Notes under the pieces: generated by a model | What the model was told of the DNA's origin: nothing | Seen by the model: only the letters and a program-made list of their open reading frames with translations | The model's database searches: none | Program-made: the position numbers and the translations under genes | Shown: positions 1 through 64,000 of the stretch, piece after piece | Layout: every line of letters starts with the position of its first letter | How positions within the stretch are numbered: the stretch's first letter is position 1 | Origin: Clostridia bacterium | Lineage (GTDB): Bacteria; Bacillota; Clostridia; Oscillospirales; CAG-272 | Reading direction: 5' to 3' | Assembly (NCBI GenBank): GCA_029007295.1 | Contig: JAQXHN010000003.1 | Coordinates: forward strand, 47,344 to 111,343 | Length of the DNA stretch: 64,000 nt

Positions 1-123
1 CTTGTCACCGACACGGGCAACATTACCGTCCGCATTTAGCGAAAACGGAAAGCCTGCCGTCAAAAAAGACATGCAGAGCAATATACAAAGCGCTTTTTTT
101 ATAATTGTTTTACTCATACTCAT
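1..123 (-). CDS. Secreted/surface protein, N-terminal part only
   Basis: Only the first 41 codons lie in the window; the rest runs off the left edge. The ATG at 123 overlaps the TGA of the upstream gene as ATGA, with GGAGG about 8 bases before it, so translation is probably coupled. An alternative in-frame ATG lies two codons later. The product starts with a basic stretch (MSKTIIKK) and a hydrophobic core (ALCILLCMSFLTAG), followed by a likely signal peptidase I site near SLNA-DGN. No lipobox Cys is in place. The mature start (GNVARVGDK) resembles the beginning of repeat modules in clostridial surface proteins, but too little is visible to assign a family. Confidence 0.7.
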   Translation of the reverse strand, partial: MSMSKTIIKKALCILLCMSFLTAGFPFSLNADGNVARVGDK

Positions 124-1070
124 TTGTCATCGCCTCCGCTATTCCTTTCAACAGATACGGGTAATTCCCCGCCGAAGCCGAAATACTCTGCCTTAACGTC
201 CTTTTTGAAAAATACTATTTCACAGCTCTCGCCGTCCTCAAGGGTAACCGTACATTTGTCGTCGTCCTCGGAGGCGGAAATAAACCTGTTCGTACTGTCT
301 GCCGTCAACGCCTCGCCGTCCCACTTTACGGTATAGCTTCCTGCCTTATCATTTGACAGGGTAAGCGTTGCGGTAATGCTTCCTTGCTCACCTGTAAGCT
401 TCCAAGACCACAAGGGCGTTACGGTAAAGGTGCCCTTAAGCGTAACGGCGTTCGGTTCGGATTTTACGGTTACGTCAACATCTTTCCTGAAATATTCGTC
501 GGGCAGATCAATTGTTATTTTTGAGCTTTCCTTTTTATTTTTGTTCAGCTTTGTTTTGCTTTCGGATATTTTACATTTATCCGTAATGTCCTTGCCGTCT
601 GCGGAAACCTTAATGTCAAAAGCTTCTATATCGTAAATTGACGTTCTCAAGTCGTCCTGATAATTGTACAGCTCAAAGCTGATTTTACCGTTTTGTGCAA
701 TTGACGCCCCTTGCGCAGTCAAGAAATCGGAGCTGAAATAGAATTCATCGGTTCGGTCATAGTCTTTACCGCCGAAAAGCTTAAATGCAACAAAAGTGCA
801 TATTGCGACAAAAATTAGCGACAGAACGGCAATGGCAACTGTCAAGATTATTTTTTTTCGCTTTTTGTAGCTCGGCTGTCTGTATCCGGCGTTTCCGAGA
901 GCATCCTCAAAAACCGAAACGGCGACGTCTTCCTTTGATACTTCGGAAGAGCCGTCCCTTTCGGGCAAGCTCGCTTCTTCAATACCGTCTGTGTTTATTA
1001 TTTTTTCGAGAGAAGAATTTTCCTGTTTTTCAGGACTTTCATCTGTGTTCCTATGGGACCGTTTTGACAT
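120..1070 (-). CDS. Membrane-anchored hypothetical protein (single TM, extracellular C-terminal region)
   Basis: A 316-residue protein I do not recognise. Residues 1-68 are hydrophilic and acidic. A KKRKK stop-transfer-like cluster precedes one hydrophobic helix at about residues 74-98, so the N-terminus is probably cytoplasmic and residues 100-316 outside. The outer part is rich in Thr, Ser, Lys and Asp and reads like beta-sandwich modules (repeated TVTLKGTF / TITATLTLS-type strands), with no catalytic motif visible. It overlaps the next minus-strand gene by ATGA, so both are probably one envelope operon. A strong hairpin lies upstream at 1226-1259. Function unknown; an anchored adhesin-like or carrier protein would fit. 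Confidence 0.75.
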   Translation of the reverse strand: MSKRSHRNTDESPEKQENSSLEKIINTDGIEEASLPERDGSSEVSKEDVAVSVFEDALGNAGYRQPSYKKRKKIILTVAIAVLSLIFVAICTFVAFKLFGGKDYDRTDEFYFSSDFLTAQGASIAQNGKISFELYNYQDDLRTSIYDIEAFDIKVSADGKDITDKCKISESKTKLNKNKKESSKITIDLPDEYFRKDVDVTVKSEPNAVTLKGTFTVTPLWSWKLTGEQGSITATLTLSNDKAGSYTVKWDGEALTADSTNRFISASEDDDKCTVTLEDGESCEIVFFKKDVKAEYFGFGGELPVSVERNSGGDDK

Positions 1071-1225
1071 TTTTCCTCCGAAGCAAAAAATACTGCTTTC
1101 TTATTGTTAGTTATAAATATACAGAATAATTATATCACCCTAAACTAAGTAAATCAATAGAAAATATCGGGCAATTCACGCTGCGTCAAATCAATTTACA
1201 ATTTATTAACATTTGCTCTTGATAA

Positions 1226-1259
1226 CAAAAACAGCTCAATTAAAATTGAGCTGTTTTTG
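1226..1259. terminator. Intrinsic terminator, near-perfect palindrome
   Basis: Arms of 16 bases (CAAAAACAGCTCAATT and its complement) surround a two-base loop. Because the arms begin with an A-run and end with a T-run it can terminate in both directions. It sits between rlmA and the membrane protein gene, both on the minus strand. Confidence 0.85.
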
Positions 1260-1355
1260 CGGAATCTATAAAAGGAGAAGCTTTAGGTGGTCTGTCCACC
1301 ATGCCATTATTCTACGTTCCGTATGTGTTGCCTGTGTGACGGAAAATTGAAAGAA

Positions 1356-2186
1356 TCAAAGAGGTTTTTGTGATTTTTTGTAGACTGCGACAATGAATTC
1401 TGCGCTTGTTGTAAGCTCGTGTAAATTATCGAGTCTGCAAAGCCCCCTTGAGGTTGTTTTATAACGGTAAGGAGTCATTCCGAAAAGAGCCTTAATCATA
1501 CCGTTGTCCTTCAAGTGAAATTCATTTTTCACTTTAACCGTTTCGAGAGTTTGAAAGCCGTCAACGTCCGTTTTATCAACTTCGTTTTCGTAGGGTCGGT
1601 CATATATCGCTTTCTTCAGCGAGAAAAGATGAAGCCTGTCGGGAAAAGCCATGACAAATATTCCTCCGGGCTTTAAAACCCTTAAAAATTCCTCTCTTGC
1701 AAAGGGAGAAAATACCGAAAACACCCCGTCAATGCTTTCGCTTGCAATCGGCATATCATACACGCTGCACACCGCATTTTCAAGAGTCTTTTTTCTCCTG
1801 TTGCACATAGCCGCCGCAGACTTGGATATATCAATCGCAATCATCGAATGAGGCACGCCTCGTTCGTCAAGACGGTTCGAAATGCCCGAAGTATAATATC
1901 CCTCCCCACAGCCTGCGTCAAGCAAAACACAGCTTTTTGTGAAATATTTTTCCGACAAATCGCAAATTTTATCCAAAAGAGGCTTATAATATCCGCCGTT
2001 GAGAAAATCTCTCCTGCTTATGCACATTTGTTTATCGTCTCCGTGAACGCTTCCCTTTGCGCCCGAGAGAAGATTGACATATCCCTTTGACGAAATGTCA
2101 AAGCAGTGCCCGTTTCGGCATACAAGCGTCCCTTTTTTGTTATCGTGCAGCTCACCGCGGCATACGGTGCATAAAAAATGAGTCAT
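1356..2186 (-). CDS. rlmA: 23S rRNA (guanine-N1)-methyltransferase, RlmA family
   Basis: A 276-residue SAM-dependent methyltransferase. The N-terminus has the RlmA zinc finger (CTVCRGEL then VCRNGHCFD) followed by the family signature FDISSKGYVNLL. The SAM-binding motif I is LLDAGCGEGYYT near residue 95, and a later PFAREEFLRVLKPGG segment matches the family. RlmA enzymes methylate N1 of a guanine in 23S rRNA helix 35; the G745 and G748 subtypes (RlmA-I and RlmA-II/TlrB) cannot be told apart here. The length is normal for the family. The gene stands alone, facing away from fucI. Confidence 0.85.
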   Translation of the reverse strand: MTHFLCTVCRGELHDNKKGTLVCRNGHCFDISSKGYVNLLSGAKGSVHGDDKQMCISRRDFLNGGYYKPLLDKICDLSEKYFTKSCVLLDAGCGEGYYTSGISNRLDERGVPHSMIAIDISKSAAAMCNRRKKTLENAVCSVYDMPIASESIDGVFSVFSPFAREEFLRVLKPGGIFVMAFPDRLHLFSLKKAIYDRPYENEVDKTDVDGFQTLETVKVKNEFHLKDNGMIKALFGMTPYRYKTTSRGLCRLDNLHELTTSAEFIVAVYKKSQKPL

Positions 2187-2257
2187 CCTTTTCTCCGTTC
2201 CTGTCGTTGACTTTATTTTTACATCAAAAAGCCGTCGTTGTCAAGAACATAAGATTA

Positions 2258-2292
2258 ATTTTCCGAAAATGTAAATAAAGTTTACGGAAAAT
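2258..2292. promoter_or_regulatory. Inverted repeat at the fucI promoter, candidate operator
   Basis: ATTTTCCG and CGGAAAAT are perfect 8-base inverted arms separated by 19 bases, ending one base before the fucI -35 box. The position suits an activator or repressor site. A related TTTTCCG/CGGAAAA palindrome lies at 17672-17689. The regulator is unknown. Confidence 0.45.
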
Positions 2293-2293
2293 A

Positions 2294-2322
2294 TTGATAT
2301 TTTCCTATGAGCGTGTTATAAT
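2294..2322 (+). promoter_or_regulatory. Sigma-A type promoter of fucI
   Basis: TTGATA at 2294-2299 and TATAAT at 2317-2322 with a 17-base spacer, about 50 bases ahead of the fucI start. Confidence 0.8.
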
Positions 2323-2370
2323 CGGTATATAAATACTTGGTAAGCTTATCAAGGAAAGGAACGATAATTT

Positions 2371-4155
2371 ATGAGCGTTATAAAAAAATTGCAAAATCCC
2401 GTAATCGGCATACGTCCGATTATCGACGGCAGAATGAAGGGCATAAGAGAAGGACTTGAGGACCAGACGATGGGTATGGCTCTCACTGCCAAAAAATTGA
2501 TTGAAGAAAACTGCTTTTATCCCGACGGCACTCACGTTCAGTGCATTATTGCAGATACATGTATAGGCGGCGGAGCTGAAGCTGCGATGTGTCAGGATAA
2601 ATTTCAGACAGCCAATGTTTGCGCTACGCTTTCCGTTACTCCCTGCTGGTGCTACGGCTCGGAAACAATGGATCTTGACCCGATGACGGTCAAGGCAGTA
2701 TGGGGCTTCAACGGCACCGAGCGTCCCGGAGCCGTATATCTTGCGGCAGTAATGGCGGCTCACGCACAAAGAGGACTCCCTGCATTTGCTATCTACGGCC
2801 ACGACGTTCAGGACGCGGACGATAAGAGCGTTCCCGAGGATGTCCGTGAAAAAATTCTTCGCTTCGCTCGCTGCGCTATTGCAGTAGGACTTATGAGAAA
2901 TAAGGCTTATGTCGGCGTCGGTGCGGTTGCAATGGGTATCGGCGGCTCCGTGCTGGATCCGATCATCATGCAAAAATATTTCGGTCTGCGCGCAGAGTGG
3001 GTCGATATGAGTGAAATTATCCGCCGTGTGGAAAAAGACATCTATGACCACGAGGAATATGAGAAAGAGCTTGCGTGGATTAAGGCAAACTGCAAGAAGG
3101 GACTCGAAACAAATCTTCCCGAAAAGAGAAACACGCCCGAGGAAGACGAAAAGGAATGGGAATTCATCGCAAAGATGACCCTTATTATAAAGGATATTCT
3201 TTTGGGCAATCCGAAGCTTGCCGAAATGGATTGGATTGAAGAATCGCACGGCAGAAACGCTCTGCTCGGAGGCTTCCAGGGACAGAGAATGTGGACCGAC
3301 TTCAAGCCTAACGCAGACTTTACGGAAGCTATAATGAACACCTCGTTCGACTGGAACGGCAAAAAGCAGCCCACAATCTTCGCAACGGAAAACGATACCA
3401 TGAACGGTATGGCAATGCTTCTTTTAAACCTCGTTACCAACAGAAGCGCAGTATTCGCAGATGTTCGTACCTACTGGAGCCCCGATGCAGTCAAGAGAGT
3501 TACGGGTTATACTCCCGAGGGCAAGGCCGAAAAAGGATTTATTCATCTTCTTAACTCCGGCGCCGCCGCTCTTGACGGCACAGGAGCTGCAAAGGACGAG
3601 AACGGCAATCCGACAATGAAGCGTTGGTGGGATATGACAGACGAGGACATCAAGGCTTGTATGGACAACACAAAATGGGCTCCCGCAAACAAGGGCTATT
3701 TCAGAGGAGGCGGCTTCTCTTCCCAGTTCTCAACTATCGGTGAAATGCCCGTTACACTCGTACGTATGAATGTAATCGACGGTCTCGGTCCCGTTATTCA
3801 GCTCGCAGAGGGCTATACGGTTGAGCTTCCCGAGGATGTAAACCACACCCTCTTAATGAGAACGGATCCGACTTGGCCGTCAACATGGTTTGCTCCGATT
3901 CTGAACGACACAGACGCTTTCAAGGATGTATACAGCGTTATGGCTAACTGGGGCGCTAACCACGGTGCGTTTGCATACGGTCATGTAGGTGCGGATATTA
4001 TTACCCTTGCTTCCATGCTCCGTATTCCCGTTGCGCTTCACAATGTTCCCGATGAGAAAATTTACCGTCCGCACGCTTGGTCTGCATTCGGTACTAAGGA
4101 TTTAGAGGGCGCAGACTACAGAGCTTGCGCTAACTACGGTCCGATGTATAAATAA
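2371..4155 (+). CDS. fucI: L-fucose isomerase
   Basis: A 594-residue cytoplasmic enzyme that interconverts L-fucose and L-fuculose (also D-arabinose/D-ribulose), the first intracellular step of fucose use. The full length matches FucI. Visible landmarks include the N-terminal GIRPIIDGR segment and the metal/active-site Glu (ATENDTMNG) and Asp (FADVRTYWSP) regions. The C-terminal GHVGADIITLASMLRIP and HNVPDEKIYRPHAWSAFG are the FucI C-terminal metal-site region. No fuculokinase, aldolase or fucose permease is adjacent, so the rest of the pathway must lie elsewhere. It has its own promoter and terminator and faces the hexosaminidase/ceramidase operon, which suggests host-glycan use. Confidence 0.93.
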   Translation: MSVIKKLQNPVIGIRPIIDGRMKGIREGLEDQTMGMALTAKKLIEENCFYPDGTHVQCIIADTCIGGGAEAAMCQDKFQTANVCATLSVTPCWCYGSETMDLDPMTVKAVWGFNGTERPGAVYLAAVMAAHAQRGLPAFAIYGHDVQDADDKSVPEDVREKILRFARCAIAVGLMRNKAYVGVGAVAMGIGGSVLDPIIMQKYFGLRAEWVDMSEIIRRVEKDIYDHEEYEKELAWIKANCKKGLETNLPEKRNTPEEDEKEWEFIAKMTLIIKDILLGNPKLAEMDWIEESHGRNALLGGFQGQRMWTDFKPNADFTEAIMNTSFDWNGKKQPTIFATENDTMNGMAMLLLNLVTNRSAVFADVRTYWSPDAVKRVTGYTPEGKAEKGFIHLLNSGAAALDGTGAAKDENGNPTMKRWWDMTDEDIKACMDNTKWAPANKGYFRGGGFSSQFSTIGEMPVTLVRMNVIDGLGPVIQLAEGYTVELPEDVNHTLLMRTDPTWPSTWFAPILNDTDAFKDVYSVMANWGANHGAFAYGHVGADIITLASMLRIPVALHNVPDEKIYRPHAWSAFGTKDLEGADYRACANYGPMYK

Positions 4156-4172
4156 TATATTTAGACATAATT

Positions 4173-4212
4173 ACACCCATTGTATCAAACAGTACAATGG
4201 GTGTGTTTTATT
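4173..4212 (+). terminator. Terminator of fucI
   Basis: Stem ACACCCATTGTA / TACAATGGGTGT with an 8-base loop followed by GTTTTATTT. It lies just before the stop codon of the convergent gene. Confidence 0.85.
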
Positions 4213-4223
4213 TAAAAACCAAT

Positions 4224-5561
4224 TCAAACTCTCTTTTGCAAATCAAGAATGGACTTAGTCATTATATCCGCCGTGTCCTCGCTCATATTAACATAACGGT
4301 CGAGGGTGACCTCGTATCCGCCTTCGCCGAACGCCTTTTTGGTTGCGATATATCCGTAGCATCCGTTTGCAAGCTCTACGTTTATATTGCGGCTGTATTC
4401 GGATTTTTCCTTAATTTCAAGTCCTATTTCCGCAAACATCTCCCCCGGCATACCGTTGAATACGATATTTCCAACGCGTATAACCTGAGTTTCAACCGTT
4501 TCGCTTAATTTCGGATTTTCGTACAGATTTACATTACACTTCGAGTAGGAGAGCGCCATCAGATCCGCATTGCCGGTTGAAGGATTACCGTATCCGTCCT
4601 GCTCCTTTTTTTGCGCCTTGCGTTGCTCAAATTCGGCAATTTCACGCTTTCCCCTCTCGTACATTTCCTTTGTAGGCTGACGCCGGGGAATTACTGTAAG
4701 GTCGCTCTCGCCCGATACGCTGTCAAACGTCTCGCAGTGAATATCTCCGTATATCTCAAGCACCTTTTCACCAAGACGCTTGCCTACGGTGATATAGTAA
4801 TCGGTGGGATAAGGCTCTGTTGTATTGTAATTAATATGAGTAACATCGCCGCAGCAGCCGTTCATAAAAACGGAAACAACGTTTTCGCCAAGCACTGATT
4901 TTATTTTTTCGGACAGAACACCCGGATAGTCGGCGCTGAATTTGCATCCGCCTATTAAATCAAGATGATTTGCGAAGTTGGTAATAACGGCAATCGGCTC
5001 GCCTGTCGGCGAATCTATACGGACGACAGCGACCTCCTCATCAACAGCAGCCGCCTCTCTGACATTGTCCGGATTACACCTGCCGGGCCACGTGTGCACC
5101 TTTCCGTCCTTTTTCCAGAAACGGCGGTTAAACGCCATATCTTTTATTATTCCCGAGCCGAAGCCCACCCTACATTCACGACGCCTTTTCCACGCCAAAG
5201 CGAGAGCGTCGGCGCTTTTTTCACAGGTAGCGTTGATAGAGTTCTCGTCAGGTAAAGCGAATTCGTCATTTTCCTCCACCGCCTCGCCGGTGTGAGCGTG
5301 AGTACCGGCCACCATTATTTTTGCGTCGTAAACGCCTGTTAAAAGCGCAAAACGCTCCCTGATTTTTTTTGTCATATCGGCTCTGACATGGAGAATATCA
5401 AGCTCGCAAAAGCCGACGGTATTCTTTCCGTCGTCGAAAACGAGCGCTTTAACCATAAGCTCGTCGAGTACGTCCTCCGATATTCTTTCCTCAAAATATC
5501 CGGGGATTCTTGAACCGAGCTTCGGCGTTATCTGTCTTTCGTATGCTCCGCATTTTAACAT
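4224..5561 (-). CDS. Neutral/alkaline ceramidase-fold hydrolase
   Basis: A 445-residue protein of the neutral/alkaline non-lysosomal ceramidase domain type. Supporting motifs are the N-terminal GAYERQITPKLGSRIPGY, the zinc-site-like GTHAHTGEA, NFANHLDLIGG, the NGCCGDVTHINYN loop, and the late GMPGEMFAEIG. True neutral ceramidases are secreted and longer, with a C-terminal Ig-like domain. This one has no signal peptide and no such domain, so it probably acts in the cytoplasm on an amide or sugar-linked substrate that I cannot name. It is the last gene of a three-gene operon after the oxidoreductase and the GH20 enzyme, 7 bases behind the latter. Family assignment is firm; substrate is open. 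Confidence 0.8.
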   Translation of the reverse strand: MLKCGAYERQITPKLGSRIPGYFEERISEDVLDELMVKALVFDDGKNTVGFCELDILHVRADMTKKIRERFALLTGVYDAKIMVAGTHAHTGEAVEENDEFALPDENSINATCEKSADALALAWKRRRECRVGFGSGIIKDMAFNRRFWKKDGKVHTWPGRCNPDNVREAAAVDEEVAVVRIDSPTGEPIAVITNFANHLDLIGGCKFSADYPGVLSEKIKSVLGENVVSVFMNGCCGDVTHINYNTTEPYPTDYYITVGKRLGEKVLEIYGDIHCETFDSVSGESDLTVIPRRQPTKEMYERGKREIAEFEQRKAQKKEQDGYGNPSTGNADLMALSYSKCNVNLYENPKLSETVETQVIRVGNIVFNGMPGEMFAEIGLEIKEKSEYSRNINVELANGCYGYIATKKAFGEGGYEVTLDRYVNMSEDTADIMTKSILDLQKRV

Positions 5562-5567
5562 TGCAAT

Positions 5568-7652
5568 TTACCTCAATTTATTGTATCTTTCGGACAGGCA
5601 GTATGAGAAATCGTCTATCTTAAACAAAGGACGTTCCCCCTTTGCCTTAGCCTTTTCAAAGTAATCGAGCAAGTCGACATAAAGCTGTCTTGTAATAGAA
5701 TGATTTCGAAGATAAACATAGCTGTTTGCTTCGATTCTCGTATTTTCTATTACACTCATCAATTTTTCCTGTCGGCAAAGCATCTCGCCGAGAATCCCGA
5801 TTGCAAGGTTTACACACACTTCACCGTTGTTGTAATTATCGTTAAGAGCAAGCATTGCCAAATAGTTTTCGGCGTATGTATTATAGTGAAGCGCAACGGC
5901 ATACCAAACGGCGCAGGGATCGTCGGGAGCATTTTCTATACCGTATGAGGTGAAAAACTCGATTGCCCTGCCGGTCTTTTGGATAACCTTCTTGAAATAT
6001 TCGGTGTATTTATCATATTCCGCAGTAATCTTTTTATAAACGGACGCATGAAATACCCTCGGATATTCTTCGTTTTCGGCAACGTAAGTGTACCAATAAT
6101 ATTCGAGAGAATTCATCAAATTTACTTCCGTATCGTTTACGGTAACCTCTCCCATAAGCGAAAGAGCTTCCTTTGCGCCCCTTGCGTCGTCGGGAAATCT
6201 TGATGCGGCATAAGAGTTTAAAAACTCGTCGTAGCTTTCCGTTTTTTTCGCATTCCAGGACACCTGCGCCTGCCAGGCAAAGGGTCTGTCGAAGCAGTAT
6301 TCAAAAGAGGAATAAGACTCAATTCCCTCAAATTTATGTTTCCTTGCAAGTCTTGCAAGAGCCCTTATATTATCGTTATATTCCATTGGTATAACCCAGT
6401 GATAATATCCCGTAAACGGCTTTATTATTGAACGGAACAAAGAATTAATCTCTCTTTTCTGAAATACATCCTCCTCCTTTGTGTAGTACCACCAGTCAAG
6501 CACGACATTATCGAATATTCCCTCCCGCTTAAACCGTTCGGCAAGTTCCCCGTTTACACAGTCAAACTGTTCAAAGAGCATATCGTGATATATGTAAATA
6601 CTCTTAATACCCTTTGATACGAGATACTTACATACACGTACGATATATTGAAGCATCAGCTCCTGTCTTCCCATGCCCCGGCATTTTTCGCATTTACAAT
6701 ACGGGTCGAATTTGCCGTATATGTTATTTAAATCCTCGCCGAGCCAAGCGTAAACTTCATCGAGTCCTATTTCGATGGCGTCGAGTCCGTTCGGCTTTAA
6801 GTATCTGTTTATAATCTCGTCATAGATTGAGAACATAAACTCGTAAACCGCTTCGTTTGATACGCAGTAACCGTGTCCCGTGGGCTTGCCTTCTTCATCC
6901 TTTGCGGACAGCTCGGGGTGCAGACGGGGAATCAGAGTATTATGTCCCAGGCTGTTAAACAGGGGCTTTATCACAATATTATTCTTCTTTGCGTATTTAA
7001 TTAAATCAGAGAAATAGTCCTCGGAAAACATAGTCGGCAGTACGTTTTCTTTTTCTACGAATTCACCCTTATTAACCGAATAATAACGAATATCACGGGG
7101 AGTTTGAAGCTCAGGGTGCGACTTTATCGGCAAATACAAAAACTCCGACAGACGCATATCATATTGAATACACCAGCACCCGTAAACGCCGACAGTCAAC
7201 TGATTGTATTTCATTTGTGCAAGATAGTCTACCGCCCTCTTACAGTCATCGAGCGTCATAAAGTCGCTGCCGTAGCGGTTTTCGAGCATAAGCCCCCTGT
7301 CTTTGAAGTCGGGATAGTCCTCTATTTCGCATACGGGCAGCCTTTTGCCCTTTGTAACCTCAAGCAGCTTCATCAAGGTTATTACGCCGTAGAAGAACCC
7401 GCTGTCGCCGTTTGCGACAATCGAGCCGCTTTTTTCGGTAAGTTTTAGTATATAGCCCTCATCGGGCACTTGCCCAAGGATAAGCTCTAATTTGTAATCG
7501 CCGAACCCGAGCCCCGCTAATTTTTCAAGGGCGGTTTTCCCTACTTCTCCCAGCGTATCGGGAGCTGACGTATTAAATCCGTGAAAGTCAAATTCTATAC
7601 CGTATTCCTCAATTTTCTGAGGTGTAGGAATAAGATAATCTGCAATTTTCAT
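5568..7652 (-). CDS. GH20 family beta-N-acetylhexosaminidase-like enzyme
   Basis: A 694-residue glycoside hydrolase. The N-terminal alpha/beta domain ends with SGFFYGVITLMKLLE, the usual GH20 domain-2 signature. It is followed by the barrel start DRGLMLENRYG and strand KYNQLTVGVYGCW. The acid/base pair expected of GH20 is the Asp-Glu in IEIGLDEVYAW near residue 300. There is no signal peptide, so it acts inside the cell on imported GlcNAc- or GalNAc-containing oligosaccharides, and a long helical C-terminal region follows the barrel. It sits 2 bases after the Gfo/Idh/MocA gene and 7 bases before the ceramidase-fold gene. Exact linkage specificity is not readable. Confidence 0.8.
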   Translation of the reverse strand: MKIADYLIPTPQKIEEYGIEFDFHGFNTSAPDTLGEVGKTALEKLAGLGFGDYKLELILGQVPDEGYILKLTEKSGSIVANGDSGFFYGVITLMKLLEVTKGKRLPVCEIEDYPDFKDRGLMLENRYGSDFMTLDDCKRAVDYLAQMKYNQLTVGVYGCWCIQYDMRLSEFLYLPIKSHPELQTPRDIRYYSVNKGEFVEKENVLPTMFSEDYFSDLIKYAKKNNIVIKPLFNSLGHNTLIPRLHPELSAKDEEGKPTGHGYCVSNEAVYEFMFSIYDEIINRYLKPNGLDAIEIGLDEVYAWLGEDLNNIYGKFDPYCKCEKCRGMGRQELMLQYIVRVCKYLVSKGIKSIYIYHDMLFEQFDCVNGELAERFKREGIFDNVVLDWWYYTKEEDVFQKREINSLFRSIIKPFTGYYHWVIPMEYNDNIRALARLARKHKFEGIESYSSFEYCFDRPFAWQAQVSWNAKKTESYDEFLNSYAASRFPDDARGAKEALSLMGEVTVNDTEVNLMNSLEYYWYTYVAENEEYPRVFHASVYKKITAEYDKYTEYFKKVIQKTGRAIEFFTSYGIENAPDDPCAVWYAVALHYNTYAENYLAMLALNDNYNNGEVCVNLAIGILGEMLCRQEKLMSVIENTRIEANSYVYLRNHSITRQLYVDLLDYFEKAKAKGERPLFKIDDFSYCLSERYNKLR

Positions 7653-7653
7653 C

Positions 7654-8697
7654 TCAGTCGACCTTTTCGAATTTCTTTTCCTCGGAGGATTTATATGCGG
7701 CTAAAGCAACCTTCTGTACATGAATTGCGTCCGAAAGCGGAACAGTCAATTCGGCGCCGTTTAAAACAGAATTGCCGAAGGATTCGATTTCCTTTCGGTA
7801 CATATTTCCGAGAGCGGCCTCTACGGTAAATGCGCCGTTTGCTTCTCTGTTCTGCTGTGCGTCGTATCCGTTTTCCGAGGTTATAACCGCTTTTACGGTA
7901 CCACCCTCGACCTGACCGATTGTACCCTCGGCAAGAATGCTTCCCTTTGTTCCGTAGAACTCCATACGGCAGAATGCCGCTTCATCGGGAATATTGAAAT
8001 GGCTGTCAACATAGGCGCACACGCCGTTATCAAGCTTGATTAAAATGTTTGAGGAGTCGTCAACATTGTATGAGAAGGTGCGGGTATCGTTAAAGCCGCA
8101 AACCTCTACCGCTTTGTGTCCCAGAATATACTCAATTAAATCTATGCAGTGAACGCCCATATCCATAAGAGCTCCGCCGCCGGATTTTGCTTTGTCCTGT
8201 CTCCATGCTCCCTCGATTTCGGGATACCAGCATGTGAGCTGTGCTCTTGCGGAAACAACCTCGCCGATGTCGCCGTTTGCTATCATTTCCCTGATTTTCT
8301 GATGATAGCCGTGATAACGCATCATAAAGCCCGAAGCGATGAGCACTCCCGCTTCGTTTGCGGCATTTAATATTGCCTGGCCGTCCTCTATTGTAACCGC
8401 CGCCGGCTTCTCAAGCAGAATGTGCTTGCCTGCTCTTGCCGCCGCTATTGCCTGCTCCTTGTGACATACGACGGGAGACGCAATATACACGGCCTCGATT
8501 TCGTCATTTGCAAGAAGCTCGTTATAATCCGTATATGCTGCTTTTGCATTGTATTTTTCCCTTAACGCTTCGGAGCGCTCCGAATCAATCTCCATTACCG
8601 CAACAAGCTCCGCATTTTCCGCAAGCATCATTCCGGGCAGCGTTCTGCGGTCTGCGATACCGCCCGCTCCTATTACGCCCCATTTTAACTTTCTCAT
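7654..8697 (-). CDS. Gfo/Idh/MocA family NAD(P)-dependent oxidoreductase
   Basis: A 347-residue dehydrogenase. The Rossmann start is KWGVIGAGGIADRRTLPGM, then YIASPVVCHKEQAIAAARAGKHILLEKPAA with the family EKP motif, then the C-terminal alpha/beta substrate domain with the MDMGVHCIDLIEYILG catalytic His segment. Members oxidise or epimerise sugars and inositols. As first gene of the operon with a GH20 enzyme and a ceramidase-fold hydrolase it probably modifies a released sugar. The substrate cannot be told from sequence alone. Confidence 0.87.
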   Translation of the reverse strand: MRKLKWGVIGAGGIADRRTLPGMMLAENAELVAVMEIDSERSEALREKYNAKAAYTDYNELLANDEIEAVYIASPVVCHKEQAIAAARAGKHILLEKPAAVTIEDGQAILNAANEAGVLIASGFMMRYHGYHQKIREMIANGDIGEVVSARAQLTCWYPEIEGAWRQDKAKSGGGALMDMGVHCIDLIEYILGHKAVEVCGFNDTRTFSYNVDDSSNILIKLDNGVCAYVDSHFNIPDEAAFCRMEFYGTKGSILAEGTIGQVEGGTVKAVITSENGYDAQQNREANGAFTVEAALGNMYRKEIESFGNSVLNGAELTVPLSDAIHVQKVALAAYKSSEEKKFEKVD

Positions 8698-8770
8698 TTT
8701 ATCATCCTTTCGATACCGGATAAAAATCCTTGTTATCCGACAGTTTTATTTTCTGTATTCTTATTTCATA

Positions 8771-8802
8771 AAAGGGAGGCATATCCGTCCTTGCCTCCCT
8801 TT
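8771..8802 (-). terminator. Terminator after the DegT aminotransferase gene
   Basis: Stem AAAGGGAGGCA / TGCCTCCCTTT on the minus strand, followed by TTATG. It separates the aminotransferase unit from the Gfo/Idh operon downstream. Confidence 0.85.
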
Positions 8803-8816
8803 GTAAATTACGTTTA

Positions 8817-10088
8817 TTATTTAAGATGCTTATTAAGAGCCGCCTTCATACCCTCGATACAACGGTTGATGTGCTCCTCCTCCCATGACGGATGCAAGAA
8901 CAGGCAAACCGTTTCAAAACGAAGCTTGTGAGCGACGGGACAGTTTGCATTCTTGTAATCAACGCTTGCGGGATCGGTGTATTCCTTACTCTTGAACGGG
9001 AATGACGCAGTGCCGAAGCCCACGCCCTCTGCGTAAGCCTTTTCCTTGTATGCCTCGGGCCACTGAATGCCGTAGCACGGAATCTTCATGCCGCTAAGCT
9101 CCTTCAGAATTGCGGGAGCGTCGCAGTCAAGCACATTAAGATCGACGAGTATAGGATACCACCAGTATGAGTTAACTCTTATTTCGTCATTGTAGGGAAG
9201 CTTCTTAATTCCCTTTAAACCCGTGAAGGCTTCATCGTACATCTTAGCATATTTGCGCCTTCTTGCAAGATTCCAGTTATCGAATCTCTTAAGCTCGTTT
9301 ATTCCGATGATCGACTGAATTTCAGTCATACGGTAGTTAAAGCCTACACGGTTGTGTATATAAGGAAGCTTTTCCTCTAAAGCAAGCATATTCATTCTCT
9401 CTTTTACATCGTAACCGTGATCGCGGAACGAACGGCATTCCCAACCGAGTTCTTCGTTGTCGGTAATAACCATACCGCCCTCGCCGCCCGTGGTAAAGTG
9501 CTTTGACTGGCAGAAGGAGAAGCAGCCGACGTCCCCTATGGTGCCTGCCTTTCTGCCCCTAAATTCACCGCCGATGCACTGAGCAACATCCTCGATTACA
9601 TAAAGCTTATTCTTCTTTGCTATCTCAAGAATGGGATCCATGTCGGCGATAACGCCGTAAAGATGTACAACTACGATACCCTTGGTTCTCGGTGTGATGA
9701 GCTTCTCAATACACTTGGGGTCTATCGTGTGGTCTTCGGTAACATCACAGAATACCGGTATGGCACCTGCCTGTGCAATTGCAAAGGACGACGCAATAAA
9801 TGAGTAGGAAGGAACGATAACTTCATCGCCGGGACCTATTCCGAGGCAGGAAATGCCTATGTGGAGAGCCGATGTTCCGTTTGTGCAGGAAATCGCCATC
9901 TTAGCGCCTGACCACTCACGAAAGGCTTCTTCAAACTCCATGCCCTTTTTGCCTGTCCAATAGCTTACCTTTCCGTTCAGCAAGGGTTCCTGAATATCCT
10001 TTACCGTTTCCGGTGCAAACTGAGGCCACATAGGAAATCCGATTTCGGCAATACCTGCGCCGTTCATTACAACTTCTTTATCTGCCAT
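8817..10088 (-). CDS. DegT/DnrJ/EryC1/StrS family PLP aminotransferase
   Basis: A 423-residue fold-type I aminotransferase that usually transfers an amino group to a keto-sugar. Motifs are the SYWTGKKGMEFEEAF start, TNGTSALHIGISCLGIGPGDEVIVPSYSF, the Asp region VIEDVAQCIGGEF, and the PLP-lysine segment SFCQSKHFTTGGEGG. RVGFNYRMTEIQSIIG is the conserved dimer segment. It is a single-gene unit with its own promoter (10124-10152) and terminator. The neighbouring sugar genes suggest a role in amino-sugar metabolism, but no nucleotide-sugar genes accompany it. Confidence 0.88.
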   Translation of the reverse strand: MADKEVVMNGAGIAEIGFPMWPQFAPETVKDIQEPLLNGKVSYWTGKKGMEFEEAFREWSGAKMAISCTNGTSALHIGISCLGIGPGDEVIVPSYSFIASSFAIAQAGAIPVFCDVTEDHTIDPKCIEKLITPRTKGIVVVHLYGVIADMDPILEIAKKNKLYVIEDVAQCIGGEFRGRKAGTIGDVGCFSFCQSKHFTTGGEGGMVITDNEELGWECRSFRDHGYDVKERMNMLALEEKLPYIHNRVGFNYRMTEIQSIIGINELKRFDNWNLARRRKYAKMYDEAFTGLKGIKKLPYNDEIRVNSYWWYPILVDLNVLDCDAPAILKELSGMKIPCYGIQWPEAYKEKAYAEGVGFGTASFPFKSKEYTDPASVDYKNANCPVAHKLRFETVCLFLHPSWEEEHINRCIEGMKAALNKHLK

Positions 10089-10123
10089 AATTATATACCG
10101 CCTTTTTCGTTTATTTTGCTCAC

Positions 10124-10152
10124 ATTGTACATCATTGTGCGGTATATATCAA
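10124..10152 (-). promoter_or_regulatory. Promoter of the DegT aminotransferase gene
   Basis: On the minus strand TTGATA (10152-10147) and TACAAT (10129-10124) are 17 bases apart, with AAGGCGG as ribosome site before the ATG. Confidence 0.7.
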
Positions 10153-10178
10153 TACACAATTAAATTATTCTGCACGTT

Positions 10179-12050
10179 TTAAAGATGTTTTTTCGCAGCT
10201 TCAACAATCCTTTCAACCGTAATTCCTGCGCTTTCAAGCATTGACCTGCCTTTTTCGCCCAAAACAAAATTGTCCTCTATTGCTATCACGGAAATTTTTA
10301 TGCTATGAAATTTTTCTCTTAATGAGAACTGCTCCGACAGAGCCGCCGCCGCTGCGCCGTTTTTAATTCCTTCCTCGACAAAAATGATAAGCTTAACGGA
10401 CGGCGGGAGCAATTTTTCGATATTATCCGCACATTCTTCGTAGGGCTTTAGCTTTTCTAACAAAATTATTCCCGTGTTGATACCGCCGTCGCAGAGTATT
10501 TTTTCCGCCTTCATTGCAATTTTTACAGACGCTCCGTATGTCATTATGACACATTCACACCCTTCTCGGCAGTCCGATTTTGCGCCGAGGGGCGAAGCCT
10601 TAACGTCTTTGTAAAATTTATCCGATATTTCGCTGTTTTCGGTATCGTTAGGGTATCTTATCGCACACGGAGAATTCAATTTCAAGGCTTCGTCAATTGC
10701 ACTTTTTAACGCTTTTGCCGTGATAGGCGTATAAATTGTCATATTAGGAATGCCCGACAGAAACGAAACATCAAATATTCCGTGATGAGTTGCACCGTCA
10801 CCCGACGAAAGCCCCGCCCGGTCCACTAAAAAGGTAACGGGCAAATTCTGCAGGGCGACATCGTGAATAATATTATCGTAAGCCCTTTGCAAAAACGAGG
10901 AATAAACGGCAAAAAACGGTTTCATTCCGTTCGCCGCAAGTCCCGCACAAAACGTTACGGCGTGCTCCTCGGCGATACCGACGTCGAAGAATCGTGCGGG
11001 AATGTCATTGGCAAATTTACTAAGACCCGTTCCCTTCGTCATTGCCGCTGTTACTGCGCAAATTCTCGAATCCGTCTTTGCACTCTCGCACAGATAATTT
11101 CCGGCAAGAATGGAAAAATTATTATGTAATTTCGGCTTTCCCTGAGGAAGAATACTGTGGTAATCATCGGGGCTTTGTTCGGCGGGACGGTATCCCTTGC
11201 CCTTTTTTGTTACGGTGTGAATTACACAGCTTGTATTCAACCCCTTGGCTATTTGCAAAATATCCTCTAAAGCGTCATAATCGTTGCCGTCTACCGGGCC
11301 CAAATAATAAAGTCCTATCTCCTCAAAATAATTACTGTCGTACATAGCATTTTTAATTGTCTGCTTTGTATCGCGAACCAAAGCAAATGCCGCATGTCCT
11401 ATTATCGGAATGTGGTCGATTACACTTCTTGTGGCGTCCTTTACCTTATAGTAGCTTTTTTTTGAGCGGATTTTTGCAATCTGCTTTGCAAATCCGCCGA
11501 TGTTCTTGGAAATTGACATTTCATTCTCGTTTAGAATGATAATAAGCTTCAAATTCTTTTTACAGTTATTAAGCGCCTCGTGAATCATCCCGCCTGTGTA
11601 CGCACCGTCCCCTATAACGCACACGGTAAATGCGTCGCTCGAATTGATTTTATCCGACATGGCAAATCCGAGTGATGCCGAAAGAGAGGTGCCGGAGTGG
11701 CCGGCGCCGAAAGGGTCGTGTTCGCTTTCGCTTCGCTTGGTAAATCCCGACAGGCCTCCCGGCTTTCTCAGATTTTCAAATTCATTTTTTCTTCCGGTCA
11801 GAATCTTGTGGGTGTACGCCTGATGCCCTACGTCAAAAATGAAGTGATCCTTAGGAGAATCAAAGACGCGGTGCATTGCCAGTATCAATTCGACGGTACC
11901 GAGATTTGACGCCAGATGACCGCCTGTTTTTCTTACGTTTTCCACAAGAAAATCTCTTATTTCCGAGCTTAATTCTCCCATTGCCTCGCTCGGTAATTTT
12001 TTCAGATCGGAAGGATTATTTATTTTATCAAGGTATTTATAAGATGACAT
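10179..12050 (-). CDS. dxs: 1-deoxy-D-xylulose-5-phosphate synthase
   Basis: A 623-residue thiamine-diphosphate enzyme that condenses pyruvate and glyceraldehyde 3-phosphate to DXP, the entry to the MEP isoprenoid route and to thiamine/pyridoxal precursors. Motifs are DVGHQAYTHKILTGR, the ThDP-binding GDGAYTGGMIHEALNN, YLGPVDGNDYDAL, and the catalytic Glu in DVGIAEEHAVTFCAGLA. RAGLSSGDGATHHGIFD and the transketolase C-terminal domain follow. The length is normal. It is monocistronic with a clear promoter, rather than in the xseA/xseB/ispA cluster seen in many clostridia. Confidence 0.97.
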   Translation of the reverse strand: MSSYKYLDKINNPSDLKKLPSEAMGELSSEIRDFLVENVRKTGGHLASNLGTVELILAMHRVFDSPKDHFIFDVGHQAYTHKILTGRKNEFENLRKPGGLSGFTKRSESEHDPFGAGHSGTSLSASLGFAMSDKINSSDAFTVCVIGDGAYTGGMIHEALNNCKKNLKLIIILNENEMSISKNIGGFAKQIAKIRSKKSYYKVKDATRSVIDHIPIIGHAAFALVRDTKQTIKNAMYDSNYFEEIGLYYLGPVDGNDYDALEDILQIAKGLNTSCVIHTVTKKGKGYRPAEQSPDDYHSILPQGKPKLHNNFSILAGNYLCESAKTDSRICAVTAAMTKGTGLSKFANDIPARFFDVGIAEEHAVTFCAGLAANGMKPFFAVYSSFLQRAYDNIIHDVALQNLPVTFLVDRAGLSSGDGATHHGIFDVSFLSGIPNMTIYTPITAKALKSAIDEALKLNSPCAIRYPNDTENSEISDKFYKDVKASPLGAKSDCREGCECVIMTYGASVKIAMKAEKILCDGGINTGIILLEKLKPYEECADNIEKLLPPSVKLIIFVEEGIKNGAAAAALSEQFSLREKFHSIKISVIAIEDNFVLGEKGRSMLESAGITVERIVEAAKKHL

Positions 12051-12093
12051 ATCCCCTGTCCTTTTAATTGCGTTGTATAATGCGTTGCCTTAT

Positions 12094-12122
12094 ATTATAC
12101 ACAGTCGCAGACAAAAATGCAA
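12094..12122 (-). promoter_or_regulatory. Promoter of dxs
   Basis: Minus-strand TTGCAT (12122-12117) and TATAAT (12099-12094) with 17-base spacing, about 45 bases before the dxs ATG. Confidence 0.7.
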
Positions 12123-12156
12123 TATTTCACATGTCGGATTCGTTTATTGAACGTAA

Positions 12157-12182
12157 AAGGTGCGGAAAATTTACCGCACCTT
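12157..12182 (-). terminator. Terminator of brnQ
   Basis: Stem AAGGTGCGG / CCGCACCTT with an eight-base AT-rich loop; on the minus strand the stem runs into TTTTACG. Confidence 0.8.
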
Positions 12183-12195
12183 CAATTTGCCTGTT

Positions 12196-13551
12196 TTATG
12201 CCGTTTTTCTTCTTGTGAAATGAATCGCAAGACCTATTACCAGCCCTATTCCGGCAGGAACAACCCAACCGAGATTTAATCTGTATAACGGAAGATACTT
12301 TTCCGCAAGGCTGATAATTGCGTCTAAACGAAGCGCATTAATTACTCCCTCAGGCAAATTTTTTATCAAATCAAATACGGCGGCAATCAAGGTAAACGCC
12401 GTAACGCATATATAAACCGCTTTATCGTGATGAAATAATTTTCCCGAAAGAGCGAGTATTATCAGCGTAATCGCCAAGGGATAAATAAACATCAGTACCG
12501 GAATTGAATATCCGATAATTGCGGAAAGTCCGATATTTGATATCACAAACGAGAAGGCTGTGAAGATAAACGCCCATGCCTTATAGGGCAGAGCCTTCGG
12601 GAACATTTTAACGAAGGCTTCGCTGCAGCTCGTTACAAGTCCTATAGAGGTTTTAAGACAGGCAAAGGTTATTGTCGCCGCCAATACTATCATGCCGAAT
12701 TTGCCCAAATAGTGGCTTGAAATCTGCGAAAGGGCAATGCCGCCGTTTTCGCTTATGCCGAAAAGACCTCTTGACTGTGCGCCCATTATTATTGTGAGAA
12801 TATAAATAACCGCCATTAACAAGCCTGCAAAAACACCGGATTTAAGCACGTCCTTTGCAACTCCCGAGTCCTCCTTTACACCCTTCGAACGGATGATGTT
12901 AACAACCGTTATACCGAAGGCAAGACCCGCTATTGCGTCCATCGTTCCGTAGCCCTCGATAATTGAGGAGAAAAACGCCCCCTGTTCGTATGAAGCGTCG
13001 GGCTTGACGGTTGACGCCGCAGCTCCGGGATTAATCAAGGCGGAGACTACGAGAATTGTAAGGAAGATAAGGAAGAGCGGATTGATTATTCCTCCTATCC
13101 AAACCGTAATCCTTCCGGGCTTTAACGAAAAGAGCAAAACCAGCGCAAAGAATATCAGCGAGAAGCCGAAAAGCGCATAGGATTCCTGAATTTTTCCCTC
13201 CAGCATGGGAAATATACCGGTTGTAAACGAAGTGGTCGCACATCTCGGAATCGCAAAGAACGGTCCTATTGTTAAGTACAGAATGCAGGTAAAGAAATAT
13301 GAATAGCCCTTACCGACCTTACGGGAGAGCGATTGCAAGCCGTCCGAATGAGTATTTCCGATCGCCGCCACACCGAGTATCGGAATACCGACGGCAGTAA
13401 TAACAAAGCCGATAATAGCAGGGATGAAATTACGCCCTGCCAGCTGTCCCAAATGGACGGGAAAAATAAGGTTTCCCGCGCCGAAGAACATACCGAATAA
13501 CGTTGCCGCAACAAGGACGGTATCGGCAAATTTTAATCTTTTCTTTTCCAT
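12196..13551 (-). CDS. brnQ: Branched-chain amino acid transport carrier BrnQ
   Basis: A 451-residue integral membrane carrier of the LIVCS family for cation-coupled uptake of leucine, isoleucine and valine. The N-terminus (TLFGMFFGAGNLIFPVHLG) is the family signature. About 12 hydrophobic segments can be followed, and the GPFFAIPRCATTSFTTG and EGYGTMDAIAGLAFGI motifs are typical. It diverges from a LysR-type gene 112 bases away. A TTCACA-17-TAAAAT promoter candidate on the minus strand overlaps the LysR promoter, so co-regulation is plausible but not shown. Confidence 0.93.
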   Translation of the reverse strand: MEKKRLKFADTVLVAATLFGMFFGAGNLIFPVHLGQLAGRNFIPAIIGFVITAVGIPILGVAAIGNTHSDGLQSLSRKVGKGYSYFFTCILYLTIGPFFAIPRCATTSFTTGIFPMLEGKIQESYALFGFSLIFFALVLLFSLKPGRITVWIGGIINPLFLIFLTILVVSALINPGAAASTVKPDASYEQGAFFSSIIEGYGTMDAIAGLAFGITVVNIIRSKGVKEDSGVAKDVLKSGVFAGLLMAVIYILTIIMGAQSRGLFGISENGGIALSQISSHYLGKFGMIVLAATITFACLKTSIGLVTSCSEAFVKMFPKALPYKAWAFIFTAFSFVISNIGLSAIIGYSIPVLMFIYPLAITLIILALSGKLFHHDKAVYICVTAFTLIAAVFDLIKNLPEGVINALRLDAIISLAEKYLPLYRLNLGWVVPAGIGLVIGLAIHFTRRKTA

Positions 13552-13596
13552 AATTACCCCTCTGAGCTTTTTATTAAGACGATTTTAACACATCAA

Positions 13597-13625
13597 TTGA
13601 CAAATGTGAAGTTCGTTGTTATAAT
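13597..13625 (+). promoter_or_regulatory. Promoter of the LysR-type gene
   Basis: TTGACA at 13597-13602 and TATAAT at 13620-13625, 17-base spacer, directly upstream of a LysR-type palindrome. Confidence 0.8.
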
Positions 13626-13631
13626 AGATAT

Positions 13632-13646
13632 ATTACAAACTGTAAT
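13632..13646. promoter_or_regulatory. Candidate LysR autoregulatory site
   Basis: ATTACA-AAC-TGTAAT is a perfect six-base inverted repeat in the 5' untranslated region between the -10 box and the ribosome site. It fits the interrupted T-N11-A layout of LysR-type boxes. Confidence 0.5.
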
Positions 13647-13663
13647 ACCCATCGGGAGGAATT

Positions 13664-14554
13664 ATGGACGCAAAAAAGCTCGAAATACTGATTTCCGCCG
13701 TCGACCTCGGCAGTTTTTCAAAAGCATCGGAAACGGTAGGCTATACCCAGTCGGGGCTGACCCATTTAGTAGATGCGCTCGAAAAGGAAATAGGGATTAA
13801 GCTTACAAAAAGAACTCACAAGGGCGTTTCGCTGACTGAAAACGGACAAATATTAATGCCCTTTATCAGGGATTTTATTGCGTCAAATGCAAAGCTTGAA
13901 AATGCCATAAAGAACATTAACGAAAAAAGGAACGATACAATAAGAATTGCGGCATATTCCAGCATAGCCATGCACTGGATGCCGGAAATACTGTACAGAT
14001 TCCGCCGTTTATGTCCCGATACAACGGTAGAGCTTCGCATGGTTGACCACGCTCTCGAGCCCTTTGAGCTTCTTCGAGACGGCAAAACGGACGTAATTTT
14101 TGCAAGCAGACAGGAGGGCTACAATTGTAAATGGACCCCTCTCTATAAAGAGCGGATGTTTGCGATTTTACCGAAAAATCACCCCGCCGGCTCCGACGAA
14201 GAATATCTTATAACCGATTTCCGAGAATGCGATTTTATTATGCCGTGGGGAAGATTTGACATTGAAATTAATTCCGCCTTCGCAAAAGCGGGCGTTGAAA
14301 TAAAAAAATCTCAGCCGAAGGTTGACGATGAAACGGTAATTCGTATGGTGGGCGCCGGGCTCGGAGTATCCATGATGTCGGAGCTTATGATAAGAGGCAG
14401 AACGGACGATGTCAAGTGCATTCCCGTGACGCCCTGTGTCACAAGAGAGCTCGGAATGGGCGTTTCTCATAACGATAATTCTAAAGAAATACTATTATTA
14501 AAAAACTGCGTTACCGGTTATTTAAACGAAAAATTTCTCCGTGTAAATAAATAA
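13664..14554 (+). CDS. LysR-family transcriptional regulator
   Basis: A 296-residue regulator. Residues 1-60 hold the winged helix-turn-helix (SKASETVGYTQSGLTHLVDALEKEIG, then LTENG). Residues 90-290 form the periplasmic-binding-like effector domain (IRIAAYSSIAMHWMPEIL, then VRMVGAGLGVSMMSEL-like). The start is supported by GGGAGGA six bases upstream. The inducer is unknown. It is divergent from brnQ and convergent with mgtE, so brnQ and itself are the obvious candidate targets. Among LysR subfamilies the effector region is the common type; no specific subfamily can be named. Confidence 0.88.
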   Translation: MDAKKLEILISAVDLGSFSKASETVGYTQSGLTHLVDALEKEIGIKLTKRTHKGVSLTENGQILMPFIRDFIASNAKLENAIKNINEKRNDTIRIAAYSSIAMHWMPEILYRFRRLCPDTTVELRMVDHALEPFELLRDGKTDVIFASRQEGYNCKWTPLYKERMFAILPKNHPAGSDEEYLITDFRECDFIMPWGRFDIEINSAFAKAGVEIKKSQPKVDDETVIRMVGAGLGVSMMSELMIRGRTDDVKCIPVTPCVTRELGMGVSHNDNSKEILLLKNCVTGYLNEKFLRVNK

Positions 14555-14599
14555 GAGAAAACAGAGGCTGTTTGTCAGCTTTTGTTTTCTCTTATTTTT
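14552..14599. terminator. Bidirectional terminator between the LysR gene and mgtE
   Basis: Twelve-base arms TAAGAGAAAACA / TGTTTTCTCTTA around a 19-base loop, followed by a T-run on the plus strand. The same stem can serve mgtE from the other side. Confidence 0.75.
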
Positions 14600-15967
14600 T
14601 CATATTTTCAGTATCCAAATAGCTACATTGAAATAAAGAAACACCGTGCAGGCGTCCACTATTGTGGTGATCATGGGAGAAGCCATAACGGCAGGATCCA
14701 GCTTGCACCTTTTTGCAAGCATGGGAAGACAGCAACCGAGCGTTTTTGCCAACAAACATGCGCCGACAATGGTAAGTCCTACGACAATCATTACCCTAAA
14801 AACGTCAAATCCGGCATACAGCTCGCTGTTTTTGTATATAAATTCGTACATTAGATATATTCTCAGCGCATTTGCACAGGCAAGCGTAATTCCGACGACA
14901 AGCGCTATCCTGATTTCCTTAAACAGTACTCTGCCGAAATCCTTCATCTTTATTTCGTCAACCGCCATACCTCTTATAATCAGCACGGAGCTTTGGGAGC
15001 CGCAGTTGCCTCCCGTATCCATAAGCATGGGAATAAAAGAAACAAGCAAAGCGCTCATTGCCGCCTCGTAATGCGTTATTATAATCCCCGTAAACGTTGC
15101 GGAAAGCATAAGTATCAAAAGCCATACGATACGGTGCCTTGCATGGGACAAAACCGATGTTTTAAAATAAGAATCATCGCTCGGCGTAACAGCCGCCATC
15201 AACTGGAAGTCCTCGTCTGTTTCCTCCTGCATGACATCTATGGCGTCATCTACCGTTACGATGCCGACAAGCCTTTTTTCCGCATCGACGACCGGCATGG
15301 CAAGAAAGCCGTATTTATTGATTTGCTTTGCAACCTCTTCCTTGTCCTCATGTGTCGAGACGTAGATGACGTCCTCGTCCATAATGTCCGATATTATCGC
15401 TTCCGGGGGCGCCAAAAGCAAATCCTTAGCGGTAACAATGCCGATAAGATGCTTTCCGGCGTCTGTAACATAACAGGTGTATACCGTTTCCTTATCAAGC
15501 GCCGTTTTGCGAATTCTGTCGAAGGCTTCGGAAACCCTCATCGTCTTTTTAAGGTCCACGTACTCTATTGTCATAATGCTTCCGGCACTGTCCTTGGGAT
15601 AGTTCAGAAGCTCGTTTATGCTCTTTCTCATTTCCGGCTTTGCGATTCTTAAAATTCTCTTGACAAGTGCGGCGGGCATCTCCTCAATCATGTCGACGGT
15701 ATCGTCAAGGAACATCTCCTCCAGAACCTCGCTCAGCTCATTGTCGGAGAAGGAACGGATAAGATTCTCCTGCATATCCGCGTCCATTTCGGCAAAGGTT
15801 TCGTATGCCAATTCCTTCGGCAATATTCGATAGTAACGGGGCAAATCCTCCTCATCCGCTTCTTCGAGAAGAAGCACGATATCTGCGGGCTCCATAGTTG
15901 CAAGCATTGCGCGAAGCTCGGGATATTTTTTTTGTTTCAGTAATTCAAACGCAGTTTTTTCTTCCAT
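14600..15967 (-). CDS. mgtE: Magnesium transporter MgtE
   Basis: With the start at 15967 the protein has 455 residues; the ORF track start is 22 codons too early. This ATG is chosen because AAGGAGG lies nine bases before it and the upstream part falls in the leader. Layout: N-terminal helical Mg2+-sensing domain (DIVLLLEEADEEDLPRYYRIL), two CBS domains at about 130-250 (CYVTDAGKHLIGIVTAKDL, MPVVDAEKRLVGIVTVDDA), and five TM helices with the pore motif VSFIPMLMDTGGNCGSQSS. MgtE is a Mg2+-gated Mg2+ channel of the inner membrane. The expression signal is a structured leader with terminator (16021-16213), in the place where an M-box is often found. Confidence 0.95.
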   Translation of the reverse strand: MEEKTAFELLKQKKYPELRAMLATMEPADIVLLLEEADEEDLPRYYRILPKELAYETFAEMDADMQENLIRSFSDNELSEVLEEMFLDDTVDMIEEMPAALVKRILRIAKPEMRKSINELLNYPKDSAGSIMTIEYVDLKKTMRVSEAFDRIRKTALDKETVYTCYVTDAGKHLIGIVTAKDLLLAPPEAIISDIMDEDVIYVSTHEDKEEVAKQINKYGFLAMPVVDAEKRLVGIVTVDDAIDVMQEETDEDFQLMAAVTPSDDSYFKTSVLSHARHRIVWLLILMLSATFTGIIITHYEAAMSALLVSFIPMLMDTGGNCGSQSSVLIIRGMAVDEIKMKDFGRVLFKEIRIALVVGITLACANALRIYLMYEFIYKNSELYAGFDVFRVMIVVGLTIVGACLLAKTLGCCLPMLAKRCKLDPAVMASPMITTIVDACTVFLYFNVAIWILKI

Positions 15968-16020
15968 CAAAAAAGGCCTCCTTTGTTTTGAAAATTTGCT
16001 TTTGAATATCAAAAGCACAC

Positions 16021-16050
16021 GGAAAAAGCTCAAAGCACCGCTTTGAGTTA
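16021..16050 (-). terminator. Attenuator terminator in the mgtE leader
   Basis: On the minus strand CTCAAAGC-GGT-GCTTTGAG is followed by CTTTTTCC. It lies about 60 bases before mgtE and after a small ORF, so read-through would control mgtE expression. Confidence 0.8.
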
Positions 16051-16052
16051 TC

Positions 16053-16213
16053 GTGCCAAAACATAGCAGGCAAGCTTATAAAAGTGAAGACGGACAGGGT
16101 ACCGACTTCGCATAATCTAAGCATCGCCCACCGGGTTTTAATTCGGCACTGCCTAAGTCCATTTAATCTTCACTCCTTTTCAGCATTATAATAAGGCATC
16201 GGATTACGATGCC
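16053..16213 (-). ncRNA. Structured mgtE leader, candidate Mg2+-responsive cis element
   Basis: The expected transcript begins at a hairpin GGCATCG-TAAT-CCGATGCC (16213-16195) and then passes a ribosome site and a 28-codon ORF. It is closed by long-range pairing AGTGAAGA (16174-16167) with TCTTCACT (16090-16083), plus GGAC with GTCC just inside. The terminator at 16021-16050 follows. The layout is that of a riboswitch or leader-peptide attenuator. I could not find the conserved M-box core (GGTGAGGCTCC-like and GCTGCTGCCC-like segments), so its class is open. Confidence 0.55.
16076..16162 (-). CDS. Possible 28-residue leader peptide ahead of mgtE
   Basis: ATG at 16162, TAA at 16076, with AAAAGGAG about nine bases before the start. 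The peptide begins MDLGSAELKPGGRC and ends in YAKSVPCPSSLL, with two Pro codons near the end. Its ribosome site is inside the left arm of the long-range leader stem and its last codons are inside the right arm, so translation and folding would exclude each other. Translation is not shown. It could be a chance ORF in a conserved RNA. It is too short for the ORF track. Confidence 0.4.
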   Translation of the reverse strand: MDLGSAELKPGGRCLDYAKSVPCPSSLL

Positions 16214-16219
16214 TTTTAA

Positions 16220-16248
16220 ATTATACAACTCAATCGGGAAATTGTCAA
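16220..16248 (-). promoter_or_regulatory. Promoter of mgtE leader
   Basis: Consensus TTGACA (16248-16243), a 17-base spacer and TATAAT (16225-16220) on the minus strand. The -35 box overlaps the stop codon of the flavin reductase gene. Confidence 0.85.
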
Positions 16249-16838
16249 CCCTTTTTTCCCTGAGTTCTGCGTGTACTTTTCTTCTTCTTGACGGAATACC
16301 CGAACTTGCCGAGCCTGTCGCCGAGGGCATAGTATTCTCCGTGAGAATACGCAATGGGCGAGCACCTGTTAAGACGAAGCTTTCCCTCGTTATCAACCAA
16401 GTCCTCTTCCACGCGCACGGATAAAATATCCGCCAAAAACATATCGTGAGTACCCAGAGAAATAACATCAAAAACACGGCATTCGAGGTTTACCGGGCTC
16501 TCAACCAATATCGGAGCGTCGATTTCGACGCCTTTTTCTATGTGCAGATTGCAGTCGCGAAGCTTGTCCGTGTCACGCTTTGAGCGCACGCCGCAATAGT
16601 CAACGCAGCGAACAAGCTTCCTCGTGGGCAGGTTAATCGCAAATTCTCCCGTCCGCTTTATAAGATTATACGAATATCTTTCCGGACGAACCGAAACATA
16701 GGTTTTCGGAGGGTGTGAATTGATTATTCCCGTCCAGCCGACGGTCAAAATATCGGCATCCTCCATTGTACCGCAGGTAACAAGCGCAGGCGGCAACGGA
16801 GCCAAAAGCGCACTTCCCTTCCAGATTTGCTTAGACAT
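16245..16838 (-). CDS. Flavin reductase-like FMN-binding protein
   Basis: A 197-residue protein of the flavin reductase-like split-barrel family. It shows the pattern WKGSALLAPLPPALVTCG, NILTVGWTGIINSHPPKTYVSVRPERYSYNLI-like, GEFAINLPT, and a late FLADILSVRV. Such proteins bind FMN and pass electrons from NAD(P)H or serve small redox reactions. The C-terminal tail is basic (KKKKSTRRTQGKK). Its start overlaps the end of the sugar isomerase gene by 8 bases, so the two are co-translated. Partner substrate unknown. Confidence 0.82.
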   Translation of the reverse strand: MSKQIWKGSALLAPLPPALVTCGTMEDADILTVGWTGIINSHPPKTYVSVRPERYSYNLIKRTGEFAINLPTRKLVRCVDYCGVRSKRDTDKLRDCNLHIEKGVEIDAPILVESPVNLECRVFDVISLGTHDMFLADILSVRVEEDLVDNEGKLRLNRCSPIAYSHGEYYALGDRLGKFGYSVKKKKSTRRTQGKKG

Positions 16839-17568
16839 TGTGTTCCTGAGCGTACTTTCTCAGGTATTTATAGCAACGCTTAACCTCGGATATACCGTCG
16901 GGAACGCAGCCCTCGCTCTCAACTATTATCGGCAGACCGTTTGCAAGAGCATACTCAACGACTCTGTCAACGGGAGCTATGCCTTCGCCGAGAGCCTTCG
17001 GCTTCTTGTCGCTGTCGCCGTCTTTTACGTGAATGAGCTTACAACGGTGCTTGAACCTTTTCATCTGCTCTACAGGGTCGGCGCCGCCTATTAATTCCCA
17101 ATAAGTGTCAAGCTCCAAATCAACGTCGCATTCCTCAACAAAAACGTCAAAAGGAGCAACACCTGTAATCTTATTCTTCTTGTGGTCAAAATCATGGGTG
17201 TGATAATGGAGCGTCATTCCCTGCGCCTCAACCTTAGGCTTGAGGGCGTTAATTCTGTCTATAGCGTCACGCAGGTGCTCTGCGTCGTACATATCGGCTC
17301 CGGCTATAACAATGTTTTCATTTCCTATATGCCTGTTGAATTTGATACAATCGTCAAACGTGTCCTCCAGCTGCTTTAATCCTACATGAACGCCGAGCAC
17401 GCTTAAATTGTACTTTTCAAGCATAGCTTTTACTTCTTCCGCCGTGTAGCCGTAATAGCTGCAGAATTCAACTCCGGAATAGCCGAATTCCTGCAGTCGG
17501 GAGAAGGTATAATCCATATCGTATTCAACAAAGTCGCGAACACTGTATAACTGAAGAGCGTATTTCAT
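16831..17568 (-). CDS. Sugar phosphate isomerase/epimerase (TIM barrel)
   Basis: Start placed at 17568, giving 245 residues, because CGGAGG lies seven bases upstream and the sequence MKYALQLYSVRD is the usual start of this xylose-isomerase-like barrel family. The ORF track adds 28 codons. Metal-binding residues are expected in LGVHVG, LHYHTHDFD, DLELDTYW, and the C-terminal IIVESEG. Members isomerise or epimerise sugars, often with Gfo/Idh/MocA partners. It forms an operon with the flavin reductase-like gene. Substrate unknown. Confidence 0.83.
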   Translation of the reverse strand: MKYALQLYSVRDFVEYDMDYTFSRLQEFGYSGVEFCSYYGYTAEEVKAMLEKYNLSVLGVHVGLKQLEDTFDDCIKFNRHIGNENIVIAGADMYDAEHLRDAIDRINALKPKVEAQGMTLHYHTHDFDHKKNKITGVAPFDVFVEECDVDLELDTYWELIGGADPVEQMKRFKHRCKLIHVKDGDSDKKPKALGEGIAPVDRVVEYALANGLPIIVESEGCVPDGISEVKRCYKYLRKYAQEHNV

Positions 17569-17617
17569 AACTTGCCTCCGAAAATGCTGATAAGCATTGT
17601 TTTTTACTTCACAACGT

Positions 17618-17646
17618 ATTATATTACAAAGCCAAGGGAATTTCAA
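17618..17646 (-). promoter_or_regulatory. Promoter of the sugar isomerase gene
   Basis: Minus-strand TTGAAA (17646-17641), 17-base spacer, TATAAT (17623-17618), divergent from the infC promoter. Confidence 0.7.
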
Positions 17647-17671
17647 GTACAAAATGAAAATTGAAATTATT

Positions 17672-17689
17672 TTTTCCGAAAACGGAAAA
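17672..17689. promoter_or_regulatory. TTTTCCG palindrome between divergent promoters
   Basis: TTTTCCG-AAAA-CGGAAAA sits six bases before the infC -35 box and upstream of the isomerase promoter. The same half-sites frame the fucI promoter. It may be a regulator site or simply a hairpin. Confidence 0.4.
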
Positions 17690-17695
17690 TCTCTA

Positions 17696-17724
17696 TTGAC
17701 AAATTAAAATGATTGTGATACAAT
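17696..17724 (+). promoter_or_regulatory. Promoter of the infC-rpmI-rplT operon
   Basis: TTGACA at 17696-17701, 17-base spacer, TACAAT at 17719-17724. Confidence 0.8.
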
Positions 17725-17730
17725 AACGCC

Positions 17731-17856
17731 AAATGAAGCAGAGCTCTCCGTTCTCACCGCGTTTGAAACACAACGTTCGGTTAATAAATCACTGTGGTTA
17801 ATCGGTTAACTGCGGGTATTTGTGTGCGGAGAGATGCCGCACATTAATTATTTTTC
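17731..17856 (+). ncRNA. Leader of infC-rpmI-rplT, probable L20-type attenuator
   Basis: About 145 untranslated bases separate the promoter from infC. The region ends in a terminator-like hairpin GTGCGG-AGAGATG-CCGCAC (17824-17842) followed by ATTAATTATTTTT. In Firmicutes this operon is usually controlled by ribosomal protein L20 binding a leader RNA and promoting termination. Position and terminator fit; I did not resolve the L20-binding pseudoknot. Confidence 0.65.
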
Positions 17857-17870
17857 GGGGGTGTTTTCCA

Positions 17871-18413
17871 ATAAAAAACAACAACTCTAAGGAATTGCTG
17901 ATCAATGAAAATATTGATTTTGAAGATTCCAAATCCGTTCGTGTCATCGGTGAAGACGGTCAGCAGTTAGGCGTCATGGAGTTCTCAAAGGCTCTTGACC
18001 GAGCTTATGACGCAGGCTACGACCTGGTTTTAATTGCTGCATCAGCCGAGCCGCCGGTATGCCGTATTATGGATTACGGCAAGTATCGCTTTGAAAGAAA
18101 CAAAAAAGAAAAAGAACAGCGTAAGAAACAGCAGGTAGTTGACATTAAGGAAATTCAGCTCTCCTGCAGAATCGACACGAATGACTTTAATACCAAGGTC
18201 AACCGTGCAAGAGGATTTCTCGAACGCGGAGACAAGGTTAAGGTTGTTGTCCGTTTCAAGGGAAGACAGATGTCCCATCAGCAGATAGGACAGGAGCTTC
18301 TTGAAAAATTCAGGGACGCCTGTCAGGACATCAGCGCCGTTGATAAGGCTCCCATATTAGAGGGTAGATTGCTCTCTATGTTCCTCGCACCACAAAAACA
18401 AGCCACCAAATGA
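17871..18413 (+). CDS. infC: Translation initiation factor IF-3, probable ATA start
   Basis: IF-3 binds the 30S subunit and checks start codon and initiator tRNA pairing. The proposed start at ATA 17871 gives 180 residues (MKNNNSKELLINENI...), normal for the family. GGGGGTG lies seven bases upstream. The track start (TTG at 17820) would place 17 extra codons across the attenuator hairpin, which is unlikely. IF-3 genes are known for rare start codons (AUU in E. coli), used for feedback because IF-3 rejects non-AUG starts. Motifs: VRVIGEDGQQLGVM, CRIMDYGKYRFE, and the C-domain HQQIGQELLEKF. First gene of the operon with L35 and L20. Confidence 0.93.
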   Translation: MKNNNSKELLINENIDFEDSKSVRVIGEDGQQLGVMEFSKALDRAYDAGYDLVLIAASAEPPVCRIMDYGKYRFERNKKEKEQRKKQQVVDIKEIQLSCRIDTNDFNTKVNRARGFLERGDKVKVVVRFKGRQMSHQQIGQELLEKFRDACQDISAVDKAPILEGRLLSMFLAPQKQATK

Positions 18414-18428
18414 AAGGAGTTCCGTACA

Positions 18429-18629
18429 ATGGGAAAAATTAAGACACATAAGGCTACTGCCAAGAGATTTACCGTTACAGGCAGCGGCAGAGTAAAAATC
18501 AATCACACAGACCGTCGTCACAAGCTCGGCATAAAGGCTTCCAAGCGCAAAATGCATCTGAGAAAAGCCGGATACCTCAGCGAATCCATGGCTCCCACGG
18601 TAAAGAAGCTTATGCCCTACGCTAAATAA
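18429..18629 (+). CDS. rpmI: 50S ribosomal protein L35
   Basis: A 66-residue basic protein beginning [20 protein letters not shown], the L35 signature, with [16 protein letters not shown] later. It assembles into the large subunit. It sits 15 bases after infC with ribosome site AAAGGAG, in the conserved infC-rpmI-rplT order. Confidence 0.97.
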
Positions 18630-18667
18630 CAGATGACTTATCGAATTTTCAGGAGGATTTTTTAAAG

Positions 18668-19021
18668 ATGGCAAGAGTTAAAGGCGCTATGATGACGCGC
18701 AAGAGAAGAAATAAAGTCTTAAAGCTTGCAAAGGGTTACTGGGGTGCCAAGAGTAAACATTTCAAGATGGCTAAACAGGCCGTAATGAAAAGCGGAAACT
18801 ATGCGTTCGCGGGAAGAAAGCTCAAGAAGAGAGATTTCCGTACACTGTGGATTGCAAGAATATCCGCTCAGGCCAAGGTAAATGGAATAAACTATTCTCA
18901 GTTTATGCACGGCTTAAAAAAGGCTGACATCAATCTTAACAGAAAGATGCTTTCGGAGCTCGCCGTAAACGACAAAGAAGCATTTGCTTCCCTTGTTGAA
19001 AAAGCAAAAGCAGCGCTTTAA
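18668..19021 (+). CDS. rplT: 50S ribosomal protein L20
   Basis: A 117-residue protein beginning [26 protein letters not shown], typical for L20. It binds 23S rRNA early in assembly and in Firmicutes represses its own operon through the leader. [27 protein letters not shown] is the conserved middle. AGGAGG precedes the start. Confidence 0.98.
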
Positions 19022-19025
19022 TAAT

Positions 19026-19055
19026 AAGTCCCTCGTGTGCATACGCACACGGGGG
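19026..19055 (+). terminator. Hairpin after rplT
   Basis: TCCCTCGTGTGC-ATAC-GCACACGGGGGA forms a long stem with one mismatch. It is followed by CAATTGTTTATTTGTTT, an interrupted T-run, so termination may be partial and allow expression of the methyltransferase gene. Confidence 0.65.
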
Positions 19056-19084
19056 ACAATTGTTTATTTGTTTGGTGTTTACGT

Positions 19085-19843
19085 ATGTTAATTACTTCAA
19101 GAACAAATCCTAAAATAATTGCCGCCGCCGCTCTTTCCGATAAGAAAAACCGCGATAAAGCCGGTATGTATTTAATCGAAGGAAGGAAGCTTTTTTGCGA
19201 GGCGGTAAAACGCGGAGCCTATATTTGCGAGGTGTTTGTTACCGAAAAAAACCTTTTGTCCTTATCGGAGGAGTTATCCCGGCTGACATGCGAAATATAT
19301 TCCGTTACGGAATCGGTATTTGCAAAGCTCACGCAGGACAGAAGCCCGGACGGTATTATCTGCACCGCAAAAATGAAAACAGAGCACACTGCCTGCGAAT
19401 TTACAAAGCCGTTTATTATTTGCGATATGCAGGACCCGGGAAATCTCGGAACATGTATCCGCACGGCACTCGCCCTCGGCATTTCGCCGCTTATTCTGGC
19501 AGGAGACTGTGCAGATATTTATAATCCGAAAACCGTGCGTGCGTCGATGGGAACGCTTTTTTCGCAAAGCATTTTGAAGCTTCAAAGCCATGCCGACGCA
19601 ATAGAATTATGTCACAATAAGGGTTTTAGAGTGTTCGCCGCCGCATTAACGGATAATGCTTTGCCTATTTCGGTATCCGAGCGCAACGCCGTTTACGCTG
19701 TGGGAAACGAAGGACACGGCTTGCCATGCGAAACTATTAATATTTGCGACGGCTGCACGGTAATACCGATGAAGGGAAATTGCGAATCGCTGAATGCTGC
19801 GGTATGTGCCTCGATATTAATGTGGGAAAGCACGAAAAATTAA
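19085..19843 (+). CDS. TrmH-family (SPOUT) RNA 2'-O-methyltransferase
   Basis: Start placed at ATG 19085 (MLITSRTNPKIIAAAALSDKKN), the usual N-terminus, giving 252 residues; the ORF track start lies in the preceding hairpin region. An N-terminal substrate-binding domain (MYLIEGRKLFCEAV) precedes the knotted SPOUT domain with motif 1 (DPGNLGTCIRTALALG), motif 2 (AVGNEGHGLP) and motif 3 (IPMKGNCESLNAAVCASIL). Such enzymes methylate a ribose in 23S rRNA or tRNA. Its place after rplT is common in Firmicutes. The target nucleotide is not identifiable. Confidence 0.88.
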   Translation: MLITSRTNPKIIAAAALSDKKNRDKAGMYLIEGRKLFCEAVKRGAYICEVFVTEKNLLSLSEELSRLTCEIYSVTESVFAKLTQDRSPDGIICTAKMKTEHTACEFTKPFIICDMQDPGNLGTCIRTALALGISPLILAGDCADIYNPKTVRASMGTLFSQSILKLQSHADAIELCHNKGFRVFAAALTDNALPISVSERNAVYAVGNEGHGLPCETINICDGCTVIPMKGNCESLNAAVCASILMWESTKN

Positions 19844-19906
19844 GATAATATGCTCTTGAAATTTTTTAACTGATATAATAAAATATCTAAAAAAGGCGGT
19901 GAAACA

Positions 19907-21106
19907 ATGTCTGACGAATTAGCTCTGTGGGTATGGCTTTCATTGGCGCTCGGACCTGCAAGCACTGTCCCCTCCCGGCTGCTTCACGAATTCGGCAGTA
20001 TCAAAGCCGTATACGGCGCATCCGAAGAGGAATACGATTCCGTATGCAAGATATCGAAAAAGTCAATAATCAGACTGTGCGACAAGAATCTTGAAAATGC
20101 GCAAGCCGTAGTTGCATGGTGCGAGGAACATAAGGTTGGGATACTGACTCCTGTTGATATACGCTATCCGGACAGACTCAGAGTTATTAAAGCAGCGCCT
20201 ATTGTGCTGTACTATATCGGCACAATACCTGATTTTGACGGAAAATTATGTATTTCAAGCGTCGGAACGAGGAATATTTCCGAATACGGAAGAATAAATG
20301 CATACAAAATAAGTTATGAATTTGCAAAGTCGGGCGCCGTTATTGTCAGCGGTCTTGCCGCAGGCATTGATTCGGTATGTCACAGAGGAGCGCTTGACGC
20401 ACTCGGAAAAACAGTTGCCGTTCTCGGCTGCGGTATAGACCATGTTTACCCTAAATTCAACCGCGCTCTTATGAAAGAGATCGCAAGAAAGGGTCTTTTG
20501 ATTTCCGAATATCCCCCGGGAACAAAGCCTATCGGGAAGAATTTTCCCCTGAGAAACAGAATAATCAGCGGTCTGTGTCAGGCGACCGTCGTTTACGAGG
20601 CGGACAGAGCAAGCGGATCTTTGATAACGGCAAGATATGCCCGTGAAGAGGGACGGAAATTATACGCTCTGCCGGGAATGGTCGGAGAATTAAATTCTCT
20701 CGGAACAAACGACCTTATAAGAAGCGGCGCAAAAATGATTGTGTCGGCTGACGATTTGCTTTCGGATTACGAAGAGTATCTGGAAAGAAAGCCCTCGGAG
20801 AAAATTAAATCTCCGAATAATATTAAGAATAAAGAAAAAACATATTTATCCGAAATAAAACCCGCACCTGTGCGGAAAAGTAATAAAAAGCCGGCTGAAA
20901 AAAAGGAAGAAATCGGCTCCGACCCCGAAGGATTAACGGAAATTGAGCTTTCCGTTTACAAAATGCTCAAAAGAGCAAAACCGAAATCCTTTGACGAGCT
21001 GTCGGAGTCGGGCTACGGAGCGTCGGAATTACTTACTGCGCTTACAATGCTGGAAATTAAGGGATTGATAATCTCTTTGCCCGGCGGTGCATACTCAAGA
21101 AGCTGA
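19907..21106 (+). CDS. dprA: DNA processing protein DprA
   Basis: A 399-residue RecA-loading protein for transforming single-stranded DNA. An N-terminal SAM-like helical part is followed by the Rossmann core with SVGTRNISEYGR, SGLAAGIDSVCHRGALDALGKTVAVLGCGIDHVYP and SEYPPGTKP. The GSLITARYA segment is conserved. The C-terminus ends in a winged-helix (LTALTMLEIKGLIISLPGG) after a Lys-rich linker. It is immediately before topA, the usual Firmicutes order. Confidence 0.95.
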   Translation: MSDELALWVWLSLALGPASTVPSRLLHEFGSIKAVYGASEEEYDSVCKISKKSIIRLCDKNLENAQAVVAWCEEHKVGILTPVDIRYPDRLRVIKAAPIVLYYIGTIPDFDGKLCISSVGTRNISEYGRINAYKISYEFAKSGAVIVSGLAAGIDSVCHRGALDALGKTVAVLGCGIDHVYPKFNRALMKEIARKGLLISEYPPGTKPIGKNFPLRNRIISGLCQATVVYEADRASGSLITARYAREEGRKLYALPGMVGELNSLGTNDLIRSGAKMIVSADDLLSDYEEYLERKPSEKIKSPNNIKNKEKTYLSEIKPAPVRKSNKKPAEKKEEIGSDPEGLTEIELSVYKMLKRAKPKSFDELSESGYGASELLTALTMLEIKGLIISLPGGAYSRS

Positions 21107-21157
21107 AATACGGATAAAAACGAATAAAAGCAAACTCCGAAATGAAAGGATTATTAC

Positions 21158-23398
21158 ATGGCAAATCTCGTAATAGTTGAGTCGCCTGCAAAGGCAAGTA
21201 CAATAAAGGGCTATCTCGGCTCAAATTACAAGGTAGTGGCCTCAAACGGTCACGTGCGCGACCTGCCGAAGTCAACTCTCGGCGTAGATATTGACGGCGA
21301 TAATTTCACTCCTCACTACATTAATATAAGGGGTAAGGGCGATTTGATTAAGTCTCTGCGTAAAGACGCAAAGAACGCAACAAAGGTTTTTCTTGCAACG
21401 GACCCTGACAGAGAGGGAGAAGCGATTTCCTGGCACCTTGCGGTTATGCTCGGCCTTGACGAAGCGAAGGCAAAAAGAGTAACATTCAATGAAATTACGA
21501 AAACGGCTGTAAAGCAGGGGGTTAAAAATCCCCGTGAAATAGATATGGAGCTTGTAAATTCTCAGCAGGCTCGCCGTTTACTTGACAGAATAGTAGGCTA
21601 TAAGCTCAGCCCTTTTCTCTGGAAAACACTGTCAAAAAGCAACCTGTCTGCCGGCAGAGTTCAAAGCGTCGCAACCAGAATTATCTGTGAGCGCGAGGCG
21701 GAAATAAATGCTTTCGTACCGGATGAATACTGGTCAATCGAAGCAATGCTCGAGGGTGAATCAAGCGAAGCCTTTAAGGCGAAGTTTTACGGAAACGCCG
21801 ACGGAAAAACGGAATTGAAAAGCGAAGAAGACACAAATGCCGTTTTGAATGCAATAAAGGGTAATCCCTATATTGTCAAGAGCATAAAGAAGGCTGTCAG
21901 AGCGAGAAATCCCCAGCCCCCTTTTATCACCTCAACGCTTCAGCAGGAGGCCTCAAGGAAGCTCGGCTTCCAGCTGACGAGAATAATGAAGATAGCGCAG
22001 AGTCTGTACGAGGGTGTTAACATCGGCGCCGAAAACGGCGGCGTTGTCGGTCTTATCACGTATATGCGTACCGACTCCATGCGTATTTCCGATGATGCCT
22101 ACAATGCGGCAAAGACTTATATCGGAGAGCGCTTCGGTGAGGAATATCTCCCGAAATCAAGAAGGATGTTTAAGATTGACCAAAATGCACAGGACGCACA
22201 CGAAGCCATCCGCCCGACAAATGTTATGCTCTCCCCCGACAAGTTAAAATCCAAACTCACAAACGAGCAGTATAAGCTGTATAAGCTTATCTGGGAGCGT
22301 TTTATCGCAAGCCAGATGGCGTCCGCCGCAATAGATACCGTAAGTGTGGAAATCGAAAATTCCGGCTACATCTTCAGAACAAACGGAAATACCGTTAAAT
22401 TTCAGGGCTATCTGAAAATTTACAACGAAGCCGACGATACCGGCGAAAACGCACTTCCCGAATTGAAGGAAAACGAAAAATTAACGGAAAAAAGCATAAA
22501 GCCCGAACAGCATTTTACCGAGCCGCCCGCAAGATATACGGAGGGCACGCTCGTTAAATTCTTCAAGGAAAACGGAATCGGAAGACCCAGCACCTATTCT
22601 ACTATAATTGCGAATATTATCTCAAGGGGCTACGTACGGCGCGAAGGAAAATCGCTTTGCCCGACTCCCTTGGGCGAAACGACAACAAAGCTGATGATTG
22701 AGAATTTCCCCGATATTGTGGATTGCAAATTTACCGCAGCAATGGAGGATCGGCTGGATAATATAGCAAACGGCAGCGAAACAATGAACGGCGTTCTCGC
22801 CTCCTTCTACAAGGGCTTTGAAAAGGAGCTTTGCGCTGCAGGCGAAAAGGTAAAGGGAGCGGAATATGAATTACCTCCGGAATTAACAGACATAATATGC
22901 GACAAGTGCGGCGCAACAATGATTGTAAAAAACGGCAAATTCGGACGTTTTGCCGCATGCCCCAACTACCCGAAGTGCAAAAACACAAGGCCCATCGACA
23001 ATGAGGGACATTTAATCGAGAAAAAGCCAAGAGAAGCCGCCGAAACCGATATGATATGTGAAAAATGCGGCGCTCCCATGGTTATGCGCCAGGGCAGATA
23101 CGGTCAGTTCTACGCCTGCTCCGCTTATCCGAAGTGCAAAAACACAAAGCAGATTACAAAGGATATCGGAGTTAAGTGTCCTAAGTGTTCGGGTAAAATC
23201 GTATCGCGCAGTATCAAAGGAAGACAGAGATTCTTCGGCTGTGAAAATTATCCCGCATGCGACTTCTCATCTTGGGACACGCCAATTAAGGAAAAATGCC
23301 CTAAGTGCGGTTCTATGCTCTTAAAGAAAAAGGGTAAGGAAACAATTGTTTGCTACAACAAAGATTGCGACTATCAGAGAGAGGATAAACAGCAATGA
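21158..23398 (+). CDS. topA: DNA topoisomerase I
   Basis: A 746-residue type IA topoisomerase that relaxes negative supercoils. The Toprim domain starts at LVIVESPAKASTIKGYLG and includes TDPDREGEAISWH. The catalytic tyrosine is in ITYMRTDSMR, about residue 302. The C-terminus has four Cys-rich zinc ribbons (CDKCGATM, CEKCGAPM, CPKCSGKI, CPKCGSML). Stop overlaps the trmFO start by ATGA. Confidence 0.98.
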   Translation: MANLVIVESPAKASTIKGYLGSNYKVVASNGHVRDLPKSTLGVDIDGDNFTPHYINIRGKGDLIKSLRKDAKNATKVFLATDPDREGEAISWHLAVMLGLDEAKAKRVTFNEITKTAVKQGVKNPREIDMELVNSQQARRLLDRIVGYKLSPFLWKTLSKSNLSAGRVQSVATRIICEREAEINAFVPDEYWSIEAMLEGESSEAFKAKFYGNADGKTELKSEEDTNAVLNAIKGNPYIVKSIKKAVRARNPQPPFITSTLQQEASRKLGFQLTRIMKIAQSLYEGVNIGAENGGVVGLITYMRTDSMRISDDAYNAAKTYIGERFGEEYLPKSRRMFKIDQNAQDAHEAIRPTNVMLSPDKLKSKLTNEQYKLYKLIWERFIASQMASAAIDTVSVEIENSGYIFRTNGNTVKFQGYLKIYNEADDTGENALPELKENEKLTEKSIKPEQHFTEPPARYTEGTLVKFFKENGIGRPSTYSTIIANIISRGYVRREGKSLCPTPLGETTTKLMIENFPDIVDCKFTAAMEDRLDNIANGSETMNGVLASFYKGFEKELCAAGEKVKGAEYELPPELTDIICDKCGATMIVKNGKFGRFAACPNYPKCKNTRPIDNEGHLIEKKPREAAETDMICEKCGAPMVMRQGRYGQFYACSAYPKCKNTKQITKDIGVKCPKCSGKIVSRSIKGRQRFFGCENYPACDFSSWDTPIKEKCPKCGSMLLKKKGKETIVCYNKDCDYQREDKQQ

Positions 23399-24720
23399 GC
23401 GTTACCGTTATCGGCGCAGGTCTTGCCGGATGCGAATGCGCATATCAGATTGCAAAAAGAGGAGTCGGGGTTGACCTTTACGAGATGAAGCCGACTAAAA
23501 TGACTCCCGCTCACCACAGCGAAGACTTTGCCGAGCTTGTATGCTCAAATTCGCTTCGCTCTGCGGTGATTACAAACGCCGTCGGACTCTTAAAAGAAGA
23601 AATGCGAGCTCTCGATTCCCTTATTATGGAGGCGGCGGATAACTGCCGTGTCGAGGCAGGCAGCGCCCTTGCGGTTGACAGAACGGCATTTTCACGCTAT
23701 ATTACCGAAAAAATCAGAAATAACGAAAATATCACGGTTCACGGGGAAGAGGTAACGGAAATACCCGATTGCGAGCTTTGCGTTATCGCATCGGGGCCTC
23801 TGACTTCGGATGCGCTGGCTTCATCCATTCTGAAATTCGCAGGCGTTAAGGCGCTATCCTTTTTTGATGCGGCAGCACCCATTGTCGACGCTTCAAGCAT
23901 TGATTACGGCAAAGCCTTTTTTGCTTCGAGATACGGAAAGGGCGAGCCGGATTCCTACCTTAATCTGCCTATGACAAAGGAGGAATACGGTCAATTTTAT
24001 GAAGCGCTCATCTCGGCAAAGGAGGCTGAGTTAAAGGATTTTGACAAAGAGGAACAAGATAGCCTGACCGTATTTGAGGGCTGTATGCCCGTTGAGGTTA
24101 TGGCAAGAAGAGGTGTAGACACACTTCGCTTCGGTCCTATGAAGCCCGTCGGACTTCCCGTTCCGTCTACCGGAAAAGACGCTTATGCTACGGTTCAGCT
24201 ACGTAAAGAGAATAACGAGGGAACGATGTTCAACATTGTAGGCTTTCAGACGCATTTGACCTTTGCAGAGCAAAAACGGGTATTCTCAATGATACCCGGA
24301 CTTGAAAACGCACACTTTTTGCGTTACGGCGTCATGCACCGAAACACATTTCTCGATTCACCTAAGCTTCTTAACTCCGATTATTCGCTGAAAAAAGACT
24401 CAAGGTATTTCTTTGCGGGTCAAATGACCGGGGTTGAGGGTTATGTCGAAAGCGCTTCTTCAGGACTTTTATGCGGTATTGCGGCGGCATTTAAGGCGCT
24501 CGGCAAAAAGGCTCCGGACTTCCCTTCAACCACCGCAATCGGTGCGCTTGCTCACTATGTCAGCGAAAGCGTCGGCACGCCGTTTCAGCCGATGAACGTT
24601 AATTTCGGCATTATAGATGCGCTCGAAACAAAAGTCAAGGGCGGAAAAGCGAAGAAAAACGAGGCCTTGGCTGAAAGAGCCTTATCCGTTATAAGAGAGT
24701 TAAGCGAGACAGTTAAATAA
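23395..24720 (+). CDS. trmFO: Methylenetetrahydrofolate--tRNA-(uracil-5-)-methyltransferase TrmFO
   Basis: A 441-residue FAD- and folate-dependent enzyme making m5U54 in the tRNA T-loop. The N-terminal FAD site is VTVIGAGLAGCECAYQIAKRG, followed by MTPAHHSEDFAELVCSNSLR. GCMPVEVMARRGVDTLRFGPMKPVGL and the C-terminal FAGQMTGVEGYVESASSG are family hallmarks. Translationally coupled to topA, as in many Firmicutes. Confidence 0.97.
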   Translation: MSVTVIGAGLAGCECAYQIAKRGVGVDLYEMKPTKMTPAHHSEDFAELVCSNSLRSAVITNAVGLLKEEMRALDSLIMEAADNCRVEAGSALAVDRTAFSRYITEKIRNNENITVHGEEVTEIPDCELCVIASGPLTSDALASSILKFAGVKALSFFDAAAPIVDASSIDYGKAFFASRYGKGEPDSYLNLPMTKEEYGQFYEALISAKEAELKDFDKEEQDSLTVFEGCMPVEVMARRGVDTLRFGPMKPVGLPVPSTGKDAYATVQLRKENNEGTMFNIVGFQTHLTFAEQKRVFSMIPGLENAHFLRYGVMHRNTFLDSPKLLNSDYSLKKDSRYFFAGQMTGVEGYVESASSGLLCGIAAAFKALGKKAPDFPSTTAIGALAHYVSESVGTPFQPMNVNFGIIDALETKVKGGKAKKNEALAERALSVIRELSETVK

Positions 24721-24741
24721 TTTTCGTGAAAGGAAAAACAA

Positions 24742-25746
24742 ATGAGAATTATTATTGATGTTATGAGTGGCGATAATGCGCCGTTTGAAACAATAAAGGG
24801 CGCAGCTTTGGCGGCGCAGTCATTCAAAGCCGATATCACAGTTGTCGGAAACGAAGGCGTCATTCGCCGTATATGTTCGGAAAACGGTTGGGATACCGCA
24901 CTTTTCGGTATTGTACATGCGGATTCCGTAATTACAATGGAGGATCAGCCCCTTTGCGTTGTCAGGGAAAAATCGGACTCATCAATGAGCGTAGGTCTTA
25001 AAATGCTTGCAGAGGGCAAGGCGGACGCCTTTATCTCCGCCGGAAATACGGGAGCCTTGCACGCAGGCTCCACACTGCTTGTAAGAAGAATTAAGGGCGT
25101 TAAGAGAAGCGCAATAGCGACGCTTTTGCCCTTTCAGGACCCCCTTCTTCTCATTGATTCGGGTGCAAATACCGAGGTTACAAAGGAACAGCTCGAACAG
25201 TTTGCCGTTATGGGTTCTATATATATGAGCAATATCCTTGGCGTTTCTAACCCCCGCGTAGGTCTTGCCAATATAGGAACGGAATCCACAAAGGGTCCGA
25301 AAAATCTGGTTGAAGCATACGAATATCTTTCGGCTTCGGAAAATATTAATTTTATCGGCAATATCGAGGGAAAGCAAATCCCGTTTTCCAATTGTGATGT
25401 TCTCGTTTGCGACGGCTTTACCGGCAATACGATTTTGAAGGTGGCGGAGGGAGTTTCGTCCTTCATGCTGAAGAAGCTAAAGTCAATACTTACCGCCAAT
25501 GTTTTAACAAAGCTCTCCGCTCTCACATTTAAGAGCAAGCTGACGGAGGTGAAAAATTCATTCAGCGCCAGCGACTACGGCGGAGCGCCTATGCTCGGTA
25601 TTTCAAAGCCGGTAATCAAGGCGCACGGAAGCTCGGACGCCGAAGAAATAAAAAATTCCGTGGGTCAGGCGATAGCTTTCATCAGCACAAACGTCATTAA
25701 GGAAATTTCCGATACTCTTTCTCAAAAGCTAAGGAGTGAGGATTAA
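24742..25746 (+). CDS. plsX: Phosphate acyltransferase PlsX
   Basis: A 334-residue enzyme that converts acyl-ACP to acyl-phosphate for phospholipid synthesis. Motifs are IIIDVMSGDNAPFETIKGA, a middle SVGLKMLAEGKADAFISAGNTGAL, and NIEGKQIPFSNCDVLVCDGFTGN. Usually followed by acpP and rnc; here rnc follows directly with a TAATG overlap, so acpP must be elsewhere. Confidence 0.97.
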   Translation: MRIIIDVMSGDNAPFETIKGAALAAQSFKADITVVGNEGVIRRICSENGWDTALFGIVHADSVITMEDQPLCVVREKSDSSMSVGLKMLAEGKADAFISAGNTGALHAGSTLLVRRIKGVKRSAIATLLPFQDPLLLIDSGANTEVTKEQLEQFAVMGSIYMSNILGVSNPRVGLANIGTESTKGPKNLVEAYEYLSASENINFIGNIEGKQIPFSNCDVLVCDGFTGNTILKVAEGVSSFMLKKLKSILTANVLTKLSALTFKSKLTEVKNSFSASDYGGAPMLGISKPVIKAHGSSDAEEIKNSVGQAIAFISTNVIKEISDTLSQKLRSED

Positions 25747-26453
25747 TGTCAAAGAACACAAGCGATTTTTCTTTGCTTGAAGATAAAATCGGGTACACGT
25801 TTAAAAATAAAATGCTGTTAAAAAGAGCGTTAACCCACTCGTCATACGCAAACGAACAAAGAGTACACGAGTCGGAATACAAGGATAACGAGAGAATGGA
25901 ATATCTCGGAGACAGCGTCCTTTCGCTCGTGACCAGCGAATACCTGTTTACAACTCATCCGGAAATGCCCGAGGGCAAGCTGTCTTTAGTCAGAGCCGCC
26001 TCGGTTTGCGAAAAGACTCTTGCGGAATTTGCCCGTAAAATTTCTCTGGGTTCGTTTCTTTTTCTCGGCAACGGAGAGGAACAAAATAACGGCAGAAACC
26101 GCCCGTCCATTCTGTCGGATGCCTTTGAGGCTCTGTTATGTGCAATCTTTCTTGACTCGTCGCTTGACGAGGTTAAGAAATTTCTGCTCCCGTTGATGAG
26201 TATAAAAATTTCCGAAATCGTTGAAAAAGGCTCTGCAGAGGACTATAAAACAAGCCTTCAGCACATTATTCAGCAGGAGCGAAGCGAGGTTCTTTGCTAT
26301 GTTACGGTAGGCGAAAGCGGTCCTGCGCATCAGAGAGTCTTTGAGGTTGAGGCAAGACTGAATTCCAATGTAATAGGCAGAGGCAAGGCAGGTTCAAAAA
26401 GAGAGGCCGAACAGCTTGCAGCCAAAGAGGCTCTGACTCTGTTCGGAAAATAA
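25746..26453 (+). CDS. rnc: Ribonuclease III
   Basis: A 235-residue double-strand-specific endonuclease that processes rRNA and mRNA. The catalytic signature is NERMEYLGDSVLSLV, with downstream DAFEALLCAIFLD. The C-terminal dsRNA-binding domain includes DYKTSLQHIIQQE and GKAGSKREAEQLAAKEAL. It is coupled to plsX by a one-base overlap. Confidence 0.97.
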   Translation: MSKNTSDFSLLEDKIGYTFKNKMLLKRALTHSSYANEQRVHESEYKDNERMEYLGDSVLSLVTSEYLFTTHPEMPEGKLSLVRAASVCEKTLAEFARKISLGSFLFLGNGEEQNNGRNRPSILSDAFEALLCAIFLDSSLDEVKKFLLPLMSIKISEIVEKGSAEDYKTSLQHIIQQERSEVLCYVTVGESGPAHQRVFEVEARLNSNVIGRGKAGSKREAEQLAAKEALTLFGK

Positions 26454-26454
26454 T

Positions 26455-27462
26455 ATGAAAAAGCATAAGAATATTCCTATTTTTATACCGCATTTAGGTT
26501 GCCCGAATAATTGCGTTTTTTGTAATCAGCGCAAGATTTCGGGCATTACCTCGTTTGACATAAATTCGGTTAGGCGCGATATAGATTTGTATCTCGAAAC
26601 ATCAAGCGACAGCACCGCTTCAATTCAGCTCGCCTACTTCGGAGGAAGCTTTACGGCGATAGGACGTGACGACATGCTGACCCTGTTAAGGCTCGGCTAC
26701 AGCTATATTGCAAAGGGAAAAATAGAATCCATGCGTATATCGACAAGACCCGACTGTATTGACAGCGAAATTCTCGCTTGTCTTAGAGACTACGGAGTAA
26801 AAAGCATAGAGCTCGGCATTCAGTCCTTATACGACGATGTGTTGTCCGCCTCCGGAAGAGGTCACACCGCCCGGCAAGCCCTTGACGCCATGAATCTTGT
26901 AAATTCATTTAACTGCTTCGAGCTTGTAGGTCAGATGATGACGGCTTTGCCCGAATCCACTCCGGAAAAAGAGGCCGCAACAGCAAGGATGATTTGCGAA
27001 AACGGGGCGCACGCCGCCCGAATTTACCCGACAATGGTTTTCGCAAAAACCGAGCTTGAAAACATGTTGAAAAGGGGAGATTATATACTCCCTACCGTTG
27101 AAAATCTTGTTTCGAGAACGGCAAAGGTGTTTGCCGTATTTCAAAATTACGGCGTTAAGGTGATACGAATAGGCTTGGCGGAGAACGAATCTCTTCACGA
27201 CCCCGACGGCATAGTCGGAGACTGCTATCACCCGGCCATGGGCGAGCTTGTAATGTCCGAATACTATAAGGAGCTTATCCTGAAAAAGCTTGAAAATAAC
27301 ACAAAAGAAAGTGTTACGATCCTTTGCGCAAAAGGCGAAACCTCCAAGGTTATCGGACATAAAGGGGCTAACAAAAAATATTTACAAAATAAATGCAACG
27401 TAAAAAACGTAAAAGTTATTGAAAAAAACGCCTTAAAGTTGTATAATATAGAAATAATGTGA
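26455..27462 (+). CDS. Radical SAM protein, Elp3-like
   Basis: A 335-residue radical SAM enzyme. The 4Fe-4S motif CX3CX2C is in HLGCPNNCVFCNQRKISG, followed by AYFGGSFTAIGRD and STRPDCID and SIELGIQSLYDDVL, all as in the Elp3/oxygen-independent coproporphyrinogen-like branch. The gene lies between rnc and smc, where Firmicutes often carry this family. The C-terminus (KGETSKVIGHKGANKKYL) looks like a small nucleic-acid-binding tail with a KH-like IGHKG motif, but there is no Elp3 acetyltransferase domain. Reaction unknown. Confidence 0.8.
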   Translation: MKKHKNIPIFIPHLGCPNNCVFCNQRKISGITSFDINSVRRDIDLYLETSSDSTASIQLAYFGGSFTAIGRDDMLTLLRLGYSYIAKGKIESMRISTRPDCIDSEILACLRDYGVKSIELGIQSLYDDVLSASGRGHTARQALDAMNLVNSFNCFELVGQMMTALPESTPEKEAATARMICENGAHAARIYPTMVFAKTELENMLKRGDYILPTVENLVSRTAKVFAVFQNYGVKVIRIGLAENESLHDPDGIVGDCYHPAMGELVMSEYYKELILKKLENNTKESVTILCAKGETSKVIGHKGANKKYLQNKCNVKNVKVIEKNALKLYNIEIM

Positions 27463-27481
27463 AATAAAAAGGTTAAAAGAT

Positions 27482-28183
27482 ATGCAAAATACCGTCTGCG
27501 AATTACATTTTCACACAATGGAGTCAAGCTATTGCGGTCATGTTTCAGCCGTTGATTCCATTCCCTTGTACAAAAAAAACGGATACGATTTGGTTTGTGT
27601 TACAGACCACTATAACTACGACTATTTTACGGAATACAGAAACGGCAGTATTTCCTGGAGTCAGGCAGTAAAGAAGAGATTGCTCGGCTACGAAACGGCA
27701 AAAAGAGTCGGAGACGAATGCGGCGTTACCGTTCTTTTAGCGGCTGAGTTTCGTTTTCCCGATTATTCAAACGACTATCTCGTATACGGAATAACCCCCG
27801 AAATGATGCTCGATCATCCGGAATTACACGAATTGACGCTCAGCGAATTTTCCGATTTTGCAAAAAAGAACGATATAGTCGTCATTCAGGCTCACCCCTT
27901 CAGATACGGTCAGACAATCATGCCCGTAAAATACATTGACGGAGTTGAAGCCTACAACTCCCATCCCCTGCACAACGCACACAATGCGGTTGCCGAAAAA
28001 TATGCCGAGCTGAACAATTTAATAGCAACAGCCGGTCAGGATTTCCACCAATATCCCGCCATGCTCGGCTGTAAAACTCTTTTCCATGGTGAAATAAGGT
28101 CATTGTCCGATTTAAAGACAAAGCTGAGAAGCCGTGATTTTGAAATAATTAAACCCGAGCACCCGGCAATATATAACGATTAA
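27482..28183 (+). CDS. PHP-domain metal-dependent phosphoesterase
   Basis: A 233-residue PHP-fold protein. Metal ligands are visible in ELHFHTMESSYCGH, VCVTDHYNYDYF, VVIQAHPFR and ATAGQDFHQ. Relatives include histidinol phosphatase and other small phosphoesterases. The substrate cannot be told. It lies 19 bases after the radical SAM gene and before smc. Confidence 0.8.
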   Translation: MQNTVCELHFHTMESSYCGHVSAVDSIPLYKKNGYDLVCVTDHYNYDYFTEYRNGSISWSQAVKKRLLGYETAKRVGDECGVTVLLAAEFRFPDYSNDYLVYGITPEMMLDHPELHELTLSEFSDFAKKNDIVVIQAHPFRYGQTIMPVKYIDGVEAYNSHPLHNAHNAVAEKYAELNNLIATAGQDFHQYPAMLGCKTLFHGEIRSLSDLKTKLRSRDFEIIKPEHPAIYND

Positions 28184-28227
28184 TACATTGCGAACATAAC
28201 GAAATTCTACCGAAAGGAGGTCGCGGT

Positions 28228-31200
28228 ATGAAGTTAAAATCACTTGAGCTTCAGGGCTTTAAATCTTTCCCGGAAAAAACGGTATTGAATTTTGACCGCG
28301 GCGTTACTGCGGTAGTAGGTCCCAACGGAAGCGGAAAATCTAATATTTCCGACGCTATGCGTTGGGTTTTAGGCGAAATATCGTCCAAGAGCATCCGAGG
28401 CACAAAAATGGAGGACGTGATTTTCGGCGGCACAGACAATCGCCGTGCGATGGGCTTTTGCGAGGTTTCCCTCACAATAGACAACACCGACCCCGATAAC
28501 AGAATGGCTATTGATTACGACGAAGTTACAGTAACCCGCCGTTATTTCCGTTCGGGCGACAGCGAATATTTAATCAACAGAAAGCCGGTCAGACTAAAGG
28601 ATATTACCGAGATGTTTATGAATACCGGTATAGGCAGAAGCGGTTATTCCATTGTCGGCCAGGGCAAGGCTGCAGAAATCATCTCTCAAAAGAGCGACGA
28701 AAGACGTATTATTTTTGAGGAAGCCTCGGGTATTGCAAAATATCGTCACAAGAAAAACGAATCCGAAAGGAAGCTTGCCGAGGTTGAGGATAATCTCATT
28801 CGCATAGGCGATATTGTCAGCGAGCTTGAATCCCGCGTAGGTCCCCTGGAAAAGGAAGCGGAGAAGGCAAGAAAATATCTTGATTTGTACGAAAAGAAAA
28901 AGGCGTTTGATATTTCAATCACGCTTTTTGATATTTCTGACATCCGCTCAAAGGAAAATAAAATAAATTCGGAATACGAAATTTCAAAGCACGAGCTTGA
29001 AATGCTCGACGACTCTCTCAAAACAGTCGAAACAAGACAGGATATTCTTTTTGAAAACACGCAAAAAAACAAATTACGCTCAGAGGAGCTGTCAAGGCTT
29101 ATCCGCGAAACCAACGAAAAGAAATTCTCTTTTGAAGCCTCCGGCAAGGTGTACGAAAACGAAATATCACATATACGGGAAAGGCGTATAAGCGCCGAAA
29201 CAGAGCTCAAATCGCTTGAAACCTCCTTTGAGCAGGGACAACTCTCGTTTGAAGCTGCAATGACCGAGCTTGCGGCAAAGGAGGAGAAAAAACGGAGCGT
29301 TTGCCGGACTCTGAACGAAACCGCAGAAAAATTAGACGGTATTACAAAAGAAATCGAACAAAACGAAACCGTGCTCGATTCTCTTGACGATAATTTAACC
29401 CATTTAAAAGAAGAAAAAGTAAACGCACAGATTCTGCTCTCCGCCCTTGCCGTTTCCGAAAAAGGAGACGGGGAGCACCGCTTGCAAATCGAAGCCGAGC
29501 TTTCCGAATTGGAGCAGGACATTTCCGATTTTGAAAACAGAATTGCAAAATCTAAGGAAACCGTTTCGGAATACGAAAAAAACAAGCAGGCTTTAAAAAA
29601 CGAGCTTGACGCTTTAACCGAGAAGCAGAACGAGACAGAAAGAAGGCTGCTTCATTTAACCGATAAGGCGGCGTTGGCCGAAATAGATATACGAACAAAA
29701 AAAGCCAAAATAGATGCACTCGAACGCATGGAGGCACAGCTCGAGGGCTACGCCCACAGCGTCAGAGCCGTAATGAACGCCAAGGAAAAGGGTAGTCTTC
29801 ACGGAATATGCGCTCCCGTTTCAAAGCTTATTTCTTTGAAGGAGCGGTATACCACGGCGATAGAATCCGCACTCGGCGCTTCAATGCAGAATATTGTAGT
29901 CGGCACCGAGCAGGACGCCAAAAACGCACTCCGTTATCTTCGTGACAACCGCTTAGGAAGAGCTACCTTCTATCCCATAAACACAATGAAGCCTCGTTAT
30001 CCTCAAGGCAGAGAAAAGGATGTTGTCAATTATACGGGATACCTCGGCATGGCAAACGAACTGGTTGATACCGAAAACAAATTCAGACCGGTTATTGACT
30101 ATCTTCTCTGCAAAACGGCAGTGTTTGACAATCTGGATAACGCAACCGTTATGGCAAAGGCAACGGGCTATACAATTCGTACCGTTACGCTTGACGGACA
30201 GTTAATAAATGCCGGCGGATCCTTTACGGGCGGCTCGGCGGTTCGAGAAAGCGGTATGCTGGGAAGACACGCTCAGATTGACAAGCTGAAAAGTGAAATC
30301 ACAGAATCAGAAAAGAATCTTCGAAAAATTGCTTCCGAAACCGAAAAAATCAGCGCGGAAAAGGACGCATTGAGAAAGAGCTGTGACGAAATTAACGAAA
30401 AGCTTGCGCTGTTCTCCTCCCTTTCACTTGCTCAAACGACTCAAAGCAAGGTTTTGGAAACTCAGCTGGAGTCGGATAATGCGAGAAAAACATCGCTTTT
30501 GCTCTCCCTTGACGGTATTGACAACGCTGCAAAAAAGGCAAAGCGTGAATACATAGACACGGAGGCGAAAATAACCGAATGCGTTGAAAAAATCAATCAA
30601 ATACAGTCGGATATCTGCTCCTGCGAAAGCAAACGAAGGACGCTGACCCTTTCACAAAGCGATACTCAAATGCTTTTGCATAAAATTCAGACGGAAAACG
30701 CACTTTGCGAAAAGGAAATAGAAGCCGCAAAGGAAAAGCTTGAGGAAAAGAAGAATGCGTCGTTTGATTTACAAAATAAAATCGAACAGGCAAAAAACAC
30801 CGTGCTTGACTGCGACGCCGAGCTTAAAAAAATAACCGAAAACATCGAAAACAGCTCGGAAAACGCAAAAAATCTGACAAAGCAGATTGCAGAATACGAA
30901 AAAGAAATTCAAGCCTTATCAGATATGTCGGCCGAATTCGAGAAGAAGGAAACGGCGCTTCGAGAGGAGAAAAAGGATATCGAGCATAAGCGGGAAATCG
31001 TATTCCGTAGCTTTACAAAAGCGGAAGCCGCACGCGAATCCATTGCCGGTATGCAGGATAAATTAACCGCACACCTAATGGAGGAGTACGAGCTGACATA
31101 TACCGACGCTGTCGCATTGGGAGCGGAAGAATTAACCGAAGAAACAAGAAAATCCGCAATGTCCGCACTCTCCGACCTAAAAGCAAAATTGAAGAGCGTC

Positions 31201-31821
31201 GGCAATGTAAACGTTAATGCGATAGAGGAGTACGCTTCGGTCAGCGAAAGATATACGTTCCTTAAAGGACAGTTTGACGACCTTTCCGAATCGAGAAAGG
31301 ATTTATCCGATGTAATCTATAAGCTTGAAAAGGAAATGAGAGAAAAATTCCTTTCCGTTTTCGAAAAGATAAATACAAACTTCAAGCAGGTATTTAAGGA
31401 ACTGTTCGGCGGCGGAAATGCCGAGATTTCGCTTTCCGATCCCGAAAACGTACTGACATCGGGTATTGAAATCAACGTAGCTCCCCCCGGAAAAATAATA
31501 AAGAGTCTCTCGCTTCTGTCCGGCGGAGAGCAGTCATTCGTTGCTATTGCGCTTTTCTTCTCAATCTTAAAGGTAAATCCGACTCCCTTCTGTTTCCTCG
31601 ACGAGATTGAGGCGGCGCTCGACGATGTAAATGTTCTGAGATTTGCCGAATACTGCAAAAAATATTCCGACAAAACGCAATTCATCATTATCACGCACAG
31701 ACGGGGAACAATGGAATATGCCGATACGCTTTACGGCGTTACAATGTACGAGCGAGGCGTATCAAAGGTTCTCTCCGTAAATGTTGCCGATGTTGAAGCT
31801 AAGCTCGGTGTAAAATTATAA
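28228..31821 (+). CDS. smc: Chromosome partition protein SMC
   Basis: A 1197-residue condensin ATPase. Walker A is [20 protein letters not shown] near residue 35. Long coiled coils flank a hinge around residues 510-670 ([12 protein letters not shown] through [14 protein letters not shown]). The C-terminal head has the ABC signature [18 protein letters not shown] and Walker [20 protein letters not shown] precedes the ATG. The long minus-strand ORFs in this interval are shadows of the coiled coil. ScpA and ScpB are not in the window. Confidence 0.98.
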
Positions 31822-31836
31822 CATAGGATAATTATC

Positions 31837-32748
31837 ATGGGATTTTTTGACAAACTGAAGCAAGGATTAACAAAAACCAAAAATACGGTTTTCTCTCCGA
31901 TTAACACGCTTTTACGCAGTATGCGAAAGGTGGACGAAGAGCTTTTGGAAGAGCTTGAGGAGATTTTAATCTGTGCCGATACGGGTATGGAAACCGCACA
32001 AGCCGTCATCTCGGCTCTGCGGGAGAGAATCAAGGACGATAAAATTAAGGACGCCGACGAGGTTACCTTAGCGCTTAAGGAGATTATGACCGATATGCTC
32101 GGCGAGGAATCCCCCCTTGTGCTGGGTGAAACAAAACCGTCCGTTATCCTTGTTATCGGGGTTAACGGCGTAGGAAAAACAACCTCTATTGCAAAGATTG
32201 CAAACCTTTTGAAGTCCGAGGGCAATAATGTTTTGCTCTGTGCCGCAGACACATTCCGTGCGGCTGCAATCGACCAGCTGCAGATTTGGGCTGACAGGTG
32301 CGGCGTTGATTTAATCAAGCATACCGAGGGCTCCGACCCTGCCGCTGTTGTGTTCGATGCGGCTTGCGCCGCAAAGAGCCGAGGAAGCGACGTTTTGATT
32401 ATCGACACCGCCGGCAGACTTCACAACAAGAAAAACCTAATGGATGAGCTTTCCAAAATAAGCAGGGTTCTTGACAGAGAATTACCCGGCTCAAAGCGTG
32501 AAACTCTCCTTGTATTAGACGCCACCACCGGTCAGAACGCAATAAATCAGGCTTACGAATTCACAAAAACAAGCGAAATAACCGGTCTTGTGCTGACAAA
32601 GCTTGACGGAACAGCAAAGGGCGGATGCGTGCTTTCAATCAACTCAAAGCTGGGCATTCCCGTTAAATTTATAGGCGTGGGTGAAGCTATTGACGATATG
32701 CAGCGCTTTGTTCCGAAGGATTTTGTGAACGCATTATTTGAAAATTAA
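31837..32748 (+). CDS. ftsY: Signal recognition particle receptor FtsY
   Basis: A 303-residue SRP-type GTPase docking ribosome-SRP complexes at the membrane. G1 is [18 protein letters not shown], followed by [31 protein letters not shown] and [11 protein letters not shown]. The acidic N-terminal A domain of enterobacteria is absent, leaving only a short amphipathic start, normal in Firmicutes. It follows smc by 15 bases. Confidence 0.97.
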
Positions 32749-33963
32749 ATGAAAATCGTACTTGCTACACATAATAAAAATAAACTCCGCGAGATGAGGG
32801 CAATGCTCTCAGATTTTGATATTGAGGTGCTGTCCACCGACGATATCGGATTCACGCAGGAGGTTGAAGAAAACGGCTTAACCTTTGAGGAAAACGCAAG
32901 AATTAAGGCAAGGGCAATTTCCGCACTCGGCTATATTGCTATAGCCGACGATTCGGGACTCTGCGTTGATGCGCTGAACGGCGCTCCCGGTATTTATTCC
33001 GCAAGATACGCAGGGGAAGAATGCGATTATGCAAAGAACAACGAGCTTTTGCTTCGGGAAATGAAAGACGTTCCGGATGAAAAACGGACGGCTCACTTTA
33101 TCACAGCCATAGTAATGTCCTTTCCCGATTCCCGTGAAATTGTGTGTATCGGACGCCGGGACGGAATTATTCTTCGTGAATTAAAGGGCACAGACGGCTT
33201 CGGATACGACCCGCTTTTCTATATTCCCGAGACAGGCAAAACCTTTGCCGAGCTTTCCGCACGGGAGAAAAACGAAATCAGTCACCGCGGTCTTGCTATG
33301 AAGGAATTAAAGCGGAAAATCGCGCGTTTGCCGAAGGAAAAAGAAAAATATACCGTCGGCATCTACGGCGGAACCTTTTCCCCCCCTCATGTCGGCCATT
33401 TACATGCAATAAACGCCTTTCTTTCGGAGGGAAAAATAGACTTTATGCTTGTTATTCCGTCGTTCATTCCGCCGCACAAGGAGCTTGAAATAGGCGATAA
33501 GCCGAAAAATCGTCTTGAGATGACTCGGCTGATGCTGAAAAACCATCCCGAGTACGAAAAGCGGATTTTTGTTTCCGACTGGGAAATCGAGCAGGGTGAA
33601 ACGAGCTATACTGTGAATACCCTAAAGCATTATTCACGCTTCACCGATAAACTGAAGCTGCTTATCGGTACGGATATGCTTATGACCTTTGATCAATGGA
33701 AAAATCCCGAAATAATAAGCTCTCTTTGCACTCTGTGTTATATCCCGAGAGAGGAGCAGGACGAGGAAGACAGGATTACGGTAAAAGAAAAAATAGACAG
33801 CCTAACAGAAAAATACAATACTAAGGTTGCGGTATTACCGTCAAAAGCGTTGGAATGCTCTTCCACCGAAATAAGAGAAAACCGAAAAAAAGGCAAAGAT
33901 ATTTCGAAATCGGTATGTACGGAGGTTTTGAATTTCATAAATGAAAACTCACTGTACACATAA
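32749..33963 (+). CDS. Fusion of RdgB/HAM1 nucleotide pyrophosphatase and NadD adenylyltransferase
   Basis: A 404-residue protein that joins two normally separate enzymes in one frame. Residues 1-197 are RdgB-like (VLATHNKNKLREM, ADDSGLCVDALNGAPGIYSARYAG, SHRGLAMKELK), which remove dITP and XTP from the pool. Residues 200-404 are NadD (VGIYGGTFSPPHVGHLHA, LIGTDMLMTFDQW, SSTEIRENRKKG), which adenylates nicotinate mononucleotide to make NAD. Both domains look complete and are linked by about three residues (EKEK-YTVG). It starts directly at the ftsY stop. The neighbouring yqeK gene commonly follows a free nadD. Confidence 0.92.
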   Translation: MKIVLATHNKNKLREMRAMLSDFDIEVLSTDDIGFTQEVEENGLTFEENARIKARAISALGYIAIADDSGLCVDALNGAPGIYSARYAGEECDYAKNNELLLREMKDVPDEKRTAHFITAIVMSFPDSREIVCIGRRDGIILRELKGTDGFGYDPLFYIPETGKTFAELSAREKNEISHRGLAMKELKRKIARLPKEKEKYTVGIYGGTFSPPHVGHLHAINAFLSEGKIDFMLVIPSFIPPHKELEIGDKPKNRLEMTRLMLKNHPEYEKRIFVSDWEIEQGETSYTVNTLKHYSRFTDKLKLLIGTDMLMTFDQWKNPEIISSLCTLCYIPREEQDEEDRITVKEKIDSLTEKYNTKVAVLPSKALECSSTEIRENRKKGKDISKSVCTEVLNFINENSLYT

Positions 33964-34576
33964 TGAAACGGACAAGGAAATAATGGGATATCTTAAACTC
34001 CGGCTTTCGGAAAAAAGATACTCCCACGTTTGTTCGGTCGCCGACGAATGTATGCGGTATAGCGATTTGTTTTCTCTTTCCGATTCCCAAAAGGCCGATT
34101 TATATACCGCCTCGCTCTTACACGATATAACGAAGGAAGAACCTTTGCAGGAGCATATTTCCATTCTGAAAAGGAACAAAATTACGCTTCCCGAGGACGA
34201 AATGCAATCTCCCCTGACCCTACACGCAAGAACGGGAGCGTTACTCGCAAAAGAAAAATACGGTATTAACGGCGACATCTTCTCCATGATAGACGCACAT
34301 ACTACGGGCAAGGAGAATATGTCCGTTTGCGAAAAATTGCTGTTTCTGTGTGATTTTATCGAACCGAAAAGAACAAATCCCGCCTGTCGCCGCTTAAGAG
34401 ATTTTTTTCTTAACAATTTAAAAGCAATGCCGGCATATACAGCGCTTGATTCTGCCTTACTGGAATCAATGGATTCTACGATCCGCTATTTAGTGGATGA
34501 GAAAAGACCTATTTCGCAAAGAACCATCAGAGCAAGAAACTTCATTCTTCAAACGAAAGGATACCTTCTGAAATGA
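33941..34576 (+). CDS. yqeK: YqeK-family HD hydrolase
   Basis: A 211-residue HD-domain protein; family members cleave diadenosine tetraphosphate. The metal-binding core is in EKRYSHVCSVADE, YTASLLHDITKEEP and MIDAHTTG. The start is uncertain: ATG 33941 overlaps the fusion gene by 23 bases with no good ribosome site, while ATG 33983 has AAGGA five bases before it. It sits in the conserved nadD-yqeK-LCP-rsfS-leuS order. Confidence 0.87.
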   Translation: MKTHCTHNETDKEIMGYLKLRLSEKRYSHVCSVADECMRYSDLFSLSDSQKADLYTASLLHDITKEEPLQEHISILKRNKITLPEDEMQSPLTLHARTGALLAKEKYGINGDIFSMIDAHTTGKENMSVCEKLLFLCDFIEPKRTNPACRRLRDFFLNNLKAMPAYTALDSALLESMDSTIRYLVDEKRPISQRTIRARNFILQTKGYLLK

Positions 34577-35751
34577 ACAATGTAAGAAATAACAATATGC
34601 GTAAATCAAATCAAAAAAACAGAAAGAAAAAAACACTGATTATTGTTGATATAGTACTTTTGGTGCTGATTTTGGCTGTGGGATATATGTTCCGCAACAC
34701 TATCCTCGACTGGGTGGCAAATACTTTTTATACCCCGGACCATAAGTCTGCATTCAACAACAGTAACAATATCGAATATGTGGATTCCAATAACAATAAG
34801 GTATCTCCGGATGATTTGCAGGAGGGTAATTACAATATTCTCTGTATCGGTAAGGACGATATTGCATTAAACACCGACGTTATGATTTTGGTAAACATAA
34901 ACACCAAAAAGGATTGCGTAACGGCAATGCAGATTCCGAGAGATACATTCTTCACTTACAATTCAGTCCCCGTTAAGTTCAATTCGATGTTTGCACGAGT
35001 TTATAACGGCAAAAACACCGAGGAGGACAAGAAGAAGGGCTTGCAGGAGATGACAGATATTCTTTCAAAGAATCTTTCCGTTCACATTGACTACTACGCT
35101 ATGATTGACCTTAAAGGCGTTGCGGAAATGGTTGACCTAATCGGCGGTGTCGAAATGTATGTGCCATACGATATGAAATACAATGACCCGGGTCAGAATC
35201 TTTATATTAACCTAAAGGAAGGTCAGCAGACCTTAACGGGCGACCAGGCAAGGCAGTATGTTCGTTTCCGTTCCGGCTATGTTCAGGCAGACGTCGGAAG
35301 ACAGGACGCTCAAAAGGTATTTATCGTCGCCTTTCTGAACAACTTCCGAATGAAGTACACCGATGTTGGCGTTAAGGAGCTTATTTCCAAGATGGAGGAG
35401 CTTCTTATCACAAATATTCCTTCAAACGATATGCTTTATTTCGCTTTAAAGGCAAGAACGATGGACTTTAACAACATACGTATGCTCTCTGCCCCGGGCA
35501 ATCCGCAGTATTACAACGGCGTATCCTATTATGTAATTAACCGTGAAGCGGTATACAACATCATTAAGAATTATTATTCTCTTGTTGAAGACGGTCTGAC
35601 GCTGGCTGAAGAATCGTTCGATAAGGACAGAAACTTTACGCTCCTGACAGACGCTTCCATTAATCACTGGTATACGATGCATTTATCCGAAACAACGGAA
35701 TATACCGCACAGGAGATTTCCGATAACGGTATTGACATTCTCTTAAAATAA
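34573..35751 (+). CDS. LytR-CpsA-Psr (LCP) family protein
   Basis: A 392-residue membrane protein. A short basic cytoplasmic N-terminus (KKNRKKKT) leads into one TM helix at about 17-40; the rest is extracellular. The LCP domain shows LCIGKDDIALNTDVMILVNIN, MQIPRDTFF, MVDLIGGVEMYVPYDM, and RSGYVQADVGRQDAQKVF with the conserved Arg residues. LCP enzymes attach anionic glycopolymers to peptidoglycan. Its start overlaps the yqeK stop by ATGA. Confidence 0.92.
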   Translation: MNNVRNNNMRKSNQKNRKKKTLIIVDIVLLVLILAVGYMFRNTILDWVANTFYTPDHKSAFNNSNNIEYVDSNNNKVSPDDLQEGNYNILCIGKDDIALNTDVMILVNINTKKDCVTAMQIPRDTFFTYNSVPVKFNSMFARVYNGKNTEEDKKKGLQEMTDILSKNLSVHIDYYAMIDLKGVAEMVDLIGGVEMYVPYDMKYNDPGQNLYINLKEGQQTLTGDQARQYVRFRSGYVQADVGRQDAQKVFIVAFLNNFRMKYTDVGVKELISKMEELLITNIPSNDMLYFALKARTMDFNNIRMLSAPGNPQYYNGVSYYVINREAVYNIIKNYYSLVEDGLTLAEESFDKDRNFTLLTDASINHWYTMHLSETTEYTAQEISDNGIDILLK

Positions 35752-35760
35752 GGAGCTGAT

Positions 35761-36168
35761 ATGAGCGAAGTGAAAAAATACGATTTATCAAATCCCGATG
35801 ATTTATCCGCAAAGATAATAAATATCCTTTACGGGAAAAAGGCTCATGATATAAAGCTTCTGAAGGTTACAAATCAAACGGTAATAGCTGATTATTTCGT
35901 TATCGCAACGGGTAATTCAAACACGCAAATTAAGGCTCTGGCCGACGAGGTTGAATATCAAACCGGACTGCTCGGCTTAAAGCCCAAAAATGTTGAAGGC
36001 TTCAGAGAAGCGAGCTGGGTTCTGCTTGATTATTCAAGCGTTATTGTTCATATTTTCAACCGGGAAACAAGAGAGTTTTACAACCTGGAGCGGCTTTGGA
36101 GCGACGCTGAGGAAATTAACGCAAAATCCCTAATCGAAGAAGAAGAAAAGGACGAAGACAATGGCTAA
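35761..36168 (+). CDS. rsfS: Ribosomal silencing factor RsfS
   Basis: A 135-residue protein that binds L14 and blocks joining of the subunits during starvation. The family core is [22 protein letters not shown], then [35 protein letters not shown]. The C-terminal tail is acidic and slightly extended. It overlaps the leuS start by 8 bases. Confidence 0.95.
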
Positions 36169-38578
36169 CGAAGCAAAATACGATTTTCCCAATATAGATA
36201 AAAAATGGCAGGACGCTTGGGACGAAGGTCACGCTTTTGAAGCGTCCTCGGACTATTCCAAGCCTAAGTATTATACCTTGGTTGAATTTCCTTATCCGTC
36301 GGGACAGGGACTTCACATAGGACATCCCCGTCCTTACACCGCGCTGGACATAGTTTCGAGAAAAAAGCGTATGCAGGGCTACAATGTTCTCTTCCCCATG
36401 GGCTGGGACGCATTCGGCTTACCTACCGAGAATTATGCCATCAAAAATCACATCCATCCGGCAAAAGTTACCGAAAAAAATATCGCAAGGTTCAAACAGC
36501 AAATCAAATCTCTCGGTCTTTCCTTTGACTGGTCGAGGGAAATAGACACCTCCTCTCCCGAATACTACCGTTGGACGCAGTGGATTTTCCTCCAACTTTA
36601 CAAGCACGGTCTTGCGTACAAAAAGGAAATGAACGTTAACTTCTGTACGTCCTGCAAGGTCGTTCTGGCAAACGAAGAAGTGGTAAACGGGGTTTGCGAG
36701 CGTTGCGGCTCCGAAGTTATTCACAAGGTAAAAAGCCAGTGGATGCTCAAAATTACAGAATACGCTCAGCGTCTTATAGACGACCTTGAGGACCTTGATT
36801 TCATTGAGAGAGTAAAGACTCAGGAAATAAACTGGATAGGCAGAAGCGAGGGTGCGGAGGTAAACTTCCTGTCTACCGAGGGAGATACAATTACGGTATT
36901 CACAACTCGTCCGGACACGCTTTTCGGAGCTACATATATGGTTATATCTCCCGAGCATGAGTATATTGAAAAATGGGCGGATAAGCTGGAGAATATCGAC
37001 GAAATTCGGGCTTATCAGCGCGAAGCCGCCAAAAAGAGCGACTTTGAGCGTACCGAGCTTGCAAAGGACAAGACAGGCGTTTGCTTAAAGGGCGTTCGTG
37101 CGGTTAATCCCGTTAACGGTAAGGAAATTCCGATTTTCACCTCCGACTATGTGCTTGCTACATACGGAACGGGAGCTATTATGGCGGTTCCCGCTCACGA
37201 TAGCCGTGACTGGGATTTCGCAAAGAAGTTTGATTTACCGATTATAGAGGTTGTTGCGGGCGGCAACGTTAGTAACGAGCCGTTTACCGACGTCGCAACG
37301 GGCAAAATGGTTAACTCCGGCTTCCTCGACGGGATGGAGGTTGCCGAGGCAAAGAAGGCAATAATCGCATACTTGACCGAAAAGGGCTTGGGTAAGCAGA
37401 AAATTAACTACAAGCTCCGCGACTGGGTGTTCTCCCGTCAGAGATATTGGGGCGAGCCGGTACCCATGGTTTACTGCGAAAAATGCGGCTGGCAGCCCAT
37501 TCCGGAGAGCGAATTACCGCTTACCTTGCCCGACATCGAGGAATATGAGCCGACAGACACGGGTGAATCTCCTTTGGCAAAATGTACCGACTGGGTAAAC
37601 ACAACCTGTCCGCACTGCGGCGGCAAAGCCAAGCGCGAAACAGATACAATGCCTAACTGGGCAGGCTCCTCGTGGTACTTTATGCGTTACTGCGACCCGC
37701 ACAATACAGAGAGCTGTGCAGCTAAAGAAGCGCTTGATTACTGGATGCCGGTTGACTGGTACAACGGCGGTATGGAGCATGTTACGCTTCATCTTCTCTA
37801 CTCAAGATTCTGGGCAAAATTCCTCTACGATATCGGCGTGCTGTCCTGCAAAGAGCCTTACCTCAAGAGAACCGCACACGGCATGATTTTGGGAGAGGAC
37901 GGCCAGAAGATGTCAAAATCGAGAGGCAATGTAATAAACCCCGATGACATCGTTTCGAATTACGGTGCGGATACTCTACGTCTTTACGAAATGTTTATAG
38001 GCGACTTTGAAAAATCGGCGCCCTGGTCCCCCTCCTCAATCAAGGGCTGTAAGCGATTCCTGGACAGAACCGCAGGTCTTGCGAATATGACTGAGGGAAC
38101 CGGATATTCAAAGGAGCTGGAGTCTGTATTTCATAAGACAATAAAAAAGGTCACCGAAGACATTGACCAAATGAAATTTAATACGGCGATTGCAGCTCTT
38201 ATGTCGCTTCTTAACGAAATATACGAAAAGGGCAAGATAACATCCGATGAATTAAAAACGTTCATCACTCTCTTAAATCCCTTTGCTCCTCACTTAACGG
38301 AAGAGATGTGGCAAAACGCAGGCGGCGAGGGCTTCCTTTCGCTCGCACAGTGGCCCTCCTTCGATGAAAGCAAAACAAAGGACAACACCGTTGAAATCGC
38401 ACTCCAGATTAACGGTAAATTAAAATCCACACTTGAAATTGGAGTTGACGCCGCAAAGGACGATGTGTTAAAAAGCGCAAAGGAAAATCCGAAAATGGCA
38501 AACGCCCTTAACGGTATGAATATTGTCAAGGAAATATACGTTCCCGGCAGACTCGTAAACATTGTAGTAAAACCGTAA
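36161..38578 (+). CDS. leuS: Leucyl-tRNA synthetase
   Basis: An 805-residue class I synthetase. The HIGH motif is in [17 protein letters not shown] and KMSKS in [11 protein letters not shown] Cys pair region [18 protein letters not shown] is the zinc hairpin, and the editing domain covers about 220-400. No T-box fits upstream because the gene overlaps rsfS. Confidence 0.98.
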
Positions 38579-38601
38579 GTAAATAAAATTTCTTTAAACT
38601 A

Positions 38602-38630
38602 TTGACAAAATACGAGATTTGTTATATAAT
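38602..38630 (+). promoter_or_regulatory. Promoter of rpsU
   Basis: TTGACA at 38602-38607, 17-base spacer, TATAAT at 38625-38630. Confidence 0.85.
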
Positions 38631-38680
38631 GATTTGGTAAATTTGCAGTCTCTTTGCAAATGCGAGGGGAGGGATAAAGA

Positions 38681-38857
38681 ATGGCAGAGATTAAAGTAAA
38701 AGAAAATGAATCTCTCGACAGTGCGCTCCGTAGATTTAAGAGACAGTGTCAGAGAAGCGGTGTTCTTGCTGAATTGCGTAAAAGAGAGCATTATGAAAAG
38801 CCCAGCGTAAAACGCAAGAAGAAATCCGAAGCTGCAAGAAAGCGTAAATACAAATAA
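38681..38857 (+). CDS. rpsU: 30S ribosomal protein S21
   Basis: A 58-residue protein missing from the ORF track because of its size. It begins [18 protein letters not shown], contains [23 protein letters not shown], and ends in a Lys/Arg-rich tail, all typical of S21. GAGGGGAGGG precedes the start. It is a single gene with a consensus promoter and a terminator at 38871-38897. S21 acts in start-site selection at the 30S platform. Confidence 0.97.
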
Positions 38858-38870
38858 TTTTACAACATTT

Positions 38871-38902
38871 AAGAGACATCCTTCGGGTGTCTCTTTTGTT
38901 TT
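38871..38902 (+). terminator. Terminator of rpsU
   Basis: AAGAGACA-TCCTTCGGG-TGTCTCTT followed by TTGTTTT. Confidence 0.9.
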
Positions 38903-38944
38903 GGCGCCGAATTATTGTATTGTCGAAACGGCTTACGGAGCTAA

Positions 38945-39000
38945 TGAAAAACGGCTCTTATCCTCGGATAAATCCGATTGGAAAGAGCCGATATTTTTTT
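38945..39000. terminator. Bidirectional terminator before the SPFH gene
   Basis: CGGCTCTT and AAGAGCCG form arms around a 27-base loop with its own inner pairing (TATCCTCGGATA). A T-run follows on the plus strand, and AAAAA precedes on the other side, so it can end the minus-strand SPFH operon. Confidence 0.7.
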
Positions 39001-39017
39001 GCTTTGTCGGACAGAGC

Positions 39018-39983
39018 TTATTCTTCGTCACAGCAAGCGTCAACCGGTTTTGCTTTCGGTTCGGGTCTTTTGCCCTGTTTTGTAGCACTGCCTAGTCCCG
39101 TTGATTCGCTGAATATAACGTCCCGTGTGACGGCATTAACAGCGTCTGTCGGAATAATAACCTTTGACGCCTGACCGTCTGCTACCTTTGCAAGCGTTTC
39201 AAAACGCTTTAGCTCGAGAACCGCCCCGTCGGCTCCTGCCTCACGCAAAAGCCTGATACCGTCTGCCTCCGCCTGCTTTGCAAGAAATACAGCCTTTGCT
39301 TCGCCCTCTGCCCTTGCGATCGTTGCGTCTCTCTCGCCTTCTGCGGCAAGAATCATAGCCTGCTTATCGCCCTCGGCGCGGGTAATTGCCGCCGCCTTGT
39401 GTCCCTCTGCCTGCAAGAGCGTTTCACGGCGTTCGCGCTCCGCCTTCATCTGCTTTTCCATTGCATTCTGAATTTCCTTGGGCGGAATAATATTCTTCAG
39501 CTCAACTCTGGAAACCTTTATGCCCCACTGGTCGGTTGCGTCGTCAAGAATTGTTGTCATCTTACCGTTGATTGTATCGCGGGAGGTAAGCGTTCCGTCA
39601 AGGTCAAGCTCTCCTATTAGATTACGAAGCGTTGTAGCCGTTAAATTTTCAAGCGCCGAGACGGGATTAACCGCACCGTACGTGTAAAGCTTGGAATCAA
39701 AAATTCTAAAGTACACTACGGTATCAATCTGCATGGTTACATTGTCCTTTGTAATAACGGGCTGCGGAGGCGAGTCGAGAACCTGCTCCTTTAATGTGAT
39801 TTTTTTCGCAATGCTCTGAAGAAACGGAATTTTAAAATGCAAGCCGGCGCTCCAGGTTTTTGAATATTTTCCGAGAGTTTCGACAATATATTCGTTTGCC
39901 TGAGGTACCACCTTTAAATTAGATACGATAATCAAAAATAATACAACAGCTACTCCGAGTAACGTATAAAATGCCGTGGTCAT
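39018..39983 (-). CDS. SPFH/Band 7 (stomatin/paraslipin-like) membrane protein
   Basis: A 321-residue protein with one N-terminal TM helix (TLLGVAVVLFLIIVSNLKVVP) followed by a Band 7 domain (IVETLGKYSKTWSAGLHFKIPF, KDNVTMQIDTVVYFRI, RVELKNIIPPKEIQNAMEKQMKAERERRE) and an Ala/Glu-rich coiled coil. Such proteins form large membrane rings that organise proteases or lipid domains. No NfeD partner gene lies beside it. It is the last gene after nitroreductase and the ECF S component. Confidence 0.92.
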   Translation of the reverse strand: MTTAFYTLLGVAVVLFLIIVSNLKVVPQANEYIVETLGKYSKTWSAGLHFKIPFLQSIAKKITLKEQVLDSPPQPVITKDNVTMQIDTVVYFRIFDSKLYTYGAVNPVSALENLTATTLRNLIGELDLDGTLTSRDTINGKMTTILDDATDQWGIKVSRVELKNIIPPKEIQNAMEKQMKAERERRETLLQAEGHKAAAITRAEGDKQAMILAAEGERDATIARAEGEAKAVFLAKQAEADGIRLLREAGADGAVLELKRFETLAKVADGQASKVIIPTDAVNAVTRDVIFSESTGLGSATKQGKRPEPKAKPVDACCDEE

Positions 39984-39998
39984 AGATTTTCTCCTTAA

Positions 39999-40610
39999 TT
40001 ATTTATTCTTTTTTACAATGTCTATTATTCTCAAAATTGCCGGAGATAATATAGTATTTATCAAAAATTCTACTATAAAGTTTACTCCCGCAACCACGAG
40101 TATTAAATATACCAGAACAGACGTTCCGTTGTCGCTTGCACCCTGAGAGAATACGCTCGAATAGAATGCGGTCATCGCAAGCACAAACAGCCCGGTATTT
40201 ACTATCGGGCACACCATAGAGGAAGCAAAAACGGACAGCGTCTTATTTTTATTCACAAGTATCTTATGTAAAAGACCCGAAACAAAGCCTGCGGCAATTG
40301 TTTTGAAGAAGCAAATAAATACGCCGACATAAGGATTTATTTTCAAGAGAAGAAGAACAAATCCGCCGTCCCATCCGAGAAGACCCGATATAAAAACTAT
40401 ACCGCCCAAAACAAATCCCAAAACGGCGCCGGTTAACGGACCGAACATCGCCGCGCCTATTACAATAGGGACAAGCGACAGAGTTATCGTAACGCCGCCG
40501 ATGGGGGGAATAAAGTTGCTCACTATCTGCAAAACGATAATCAATGCAGAAAGAAGCGCAACTCCGGTTAATGTTCTTATTTTTGACTGAATACTTTTCA
40601 TTTTTGTCAC
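39999..40610 (-). CDS. ECF transporter S component
   Basis: A 203-residue, strongly hydrophobic protein with about six TM helices. GVALLSALIIVLQIVSNFIPPIGGVTITLSLVPIVIGAAMFGP is the ECF substrate-binding subunit pattern. S components deliver a vitamin or cofactor and share a common EcfAA'T module. No such module is adjacent, so it must use one encoded elsewhere. The substrate is unknown; pantothenate or a related vitamin is possible. It overlaps the nitroreductase gene by ATGA. Confidence 0.85.
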   Translation of the reverse strand: MTKMKSIQSKIRTLTGVALLSALIIVLQIVSNFIPPIGGVTITLSLVPIVIGAAMFGPLTGAVLGFVLGGIVFISGLLGWDGGFVLLLLKINPYVGVFICFFKTIAAGFVSGLLHKILVNKNKTLSVFASSMVCPIVNTGLFVLAMTAFYSSVFSQGASDNGTSVLVYLILVVAGVNFIVEFLINTILSPAILRIIDIVKKNK

Positions 40611-41125
40611 TTTCCAATAATTATTGTATTCGATTTTTTATCGGCCTTTCTGATTTCGCCCTTTGGATATCCGAGCGCCGCAATGCCGACTGCGGTATCT
40701 TCTGTCGGTACTCCGATTGCATTCAACACTTCCCTAATTTTTTTATCGTCGCATATCTCGGACAGCTGATTGATCCATACGCTGCCGATACCCATACTGT
40801 GCGCGGCTAAAAAGATATTCTCCAAGGCGCATGAACAATCCTGCTTTGCAAAAGGATAGTCTCTTGCCGCAGTAACGATAATAAGGGCGTTCGGCTCATA
40901 GAAATTATATCCTCCCTGCCCTAATTTTTCTCCGATCGCCTTTGCCAGACGGCCAATGCTTTCCCTGTTATGCACAATAATAAAGTGCCATTTTTGTCTG
41001 TTTAAGGCGCTCGGCGCATAAGAGCCGCATTTTGCAATCAAATACAGATCCTCGTCGGAAATATCCTTTTCCGAAAAGCTTCTTACGCTTCTTCTTTGTA
41101 AAATAGCTTCTACTACGCTGTTCAC
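40607..41125 (-). CDS. Nitroreductase family protein
   Basis: A 172-residue FMN-dependent oxidoreductase. VVEAILQRRSVRSFSEKDIS is the standard opening, then CGSYAPSALNRQKWHFIIV and GIGSVWINQLSE, ending in GIAALGYPKGEIRKADKK. Substrates of the family are diverse. Upstream of the ECF S component and possibly in the same transcript. Confidence 0.9.
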   Translation of the reverse strand: MNSVVEAILQRRSVRSFSEKDISDEDLYLIAKCGSYAPSALNRQKWHFIIVHNRESIGRLAKAIGEKLGQGGYNFYEPNALIIVTAARDYPFAKQDCSCALENIFLAAHSMGIGSVWINQLSEICDDKKIREVLNAIGVPTEDTAVGIAALGYPKGEIRKADKKSNTIIIGK

Positions 41126-41148
41126 GGTAAACCTCCGATTTTAATAAA

Positions 41149-41176
41149 AAGCAGTACGAACAATCTCGTACTGCTT
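41149..41176 (-). terminator. Terminator of rplS
   Basis: AAGCAGTACGA / TCGTACTGCTT on the minus strand, followed by TTTATT. Confidence 0.85.
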
Positions 41177-41185
41177 GTATGAGCT

Positions 41186-41527
41186 TCAGATAATTTCCTT
41201 AAGCTTCGAGCTCTTACCTACTCTGCCGCGGAGATAATAAAGCTTTGCGCGTCTTACCTTACCGTGACGAATAACGGTAACATCTTCAACGTTGGGAGAA
41301 TGAAGCGGGAAGGTTTTTTCAACCCCTACGCCGTACGAAATTCTTCTGACAGTAAATGTTTCCGAAATACCGCCTTTTTGCTTCGCGATAACGGTTCCCT
41401 CAAACATCTGTACTCTTTCTCTGTTTCCCTCTTTAATTTTATTGGACACACGAACCGTGTCGCCAATACGGAACGAAGGAACGTTTTCCTTTAACTGCTC
41501 ATTTGTAAAAGCCTTAAGCAAATCCAT
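41186..41527 (-). CDS. rplS: 50S ribosomal protein L19
   Basis: A 113-residue ribosomal protein at the subunit interface. Signature segments are [51 protein letters not shown] and [24 protein letters not shown] lies upstream. It is a single-gene unit, whereas rpsP-rimM-trmD usually come before rplS and lepB-rbgA-rnhB after it. Confidence 0.97.
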
Positions 41528-41536
41528 CGTGGCTTC

Positions 41537-41622
41537 CTCCTTAATTTCCGGACATTCGTGCAGAGCATCTGACAGAGGACTGTCCGCTTTCTATCCGCAA
41601 TTACGGTAACATAATACGGAAC
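41537..41622 (-). ncRNA. rplS leader, possible L19-type autoregulatory RNA
   Basis: About 95 bases lie between the promoter and rplS. CGGACA (41583-41578 region) pairs with TGTCCG nearer the gene around a stem-loop rich in CTCTGTCAGATGCTCTGC. L19 leaders are known upstream of rplS in Firmicutes, but I cannot confirm the covariance here. Confidence 0.4.
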
Positions 41623-41628
41623 AGAGTA

Positions 41629-41657
41629 ATTATATCAAATAAAAACCGTAAAATCAA
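41629..41657 (-). promoter_or_regulatory. Promoter of rplS
   Basis: Minus-strand TTGATT (41657-41652), 17-base spacer, TATAAT (41634-41629). Confidence 0.7.
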
Positions 41658-41707
41658 TACTTTTTACGGAGTTTACAGAATAGTTACAAAATTCTTTTTG
41701 CGCCTTA

Positions 41708-41736
41708 TTGTAATATCTAATAAACTAAAGTATAAT
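41708..41736 (+). promoter_or_regulatory. Promoter of the phosphoglycerate mutase operon
   Basis: TTGTAA at 41708-41713, 17-base spacer, TATAAT at 41731-41736. Confidence 0.7.
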
Positions 41737-41767
41737 AACTATTATAATAATCAAGGAAGGCATTTAT

Positions 41768-42964
41768 ATGAAATATTTTGTTTTAATAACCGACGGTGCC
41801 GCCGATTATCCGATAGAGGCTCTCGGCGGAAAAACTCCTCTTGAAGCCGCCGACAAACCGACTGTAAATATGCTCTGCAGAAAATCATACATAGGAACCG
41901 TTTCCAATGTTCCCGAGGGCATGGTTCCCGAAAGCGACACGGCAAATCTTGCGATACTTTCCTACGATCCCAAGACATATTCCAAAGGCCGTTCTCCTTT
42001 GGAGGCCGTTTCCATGGGAATTGATATGAAACCGGACGAAACCGCTCTTCGCTGTAATGTTGTAACGCTGGGCGATGAGGACGGATACGAAAACAAAACA
42101 ATGATAGACCACAGTGCGGACGAAATTTCGACACAGGACGCCGACGCTTTGATCAAAACACTTCAGGACAAGCTCGGCGACAATACCGTTACCTTTCACA
42201 CGGGCGTAAGCTACCGTCACTGCCTGATATGGAAGAATTGTCCGGAAAACGTGCTTTTTATGCGCCCGCACGATATACTGGGACAGAAAATAACCTCTTA
42301 TCTGCCTCCCGAGCCGTTTTTGTCGCTGCAAAAGAAGAGCAATGAAATTTTGGAAAACCATCCCGTTAACATTGCCCGCCGGGAGCGGGGCTTGAAGCCG
42401 GCTACGTCCATTTGGCTTTGGAGTCCCGGAAAGAAGCCGGCGCTTCCCTCCTTCTTCGACAAGTGGGGGCTTGACGGCACCGTTATTTCAGCAGTTGACC
42501 TAATCAAGGGTATCGGACTGTGCGCCGGTATGGAATCCGTTGATGTTGAAGGCGCAACGGGAAATGTTCACACCAACTACAAGGGTAAAGCCGATGCGGC
42601 AATCGACGCCTTCCGCCGAGGCAAGGATTTCGTTTTTGTCCATGTGGAGGGACCCGATGAGTGCGGACACAGAGCCGAGCTTGAGAATAAAATCACATCG
42701 CTTGAAAGAATAGACGCAGATATTTTGAAGCCGGTTCTCGAATATTTAAGGTCAACAAACGAGGATTTCAGAATTATGCTTCTCCCGGATCATCCGACGC
42801 CTATCTGCAAGAGAACGCATACAATGGATCCCGTTCCCTACATGATTTACAAAAGCGATGACGAGACCGACAGCGGAGTAGATATTTTCTCCGAAAAGCA
42901 CATTAACGGTAAGGGAAATTACATTGCAGACGGATGCAAGCTGTTGGATATTTTCGTAAAATAA
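41768..42964 (+). CDS. apgM: Cofactor-independent phosphoglycerate mutase (ApgM type)
   Basis: A 398-residue alkaline-phosphatase-fold metalloenzyme interconverting 3- and 2-phosphoglycerate. The start LITDGAADYPIEALGGKTPLEAADKP and RCNVVTLGDEDGYENKTM match the archaeal-type subfamily also found in Clostridia. Metal-binding residues are in VHVEGPDECGHRAE and LLPDHPTPICKRTHTMDPVP. It is followed by lepB after 15 bases. The 2,3-BPG-independent GpmI form is about 510 residues, so this is the other type. Confidence 0.92.
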   Translation: MKYFVLITDGAADYPIEALGGKTPLEAADKPTVNMLCRKSYIGTVSNVPEGMVPESDTANLAILSYDPKTYSKGRSPLEAVSMGIDMKPDETALRCNVVTLGDEDGYENKTMIDHSADEISTQDADALIKTLQDKLGDNTVTFHTGVSYRHCLIWKNCPENVLFMRPHDILGQKITSYLPPEPFLSLQKKSNEILENHPVNIARRERGLKPATSIWLWSPGKKPALPSFFDKWGLDGTVISAVDLIKGIGLCAGMESVDVEGATGNVHTNYKGKADAAIDAFRRGKDFVFVHVEGPDECGHRAELENKITSLERIDADILKPVLEYLRSTNEDFRIMLLPDHPTPICKRTHTMDPVPYMIYKSDDETDSGVDIFSEKHINGKGNYIADGCKLLDIFVK

Positions 42965-42979
42965 AGGAGTATACCGATA

Positions 42980-43567
42980 ATGAATGACAACAATCGCAAA
43001 ACAGAGGAAGCAAAACCCTCCTCGGCGGTGTCAACTGTAAGAAGCATATACGAATGGGTTGAGCTTTTGGCTCTGTCCGTGTGCTTTGTATTGCTGATTT
43101 TAGTGCTCATCGGAAGACATTCGCCCGTTGACGGAGAATCAATGATAAACACCTTGCAGAATAAGGATTTGCTGATTGTATCCGATTTGTTCTACAAGCC
43201 CCGGCAGGGCGACGTGATAGTATTCGAAAACAAAGAAACGGGATATAACAAGCCCTACGTCAAAAGAATAATAGCAACCGAGGGACAGACAATCTACATT
43301 AACGAGAACGAAAAGACCGTTTATGTGAACGGAGAGGCTCTCGACGAGCCCTATGCGTACTACTCAACCGAATACGGCTTTACAAAAGGCTCGTTTTTCG
43401 CAGACAAAAGCAACTACACCCTGAAGGAGGGCGAAGTCTTTGTAATGGGAGATAACCGTTGCAACTCTCGCGATTCCAGAATGATAGGTCCCGTCGACGT
43501 TCGAAGCATTGTCGGAAGAGTTATATTAAGGGTTTACCCGTTTAACGCCTTCGGAAAAGTTAACTAA
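42980..43567 (+). CDS. lepB: Type I signal peptidase
   Basis: A 195-residue membrane protease with one TM helix at about 30-55. The catalytic Ser is in VDGESMINTL (residue 54) and the Lys in YVKRIIATEG (residue 95). FVMGDNRCNSRDSRMIGPVD is box E. It cleaves signal peptides from exported proteins. In the conserved lepB-rbgA-rnhB-yraN row. Confidence 0.97.
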   Translation: MNDNNRKTEEAKPSSAVSTVRSIYEWVELLALSVCFVLLILVLIGRHSPVDGESMINTLQNKDLLIVSDLFYKPRQGDVIVFENKETGYNKPYVKRIIATEGQTIYINENEKTVYVNGEALDEPYAYYSTEYGFTKGSFFADKSNYTLKEGEVFVMGDNRCNSRDSRMIGPVDVRSIVGRVILRVYPFNAFGKVN

Positions 43568-43577
43568 GGAGAAGCTT

Positions 43578-44465
43578 ATGCCCTCTTCACAGATACAGTG
43601 GTTTCCCGGGCACATGGCAAAAACACGAAGAATAATCGGCGAATGTCTGCCGACGGTAGATATAGTTATCGAGCTTCGTGACGCAAGAATTCCTGAAAGC
43701 TCCGGAAACCCGGAGCTGGTAAAGCTTGCTTCGGGAAAGCCGGTTTTGACCGTATTTTCCAAATCGGACTTAGCCGATCCTGCCATGAATGCAAAATGGG
43801 CGGATTATTTCGAAAAAAAGGGCAGAAAAAGCCTTTTTATCGACAGTATCTCCGGAAAAAACATGAATAAGGTCGGCGACGCCGTAAGAGAGGTGCTTGC
43901 CGATAAAATTAAAAAATACGAGAGTCGAGGTATGTCCTCGCGGAATCTGAAGGCAATGGTCGTAGGAATACCGAACGTCGGAAAATCCTCATTCATCAAC
44001 CGCCTGGCAGGCAGTAAAAAGGCAAAGGTTGAAAATCGTCCCGGTGTGACGCTTGCGAAGCAGTGGGTTATGACAAATCAAGGGCTTGAGCTTCTTGATA
44101 TGCCCGGCGTGCTGTGGCCGAAATTCGACGATGTTTCGGTAGGCGAAAATTTAGCGATAACCAAGGCTATAAAGGACGAAATTCTCGACTGCGAGCGAAT
44201 AGCGTTCGCCCTCGTATCAAGACTGCGTACAATCTACCCGAAGCTTTTGTCCGACCGATACGGTTTAGGCTCGCCCGACACCTACGCCGAGCTTGAAGAC
44301 TGGGAGGTTTTGGAGCTTATCGGAAAAAAGAGAGGCTTCCTTGTCTCAGGCGGCGAAATCAATCTTGAAAGAGCGGCCGCAACTGTTTTGCAGGAATACA
44401 GACTCGGAAAGCTCGGACGCATTACATTGGAGACGCCAAATGAACATTCTCGAATACGCTCTTGA
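43578..44465 (+). CDS. rbgA: Ribosome biogenesis GTPase RbgA (YlqF)
   Basis: A 295-residue circularly permuted GTPase for late 50S assembly. The G4-like motif comes first (VFSKSDL), followed by G1 VGIPNVGKSSFINRLAG and G3 LLDMPGVLWPKF. QIQWFPGHMAKTRRI is the typical N-terminus. The rnhB start lies inside its last codons. Confidence 0.96.
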   Translation: MPSSQIQWFPGHMAKTRRIIGECLPTVDIVIELRDARIPESSGNPELVKLASGKPVLTVFSKSDLADPAMNAKWADYFEKKGRKSLFIDSISGKNMNKVGDAVREVLADKIKKYESRGMSSRNLKAMVVGIPNVGKSSFINRLAGSKKAKVENRPGVTLAKQWVMTNQGLELLDMPGVLWPKFDDVSVGENLAITKAIKDEILDCERIAFALVSRLRTIYPKLLSDRYGLGSPDTYAELEDWEVLELIGKKRGFLVSGGEINLERAAATVLQEYRLGKLGRITLETPNEHSRIRS

Positions 44466-45045
44466 AGAAAAATATTCAGGTGAAGGCTATTCTGTTATTT
44501 GCGGAACAGACGAAGCCGGCAGAGGCCCTTTGGCGGGTCCTGTATTTGCGGCGGCTGTTATTCTTCCCCACGGACTTTTAATTGAAGGGCTTAACGACTC
44601 GAAAAAAATTTCCGAAAAGAAAAGAGAGCTTCTCTTTAACATTATCAGAAGCGAAGCCGTAAGCTACGGCATTGCAAGCGCGTCGGTTGAGGAGATTGAC
44701 GAATTTAATATTCTCAACGCCGCACAAATTGCAATGAGGAGAGCCGTCTCACTTTTGAATCCTACCCCCGATTTAGTATTGGTTGACGGCAATGTTGCAA
44801 GAGATTTTACTCAAAAAGCCGTCACGGTTGTAAAAGGCGACTCTATTTCCCCGTCTATTGCGGCGGCGTCAATACTCGCAAAGGTTTCAAGAGACCGAAT
44901 ATGCTTGGAAATGGACGAAAAATACCCAGAATATCAGTTCGCAAAGCATAAGGGCTACCCTACAAGGCTTCATATGGATTTAGTTCGGAAATTGGGTCCG
45001 TGCCCCTGTCACAGGAAATCGTTTTTGAAATTTCTCGACAAATGA
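44440..45045 (+). CDS. rnhB: Ribonuclease HII
   Basis: Start placed at ATG 44440 (MNILEYALEEKY), giving 201 residues; the ORF track start inside rbgA is spurious. GGAG lies about seven bases before. The active-site acidic residues are in GTDEAGRGPLAGPV and LVLVDGN; GLNDSKKISEKKRE is the family motif. It removes RNA from DNA hybrids. It overlaps rbgA by 26 bases. Confidence 0.96.
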   Translation: MNILEYALEEKYSGEGYSVICGTDEAGRGPLAGPVFAAAVILPHGLLIEGLNDSKKISEKKRELLFNIIRSEAVSYGIASASVEEIDEFNILNAAQIAMRRAVSLLNPTPDLVLVDGNVARDFTQKAVTVVKGDSISPSIAAASILAKVSRDRICLEMDEKYPEYQFAKHKGYPTRLHMDLVRKLGPCPCHRKSFLKFLDK

Positions 45046-45055
45046 TTGATAAAAA

Positions 45056-45496
45056 ATGACAGAAAAAAATAAAAAATCGCAAAACAGTAAGGTCGGGGCA
45101 AGGGGCGAAAAAGAGGCGGCGAAATACCTTCGCAAAAAAGGGTATAAAATTGTCGCACGAAATGTTCATCTTACCCACGGCGAAATTGACATAATCGCAC
45201 GAAACAGCCAATATATTGTATTTGTCGAGGTTAAAACACGGGCCGACAACGATTTTCTCAAGCGTTACGGACGTCCTGCGAAAGCGGTGGACTCAGAAAA
45301 AAACCGGCACCTTGTTTCGGCGGCAAACGAATATCTGAAAAATAACAAGGTTACTCTCCTGCCCAGAGGCGATATCGTTGAGGTATATGTTTCGGAAAAA
45401 GGAAAGCTATTCAAAAGAAAGGCATACCGCTTTGAGCATTTGACAAACACCTTCGGTTATATTAATTATCATAAGCATAATAAAAAATACAGATAG
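45056..45496 (+). CDS. yraN: YraN/UPF0102 family nuclease-like protein
   Basis: A 146-residue protein with a Holliday-junction-resolvase-like fold. KVGARGEKEAAKYLRKKGYKIVARN and GEIDIIARNSQYIVFVEVKTR are the family motifs, including the E-D-ExK nuclease core. The biological role is unsettled. It lies directly after rnhB as in most Firmicutes. The C-terminal part is slightly longer than usual. Confidence 0.9.
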   Translation: MTEKNKKSQNSKVGARGEKEAAKYLRKKGYKIVARNVHLTHGEIDIIARNSQYIVFVEVKTRADNDFLKRYGRPAKAVDSEKNRHLVSAANEYLKNNKVTLLPRGDIVEVYVSEKGKLFKRKAYRFEHLTNTFGYINYHKHNKKYR

Positions 45497-45507
45497 GAAA
45501 AAGAAAA

Positions 45508-46974
45508 ATGAAGTATTACAGTACCAGAGATACAAAAAAAACAAACGGTATTGACAGCGCCGTTGCAATCAAAAACGGACTTGCTCCGGACGGCGGTTTA
45601 TATATGCCGAGTGAGATACCCGCTGTTTCGAGCAGTGATATCCTCTCGCTTTGCAAAAAAAGCTATGCCGAAAGGGCGGCGGATATTCTCTCGCGCTTCC
45701 TTTGCGATTATACTTATGACGAGCTGCTTTCCGACTGCCGCGAGGCGTACGGCGAAGCTCGATTCCCCGGCGGCGCGGCTCCTCTTGTTAAGCTGAATGA
45801 TAATATTTTCGTCTTGGAGCTGTGGCACGGTCCGACAGGCGCCTTCAAGGATATGGCGCTGCAGATCATGCCTCGCCTGCTCTCGAGAGCCTTGGTAAAA
45901 ACCGGAGAAAAAAGAACCGCTCACATTCTTGTCGCTACATCGGGCGATACGGGAAAAGCCGCACTTGAGGGCTACCGTGACATAGACGGAATTAAAATCA
46001 CCGTTTTCTATCCCGTAGACGGCGTTAGCAAAATTCAAAAATTACAGATGGCAACTCAGGAGGGCGGCAATGTTAACGTCTGTGCCGTTAAAGGTAATTT
46101 CGATGACGCACAAAACGGCGTAAAGAAAATTTTTTCGGATAATGAGGCAAAAGAAAGGCTTAACGAAAAAGGGGTCTTTCTATCCAGCGCAAACTCAATT
46201 AACTGGGGACGTCTGGCACCTCAGATTGCATATTATGTATCGGCTTACTGCGATATGATTAACACGGGAGAAATAGCAAACGGCGATTTGATTGATATTT
46301 GCGTACCCACGGGCAATTTCGGTAATATTTTCGCCGGATATATTGCAAAGCTTATGGGACTGCCTATCAGACGCTTTATCTGCGCTTCAAATTCTAACAA
46401 TGTGCTTACCGATTTCTTTGAAACGGGAACATACGACAGAAATCGGAAATTCCATACGACAATGTCCCCGTCCATGGATATTCTTATTTCAAGCAACCTT
46501 GAAAGACTCTTGTACCTCGTCTCAGGTCCGGAAAAAACAAGAGAGTGGATGAAGCAGCTTGTCTGCGAGGGAAAATATACCGTTGACGCAGAAACAAAAT
46601 CGGCTCTCGACAGAGAATTTACAGCCTGCTGTTCAACGGAAGAGAATACAGCCGAAACTATATATAACACGTTTGACAAATACGGTTATCTTTCGGATAC
46701 ACATACCGCCTGCGCTTTATTCGCGTCGTACAAAAAAGCGGACGGTGTGAAAATTGTGACAGACTCGACCGCAAGCCCGTATAAGTTTGCGTCGGATGTT
46801 TTGGCTTCCCTCGGCGAGAAAAAGCCGGAGGACGCTTTTGAAGCGTTTGAGCTTCTTAACAGGAAAACAGGAGTTGATATTCCCGATTCCTTTGTTTCGC
46901 TGAAAACAAAAGCCGTTCGATTCGACAAGGTAATCGAACCGAACAGCATGCTTGATTTTGTTTTAGATAAATAA
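45508..46974 (+). CDS. thrC: Threonine synthase
   Basis: A 488-residue PLP enzyme that turns O-phosphohomoserine into threonine. MKYYSTRDTKKTNGIDSAVAIKNGLAPDGGLYMP is the usual start. The PLP lysine is in WHGPTGAFKDMALQ, with ATSGDTGKAALEGY and ICVPTGNFGNIFAGY. The length fits the long form. No other threonine genes are adjacent. Confidence 0.96.
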   Translation: MKYYSTRDTKKTNGIDSAVAIKNGLAPDGGLYMPSEIPAVSSSDILSLCKKSYAERAADILSRFLCDYTYDELLSDCREAYGEARFPGGAAPLVKLNDNIFVLELWHGPTGAFKDMALQIMPRLLSRALVKTGEKRTAHILVATSGDTGKAALEGYRDIDGIKITVFYPVDGVSKIQKLQMATQEGGNVNVCAVKGNFDDAQNGVKKIFSDNEAKERLNEKGVFLSSANSINWGRLAPQIAYYVSAYCDMINTGEIANGDLIDICVPTGNFGNIFAGYIAKLMGLPIRRFICASNSNNVLTDFFETGTYDRNRKFHTTMSPSMDILISSNLERLLYLVSGPEKTREWMKQLVCEGKYTVDAETKSALDREFTACCSTEENTAETIYNTFDKYGYLSDTHTACALFASYKKADGVKIVTDSTASPYKFASDVLASLGEKKPEDAFEAFELLNRKTGVDIPDSFVSLKTKAVRFDKVIEPNSMLDFVLDK

Positions 46975-46980
46975 AACAAT

Positions 46981-47157
46981 TTATTCCCTGGCCTCAAAAG
47001 TTGCGCAAACTGTTTCCGAACAGCAGGAGGCAAAGCTGGGACCTACGCTGATTTTACCTGCGGTGCAATGGCATTCGCCGTCATTGTGCTGACAGTTGCA
47101 TACATCGCACGCAATACCCTTTATGCATTTACGGTTATCATCACTGTTCTTATTCAT
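46981..47157 (-). CDS. DUF1540 small cysteine-rich protein
   Basis: A 58-residue ORF absent from the track. The Cys pattern GIACDVCNCQHNDGECHCTA with KISVG, and the ending ETVCATFEAR, matches DUF1540, a small Clostridia family with probable metal binding. AAAGGAAG lies eight bases before the ATG. It is convergent with thrC (6 bases between stops) and divergent from the metallophosphoesterase. Function unknown; some members appear in sporulating species. Confidence 0.85.
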   Translation of the reverse strand: MNKNSDDNRKCIKGIACDVCNCQHNDGECHCTAGKISVGPSFASCCSETVCATFEARE

Positions 47158-47240
47158 TATATTATCTTCCTTTCTTTAGGATAATATTATTATTAGCAGA
47201 TGAAAGCTGAATTATTCAATTTATAATTTGAGGAAAATAA

Positions 47241-47945
47241 ATGAGTTTATTTGTCCTTTGCGACACGCATTTGTCGTTATCTCTCAACAAGCCTATGGAT
47301 ATTTTCGGCAGCAGATGGCAAAATTTCGAAGAAAAGCTGAGACGCCGTTGGAACGAGAGAGTCACGGACGCAGATACCGTTGTTATCGGCGGAGACATCT
47401 CATGGGCTATGAGCTTGAACGAAGCGAAAGAGGATTTCTCCTTCATAAATTCCCTGCCCGGCAAGAAGATTTTCGTTCGAGGAAACCATGATTTTTGGTG
47501 GGACTCCTTAAAAAAAATGAAGCATTTTCTCGATTCGAACTCGTTTGACACAATCTCGTTTTTACAAAATGACGCACAAGAAGTCGGCGGTATCGCAATT
47601 TGCGGCACACGGGGATGGTTTGCCGATTCAAAATCCGCCCCGCCGGGCACGGATTACGAAAAGCTTTCGCTCCGTGAGGCGCAAAGGCTGGAAATGAGCA
47701 TTCAAAGCGCTGAAAAAACCATGCCGGGTGCCGAAATCAATGTATTTTTGCACCTGCCTCCGATATTCGGAGACTGTATATGCGAACCGATTTGCTCCGT
47801 TTTATCACGCTATGAGGTAAAACGGTGCTTTTACGGACATATTCACGGTTTGTACGAAATTCCGCAAATCACATGCTATAACGGCGTTTCCTATATATTA
47901 ACATCAGCCGACTACCTTGATTTTACACCTTATAGGGTTGATTGA
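47241..47945 (+). CDS. Metallophosphoesterase
   Basis: A 234-residue calcineurin-like phosphoesterase. Metal ligands are visible in VLCDTHLSL, VVIGGDISWA, VRGNHDFWWDS and CFYGHIHG. The overall form matches the compact clostridial branch sometimes annotated as Icc-like. Substrate unknown. GAGG lies before the start, and it is transcribed toward tig. Confidence 0.85.
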   Translation: MSLFVLCDTHLSLSLNKPMDIFGSRWQNFEEKLRRRWNERVTDADTVVIGGDISWAMSLNEAKEDFSFINSLPGKKIFVRGNHDFWWDSLKKMKHFLDSNSFDTISFLQNDAQEVGGIAICGTRGWFADSKSAPPGTDYEKLSLREAQRLEMSIQSAEKTMPGAEINVFLHLPPIFGDCICEPICSVLSRYEVKRCFYGHIHGLYEIPQITCYNGVSYILTSADYLDFTPYRVD

Positions 47946-47976
47946 TTAACAAAATGGAAATTTTGCACAAATCGGC

Positions 47977-48004
47977 TTGACAATTTTCGTGCAATCTATA
48001 TAAT
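47977..48004 (+). promoter_or_regulatory. Promoter of tig
   Basis: TTGACA at 47977-47982, 16-base spacer, TATAAT at 47999-48004. Confidence 0.75.
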
Positions 48005-48046
48005 AGAAATGTTAGAGTAATAATCAACTCGGAGGTTAAAATTGTA

Positions 48047-49573
48047 ATGGAAAATGTAAAGGTTACCAAGCTTGAAAAAAATCAAGTTGAGGTAGAATTC
48101 AAAATTGACAAGGCGGCTTTTGATGCGGCTTGTCTGAATTCCTACAAGAAAAATATCAAAAGATTCAATATTCCCGGTTTCCGTCGGGGAAAGGCTCCCA
48201 AGAAGATGGTCGAGCAGTTCTACGGCAAGGAGGTATTCTTCGAGGATGCGCTGAACGCCGTACTGCCCGAAGCACTCGAAAAAATCATAGACGAGGAAAA
48301 GCTTCGTGTTGTAAGCCGTCCCGATTATGAAGTAGATACCATTGACGAAAACGGCGTTTGCGCAAAGGCGAAATTCTTTGTTTACCCCGAAATCGAAGTT
48401 GATGAATACAAGGGTATTGCTGTTGACAGAACCGTCAGAGTTGTCACCGACGACGAGGTAGATCACGAGATTCAGCATGTTCGCGAGCGTAACTCACGCG
48501 AAATCGAAATCACCGACAGAGCCGCCGCATTAGGCGATACCGCAGTGATCGACTACGAGGGCTTTGTAGACGGCGTTGCATTTGCGGGCGGAAAGGGTGA
48601 AAATCACTCGCTTAAATTAGGTTCCGGTCAGTTCATTCCCGGATTTGAGGATCAGATTGTCGGTCACAATGCCGGCGACGAGTTTGACGTAAACGTTACA
48701 TTCCCCGAGGATTATCACGCAGAGGATTTAAAGGGCAAGGCCGCAGTATTCAAAACCAAGCTTCACACAATTAAATTTGACGAGCTTCCCGAGCTTGACG
48801 ATGAATTCGCAAAAGATGTATCGGAATTTGATACGCTTGCTGAATACAAAGCCGATATGAAGTCTAAACTTGAAAAGAGAGCGGCAGAAGCTGCCGACGC
48901 CGAGGTTGACAATAAGCTCTCCGAGGCTCTCATCGATAAGGTTAAAGGCGACATTCCCGAGGCTATGTTTGAGCAGGAGGTTGACGCTCAAATTCGCGAT
49001 TATAAGAACCGTCTTGAAATGCAGGGACTTCGTCTTGAAGACTTCATGAAGTACACAGGTCAGACTCTCGAAACAATGAGGACTCAGTTCAGACCACAGG
49101 CAGAAAAGCAGGTTAAGCTCCGTCTCGGTCTTGAAAAGATTGTCGAAACAGAAAAAATCGAAGCAACCGAAGAGGAAATTGCAGAAGAAATTAAGCGCAT
49201 TGCAGACGCATACGGCATGGATGTAGAAAAGGTTAAGGAGCTTGTTTCCGACGAAGCAATCGGTGCCGACGTTAAGGTTGGCAAAGCCGCAAAGCTTCTT
49301 CGCGAAAACGCCGTAATTACAGAGAAGGCTCCCGAGGAAAAGAACGAGGACAATAAGAAAACCGCCCCCGCAAAGAAAACTGCCCCCGCAAAGAAAACAA
49401 CGGCAAAGAAAACCGCGGCAAAGAAGCCTGCAGCCGCAAAAGCAGAAAAGGCCGAGGGAGAGGAAAAGACCGAGGGAGAAGAAAAGCCTAAAAAAACGAC
49501 TGCAAAAAAGACGACAACTGCAAAAAAGACAACAACAAAGTCTAAAAATGAAAACGAGCCTAAGGCTGAATAA
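48047..49573 (+). CDS. tig: Trigger factor with a Lys/Ala-rich C-terminal tail
   Basis: A 508-residue ribosome-associated chaperone and prolyl isomerase. The ribosome-binding signature is NIPGFRRGKAPKKMVEQFYG, and the FKBP-type domain runs from GDTAVIDYEGFVDG to GKAAVFKTKLHTIK. A helical C domain ends near residue 425. Beyond that comes a tail of about 75-80 residues made of KKTAPAKK, AKKTAAKKPAAAKA and EGEEKPKKTTAKK repeats. Typical trigger factors stop at 420-450 residues. The tail is very basic with an acidic patch, like the C-terminus of histone H1. It is followed by clpP and clpX. Confidence 0.96.
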   Translation: MENVKVTKLEKNQVEVEFKIDKAAFDAACLNSYKKNIKRFNIPGFRRGKAPKKMVEQFYGKEVFFEDALNAVLPEALEKIIDEEKLRVVSRPDYEVDTIDENGVCAKAKFFVYPEIEVDEYKGIAVDRTVRVVTDDEVDHEIQHVRERNSREIEITDRAAALGDTAVIDYEGFVDGVAFAGGKGENHSLKLGSGQFIPGFEDQIVGHNAGDEFDVNVTFPEDYHAEDLKGKAAVFKTKLHTIKFDELPELDDEFAKDVSEFDTLAEYKADMKSKLEKRAAEAADAEVDNKLSEALIDKVKGDIPEAMFEQEVDAQIRDYKNRLEMQGLRLEDFMKYTGQTLETMRTQFRPQAEKQVKLRLGLEKIVETEKIEATEEEIAEEIKRIADAYGMDVEKVKELVSDEAIGADVKVGKAAKLLRENAVITEKAPEEKNEDNKKTAPAKKTAPAKKTTAKKTAAKKPAAAKAEKAEGEEKTEGEEKPKKTTAKKTTTAKKTTTKSKNENEPKAE

Positions 49574-49597
49574 CATTTATTAATAAGTAACTTCAAG

Positions 49598-49627
49598 ACA
49601 CTTGCGGACTATTCCGCAAGTGTTTTT
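49598..49627 (+). terminator. Terminator of tig
   Basis: ACACTTGCGGA-CTAT-TCCGCAAGTGT followed by TTTTA. It ends 25 bases before the clpP ATG. Confidence 0.85.
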
Positions 49628-49652
49628 ACCAAAACCAAAGGAGGACAATACA

Positions 49653-50237
49653 ATGGCATTAGTTCCAACCGTAATTGAACAAACTAACAGAGGAGAAAGA
49701 GCATACGATATTTACTCAAGACTTTTAAATGACAGAATCGTATTTCTTTCGGACGAGGTTAACGATGTTACCGCCTCTCTCGTTGTTGCACAGCTATTAT
49801 TCCTTGAAGCGCAGGATCCCGAAAAGGATATTTCCATGTACATCAACAGTCCCGGCGGCAGTGTTACCGCCGGTATGGCAATATATGATACCATGAATTT
49901 TATAAAATGCGATGTTTCCACGATCTGCATAGGCATGGCCGCAAGTATGGGAGCCTTCCTCCTGTCCAGCGGCGCAAAGGGCAAGAGAATTGCGCTTCCA
50001 AACAGCGAGATTATGATTCATCAGCCCCTCGGCGGTATGCAGGGTCAGGCGTCGGATATTAAAATTCACGCCGACCACATAATCCGCACAAAGGATAAGC
50101 TTAACAGAATTCTTGCTTCAAATACCGGTCGTCCGCTCGAAGAAATCGTCCGTGACACCGACCGAGACAACTTCCTTTCTGCCGAAGAAGCTAAGGAATA
50201 CGGTCTTATAGACAAGGTATTCGACAAGAGAGCATAA
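49653..50237 (+). CDS. clpP: ATP-dependent Clp protease proteolytic subunit
   Basis: Start at ATG 49653 ([19 protein letters not shown]) with AAGGAGG upstream, 194 residues; the track start lies in the tig terminator. Catalytic Ser 98 is in [11 protein letters not shown], His 123 in [12 protein letters not shown], and Asp in [13 protein letters not shown]. It forms the tetradecameric chamber fed by ClpX, encoded next. Confidence 0.98.
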
Positions 50238-50255
50238 TTTAAGGAGAACTTTTTT

Positions 50256-51497
50256 ATGGCAAATACCCCAAAAGGCACCGCACCGAAATGTTCGTTTTGC
50301 GGCAGAGGAGAAAACCAGGTTGAATTTCTTATCCCGTCGCCGATTGTTAAGGGTACGTTCATTTGCAGTGACTGCGTAGATGCATGCAGCGAGCTGTTAG
50401 CTCCGGCTTATGAACAAAGGGGAAAGGCGGACGATAAAAACTCCGCACTTACAATGGAAACGCTTCCCCGCCCCTTGGAAATAAAACAGAAGCTGGATGA
50501 ATATGTAATAGGTCAGGACGCGGCAAAGAGAGCTCTTTCCGTTGCCGTTTACAACCATTACAAGAGAATACTCTCGCTTAATGCAAAAAATGACGACGAC
50601 GTTACCATATCCAAAAGCAATGTATTATTGCTCGGACCTACAGGCGTAGGTAAAACCTATCTTGCTCAGACGCTCGCAAAGACTCTGCAGGTACCCTTTG
50701 CTATCGCAGATGCAACCACGCTTACCGAAGCAGGCTATGTCGGCGAAGATGTGGAAAACATCCTTCTGAGGCTTATTCAGGCGGCTGATTTTGATATCGA
50801 TAAAGCCGAAATGGGTATAATCTATATCGACGAGATAGATAAGATTTCAAGAAGAAGCGAAAACCGTTCTATTACAAGAGATGTTTCCGGAGAAGGCGTT
50901 CAGCAGGCTCTTTTAAAAATTCTCGAGGGCACTGTTTCCAATGTCCCCCCTCAGGGCGGCAGAAAGCATCCCAATCAGGACTTTATCCAGATTAACACCG
51001 AGAATATATTATTCATCTGCGGGGGTGCATTTGACGGAATTGCGGAAATTATAGGCAAGAGAATGGGCGAACAGACAATAGGCTTCAGCTCTGCACTGCG
51101 AAACAAAAAAGAAGCAGGAACCGAGATTTATAAGGATGTCACGGCGCACGACATTATGAAATACGGTCTTATTCCCGAGCTTGTGGGCAGACTCCCTGTA
51201 ATCGTATCCCTCGACGACCTTGATCGAGAGGCACTGATACGCATACTCCGCGAGCCTAAAAATGCGATTGTTAAGCAGTATTCAAAGCTTTTCGAGCTTG
51301 ACGGAATCGCCCTTAATTTTACCGACAAAGCGCTTTGGGCGGTTGCAGACCTTGCAATAGAGAGAAAAACAGGTGCAAGAGGACTTCGCTCCATTATGGA
51401 GGAGGTAATGCTCGAACCGATGTACACACTTCCCTCTCAAAAAGGAATTACAGAGTACACGGTAACAGAGGATAATATTTGCAATATAAAAAAGTAG
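50256..51497 (+). CDS. clpX: ATP-dependent Clp protease ATPase subunit ClpX
   Basis: A 413-residue AAA+ unfoldase. Zinc-binding domain [21 protein letters not shown] at 10-45, Walker [18 protein letters not shown], Walker [12 protein letters not shown], and the IGF loop region [10 protein letters not shown] for ClpP contact. RYVGEDVEN-like pore segment (GYVGEDVEN) is present. Ends with a strong terminator. Confidence 0.98.
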
Positions 51498-51523
51498 AAT
51501 AATTCGAAAATCGGCTATATAAA

Positions 51524-51560
51524 ACCGGAGTTTACCGTATCGGTAAGCTCCGGTCATTTT
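51524..51560 (+). terminator. Terminator of clpX
   Basis: ACCGGAGTTTACCG-TAT-CGGTAAGCTCCGGT, one mismatch, followed by CATTTTATT. Confidence 0.85.
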
Positions 51561-51664
51561 ATTAAAATTTATTAATCAATATATCTGTATATCTACTCAT
51601 TTGCCGTTTTCGGTATGTTCAGTTATGTTGTGTGAACTCAATTATTGCATTTCAAGCTTCTTCA

Positions 51665-51943
51665 TCACTGAATAGTACCGAAGCGTTTTATCATCTTATC
51701 GTAAACCAAACCGTGAGCGAGCGTAATCTTTGCCGTGGTGTTTTTTGTGATGCCGGAGCAGATTTCCTTAGCTTCTGCGAGCATACAGTCTATGCCCGCA
51801 TTTTTTAGCTTATAAGCGCATAAAATTCCTGCAATCCCGCCGCCGATAATCAAAACATCGGTGCTTTTATTGCCGTTCAATTCCTCAAAGCGCACCTTCG
51901 GGGCGTTATGTTGCCATACTGATTTCATATTATCACCGTTCAT
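51665..51943 (-). pseudogene. Truncated FAD-dependent oxidoreductase
   Basis: Only 92 residues remain of a much longer FAD oxidoreductase (about 350-500 residues, probably the type with a C-terminal Rieske domain). The start WQHNAPKVRFEELNG and FAD site VLIIGGGIAGILCAYKLKNAG are intact, then TKNTTAKITLAHGLVY, and the frame stops at RFGTIQ. No continuation was found in the 160 bases before clpX. It is probably a deletion remnant. Confidence 0.75.
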
Positions 51944-52109
51944 AAATTTTCTTTTGAAATTATTCTTCTTCGTTTTGTAATATATGTAGTATGTGTTTTC
52001 TTAGATTGATTATTCCTGCCGATTATAGTGATTTTTTGAGCGCAAATTTATTACAGGCGCATATCTCACTTTTTTTGTCACATACTAAAAAGAAACATTT
52101 GGGGGCAAA

Positions 52110-52787
52110 ATGGATATTATTAAGGTCATATTGACATCGCTTTTGTCGGTAGCCGCACTGTTTATTATCACAAAAATTATGGGACACAAGCAAGTGGCTC
52201 AGCTTGACTTTTTTGACTACGTTTCGGGCATAACAATCGGCTCGATTGGTGCGGAGCTGGCAACAGAATTGGAAAAGCCGTATAAGCCGTTGATTGCTCT
52301 TGCCGTTTACGGACTTACATCATTGGTATTGAATTTGATTACACACAAAATTCCCCGTGCAAGAAAATATATTAACGGAACGCCGACAATCTTAATGGAC
52401 GGCGGCAAAATCTACCGTAAAAACTTAAAAAAGGCAAAAATTGATTTGTCGGAATTAATGCTGATGTGTCGAGAACAGGGATTTTTTGATCTTGATGAAA
52501 TACAGACGTCTGTTTACGAGCATAACGGAAAGCTTTCAATTCTTCCAAAATCGGAAAACAGACCTGCAACGCCAAAGGATATGGATATCCCGGTGAAAGC
52601 CGCTCACATCGGAGTTGAGGTGATCATGGACGGACGAATTATGGAGGATAACCTTACCCGTGCGGGGCGCGACGTTAACTGGCTTTCAAAGCAGTTAAAG
52701 CAGCAGGGGCAAAATGACGCCAAAAAAATATTACTCGCCGTTTACAGTCCGGAAAAGGACAAGCTTACTCTGTATTCGAACGAATAA
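52110..52787 (+). CDS. DUF421 (YetF-like) membrane protein
   Basis: A 225-residue protein with three N-terminal TM helices (ILTSLLSVAALFIITKIMG, FDYVSGITIGSIGAELA, LIALAVYGLTSLVLNLI) and a cytoplasmic tail with the family's GTPTILMDGGKIYRKNLKKAKI and DLDEIQTSVYEHNGKLS. GGGGG precedes the ATG. Relatives are spore or stress proteins of unknown role in Bacillus. Flanked upstream by the FAD oxidoreductase remnant. Confidence 0.88.
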   Translation: MDIIKVILTSLLSVAALFIITKIMGHKQVAQLDFFDYVSGITIGSIGAELATELEKPYKPLIALAVYGLTSLVLNLITHKIPRARKYINGTPTILMDGGKIYRKNLKKAKIDLSELMLMCREQGFFDLDEIQTSVYEHNGKLSILPKSENRPATPKDMDIPVKAAHIGVEVIMDGRIMEDNLTRAGRDVNWLSKQLKQQGQNDAKKILLAVYSPEKDKLTLYSNE

Positions 52788-52833
52788 TTTCGGCATATCC
52801 CGTGAAGATATGCTTTATTAATAGGCAAAGTTA

Positions 52834-52862
52834 TTGACTATTTTTTCAAAATCAGTTACAAT
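52834..52862 (+). promoter_or_regulatory. Promoter of the glycosidase operon
   Basis: TTGACT at 52834-52839, 17-base spacer, TACAAT at 52857-52862. Confidence 0.7.
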
Positions 52863-52897
52863 ATAGTATCCGGTAAAAACAGGAGTATTTAGTATTT

Positions 52898-55800
52898 ATG
52901 GGAAAAAAATTTGAATTATCAAGGTGGGCTGTGCTGTCGGCTTTTGACGAAGGCACCGGAAAAAATCTTAACACAAAGCACATAAAGCACAACGCTGACG
53001 GAAATGTAGTTTGCGTTCCTTGCCGGGAAGAATCCGCAAATTTAAAAGGCTTCAAGGCGTATCAAATCGGCTTTGAATGGCAGGAGCCAAGAGACATTAC
53101 CGGCGTTCGGATTGGTTTTGACAGGAATTTTGACTATGAGGATATTGACGAGGTTTACATCCAGTATTGGAAAAACTCGTGGCCTGACGCAACTCCGGAG
53201 CACAGAGCCGGAGCTTTAAGAGGCTGGATGAGCACGGACGATGCATTTAACGGTCGATTCAAAGAAGCATTCGGCGAAATTAAAATAGATTCCAATGGGG
53301 TTGAAGTTGTTTTTGACCATATTGATATTTCCGAATTCGGCGGCAGCTTGTATAGGCCCGGAAACTACGCTTATGCGTCAAAGGATTATAATGCGTTCTT
53401 CAGGAGAACGCTTAAGATACGCGCCGTATTTATATCAAGGTCCGCTCCCGTTATTTCCTCCTATGAAATAATCGGAGACGCCGACGTTTGCGAAAAGGAA
53501 TGCGTAATATATCAAAATGTGTTCGGAAGCGTTGAAGGAATTTCTCTTTCCGAAAAGGATATTTCCGTTTACAACGGAGAGATAAAGAACATTTCCGGAG
53601 ACGGTACATATTCAATTAAATATACCGCAACGGAAAATCCAAACTGTGACGGCGACAGAACCTCGCTCTGCCTTGAAACGAAGGGACTTTATCCCTTCAG
53701 TATCTACGACAGCGACATTGATAAAGGAGTTTATCTTAAGGATTACGACATTCTTGTATGCAGAAAATGCGAAAAAGAACCGAGGGAGCTTGTGAACGAG
53801 CTTGTAAATTCCAAGGCGATATTCGATAAGATTACCGATGAGCCGGAACAAACTCTCGAAAGAGCATTTCGCGACATACCCGAAATGGACGTTACAAAGC
53901 AGCAGCCCTTCGGCAGATATGTAATTCTCGGCTGGGAGGGACTGCGGAAAAAGTTTTGTCTTAAATACAACGGAGAGATTTTTTCCGACAAAACCCTATC
54001 AAAATGCACAAAACGAGATTTAAAGGATACCCTATGGGCGGGAGCCGAGCTACACTATAAAATATCAACAGGCGATCCCGCCAAACGGCACATAAATCGG
54101 GGCGATTGCACGCAATCAATGCCTGACGCACGCATTCCGGTTTATGTTACAAGGTGGTTTGACCGAGATATCGAATATACTCAGACGTCGTTTTGCATTC
54201 CGAAGGACTTATCTCTTATCGGCAAAACAGATTTAAAGGGCGATGAGGACATTATCGTGTTAAACCGCGTCGATATAAGAAATGCGTCTGACACAGAGCA
54301 TACTGCAAGGCTGTATATCGAGCCCTCTCCGTCTGAAAAATTAGAGCTGTCAGGCTCTCATTTAACGGCTGTAGGCAGAGTGTTACCCGACGATACCGTT
54401 GAATACGGATGGAAAATTCAAAAGTATCCGAGAAAATATATGCGTCTTGACGTCAAATTCTCAAAGGGCGAGGTGCACACCGTTCCTCAGCCGATAAACG
54501 GTAATATTACTCTGTCAATGCGTCCGGGACAGTCCGACATAACAACAATGCACGACGGCAGAAGGATGGAATTCAATACCCCGACCTCAATAGCTACAAC
54601 CCTTCTGTACGAGGTTGAATTGGCTCCGTTTGAATGCGCTCGCCTGGATTATGCCGTACCCTTTAACACCCCTGCGGCAAAAGAGGATATGGATAATATC
54701 AGTAATTATGATTTTGAAGAATGTCTAAAACAAATGTCCGATTTCTGGACAGCCTTCGCAGATAAGAGCGCAAAAATATCCCTGCCCGACGATAAGCGCT
54801 TAAACGATTTCATAAAAGCGGTGCCCTGGCATATTACAATGACCGCCATGCGTGATACGAAGTCGGGCAACTACATAATCCCGGCGGCAACATACACCTA
54901 TTCGGCATGCGGAAATGAAGCCTGTATGCAAATTCGCCTAATGGATTACCTCGGCTATCACGATTACGCCGAAAAGTATCTTGAGGGGTATATTCAAACT
55001 CAGGGAATGGGCGCTCTTGACGGAAATTTTAAAACTCAGGACGGGGTGTTCTTTGCAACAAACTACGGTGGCAGAGGAACAAGCGACGACGAATTTTCAT
55101 ACAACCTTGACCACGGCTATATTCTATCATGCTTTGCAGACCACTATTTTTTAACCGGCGACAAGGAATGGCTTGCAAGAATCGCTCCAAACCTAATAAA
55201 GGGCTGTGAATTTATCTTCCGTGAAAGAGAGGCCACCAAGATAAACGACGCACGCGGCGAAAAGGTTTGCTATTACGGACTTCTGCCTCACGGACACCTG
55301 GAGGACAACGCCGAGTGGCGTTGTTGGTTCGCCGTAAATGCGCACATGTACGGCGGCATTGTTCGGTGCATTGACGCCCTGCGTGAAATTAATCACCCGG
55401 AGTGCAATAGATTAATAAGGATGGCTGACGATTACAAGGAAGACATTCTTTTCTGCATTAAACTTGCGCTTAAGAATTCCCCTGCCGTCGGAGCCGGCGA
55501 CGGGTCGTTTATACCTCATTTACCCACAAGATGCGAGCTTAGAGGACGGGACTTGGGATGGTTCAGAGAAGCCGCATACGGTCCTTTGCATTTAGTCTAC
55601 GGCAAAGTCCTCGACGCCGACGAAAAACTTACCGAATGGATTTTGCGGGATTTGGAGGACAACCTCTTTATTTCAAAGTCACACGGAAGAATAGCGGACA
55701 GAGAAAAGAACTGGTTCAGCCACGGCGGAGTCACAATTCAGTCTAACCTGCTGTTTAACGATTTTGTATACCTTGAGCGCAACGAGCCGGAAAAAGCGAT

Positions 55801-56275
55801 AAGGACGCTATTCAACAATTTTGCGGTTAACCTATACCGTGATTTAAACTGCTTTACGGAACATGCGGTTCCCGAATTCGGACACGGTATCGGCCCGTTT
55901 TTCAAAACTCCCGATGAATCGCAGTTCCTTTGCTTCCTGAGATGCCATTTGATAAGAGAAGCCGACAACACCCTGTTTCTTTTGCAGGGCGCCCCGAGGG
56001 CTTGGTTCGAGCCGGGAAAGGAAATTTCGTTTACCGATTTGCCGAGCTTTTTCGGAAAGATATCGCTTAGCACCGAAACGAAAGACTGCGAAACAAGAAT
56101 TAATATCGCTGCCAAAAACAGAAAAACTCCGTATGAAATTAAGCTATTTGTACGTGATTCAAAAAAGAGAACGGCAACGGACGTTTTTGTAAACGGAAAG
56201 ACCGCTGAAATTAAGGACGACGTCGTCACGATAAAAGCTAACGAAAATACGTATGAAATTATTATTAAATATTAA
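52898..56275 (+). CDS. Large glycosidase-like protein with (alpha/alpha)6 barrel
   Basis: An 1125-residue intracellular protein. Residues 1-270 look like beta-rich accessory domains (a galactose-binding-like part around WQEPRDITGVRIGFDR). Residues 400-560 form a beta-sandwich domain, and about 640-1020 an alpha-helical barrel of the six-hairpin glycosidase type (YLGYHDYAEKYLEGY, NLDHGYILSCFADHYFLTGD, GCEFIFRERE). Candidate acid residues are in GHLEDNAEWRCW and FTEHAVPEFGHG. No signal peptide. The C-terminal domain is a short beta region. I cannot assign a GH family. A GH13 gene follows after 15 bases, so the pair probably degrades one oligosaccharide. Confidence 0.65.
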   Translation: MGKKFELSRWAVLSAFDEGTGKNLNTKHIKHNADGNVVCVPCREESANLKGFKAYQIGFEWQEPRDITGVRIGFDRNFDYEDIDEVYIQYWKNSWPDATPEHRAGALRGWMSTDDAFNGRFKEAFGEIKIDSNGVEVVFDHIDISEFGGSLYRPGNYAYASKDYNAFFRRTLKIRAVFISRSAPVISSYEIIGDADVCEKECVIYQNVFGSVEGISLSEKDISVYNGEIKNISGDGTYSIKYTATENPNCDGDRTSLCLETKGLYPFSIYDSDIDKGVYLKDYDILVCRKCEKEPRELVNELVNSKAIFDKITDEPEQTLERAFRDIPEMDVTKQQPFGRYVILGWEGLRKKFCLKYNGEIFSDKTLSKCTKRDLKDTLWAGAELHYKISTGDPAKRHINRGDCTQSMPDARIPVYVTRWFDRDIEYTQTSFCIPKDLSLIGKTDLKGDEDIIVLNRVDIRNASDTEHTARLYIEPSPSEKLELSGSHLTAVGRVLPDDTVEYGWKIQKYPRKYMRLDVKFSKGEVHTVPQPINGNITLSMRPGQSDITTMHDGRRMEFNTPTSIATTLLYEVELAPFECARLDYAVPFNTPAAKEDMDNISNYDFEECLKQMSDFWTAFADKSAKISLPDDKRLNDFIKAVPWHITMTAMRDTKSGNYIIPAATYTYSACGNEACMQIRLMDYLGYHDYAEKYLEGYIQTQGMGALDGNFKTQDGVFFATNYGGRGTSDDEFSYNLDHGYILSCFADHYFLTGDKEWLARIAPNLIKGCEFIFREREATKINDARGEKVCYYGLLPHGHLEDNAEWRCWFAVNAHMYGGIVRCIDALREINHPECNRLIRMADDYKEDILFCIKLALKNSPAVGAGDGSFIPHLPTRCELRGRDLGWFREAAYGPLHLVYGKVLDADEKLTEWILRDLEDNLFISKSHGRIADREKNWFSHGGVTIQSNLLFNDFVYLERNEPEKAIRTLFNNFAVNLYRDLNCFTEHAVPEFGHGIGPFFKTPDESQFLCFLRCHLIREADNTLFLLQGAPRAWFEPGKEISFTDLPSFFGKISLSTETKDCETRINIAAKNRKTPYEIKLFVRDSKKRTATDVFVNGKTAEIKDDVVTIKANENTYEIIIKY

Positions 56276-56290
56276 ATTTAGGAGTACAAA

Positions 56291-57841
56291 ATGAAAAACT
56301 GGTTAAATGACGCTGTAGTTTATGAAATATACCCTCAATCCTATTACGATTCCAACGGAGACGGTATCGGCGATTTGCAGGGTATTATTGCAAAGCTCGA
56401 CTACATTCAGTCCCTCGGATTTACCGCAATCTGGTTAAACCCCATTAATGCAAGCTCGTTCCGCGACGCAGGCTACGACGTTACTGATTACTACAATGTA
56501 GCTCCCCGCTACGGCACGAACGAAGATTACAAGCAGCTAACGAGCGAGTGTCACAAGAGAGGTATGAAGTGTATATTTGACCTCGTACCGGGTCATACGT
56601 CAATAGACCATCCCTGGTTTTTAGAGTCGCAAAAGGCGGAAAAGAACGAGTACACAAACCGCTATATATGGTCGGAAGAGGCCTTCGGCGACGGCGTGGG
56701 TCTTGCGGGCTTCGGCGAAAGAGACGCAAAGGTATTGAATAACTTTTTCTGGAGTCAGCCTGCTCTCAACTACGGATATGCCCATCCCAATCCGAACAAT
56801 CCCTGGGAGCTTCCCGTCGACCACCCCGACTGCCTCGCTATGAGAAAGGAACTGATGAACATCATTGACTTTTGGATAGATTTGGGCACGGATGCATTCA
56901 GGGTCGATATGGCGGCTCATCTTATAAAAAACGACTGGGACGACGGAAAGGCTACAAGCGACTTGTGGCATGAGGTACGCGCTCACATCGAAGCAAAGAA
57001 TCCGAATGTTCTTATGATTGCTGAGTGGGCGTTCCCCGAGAGGGCGATTAAATCCGGCTTCCATCTCGACTTTTTACTGCATTCGGGTCCCAGCGCATAC
57101 CGCTCTCTTTTCCGCTATGAAAAGGGAAGAAATACGACAAACGACATGATAGGCCATTCCTACTTTGCAAAGGACGGCAAAGGTAACATCAACGAATATC
57201 TTGACCGTTTCCTTTTCGATTATACGGAAACCAAGGGAAAGGGTTATATCGGTATGATAACCGGCAATCACGATATGCAGCGCCTTGCATACCGCCGCAC
57301 TCCCGAAGAATTAAAGGCGGCTATTCTCTTCCTCTTTACAATGCCGGGCGTTCCCTTTGTCTACTACGGAGACGAGATAGGAATGGACTACATTGAGGGT
57401 CTTCCCTCCAAGGAGGGCGGATACATCCGCACCGGAGCAAGAACTCCGATGCAGTGGAACAACGAAAAAAATCACGGCTTTTCGACAAGCGACACGCCGT
57501 ATCTTCCGACAGATGAAAGAGAAGGCGCTCCCACGGTTGAAGCTCAAATAGACGACGATAGCTCCGTACTCGGCTTTGTACGTCAAATAATTAAAATTCA
57601 CCGTGAAATACCCGCCTTCCATGCAGAAGGAGAGTTCAATATTTTGCTTCCCTCCTATCCTTTCGTATTCGAGAGAACGGCAGACGGCAGAAAATACATA
57701 ATTGCAATCAACCCCTCCGACCAAAAGAGATATTTTGACGCCCCTGAAATTTCGAACGTTCTCATTTCCCAGAACACAGCGTTTGAGGGCAACCGTCTTG
57801 TTCTCGACAGCGTAAGCTTTATTGTCGCAGAAGAAAAATAA
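56291..57841 (+). CDS. GH13 family alpha-glucosidase/amylase-like enzyme
   Basis: A 516-residue cytoplasmic enzyme. VVYEIYPQSYYDSNGDGIGDLQGI is the usual oligo-1,6-glucosidase/trehalose-synthase-like opening. The catalytic nucleophile is Asp 205 (DAFRVDMAAHL), acid/base Glu 245 (MIAEWAFPE), and third Asp 328 (ITGNHDMQRL). Conserved region I reads DLVPGHTS, where most relatives have DxVxNH. The barrel is followed by a short beta domain. It is encoded right after the large glycosidase; the substrate is an alpha-glucoside of unknown linkage. Confidence 0.9.
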   Translation: MKNWLNDAVVYEIYPQSYYDSNGDGIGDLQGIIAKLDYIQSLGFTAIWLNPINASSFRDAGYDVTDYYNVAPRYGTNEDYKQLTSECHKRGMKCIFDLVPGHTSIDHPWFLESQKAEKNEYTNRYIWSEEAFGDGVGLAGFGERDAKVLNNFFWSQPALNYGYAHPNPNNPWELPVDHPDCLAMRKELMNIIDFWIDLGTDAFRVDMAAHLIKNDWDDGKATSDLWHEVRAHIEAKNPNVLMIAEWAFPERAIKSGFHLDFLLHSGPSAYRSLFRYEKGRNTTNDMIGHSYFAKDGKGNINEYLDRFLFDYTETKGKGYIGMITGNHDMQRLAYRRTPEELKAAILFLFTMPGVPFVYYGDEIGMDYIEGLPSKEGGYIRTGARTPMQWNNEKNHGFSTSDTPYLPTDEREGAPTVEAQIDDDSSVLGFVRQIIKIHREIPAFHAEGEFNILLPSYPFVFERTADGRKYIIAINPSDQKRYFDAPEISNVLISQNTAFEGNRLVLDSVSFIVAEEK

Positions 57842-57860
57842 ATAATAAGGCGAATAATAA

Positions 57861-57905
57861 ATCAAGGCAATACCGGGTTAAAACCTGTATTGCCTTGATT
57901 TCATC
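57861..57905 (+). terminator. Terminator of the glycosidase operon
   Basis: ATCAAGGCAATAC / GTATTGCCTTGAT, 13-base arms with an extra GGTT/AACC inner pairing, followed by TTCAT. Confidence 0.85.
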
Positions 57906-58080
57906 GCATAAGTTAATTATGAATGACACCTTAAAAAACGACACAAACATATATAAAAATCACCTATAAAAATCCGTATGCTCCTGTAAAATATAATATA
58001 TAAAGGACTTTGACAGACAGTATTATAGAATAACATTATCTGTAGGACATAACGGAAATATTGCGACTGTGTGCAATATT

Positions 58081-58158
58081 GCAAAATAAAAGCAGGGAAA
58101 GCACCTAAGCTAAGTTAATAGCCGTTGTGGGCTCTAAGGCCAGCAGTGCTTTCTCTAC
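58081..58158 (-). ncRNA. Candidate short hairpin RNA
   Basis: On the minus strand a promoter-like TTGACA-15-TATAAT (58189-58163) is followed at once by AGAGAAAGCAC. This pairs over 11 bases with GTGCTTTCCCT at the far side of a 41-base interior and runs into GCTTTTATTTTGC. The whole forms a compact RNA of about 75 bases ending in a terminator-like T-run. Inside, AGCC/GGCT and GGC/GCC pairs are possible. It could also be a mobile-element end or MITE. Confidence 0.45.
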
Positions 58159-58162
58159 AACC

Positions 58163-58189
58163 ATTATAACACAAAAAACTATTTGTCAA
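58163..58189 (-). promoter_or_regulatory. Promoter-like pair for the hairpin RNA
   Basis: TTGACA (58189-58184) and TATAAT (58168-58163) on the minus strand. Both boxes are consensus, but spacing is only 15 bases, below the optimum of 17. Confidence 0.45.
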
Positions 58190-58250
58190 GTAGTAAATCA
58201 AAAAAAATGCTTGCTGAAAACGCTGTAATCAACAATAAGGAGGTATAACT

Positions 58251-59555
58251 ATGCTGAGAATGGAAATTGCTCTGTTTTCGGTTGTTGCTTTTGTTGCATA
58301 TATTTATTTTTCGGCCGAGAAGGAACGTGCGCCTCTCCACAGAACATTTTCTGTTTTATTGGTAGCTGTGCTTGCTAATTTAATGTTTGACGGTATCACC
58401 GTCTACACAGTTCATCATTTGGAAACCATACCGAGATTATTGAACGACGCCGTCCACAGACTTTTTTTGGGCAGTATGGTTTTGACGATCTATCTGTTCT
58501 ATCAGTATATCGCCATTCTTGTTGAAACACAGACAGGAAAACCCCGGCGACTCGACCTGCCTGCCGCAATTTTTCTGCTTATTGCACAGCTTTGCAATTA
58601 TCTGTTGCCTATTTCTTACACAGTGACGGATAAAGGAAACTATTCCTCGGGTCCTTATATGTATGTTCCCTATGCGGCGGTAGTCTTTTATCTTCTGTTG
58701 TGCGCCGGACTTTTGGCGGTTAATCGTAAGCAAATTAACAAAAAAGAAAAATATACCATCGGAATCGCACTTACAATTGAATTTACCGTATGCGCTTTGC
58801 AGGCTCTGTTCCACACCTGGCTCATCAGCGGTATGGGTATAACCTTAATGACCCTATCCTTCTATCTTACTCTGGAAAATCCCGAGGCACTTAGGGCAGA
58901 GCTGACCGAACAGAAGATGTCCATGCTCTACCTGAAAAGCCAGGTAAATCCCCACTTCCTTTACAATACGTTAGACACCATCCGTATTCAGGCACAGCTG
59001 AACGGCGATACAAAAGTGGCGGAGCTTCTTATGCGTTTGGTGGATTTTTTCCGCCTCAGCGTCAAGATAGACCGTCAAATGGTCACGCTGGACGATGAGA
59101 TGGAGCTGCTGGAAGCTTACATGGAGCTGATGTGTTATCGCTACCCGGAGCTTCACTGCGAATACGACATTGACCCTGATTTGGGCGCCGCCAAGGTACC
59201 TAACTTCATTCTGCAGCCGATTGTGGAGAACAGCCTGCTGCACGGACTCAAAAACAAGGGATATCGGGGAGAGATAATTATTTCAGCCAAAGAGACGGAC
59301 GAAGACAATATTGAAATCTGCGTAAGAGATACGGGAAACGGCTTTGAGAACGGCAGAAAAGACGCAATCGATAAGATGCTTCAAAACTACGCAAGGCAAG
59401 CGCCTAAGCTCACCGGAAACAGCGTAGGAATCCTAAACGTACAAAAGCGGATTAAATTACTGTGCGGCAGGGAATACGGACTTTCATATACGGAAAACGA
59501 AGACAGCGGCGTTACCGCTCACATACTGCTGCCGATGAAGGAGAAAATAAAATGA
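58251..59555 (+). CDS. Membrane sensor histidine kinase (YesM/LytS-like)
   Basis: A 434-residue kinase. Residues 1-215 contain six or seven hydrophobic segments with little periplasmic loop, so it may sense a membrane or small-molecule cue. The phosphoacceptor His is in SQVNPHFLYNTLDT near residue 235. The ATPase domain has the N-box FILQPIVENSLLHGLKNKG and G-box VRDTGNGFENG. AAGGAGG precedes the start. Stop overlaps the regulator gene by ATGA, so the two are cognate. Confidence 0.9.
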   Translation: MLRMEIALFSVVAFVAYIYFSAEKERAPLHRTFSVLLVAVLANLMFDGITVYTVHHLETIPRLLNDAVHRLFLGSMVLTIYLFYQYIAILVETQTGKPRRLDLPAAIFLLIAQLCNYLLPISYTVTDKGNYSSGPYMYVPYAAVVFYLLLCAGLLAVNRKQINKKEKYTIGIALTIEFTVCALQALFHTWLISGMGITLMTLSFYLTLENPEALRAELTEQKMSMLYLKSQVNPHFLYNTLDTIRIQAQLNGDTKVAELLMRLVDFFRLSVKIDRQMVTLDDEMELLEAYMELMCYRYPELHCEYDIDPDLGAAKVPNFILQPIVENSLLHGLKNKGYRGEIIISAKETDEDNIEICVRDTGNGFENGRKDAIDKMLQNYARQAPKLTGNSVGILNVQKRIKLLCGREYGLSYTENEDSGVTAHILLPMKEKIK

Positions 59556-60292
59556 ACAAGCTGCGTGTGCTTCTAATAGATGATGAAATTATGATACGCG
59601 AGGGCTTTAAGCGTCTCTTTGACTGGGAAGCCCACGACTGTGAGGTTGTCGGCGAAGCCGCCGACGGCATGGAGGCTCTGGCAAAAATCGACAGCCTGAA
59701 TCCGGACATTGTCATTATGGACATCAACATTCCGATTATGAACGGACTGAAGGTAATACAAACGTCCCGTATAAAACATCCGGACGTCGCCTTTGTTATC
59801 GTTTCGGGATATGATGACTTTTCATACTGCCGTGAGGCTCTGCGACTTCAGATCACCGATTATATCCTAAAGCCCGTAAATTACGAGGAGTTCGGAAGCT
59901 GCATTGACAATCTGAAAATCGCCCTGTTTCGTCGCGAATCGTCAAAGCAGGAGGATCGGCACGAGGAACGAACCATTCTCGGAATCACACGGTACTTACA
60001 GGAGCATCTTGACGAGGAAATAACCCTGTATGTTCTGGCGGAACAATTTCACCTGAATCCGCAGTACATAAGTCAGCTTTTCAAAAGCGAGATAGGAGTG
60101 AATTTTTTGGCGTATCTTACCAATATTCGCATGGAACGAGCAAAAAAGCTTTTGCTGTCCACCTCGCTTTCCATTTCCGACATTTCGGAGCAGTCCGGTT
60201 ACGGGGACTACCGTGTATTTACCAAGGTGTTCAAGAAAACCGAGGGAGTAACACCCTCCCAATACCGCCGGGACTTTTTGGACAGGCAGTAA
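59552..60292 (+). CDS. AraC-type response regulator (YesN-like)
   Basis: Start at ATG 59552 with AAGGAG upstream, 246 residues; the track start lies inside the kinase gene. The receiver has LLIDDEIMIREGF, phosphoacceptor Asp 56 in IVIMDINIPIMNG, and the Lys in ITDYILKPVNYEEF. A C-terminal pair of helix-turn-helix motifs (FHLNPQYISQLFKSEIG, SGYGDYRVFTKVFKKTEGVTPSQYRR) gives the AraC DNA-binding domain. It is coupled to the kinase. Targets unknown; the following envelope genes are the nearest candidates. Confidence 0.93.
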   Translation: MNKLRVLLIDDEIMIREGFKRLFDWEAHDCEVVGEAADGMEALAKIDSLNPDIVIMDINIPIMNGLKVIQTSRIKHPDVAFVIVSGYDDFSYCREALRLQITDYILKPVNYEEFGSCIDNLKIALFRRESSKQEDRHEERTILGITRYLQEHLDEEITLYVLAEQFHLNPQYISQLFKSEIGVNFLAYLTNIRMERAKKLLLSTSLSISDISEQSGYGDYRVFTKVFKKTEGVTPSQYRRDFLDRQ

Positions 60293-60432
60293 TCATTATT
60301 TCGTTATTTTAAAGTATAAAAAGCTTCGATGTCTAAAAAAATGACACAATTAACTAAAAAAACAGACTATCCGACACGGAAGAATTATAGTAGAATAGTA
60401 ATGTAAAATAAAACTTTCAGGAGTTAAAAGAA

Positions 60433-61116
60433 ATGAAAAAAATCAGCAAAATTACATGGGGTGCAGTTCTTATAGCCTTAGGCGTCATATTCGCTTTGAA
60501 CGCCTTGGAAGTCACCGACATTCATTTATTCTTTGACGGATGGTGGACATTGTTTATCATCGTTCCCTGCTTTATCGGATTTCTCAGCGAAAGAGAAAAA
60601 ACAAGCAATATCATAGGTCTTATTATCGGCGTATTTTTACTGCTTTGCTGTCAGAATGTGTTTGGCTTTGATATGCTTTGGAAAATAGCTGTTCCCGCAA
60701 TTATCGTAATCATCGGTATAAAGCTCATTTTCGGAGCGGTTTTAGGAGACAAAGCAATAAAAATACTGGAAAATACAAAGCAGAACGGCGAGGATATTAA
60801 AGTCGGATGCGCAACCTTTTCCGGTCAGAATCTTAACTTTAACGGCGAGCAGTTTAAAGGGGCAGAACTTACGGCGGTTTTCGGGGGCGTAAAGTGCGAC
60901 CTTACCAATGCAATTATTGACAACGACTGCGCTATTACAGCAACAAGCGTTTTCGGCGGAATTGATATTATCGTTCCCGATAATATAAATATCAAGATTA
61001 ATTCAAATTCTATTTTCGGAGGTGTTTCCGAAAAAAACCGCCGTCCGAACGTTCAGGGTGCCGTAACCCTATACATCAATGCAACGTGTATCTTCGGGGG
61101 TGTTGAAATTAAATGA
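60433..61116 (+). CDS. LiaF-like / DUF5668 membrane protein
   Basis: A 227-residue protein. The N-terminal half has four TM helices (WGAVLIALGVIFALNALEV, LFIIVPCFIGF, IIGLIIGVFLLLCCQNVFG, IAVPAIIVIIGIKLIFGA). The C-terminal domain is a beta-helix-like module with repeated FSGQNLNFNGEQFKGAELTAVFGGVKCDLTNA and ATSVFGGIDIIVPDNI, as in LiaF and cell-wall-active antibiotic response proteins. It overlaps the next gene by ATGA. Confidence 0.87.
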   Translation: MKKISKITWGAVLIALGVIFALNALEVTDIHLFFDGWWTLFIIVPCFIGFLSEREKTSNIIGLIIGVFLLLCCQNVFGFDMLWKIAVPAIIVIIGIKLIFGAVLGDKAIKILENTKQNGEDIKVGCATFSGQNLNFNGEQFKGAELTAVFGGVKCDLTNAIIDNDCAITATSVFGGIDIIVPDNINIKINSNSIFGGVSEKNRRPNVQGAVTLYINATCIFGGVEIK

Positions 61117-61925
61117 ATCCCTTGCAGAAAGCAATTAAATATCTTGCAATTGCATTTGCAATTTTCCTTATCGTTACCATCATCGGCGGAATTATGACAG
61201 GAATTGCCGGAATTTCGTTACTGTTCTCGGACAGCGACGGCACTACGGGTGAAATGCAGATGTACCCTATTGACGGCGATATTTCTTCCCTTTCTATCGA
61301 TTTAAGCGGAGCAAAGCTTCAAATTAAAGCTTCGGACACCTTATCGGTAGAAAGCAATAATAATTATATTTCCGTAAAATCAGAGGAAGGCAGGCTTAGT
61401 ATAAAAGAAACAAGAAAGCTGTTTACAGTCTACCCAAAAGGCATAACCGTCATTTTGAATATTCCAGAGGATTATGTTTTCGATAAGGCATCTGTTGAAA
61501 CAGGCGCCGGCAGGGTTAAAATTGACGCTCTTTGCGCCGACATATTAAATCTTTCTTTAGGCGCAGGCGAAGCGGATATTAAAAATCTAACGGCTCGTGA
61601 ACGAGCAGAAATTGACGCAGGCGCAGGAAAGCTAAAGATTAACGGCGGACTTCTTAATAATCTCGAGCTTGATATGGGAGTCGGAGACCTTACGCTGAAA
61701 AGCCGTATAGAGGGAAAAAGCAGTCTCGATTACGGAATCGGCGACACCGAGCTTATTCTATTAGGAGACAAAGACAACTATAAAATTGAAATCGATAAGG
61801 GAATAGGAACAGCAAGCGTTGCGGGAGAAAATGTACATGACGATTATATCTACGGCAACGGTAAAAACAGAATTGAAATCGACGGCGGCATCGGTTCAAT
61901 GAAAATTGATTTTTCAGAGGATTGA
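61113..61925 (+). CDS. DUF4097 beta-repeat membrane protein
   Basis: A 270-residue protein with one N-terminal TM helix (IAFAIFLIVTIIGGIMTGIAG), then an extracellular beta-helix of repeated ISSLSIDLSGAKLQIKASD, VETGAGRVKIDALCADILNLSLGAGEADI and IDAGAGKLKINGGLLNNLELDMG units typical of DUF4097. Such proteins often accompany LiaF-like and PspC proteins in envelope stress operons. Function unproven. Confidence 0.87.
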   Translation: MNPLQKAIKYLAIAFAIFLIVTIIGGIMTGIAGISLLFSDSDGTTGEMQMYPIDGDISSLSIDLSGAKLQIKASDTLSVESNNNYISVKSEEGRLSIKETRKLFTVYPKGITVILNIPEDYVFDKASVETGAGRVKIDALCADILNLSLGAGEADIKNLTARERAEIDAGAGKLKINGGLLNNLELDMGVGDLTLKSRIEGKSSLDYGIGDTELILLGDKDNYKIEIDKGIGTASVAGENVHDDYIYGNGKNRIEIDGGIGSMKIDFSED

Positions 61926-61946
61926 TTATTAAGGAGTATTTCTGAA

Positions 61947-62450
61947 ATGAAACCAAATTCGATTGTATTTACTTCTAAAAACGGTAACACACAAAAATAT
62001 GCCTATATGTTGGGAGAACAAATCAGTTTGCCTGTATATTCTCTTGAGCAAGCCTATTCAAAGCTCTCCGACGGGTGCCCGATTATTTATCTTGGTTGGA
62101 TCCATGCAAGCCATGTCAAAGGCTATTCGAAGGCTGCAAAGCATTTTACAGTTCGTGCAGTCTTAGGCGTAGGGCTGTGCGACACCGGAACGCTTCTCGA
62201 CGAAGTTCGAAGCGCCTCCTCTATACCGGAAAGTATTACGCTTTTCACGCTTCAGGGCGGCTTTAACAGGAGCAAGCTAAAAGGAATGGATAAAATATTG
62301 ATATCTATGCTTATAAAAGGCCTTTCCTCAAAAAAACAGCTAACACCGCAGGATGAGCGCATGCTGAAGCTGCTGAGCAAGGATGAATGCTATGTTACGG
62401 CGGAAAATCTTAACGGATTTTTACGCTGGTATAAGGAGCAATATACATGA
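61947..62450 (+). CDS. Flavodoxin-like protein
   Basis: A 167-residue protein with the phosphate-loop-like start IVFTSKNGNTQKYAYMLG, matching the flavodoxin T/S-x-G-N-T loop, and IYLGWIHASHVKGYSKA as the second flavin contact. It could transfer electrons or act as a quinone or protoporphyrinogen-type enzyme. It overlaps the GNAT gene start by ATGA. Confidence 0.75.
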   Translation: MKPNSIVFTSKNGNTQKYAYMLGEQISLPVYSLEQAYSKLSDGCPIIYLGWIHASHVKGYSKAAKHFTVRAVLGVGLCDTGTLLDEVRSASSIPESITLFTLQGGFNRSKLKGMDKILISMLIKGLSSKKQLTPQDERMLKLLSKDECYVTAENLNGFLRWYKEQYT

Positions 62451-63424
62451 GCTGTGTTTTGAGAAAATGGAGAATGTCCGATGCAAAGGATTTGGCAAAA
62501 GCGCTGAACAATGAAAAAATACTGAACAATCTGCGGGACGGACTTCCGTTTCCGTACACAGAGCAGGACGCATACAATTATATTGTCTCAATGCTTTCTT
62601 CAGACGAAAACAGTACTTTTGCATATGCCATAACGAAAAATGACATAGCAATAGGTAGTATAGCTGCCTTCCGTCAGAATAATATTCACCGTCAGACTGC
62701 GAAAATAGGCTATTATTTGTCTGAAGAATACTGGGGCAGAGGTATCATGACGCAAGCAATTCGTCGGCTTTGCGACATACTCTTTGAAACCACCGATATC
62801 ATCAGAATTTATGCCGAACCGTTCGCCTACAATACTCCCTCAATAAGAGTGCTTGAAAAAGCCGGATTCCTATATGAGGGGACTATGAAAAACAATGCTG
62901 TGAAAAACGGTAAGATACTTGATATGACGCTATACAGCATTACCCGAACAACACAGACTTACCCTGTCAGAAGACTTAACAAAGAGGAGATACCTGAGGC
63001 GAAGGAGCTGTGCCTGCGGGTGTTTCTTGAATTTGTAGCGCCTGAATATTCGCCTGAAGGCGTTGCCGCTTTCCAAGCTGCTCTGAATGATCCGGAACGT
63101 ACGCGACGCCTTGTATTTTACGGTTGTTTTGATGGGGATAAGCTGATAGGAGTACTGTATATGAGGGAGCCTCAGCATATAGGGGGATTTTTCGTAGATG
63201 CTTTATATCAACGACGGGGTATAGGCAGACGTCTTTTTGACGCAATGCGACTTGACTATTCACATCAGGTGTTCACCGTAAATTCATCACCTTATGCCGT
63301 AAAGATTTACAGTCATCTTGGCTTTAAACCGATAGAACTTGAGCAAACCGTAAACGGTCTTCGGTTTACGCCTATGCTATACAATGAAAAATCCACCAAA
63401 AGTAATACGAATTATACAAATTAA
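62447..63424 (+). CDS. Tandem GNAT acetyltransferase
   Basis: A 325-residue protein with two GNAT domains. Domain 1 (about 1-165) is RimJ/RimL-like (KIGYYLSEEYWGRGIMTQAIRRL, NTPSIRVLEKAGFLYEG). Domain 2 (about 170-315) has LIGVLYMREPQHIGGFFVDALYQRRGIGRRLFDAM and PYAVKIYSHLGFKPIE. Each has an acetyl-CoA pyrophosphate loop (R-G/GxGxG-like). Substrates unknown. Last gene before the rRNA operon. Confidence 0.85.
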   Translation: MSCVLRKWRMSDAKDLAKALNNEKILNNLRDGLPFPYTEQDAYNYIVSMLSSDENSTFAYAITKNDIAIGSIAAFRQNNIHRQTAKIGYYLSEEYWGRGIMTQAIRRLCDILFETTDIIRIYAEPFAYNTPSIRVLEKAGFLYEGTMKNNAVKNGKILDMTLYSITRTTQTYPVRRLNKEEIPEAKELCLRVFLEFVAPEYSPEGVAAFQAALNDPERTRRLVFYGCFDGDKLIGVLYMREPQHIGGFFVDALYQRRGIGRRLFDAMRLDYSHQVFTVNSSPYAVKIYSHLGFKPIELEQTVNGLRFTPMLYNEKSTKSNTNYTN

Positions 63425-63521
63425 TAATCTTAATCAAATATTAAATGGGACATTATTAGAATCAGCGATAAATAAAGCAAAATATCGAAAGAAGTACAAC
63501 CTTAATATACGGATATAGACA

Positions 63522-63557
63522 AAGGGCGAAGATACCGATGAAAGTATCTTCGCCCTT
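63522..63557. terminator. Terminator-like hairpin after the GNAT gene
   Basis: AAGGGCGAAGATAC / GTATCTTCGCCCTT, 14-base arms, loop of 8. The T-run is weak on the plus strand. Confidence 0.65.
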
Positions 63558-63796
63558 CACGTATATTATTCGTAAACGGGTTAGCAAGAATTTGAAAGGC
63601 TTTAAATAAATCGCTGTAAGATAAATTATAAGATAAAATAGTCGATTATAAAGTATTTTTATTAAATGCTAAATTGAAATATTTCTTAGCTTTTTTGCTT
63701 TTCCAAATAATGAATTAAAATAAGATTTATAAGTAAAATAGTATTTTAAAATATAATACATATATTTTATAGTGTGGTTATTCCCAAAAGTAAAAT

Positions 63797-63820
63797 AAAA
63801 AAGGACTCAAAACGAGTCCT
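63797..63820 (-). terminator. Terminator of the rRNA operon
   Basis: On the minus strand GGACTCG-TTT-TGAGTCC forms a stem followed by TTTTTTATTTTAC. It lies about 70 bases after the 23S end. Confidence 0.85.
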
Positions 63821-63887
63821 CCAAAAAAGTGTGCATTAAAAACCGAATAAAGGAAGAGCAAACGGAAACTCAACCTTCCGTTAGGAA

Positions 63888-64000
63888 GTTCAAGCCCTCG
63901 GTCTATTAGTATCGGTCAGCTGAACACATTACTGTGCTTACACCTCCGACCTATCAAACTTGTAGTCTGCAAGTGACCTTACCAACTTGAAGTTGTGGGA
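63888..64000 (-). rRNA. 23S rRNA, 3' end (partial)
   Basis: Read on the minus strand, the sequence TTTGATAGGTCGGAGGTGTA, then ACAGTAATGTGTTCAGCTGA and CCGATACTAATAGACCGAGG match the highly conserved last 100 bases of bacterial 23S rRNA. The exact 3' end is set near 63888 by comparison with the usual terminal GGGCTTGA segment. The rest of the gene continues beyond the right edge. No 5S follows before the operon terminator. Confidence 0.95.

Follow-up and report, generated by a model that had tools for sequence, protein, structure and literature searches.

Background

Leader-peptide control of Mg2+ uptake has been described in enterobacteria, and the known element of the Firmicutes is the M-box. 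In the enterobacterial leaders mgtL and corL, the transporter is switched on when the leader is translated inefficiently at low Mg2+; the ribosome is destabilised by acidic residues that follow the initial Met (PMC11552253, PMC11282234). The first of them, mgtL of mgtA (Escherichia coli, Salmonella), is a short leader ORF of a Mg2+ transporter gene, with an acidic residue after Met and two mutually exclusive folds (PMC11552253, PMC11282234). Translation of corL, the leader ORF of corA (Salmonella, E. coli), is inversely related to the Mg2+ channel gene (PMC11552253). In Firmicutes, Mg2+ transporters are controlled by the M-box (ykoK, RF00380). In attenuators of the erm/cat and trp types, which have competing pairing segments, the position of the ribosome on a leader ORF selects between two alternative sets of pairings.

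Here we analyse the leader of an mgtE gene in a stretch of 64,000 nucleotides, called the window, from a Clostridia bacterium (assembly GCA_029007295.1, contig JAQXHN010000003.1), together with a class of similar leaders from other Clostridia. The short ORF before a Mg2+ transporter gene, the acidic residue after Met and the two mutually exclusive folds, computed for the Clostridia, are common to this class and mgtL; that poor translation of the leader leads to the ON state in both is a likeness that we infer. However, the two differ in several respects. The proline-rich MgtL has the motif EPDP and the Clostridia class has MDxGSS...PGR, with no motif in common, and the window peptide MDLGSAELKPGGR... 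is not of the proline-rich short kind with an early acidic/proline EPDP stretch that defines the mgtL family. Furthermore, the output of mgtL is Rho termination, whereas in the Clostridia class it is apparently sequestration of a ribosome site, and the regulated gene is enterobacterial mgtA in one case and mainly mgtE in the other. The best reading of this comparison is that the Clostridia leader works like mgtL but is unrelated to it and not a member of its family. Regarding the other systems, corL belongs to another gene and is Rho-dependent and enterobacterial, the M-box differs from the Clostridia element, which has a conserved ORF and no M-box sequence, and the erm/cat and trp attenuators respond to a drug or an amino acid, whereas the genes of the Clostridia class point to Mg2+.

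Results and discussion

The mgtE locus of the window

An initial annotation of this locus had proposed a promoter, a 5' hairpin, a ribosome site with a 28-codon ORF and a long-range stem before mgtE, and all of them could be located on the minus strand as stated there. These features, with the regulated gene and a terminator-like hairpin, are the following:

16220 to 16248, minus strand: predicted promoter, -35 TTGACA at 16248-16243, 17-nt spacer, -10 TATAAT at 16225-16220 (12 of 12 consensus matches)
16195 to 16213, minus strand: hairpin GGCATCG/CGATGCC where the transcript presumably starts (folded with 7 perfect pairs)
16173 to 16176, minus strand: ribosome site GGAG of the leader ORF, from the sequence (all relatives that were retained have a purine-rich site before the ORF)
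16076 to 16162, minus strand: leader-peptide ORF MDLGSAELKPGGRCLDYAKSVPCPSSLL, 28 codons, ATG 16162 to TAA 16076 (codons 1-13 conserved; AGT is codon 5, CGA codon 13)
16029 to 16047, minus strand: terminator-like hairpin CTCAAAG...CTTTGAG followed by CTTTTT (1 found, 0.6 expected; role uncertain)
14600 to 15967, minus strand: regulated gene mgtE, Mg2+ transporter of 455 aa (TIGR00400, 473 bits against a cut-off of 233; PF01769)

Judged by its sequence, the promoter is a perfect one of the sigma-70 type. The fold of the whole window leader has a z of -3.5 against shuffles. The peptide had been described as ending with Pro-Cys-Pro; its actual end is ...PCPSSLL, so this triplet is not terminal.

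In the surroundings of the locus, a strong A/T-rich inverted repeat lies at 14544-14607, between the ends of mgtE and of a converging gene at 13664-14554 (LysR-like by eye). It is probably a two-way terminator, and it was the source of spurious microRNA matches in Rfam. The end of a 23S rRNA gene (RF02541) was found at the edge of the window (63886-64000), and no tRNA genes were found in its 64 kb.

A conserved leader peptide

Around 140 distinct leader peptides were gathered across the class Clostridia, 47 of them by the peptide pattern alone. Their consensus is M, then D or E, any residue, G, S, one of S, N or T, a few residues, often P, then G or R, and then R; the conserved start can be shortened to M-[D/E]-x-G-S-S/N ... 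P-[G/R]-R. The second residue is acidic in 127 of 138 peptides of the class. Conservation lies in the N-terminal half and the second half is variable; the proline is missing from many members, and the start codon and the ribosome site are kept in every one. In the nearest MgtE relatives (67-76% identical), an ORF occupies the corresponding position and begins in the same way (MDTGNGNPDAGGRS..., MDTGSSANFKPGGRS..., MDTGSSSHNKPGGRV...). The initial annotation had named absence of the stem and the ORF from close relatives as counter-evidence; the ORF start and the stem recur across relatives.

The gaps in an alignment made by MAFFT, which was given no knowledge of codons, were multiples of three. 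In addition, CGA was in frame in 43 of its 53 occurrences and out of frame in the other 10, at a variable distance from Gly-Ser, mostly of 5-9 codons. The leader ORF is conserved and, from these patterns in the sequence, looks coding. A conserved short ORF with a ribosome site before the regulated gene is what characterises leader-peptide attenuators in general. None of the five members scanned gave a Pfam or NCBIfam profile match to the peptide beyond one Pfam match at chance level (E = 0.047).

A variant peptide, V-PRS[NS][DG]S.EPRE and similar, was seen in mgtE leaders of the Acutalibacter type (L056, L057, L060, L061, L067, L069, L070, L080, L081), where Arg-Ser (CGA-AGT) takes the place of Gly-Ser.

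Distribution and gene context

A nucleotide search with the window leader alone found the source genome itself, the other matches being trivial. We also ran a sequence-only model (R1), covering the ribosome site through CGA. It matched 47 of the 196 genomes searched in the family at E <= 0.05 and, at E <= 0.002, 60 of the 295 searched in the order and 35 of the 391 searched in the class. Many of the named relatives that carry the class are gut bacteria. Among the strong matches (E <= 1e-4) 86 were read, two of which stop at a contig end, and all 84 readable ones have a Mg2+ transport gene downstream on the same strand (mgtE in 76, mgtA in 8), which is the specific association expected of Mg2+-responsive elements. 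The identity of MgtA was clear, since half-length fragments scored 500-558 bits with TIGR01524 and the equivalogs of other P-type ATPases stayed far below. MgtA is a P-type ATPase with no relation to MgtE, so the leader became associated with genes of Mg2+ uptake on at least two occasions. Versions of the element before one or the other gene were found in over 100 Clostridia.

Among the weaker matches, L283, L284, L286, L287 and L293 (E 0.001-0.02) and L233 and L234 (E about 7e-4) were set aside as chance matches, not leader ORFs before Mg2+ genes. CNNM/CorC genes are a doubtful third target: the scores were weak (E 0.002-0.03 where scored) and a similar ORF was found in few of 30 CNNM loci. 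Variant leader ORFs do occur before genes of this type (PF01595) in L280, L281, L282, L285 and L307, with the peptides MDDGDS... (L280-L282, L307) and MDEGGG...; CNNM/CorC-type proteins are linked to Mg2+ export or homeostasis. As a separate observation, the upstream regions of L010-L029, mainly mgtE loci of the Lachnospiraceae type, have no leader ORF of this class, and no M-box was found in those scanned.

M-box and known RNA families

The M-box model RF00380 gave no match at E <= 10 on positions 14500-17500. The same search, which finds the M-box in the Bacillus subtilis control, found none in the whole window genome, in agreement with the initial annotation, which had seen no M-box core. 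No curated family of Rfam 15 matched above its gathering score over the leader. The gene context and these null results support the proposal that the leader is either a Mg2+-responsive element of a new kind or a divergent form of a known class. We found no earlier description of the motif, or of mgtE leader peptides in Clostridia, in open-licence papers, although a subscription paper could exist; the judgement of novelty thus refers to Rfam, Pfam, NCBIfam and the open literature.

Elsewhere in the class, an M-box (RF00380, 89-108 bits) lies directly upstream of the leader ORF in seven loci, before mgtA in L212, L224, L228, L240, L251 and L258 and before mgtE in L216; the M-box search listed 17 members from the order to which the window belongs, none of them with an M-box. 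The tandem of M-box and leader ORF would be a natural two-gate control by Mg2+. Since the strong matches stand only before mgtE or mgtA, and sometimes behind an M-box, the class is tied to Mg2+.

Three competing pairings

Three helices were drawn for the window leader from its predicted fold and from comparison across leaders:

16152 to 16177, minus strand: 5' arm of helix A (S1: ribosome site and first leader codons), pairs with 16098-16080
16080 to 16098, minus strand: 3' arm of helix A (S3: late ORF codons), from the fold, cross-leader comparison and shuffles
16118 to 16154, minus strand: 5' arm of helix B (S2: ORF codons about 3-15), pairs with 16078-16052, -30.7 kcal/mol
16052 to 16078, minus strand: 3' arm of helix B (S4: stop codon and following bases), from the fold and cross-leader comparison
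16056 to 16071, minus strand: 5' arm of helix C (within S4, in competition with helix B), partner of the mgtE ribosome site at -17.9 kcal/mol
15976 to 15991, minus strand: 3' arm of helix C (S5, holds the mgtE ribosome site AAAGGAGG), from the fold, cross-leader comparison and footprint folding

The long-range stem of the initial annotation (AGTGAAGA with TCTTCACT, plus GGAC with GTCC) exists: pairing of the ORF start region with the late ORF gives -19.0 kcal/mol, where shuffles give -10.7, and 1 of 500 shuffles was as low. Two pairings were found beyond it, between the mid ORF and the post-stop bases and between the latter and the mgtE ribosome site, and the element is larger than had been described.

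For the comparison across the class, each leader was divided into the ribosome site and start of the ORF (S1), codons 4-17 (S2), the late ORF (S3), 45 nt after the stop (S4) and the transporter ribosome site (S5), and the pairing energy of two segments within a leader was compared with the energy obtained when the partner segment came from another leader; 95-105 leaders, chosen for dissimilar peptides, entered this comparison. Helix A (S1-S3) reached -20.6 within against -14.8 between leaders (p = 3e-15, 95 leaders), helix B (S2-S4) -22.6 against -17.1 (p = 8e-13, 100 leaders) and helix C (S4-S5) -11.7 against -9.6 (p = 4e-9, 104 leaders); these p-values assume independent leaders, which related species are not fully, and dissimilar peptides were required to limit the effect of kinship. 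The remaining seven of the ten segment combinations, S1-S2 included, were null. Compensatory changes were few within small groups of relatives, and the window helix C tested alone on short segments was not stronger than shuffles (154/500).

S1-S3 crosses S2-S4, and S4 is common to S2-S4 and S4-S5. As modelled, this layout of three pairings is that of a leader-peptide attenuator. Conservation is seen in the N-terminal half of the peptide and in the three competing helices, and not in the Pro-Cys-Pro end or the terminator.

Ribosome position and predicted fold

We computed equilibrium folds with a fixed ribosome footprint placed at each codon. With the ribosome on codons 1-4, and again near codons 20-22, helix B forms, whereas helices A and C form with the ribosome on codons 8-18. 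The mean numbers of pairs over the leaders in A, B and C were 0.0, 10.0 and 5.7 with the ribosome on codon 1, and 13.8, 0.2 and 8.7 on codon 12. In the window leader the corresponding values were 17, 0.4 and 7.8 with no ribosome, 0, 17 and 0 on codon 1, and 17.6, 0 and 7.9 on codon 12 (A 14-18 and C 7.9 over codons 8-18). The predicted switch of the window is almost all-or-none. Mutually exclusive folds chosen by the position of the ribosome, another mark of attenuators, were found in this computation. Translation and folding had been said to compete, and both the crossing helices and the modelled footprint folds support this.

Access to the transporter ribosome site falls with a mid-ORF ribosome in the real leaders (p = 2e-12 at codon 10), and this effect is lost in chimeric leaders with the 3' part of another leader. 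The predicted mean change is modest, from 0.27 to 0.20. With an early ribosome the mean access over the leaders is not above that of the state without a ribosome; in the window it is above. The models suggest that control appears to act mainly at the mgtE ribosome site. A ribosome near the end of the ORF (codons 20-22) also gives the ON fold and, therefore, more than one control logic fits.

The initial annotation had drawn an intrinsic terminator as the switch in the window genome, with helix A as the competing fold. A hairpin of 7-8 bp followed by five T does stand between the ORF and the gene, as that account needs, but as a terminator it is poorly marked: 0.6 such sites are expected by chance, the hairpin is present in both computed states, and the feature common to the class is the pairing to the ribosome site. 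We consider this explanation very improbable and, given that the hairpin is present in both states, we dropped the terminator as the switch. The terminator-like hairpin may still be acting.

Constraint at the codon level

In the full set the codon counts are partly circular, because the candidates were scored on AGT and CGA, and the unbiased counts come from the set gathered by the peptide pattern alone. In this set AGT encodes the conserved Ser in 38 of 39 cases, and CGA encodes the next Arg in 33 of 41; in the open frames of the same loci AGT makes up about 9% of Ser codons and CGA about 11% of Arg codons. Ser residues in the three codons after the conserved Ser are AGY and almost never TCN, whereas those two codons before it are mostly TCN. 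Of the two codons, AGT (codon 5) falls at the border of the computed ON zone, and CGA (codon 12-13) inside the OFF zone. The 30 tRNA loci read in the window genome (33 matches were found) include only the anticodon GCT for AGT, and ACG but no TCG for CGA, so both codons are decoded by wobble. Sensing of the peptide alone does not explain this conservation of AGT and CGA, which may reflect either codon speed or a feature of the RNA.

One reading is that GG[C/A]AGTA...CGA is an aptamer (a riboswitch for Mg2+ or another ligand), with the ORF only as its expression platform. The constraint at the nucleotide level, both in the AGT and CGA counts set against host use and in the AGY codons that follow, agrees with this. 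Nevertheless, the spacing of the blocks varies by whole codons, the start codon and ribosome site are always kept, S1 and S2 show no specific pairing and the partners of S2 are unconserved, which makes an aptamer quite unlikely. A loop E (AGUA/GAA) reading of the conserved bases was dropped on inspection, as the flanking helices fail across members.

The conserved Ser and Arg on rare, wobble-only codons would also suit the same attenuator run by another signal, be it tRNA charging (Ser-AGU, Arg-CGA or Pro), ATP or a compound that targets the ribosome, with the Mg2+ genes only as its output. Proline and ATP are sensed by Salmonella leader ORFs of Mg2+ genes (PMC3641672). However, a general sensor of tRNA, ATP or drugs is expected before other genes too, and no strong member precedes a non-Mg2+ gene; moreover, the tandems with the M-box point to Mg2+ and the proline is missing in many members. 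We regard another signal as unlikely, though less so than the aptamer.

The explanation that we prefer, with a probability of about 0.7, is translational attenuation in response to Mg2+ through a leader peptide. Helices A and C would form, and mgtE would be off, when the ORF is free of ribosomes or is occupied in its middle part. A ribosome lingering on the first codons would block helix A, so that helix B could form and break helix C, and mgtE would be translated. At low Mg2+, the acidic start M-D/E-x-G-Ser(AGT) would slow or destabilise the ribosomes, which produces the ON state, and with ample Mg2+ they would advance to the P-G-R(CGA) stretch, which produces the OFF state. In this scheme we infer that the signal is Mg2+, which way the response goes and what the AGT and CGA codons do.

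Implications

If Mg2+ is indeed what the leader senses, it would represent an independent invention of ribosome-based control by Mg2+, and it would account for the control of mgtE in genomes without an M-box. It would also be a natural case where the choice among synonymous codons is under strong conservation for the sake of regulation. A more tentative idea, possible but doubtful, is that Mg2+ is sensed by the ribosome itself, through codons in addition to the peptide, with AGU (about codon 5) and CGA (about codon 12) as fixed Mg2+-sensitive pause sites. If true, this would be a codon-level metal sensor, which many Clostridia would use on its own and others as the second gate after an M-box. 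The tandems of M-box and leader peptide make this two-gate logic open to direct testing.

Follow-up and report, generated by a model that had tools for sequence, protein, structure and literature searches.

A decayed copy of a predicted small antisense RNA gene of polyvalent-protein genes in the leader of a clostridial sensor kinase gene

The closest described counterparts of the element analyzed here are the cis-encoded antisense RNAs of mobile elements, among them the plasmid copy-number RNAs RNAI and CopA, RNAII of pMV158, and the type I antitoxins. Like these, the unit described below (RNA family R1) is, to judge from its sequence features, short, equipped with its own promoter, stable stem-loops and an intrinsic terminator, and complementary to the gene it overlaps; the loop of its second helix (P2), CUUYGA, contains a YUNR, which we take to be U-turn-like, as in cis-antisense RNAs. 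Unlike the plasmid and type I RNAs, the units sit within the coding sequence, where domains join, occur in some cases several per gene in unrelated sequence, and constrain codon choice. The genes concerned encode polyvalent proteins, which are believed to be injected into the host together with phage or plasmid DNA and to disarm it (Iyer et al, 2017; PMC5512222). That paper does not explain what silences genes that are so large and possibly harmful, and its text contains none of the terms "antisense," "small RNA," "noncoding RNA," "linker," and "promoter."

The window (the whole stretch of DNA analyzed, 64,000 nt from a Clostridia bacterium) contains an inverted repeat with 11-nt arms at 58094–58104 and 58146–58156 and 41 nt between them, just as the first-pass annotation had described it. 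On the minus strand, the TTGACA (−35 element, 58189–58184) and TATAAT (−10 element, 58168–58163) to which that annotation had drawn attention are present with a 15-bp spacer, the stem lies downstream of them, and the T-rich tail, CTTTTATTTT, follows the stem. The predicted RNA of ∼75 nt (58083–58157, minus strand; both ends are estimates, the start ∼6–7 nt past the −10 element and the end within the U-tract) would consist of the 5′ arm of the closing stem P1 (GTAGAGAAAGCAC, 58146–58158), the P2 hairpin GGC-CUUAGA-GCC (58130–58141), which reads as G-S-K-A codons on the sense strand, the P3 hairpin GCUA-UUAACU-UAGC (58109–58122), the pairing 3′ arm of P1 (GUGCUUUCCCUGC, 58092–58104), and a U-rich terminator tail (UUUUAUUUU, 58083–58091), all on the minus strand. 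The stem spans 11–13 bp; the one G-U pair counted in it earlier exists on the plus strand only and becomes an A·C on the minus strand, from which the RNA was proposed to be made. Compared with shuffled sequences, the fold shows a modest excess of stability (z = −2.3 to −2.6 for the minus strand and −2.05 for the plus strand). Judged alone, the window hairpin could nearly be chance; it stands above chance because of the comparison with its relatives, namely, the match to a covariance model described below.

Other structural proposals for this stretch found less support. GGTTGT, suggested to pair with ACAAC in the loop region, abuts the −10 box and so would lie upstream of, or at, the transcript start, and the pairing was not seen in the aligned relatives. 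An HDV-like ribozyme, considered for this nested pairing, was rejected on the same grounds and for want of an Rfam match. The letters of a second hairpin, AATATTGC/GCAATATT, are present (58057–58064/58073–58080) but are absent from the aligned relatives. That the unit resembles neither 6S, SRP nor tRNA was borne out by Rfam 15, in which no family, ribozymes and riboswitches included, matched it at gathering score. A plus-strand match to "6A RNA" (E = 0.012; 25 bits versus a cut-off of 41) concerns A-rich sequence and was discarded. Elsewhere in the window, a 21-bp inverted repeat (57859–57901) directly follows an alpha-amylase-family gene and probably acts as a bidirectional terminator, with the end of the minus-strand RNA facing it, and the 3′ end of a 23S rRNA gene lies at the window edge (63886–64000, minus strand).

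The hairpin is located in the 5′ leader of a sensor histidine kinase gene (58251–59555, plus strand), of which 63–83% identical orthologues exist in many other Clostridia; the search of same-family genomes yielded none. In most of 80 orthologues, a conserved operator (CTATAAAAttGACACA..CCTATC..TAYAAT) is situated ∼75–115 bp upstream of the ATG. The corresponding operator/promoter in the window (CACCTTAAAAAACGACACA..CACCTATA..TAAAAT/TATAAT; 57927–57997, plus strand) is 78% identical to that of locus L074 and lies ∼250 bp or more upstream of the gene, with the hairpin-bearing DNA between the kinase promoter and the ribosome-binding site. L074 matches the window on both flanks (57917–58002 and 58221–58270) and nowhere in between; because its flanks join without them, the ∼218 bp holding the hairpin are extra DNA in this lineage. 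A homologous leader was absent from the other kinase orthologues compared, and the fold of the complete plus-strand leader is at chance level (z = −0.8). The operator itself is strongly conserved across Clostridia (L059–L138) and is probably the binding site (a predicted one) of an AraC-type response regulator, which would imply autoregulation. A plus-strand pseudoknot common to the long kinase leaders (L104, L114, L065, L077, and L099) was considered and dropped, as only L104 exceeded its shuffles; the L104 leader (∼2890–3000; Eubacterium sp. MSJ-21) is long, folds very stably (z = −5), and shows pseudoknot-like pairing near the ribosome-binding site.

Where the extra DNA comes from could be read from its closest relatives. 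In 394 genomes of the order, two real ones were found (L140 and L141), which share 66–71% DNA identity with the window over ∼200 bp (57996–58220, plus strand). Both have an uninterrupted coding frame on the equivalent of the plus strand (..FDGQYYEITFSVGHKGTVATVYNVGKIKA..AVVGSKPLG..), whereas the frame is broken in the window because of two 1-nt gaps and a spacer shorter by 2 nt; a protein profile (A1) still matches the relic in the window genome, with three TAA codons inside. The relic comprises the C-terminal end of an unnamed domain of ∼240 amino acids ("..FDRQYYRITLSVGHNGNIATVCN..(GKIKA)..IAVVGSKASS..") and the linker that follows it. Relatives retrieved by protein search reside in long ORFs carrying LPD38, ART-PolyVal, MuF_C, and PBECR3, domains of the same kinds as in the proteins of PMC5512222, and for this reason the host ORFs are regarded as polyvalent proteins. 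The domain just before the RNA had no match in Pfam, PDB or PHROG, tblastn in phages and plasmids returned none, and its AlphaFold2 model (mean pLDDT 50.6) was too poor for a fold search. The relic is oriented with respect to the coding DNA of L140 and L141 as expected for an RNA antisense to polyvalent coding sequence. A DNA search with the RNA body in 295 same-family genomes gave short chance matches only. Matches to the upstream part in 15 relatives were promoter regions (TTGACAAAT..TTTTGTGYTATAAT), located before genes in the cases read; these promoter-only matches show that the minus-strand boxes are of a promoter type common in this clade and do not mark relatives of the RNA.

In all close relatives, the antisense strand carries the same succession of elements: TTGACW, a spacer of 16–18 bp (mostly 17), a TATAMT-like box, a stem arm, P2, P3, the second arm, and CTTTTATTTT, with the −35 element at the same position relative to the stem as in the window. 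The T-tract of the relatives, AAAATAAAA, coincides with conserved G-K-I-K codons. The fold is a three-way junction of ∼80 nt (P1 as the closing stem, P2, and P3) followed by the U-tract; RNAalifold recovered it from the relatives, and their individual folds have z-scores of −3.9 to −6.8. Covariation was assessed in an alignment (A3) of eight members, from which the window was excluded. The P1 arms of these members differ in sequence yet pair. Over P1, P2, and P3, 94.5% of cells are paired, and this value falls to 43–53% when the partner is slid. Changes on both sides were seen in 13 of 23 pairs, a number reached by none of 500 shuffles. P2 (columns 23–26/33–36) is 100% paired, and its pair 26–33 is C-G in four members and G-C in the other four, a switch that matches the protein motif GSKA versus GSKP (GSK[AP]). 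P3 is conserved or covaries as well, but more weakly (helix 4, 75% of cells). When stems were defined in a strand-neutral manner, the non-Watson-Crick pairs of the antisense stems comprised 38 G-U and 7 A·C, a bias suggesting that constraint acts on the antisense molecule.

With the window held out, a covariance model was built from the eight members; it matches 58162–58072 on the minus strand of the window with 53.6 bits (E = 2.6e-8), the runner-up having an E of 0.067 and the next best match within the window 21.1 bits. The model also matches further members, including worn stand-alone copies in another genome, G627 (L183 and L184). By the R1 promoter pattern (TTGACW-N16..18-TANNNT upstream of P1), the window has perfect hexamers and a spacer of 15. 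The comparison thus supports well that the unit antisense to polyvalent genes is conserved and RNA-like, and identifies the window copy as a single decayed relic of it, slightly worn in its spacer, in P1 with its one A·C, and in its broken frame. The first-pass annotation offered two origins, a hairpin RNA or the remnant of a mobile element, and both apply: the insertion is what remains of a phage or mobile-element polyvalent gene, and its minus strand bears a predicted small RNA gene belonging to a conserved family.

The arrangement recurs. In a scan for promoter, stem, and T-tail that was designed, thresholds included, after the first family members had been seen and in which the controls were bacterial, not phage, a unit was present at 16 of 24 antisense promoter-like sites of family loci. 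The 80 control loci had a unit at just 1 of their 55 promoter-like sites, and at none of the 10 that were antisense. Loci fetched by their ART domain had a unit at 10 of 44 antisense sites versus none of 36 others, and many long polyvalent ORFs found via this domain had none by the same scan. Five units were present in a single phage ORF of at least 4,067 amino acids, and in an independently found faecal phage record the sole promoter-like site in 12.6 kb was such a unit. The codons of S-I-x6-V-[NK] were AGT-ATA..GTC in 16 of 20 protein-found sites (background ∼14, 22, and 23%; Fisher 9e-11, 3e-10, and 7e-9), a motif picked after inspection but with sites not selected by DNA pattern. This bias implies that the antisense promoter is maintained in the nucleotide sequence as such; an earlier codon test had been discarded because it drew most of its loci from a search with that very promoter pattern. 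In three phages (L145, L320, and L329), a second antisense promoter-hairpin-terminator unit occurs at GSI[ST]Y..V[NK]L, another polyvalent segment, and its stem looks covarying by eye. The inner sequences of units in different linkers differ. Units beyond the eight-member family are linked to it by architecture, not by sequence, so that one origin for all of them would be conjecture. We lean toward the view that, in gut phages and mobile elements, polyvalent genes as a rule have small antisense RNA genes (a promoter, a three-way-junction or hairpin RNA, and a terminator) where their domains join, as many as five per gene and written into the linker codons.

Comparative analysis establishes homology, insertion relative to L074, covariation, an antisense strand bias, a promoter codon bias, and recurrence. 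The reading that we prefer, with a probability of roughly 0.7, sees in the hairpin the decayed, free-standing copy of a small RNA gene whose normal place is antisense within polyvalent genes of phages and related mobile elements, with cis-antisense control of the polyvalent mRNA as its most likely mechanism. Intact copies would be transcribed from a sigma70/sigA-type antisense-strand promoter into an RNA of ∼80 nt, which would fold into the three-way junction of P1, P2 (with its CUUYGA-type loop), and P3, with P1 and the U-tract doubling as an intrinsic terminator. At an interdomain joint, the polyvalent mRNA would be complementary to this RNA over its whole length, and pairing would silence the mRNA or make it a target of RNase III; an effector that is large and possibly toxic would thereby be kept off until needed. 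From the anatomy of the units, we infer transcription, termination, and silencing in cis. The cis-antisense mode is preferred because pairing to an overlapping mRNA is automatic, so that the RNA could drift freely in sequence as long as it retains promoter, stem, and terminator; the units show this very pattern. In the window, a ∼218-bp fragment bearing the whole unit was inserted between the promoter of the sensor kinase gene and its ribosome-binding site.

Conservation of the three-way junction and of the P2 loop, together with the occurrence of copies lacking an intact host ORF in the window and in G627 (L183), would also fit a structured small RNA of the mobile element acting in trans, in host takeover or by binding protein, for which the antisense location would be incidental. 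The letters of the P2 loop are G-S-K-A/P codons too, however, so that RNA and protein constraint are inseparable there; the inner sequences differ between linkers, and the stand-alone copies are worn, which renders a trans-acting role unlikely. It is more improbable still that hairpin and promoter-like boxes serve as a signal in the DNA (a domain-shuffling site, an attC-like hairpin, or a packaging mark) and do not form an RNA gene. Units do lie at the interdomain joints of modular genes, and their stems vary in sequence while keeping structure; but a −35/−10 spacing of 16–18 bp that is nearly always 17, conservation at the codon level, and a T-tract after the stem are traits of a transcription unit. 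The G-U bias likewise fits an RNA, although a hairpin always formed from one DNA strand could tolerate G·T as well. Least probable is a MITE or the remnant of an insertion sequence. The DNA is extra relative to L074 and clearly derived from a mobile element, but of the further genomic copies, matching ends and target-site duplications by which a MITE might be recognized, none was seen: the genome holds one copy, its other matches being promoter-like or short, neither terminal inverted repeats nor target duplications were apparent at the junctions, and the sequence is homologous to an internal coding segment. For this genome, a multi-copy element with terminal inverted repeats is refuted.

A separate question is whether the relic now regulates the kinase operon, either through an RNA antisense to the kinase leader (which the minus-strand RNA, if still transcribed, would be) or as a structured plus-strand leader. 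It sits in the 5′ leader between a conserved operator and the ribosome-binding site, its promoter hexamers are perfect, and its stem is mostly intact. Against this stand its restriction to a single genome, the 15-bp spacer and the P1 mismatch, the chance-level folding of the plus-strand leader and its lack of homologues among other kinase orthologues, and the absence of any sign of selection on the window copy since insertion. Such a role is doubtful, and the window copy is somewhat more likely inert than active on the kinase leader. The window itself provides a small example of debris from a phage gene lodged in a bacterial regulatory region.

The promoter-stem-terminator pattern antisense to polyvalent genes appears to be undescribed so far: no known RNA family matches the unit, Rfam being without one that corresponds to R1, papers that deal with polyvalent proteins or MuF toxins make no mention of antisense RNAs of this sort, and a literature search outside subscription papers found no description of them. 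Gut-1 RNA (RF01706), which lies beside one family member (L156, 1320–1393), is a separate element, made of hairpins in tandem that GUGAAAU links. Several of these genomes have multiple copies of it, and the window genome has none; in G321, G424, G335, and G459 it has many copies per genome (up to 49 matches), often as pairs facing in opposite directions, and it resembles a repeat element more than it does a single-copy small RNA. For human microbiomes, Fremin and Bhatt predicted 2022 candidate structures that overlap with coding regions (PMC8040213). The units described here illustrate that surveys limited to intergenic regions can miss structured RNAs on the reverse strand of coding genes. 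A recurring antisense RNA, conserved in structure, at polyvalent domain joints is a candidate answer to how such genes stay silent. If true, injected effector polyproteins would be subject to a level of RNA control that has not been described before, and that leaves fossil copies in bacterial promoters such as the one in the window.
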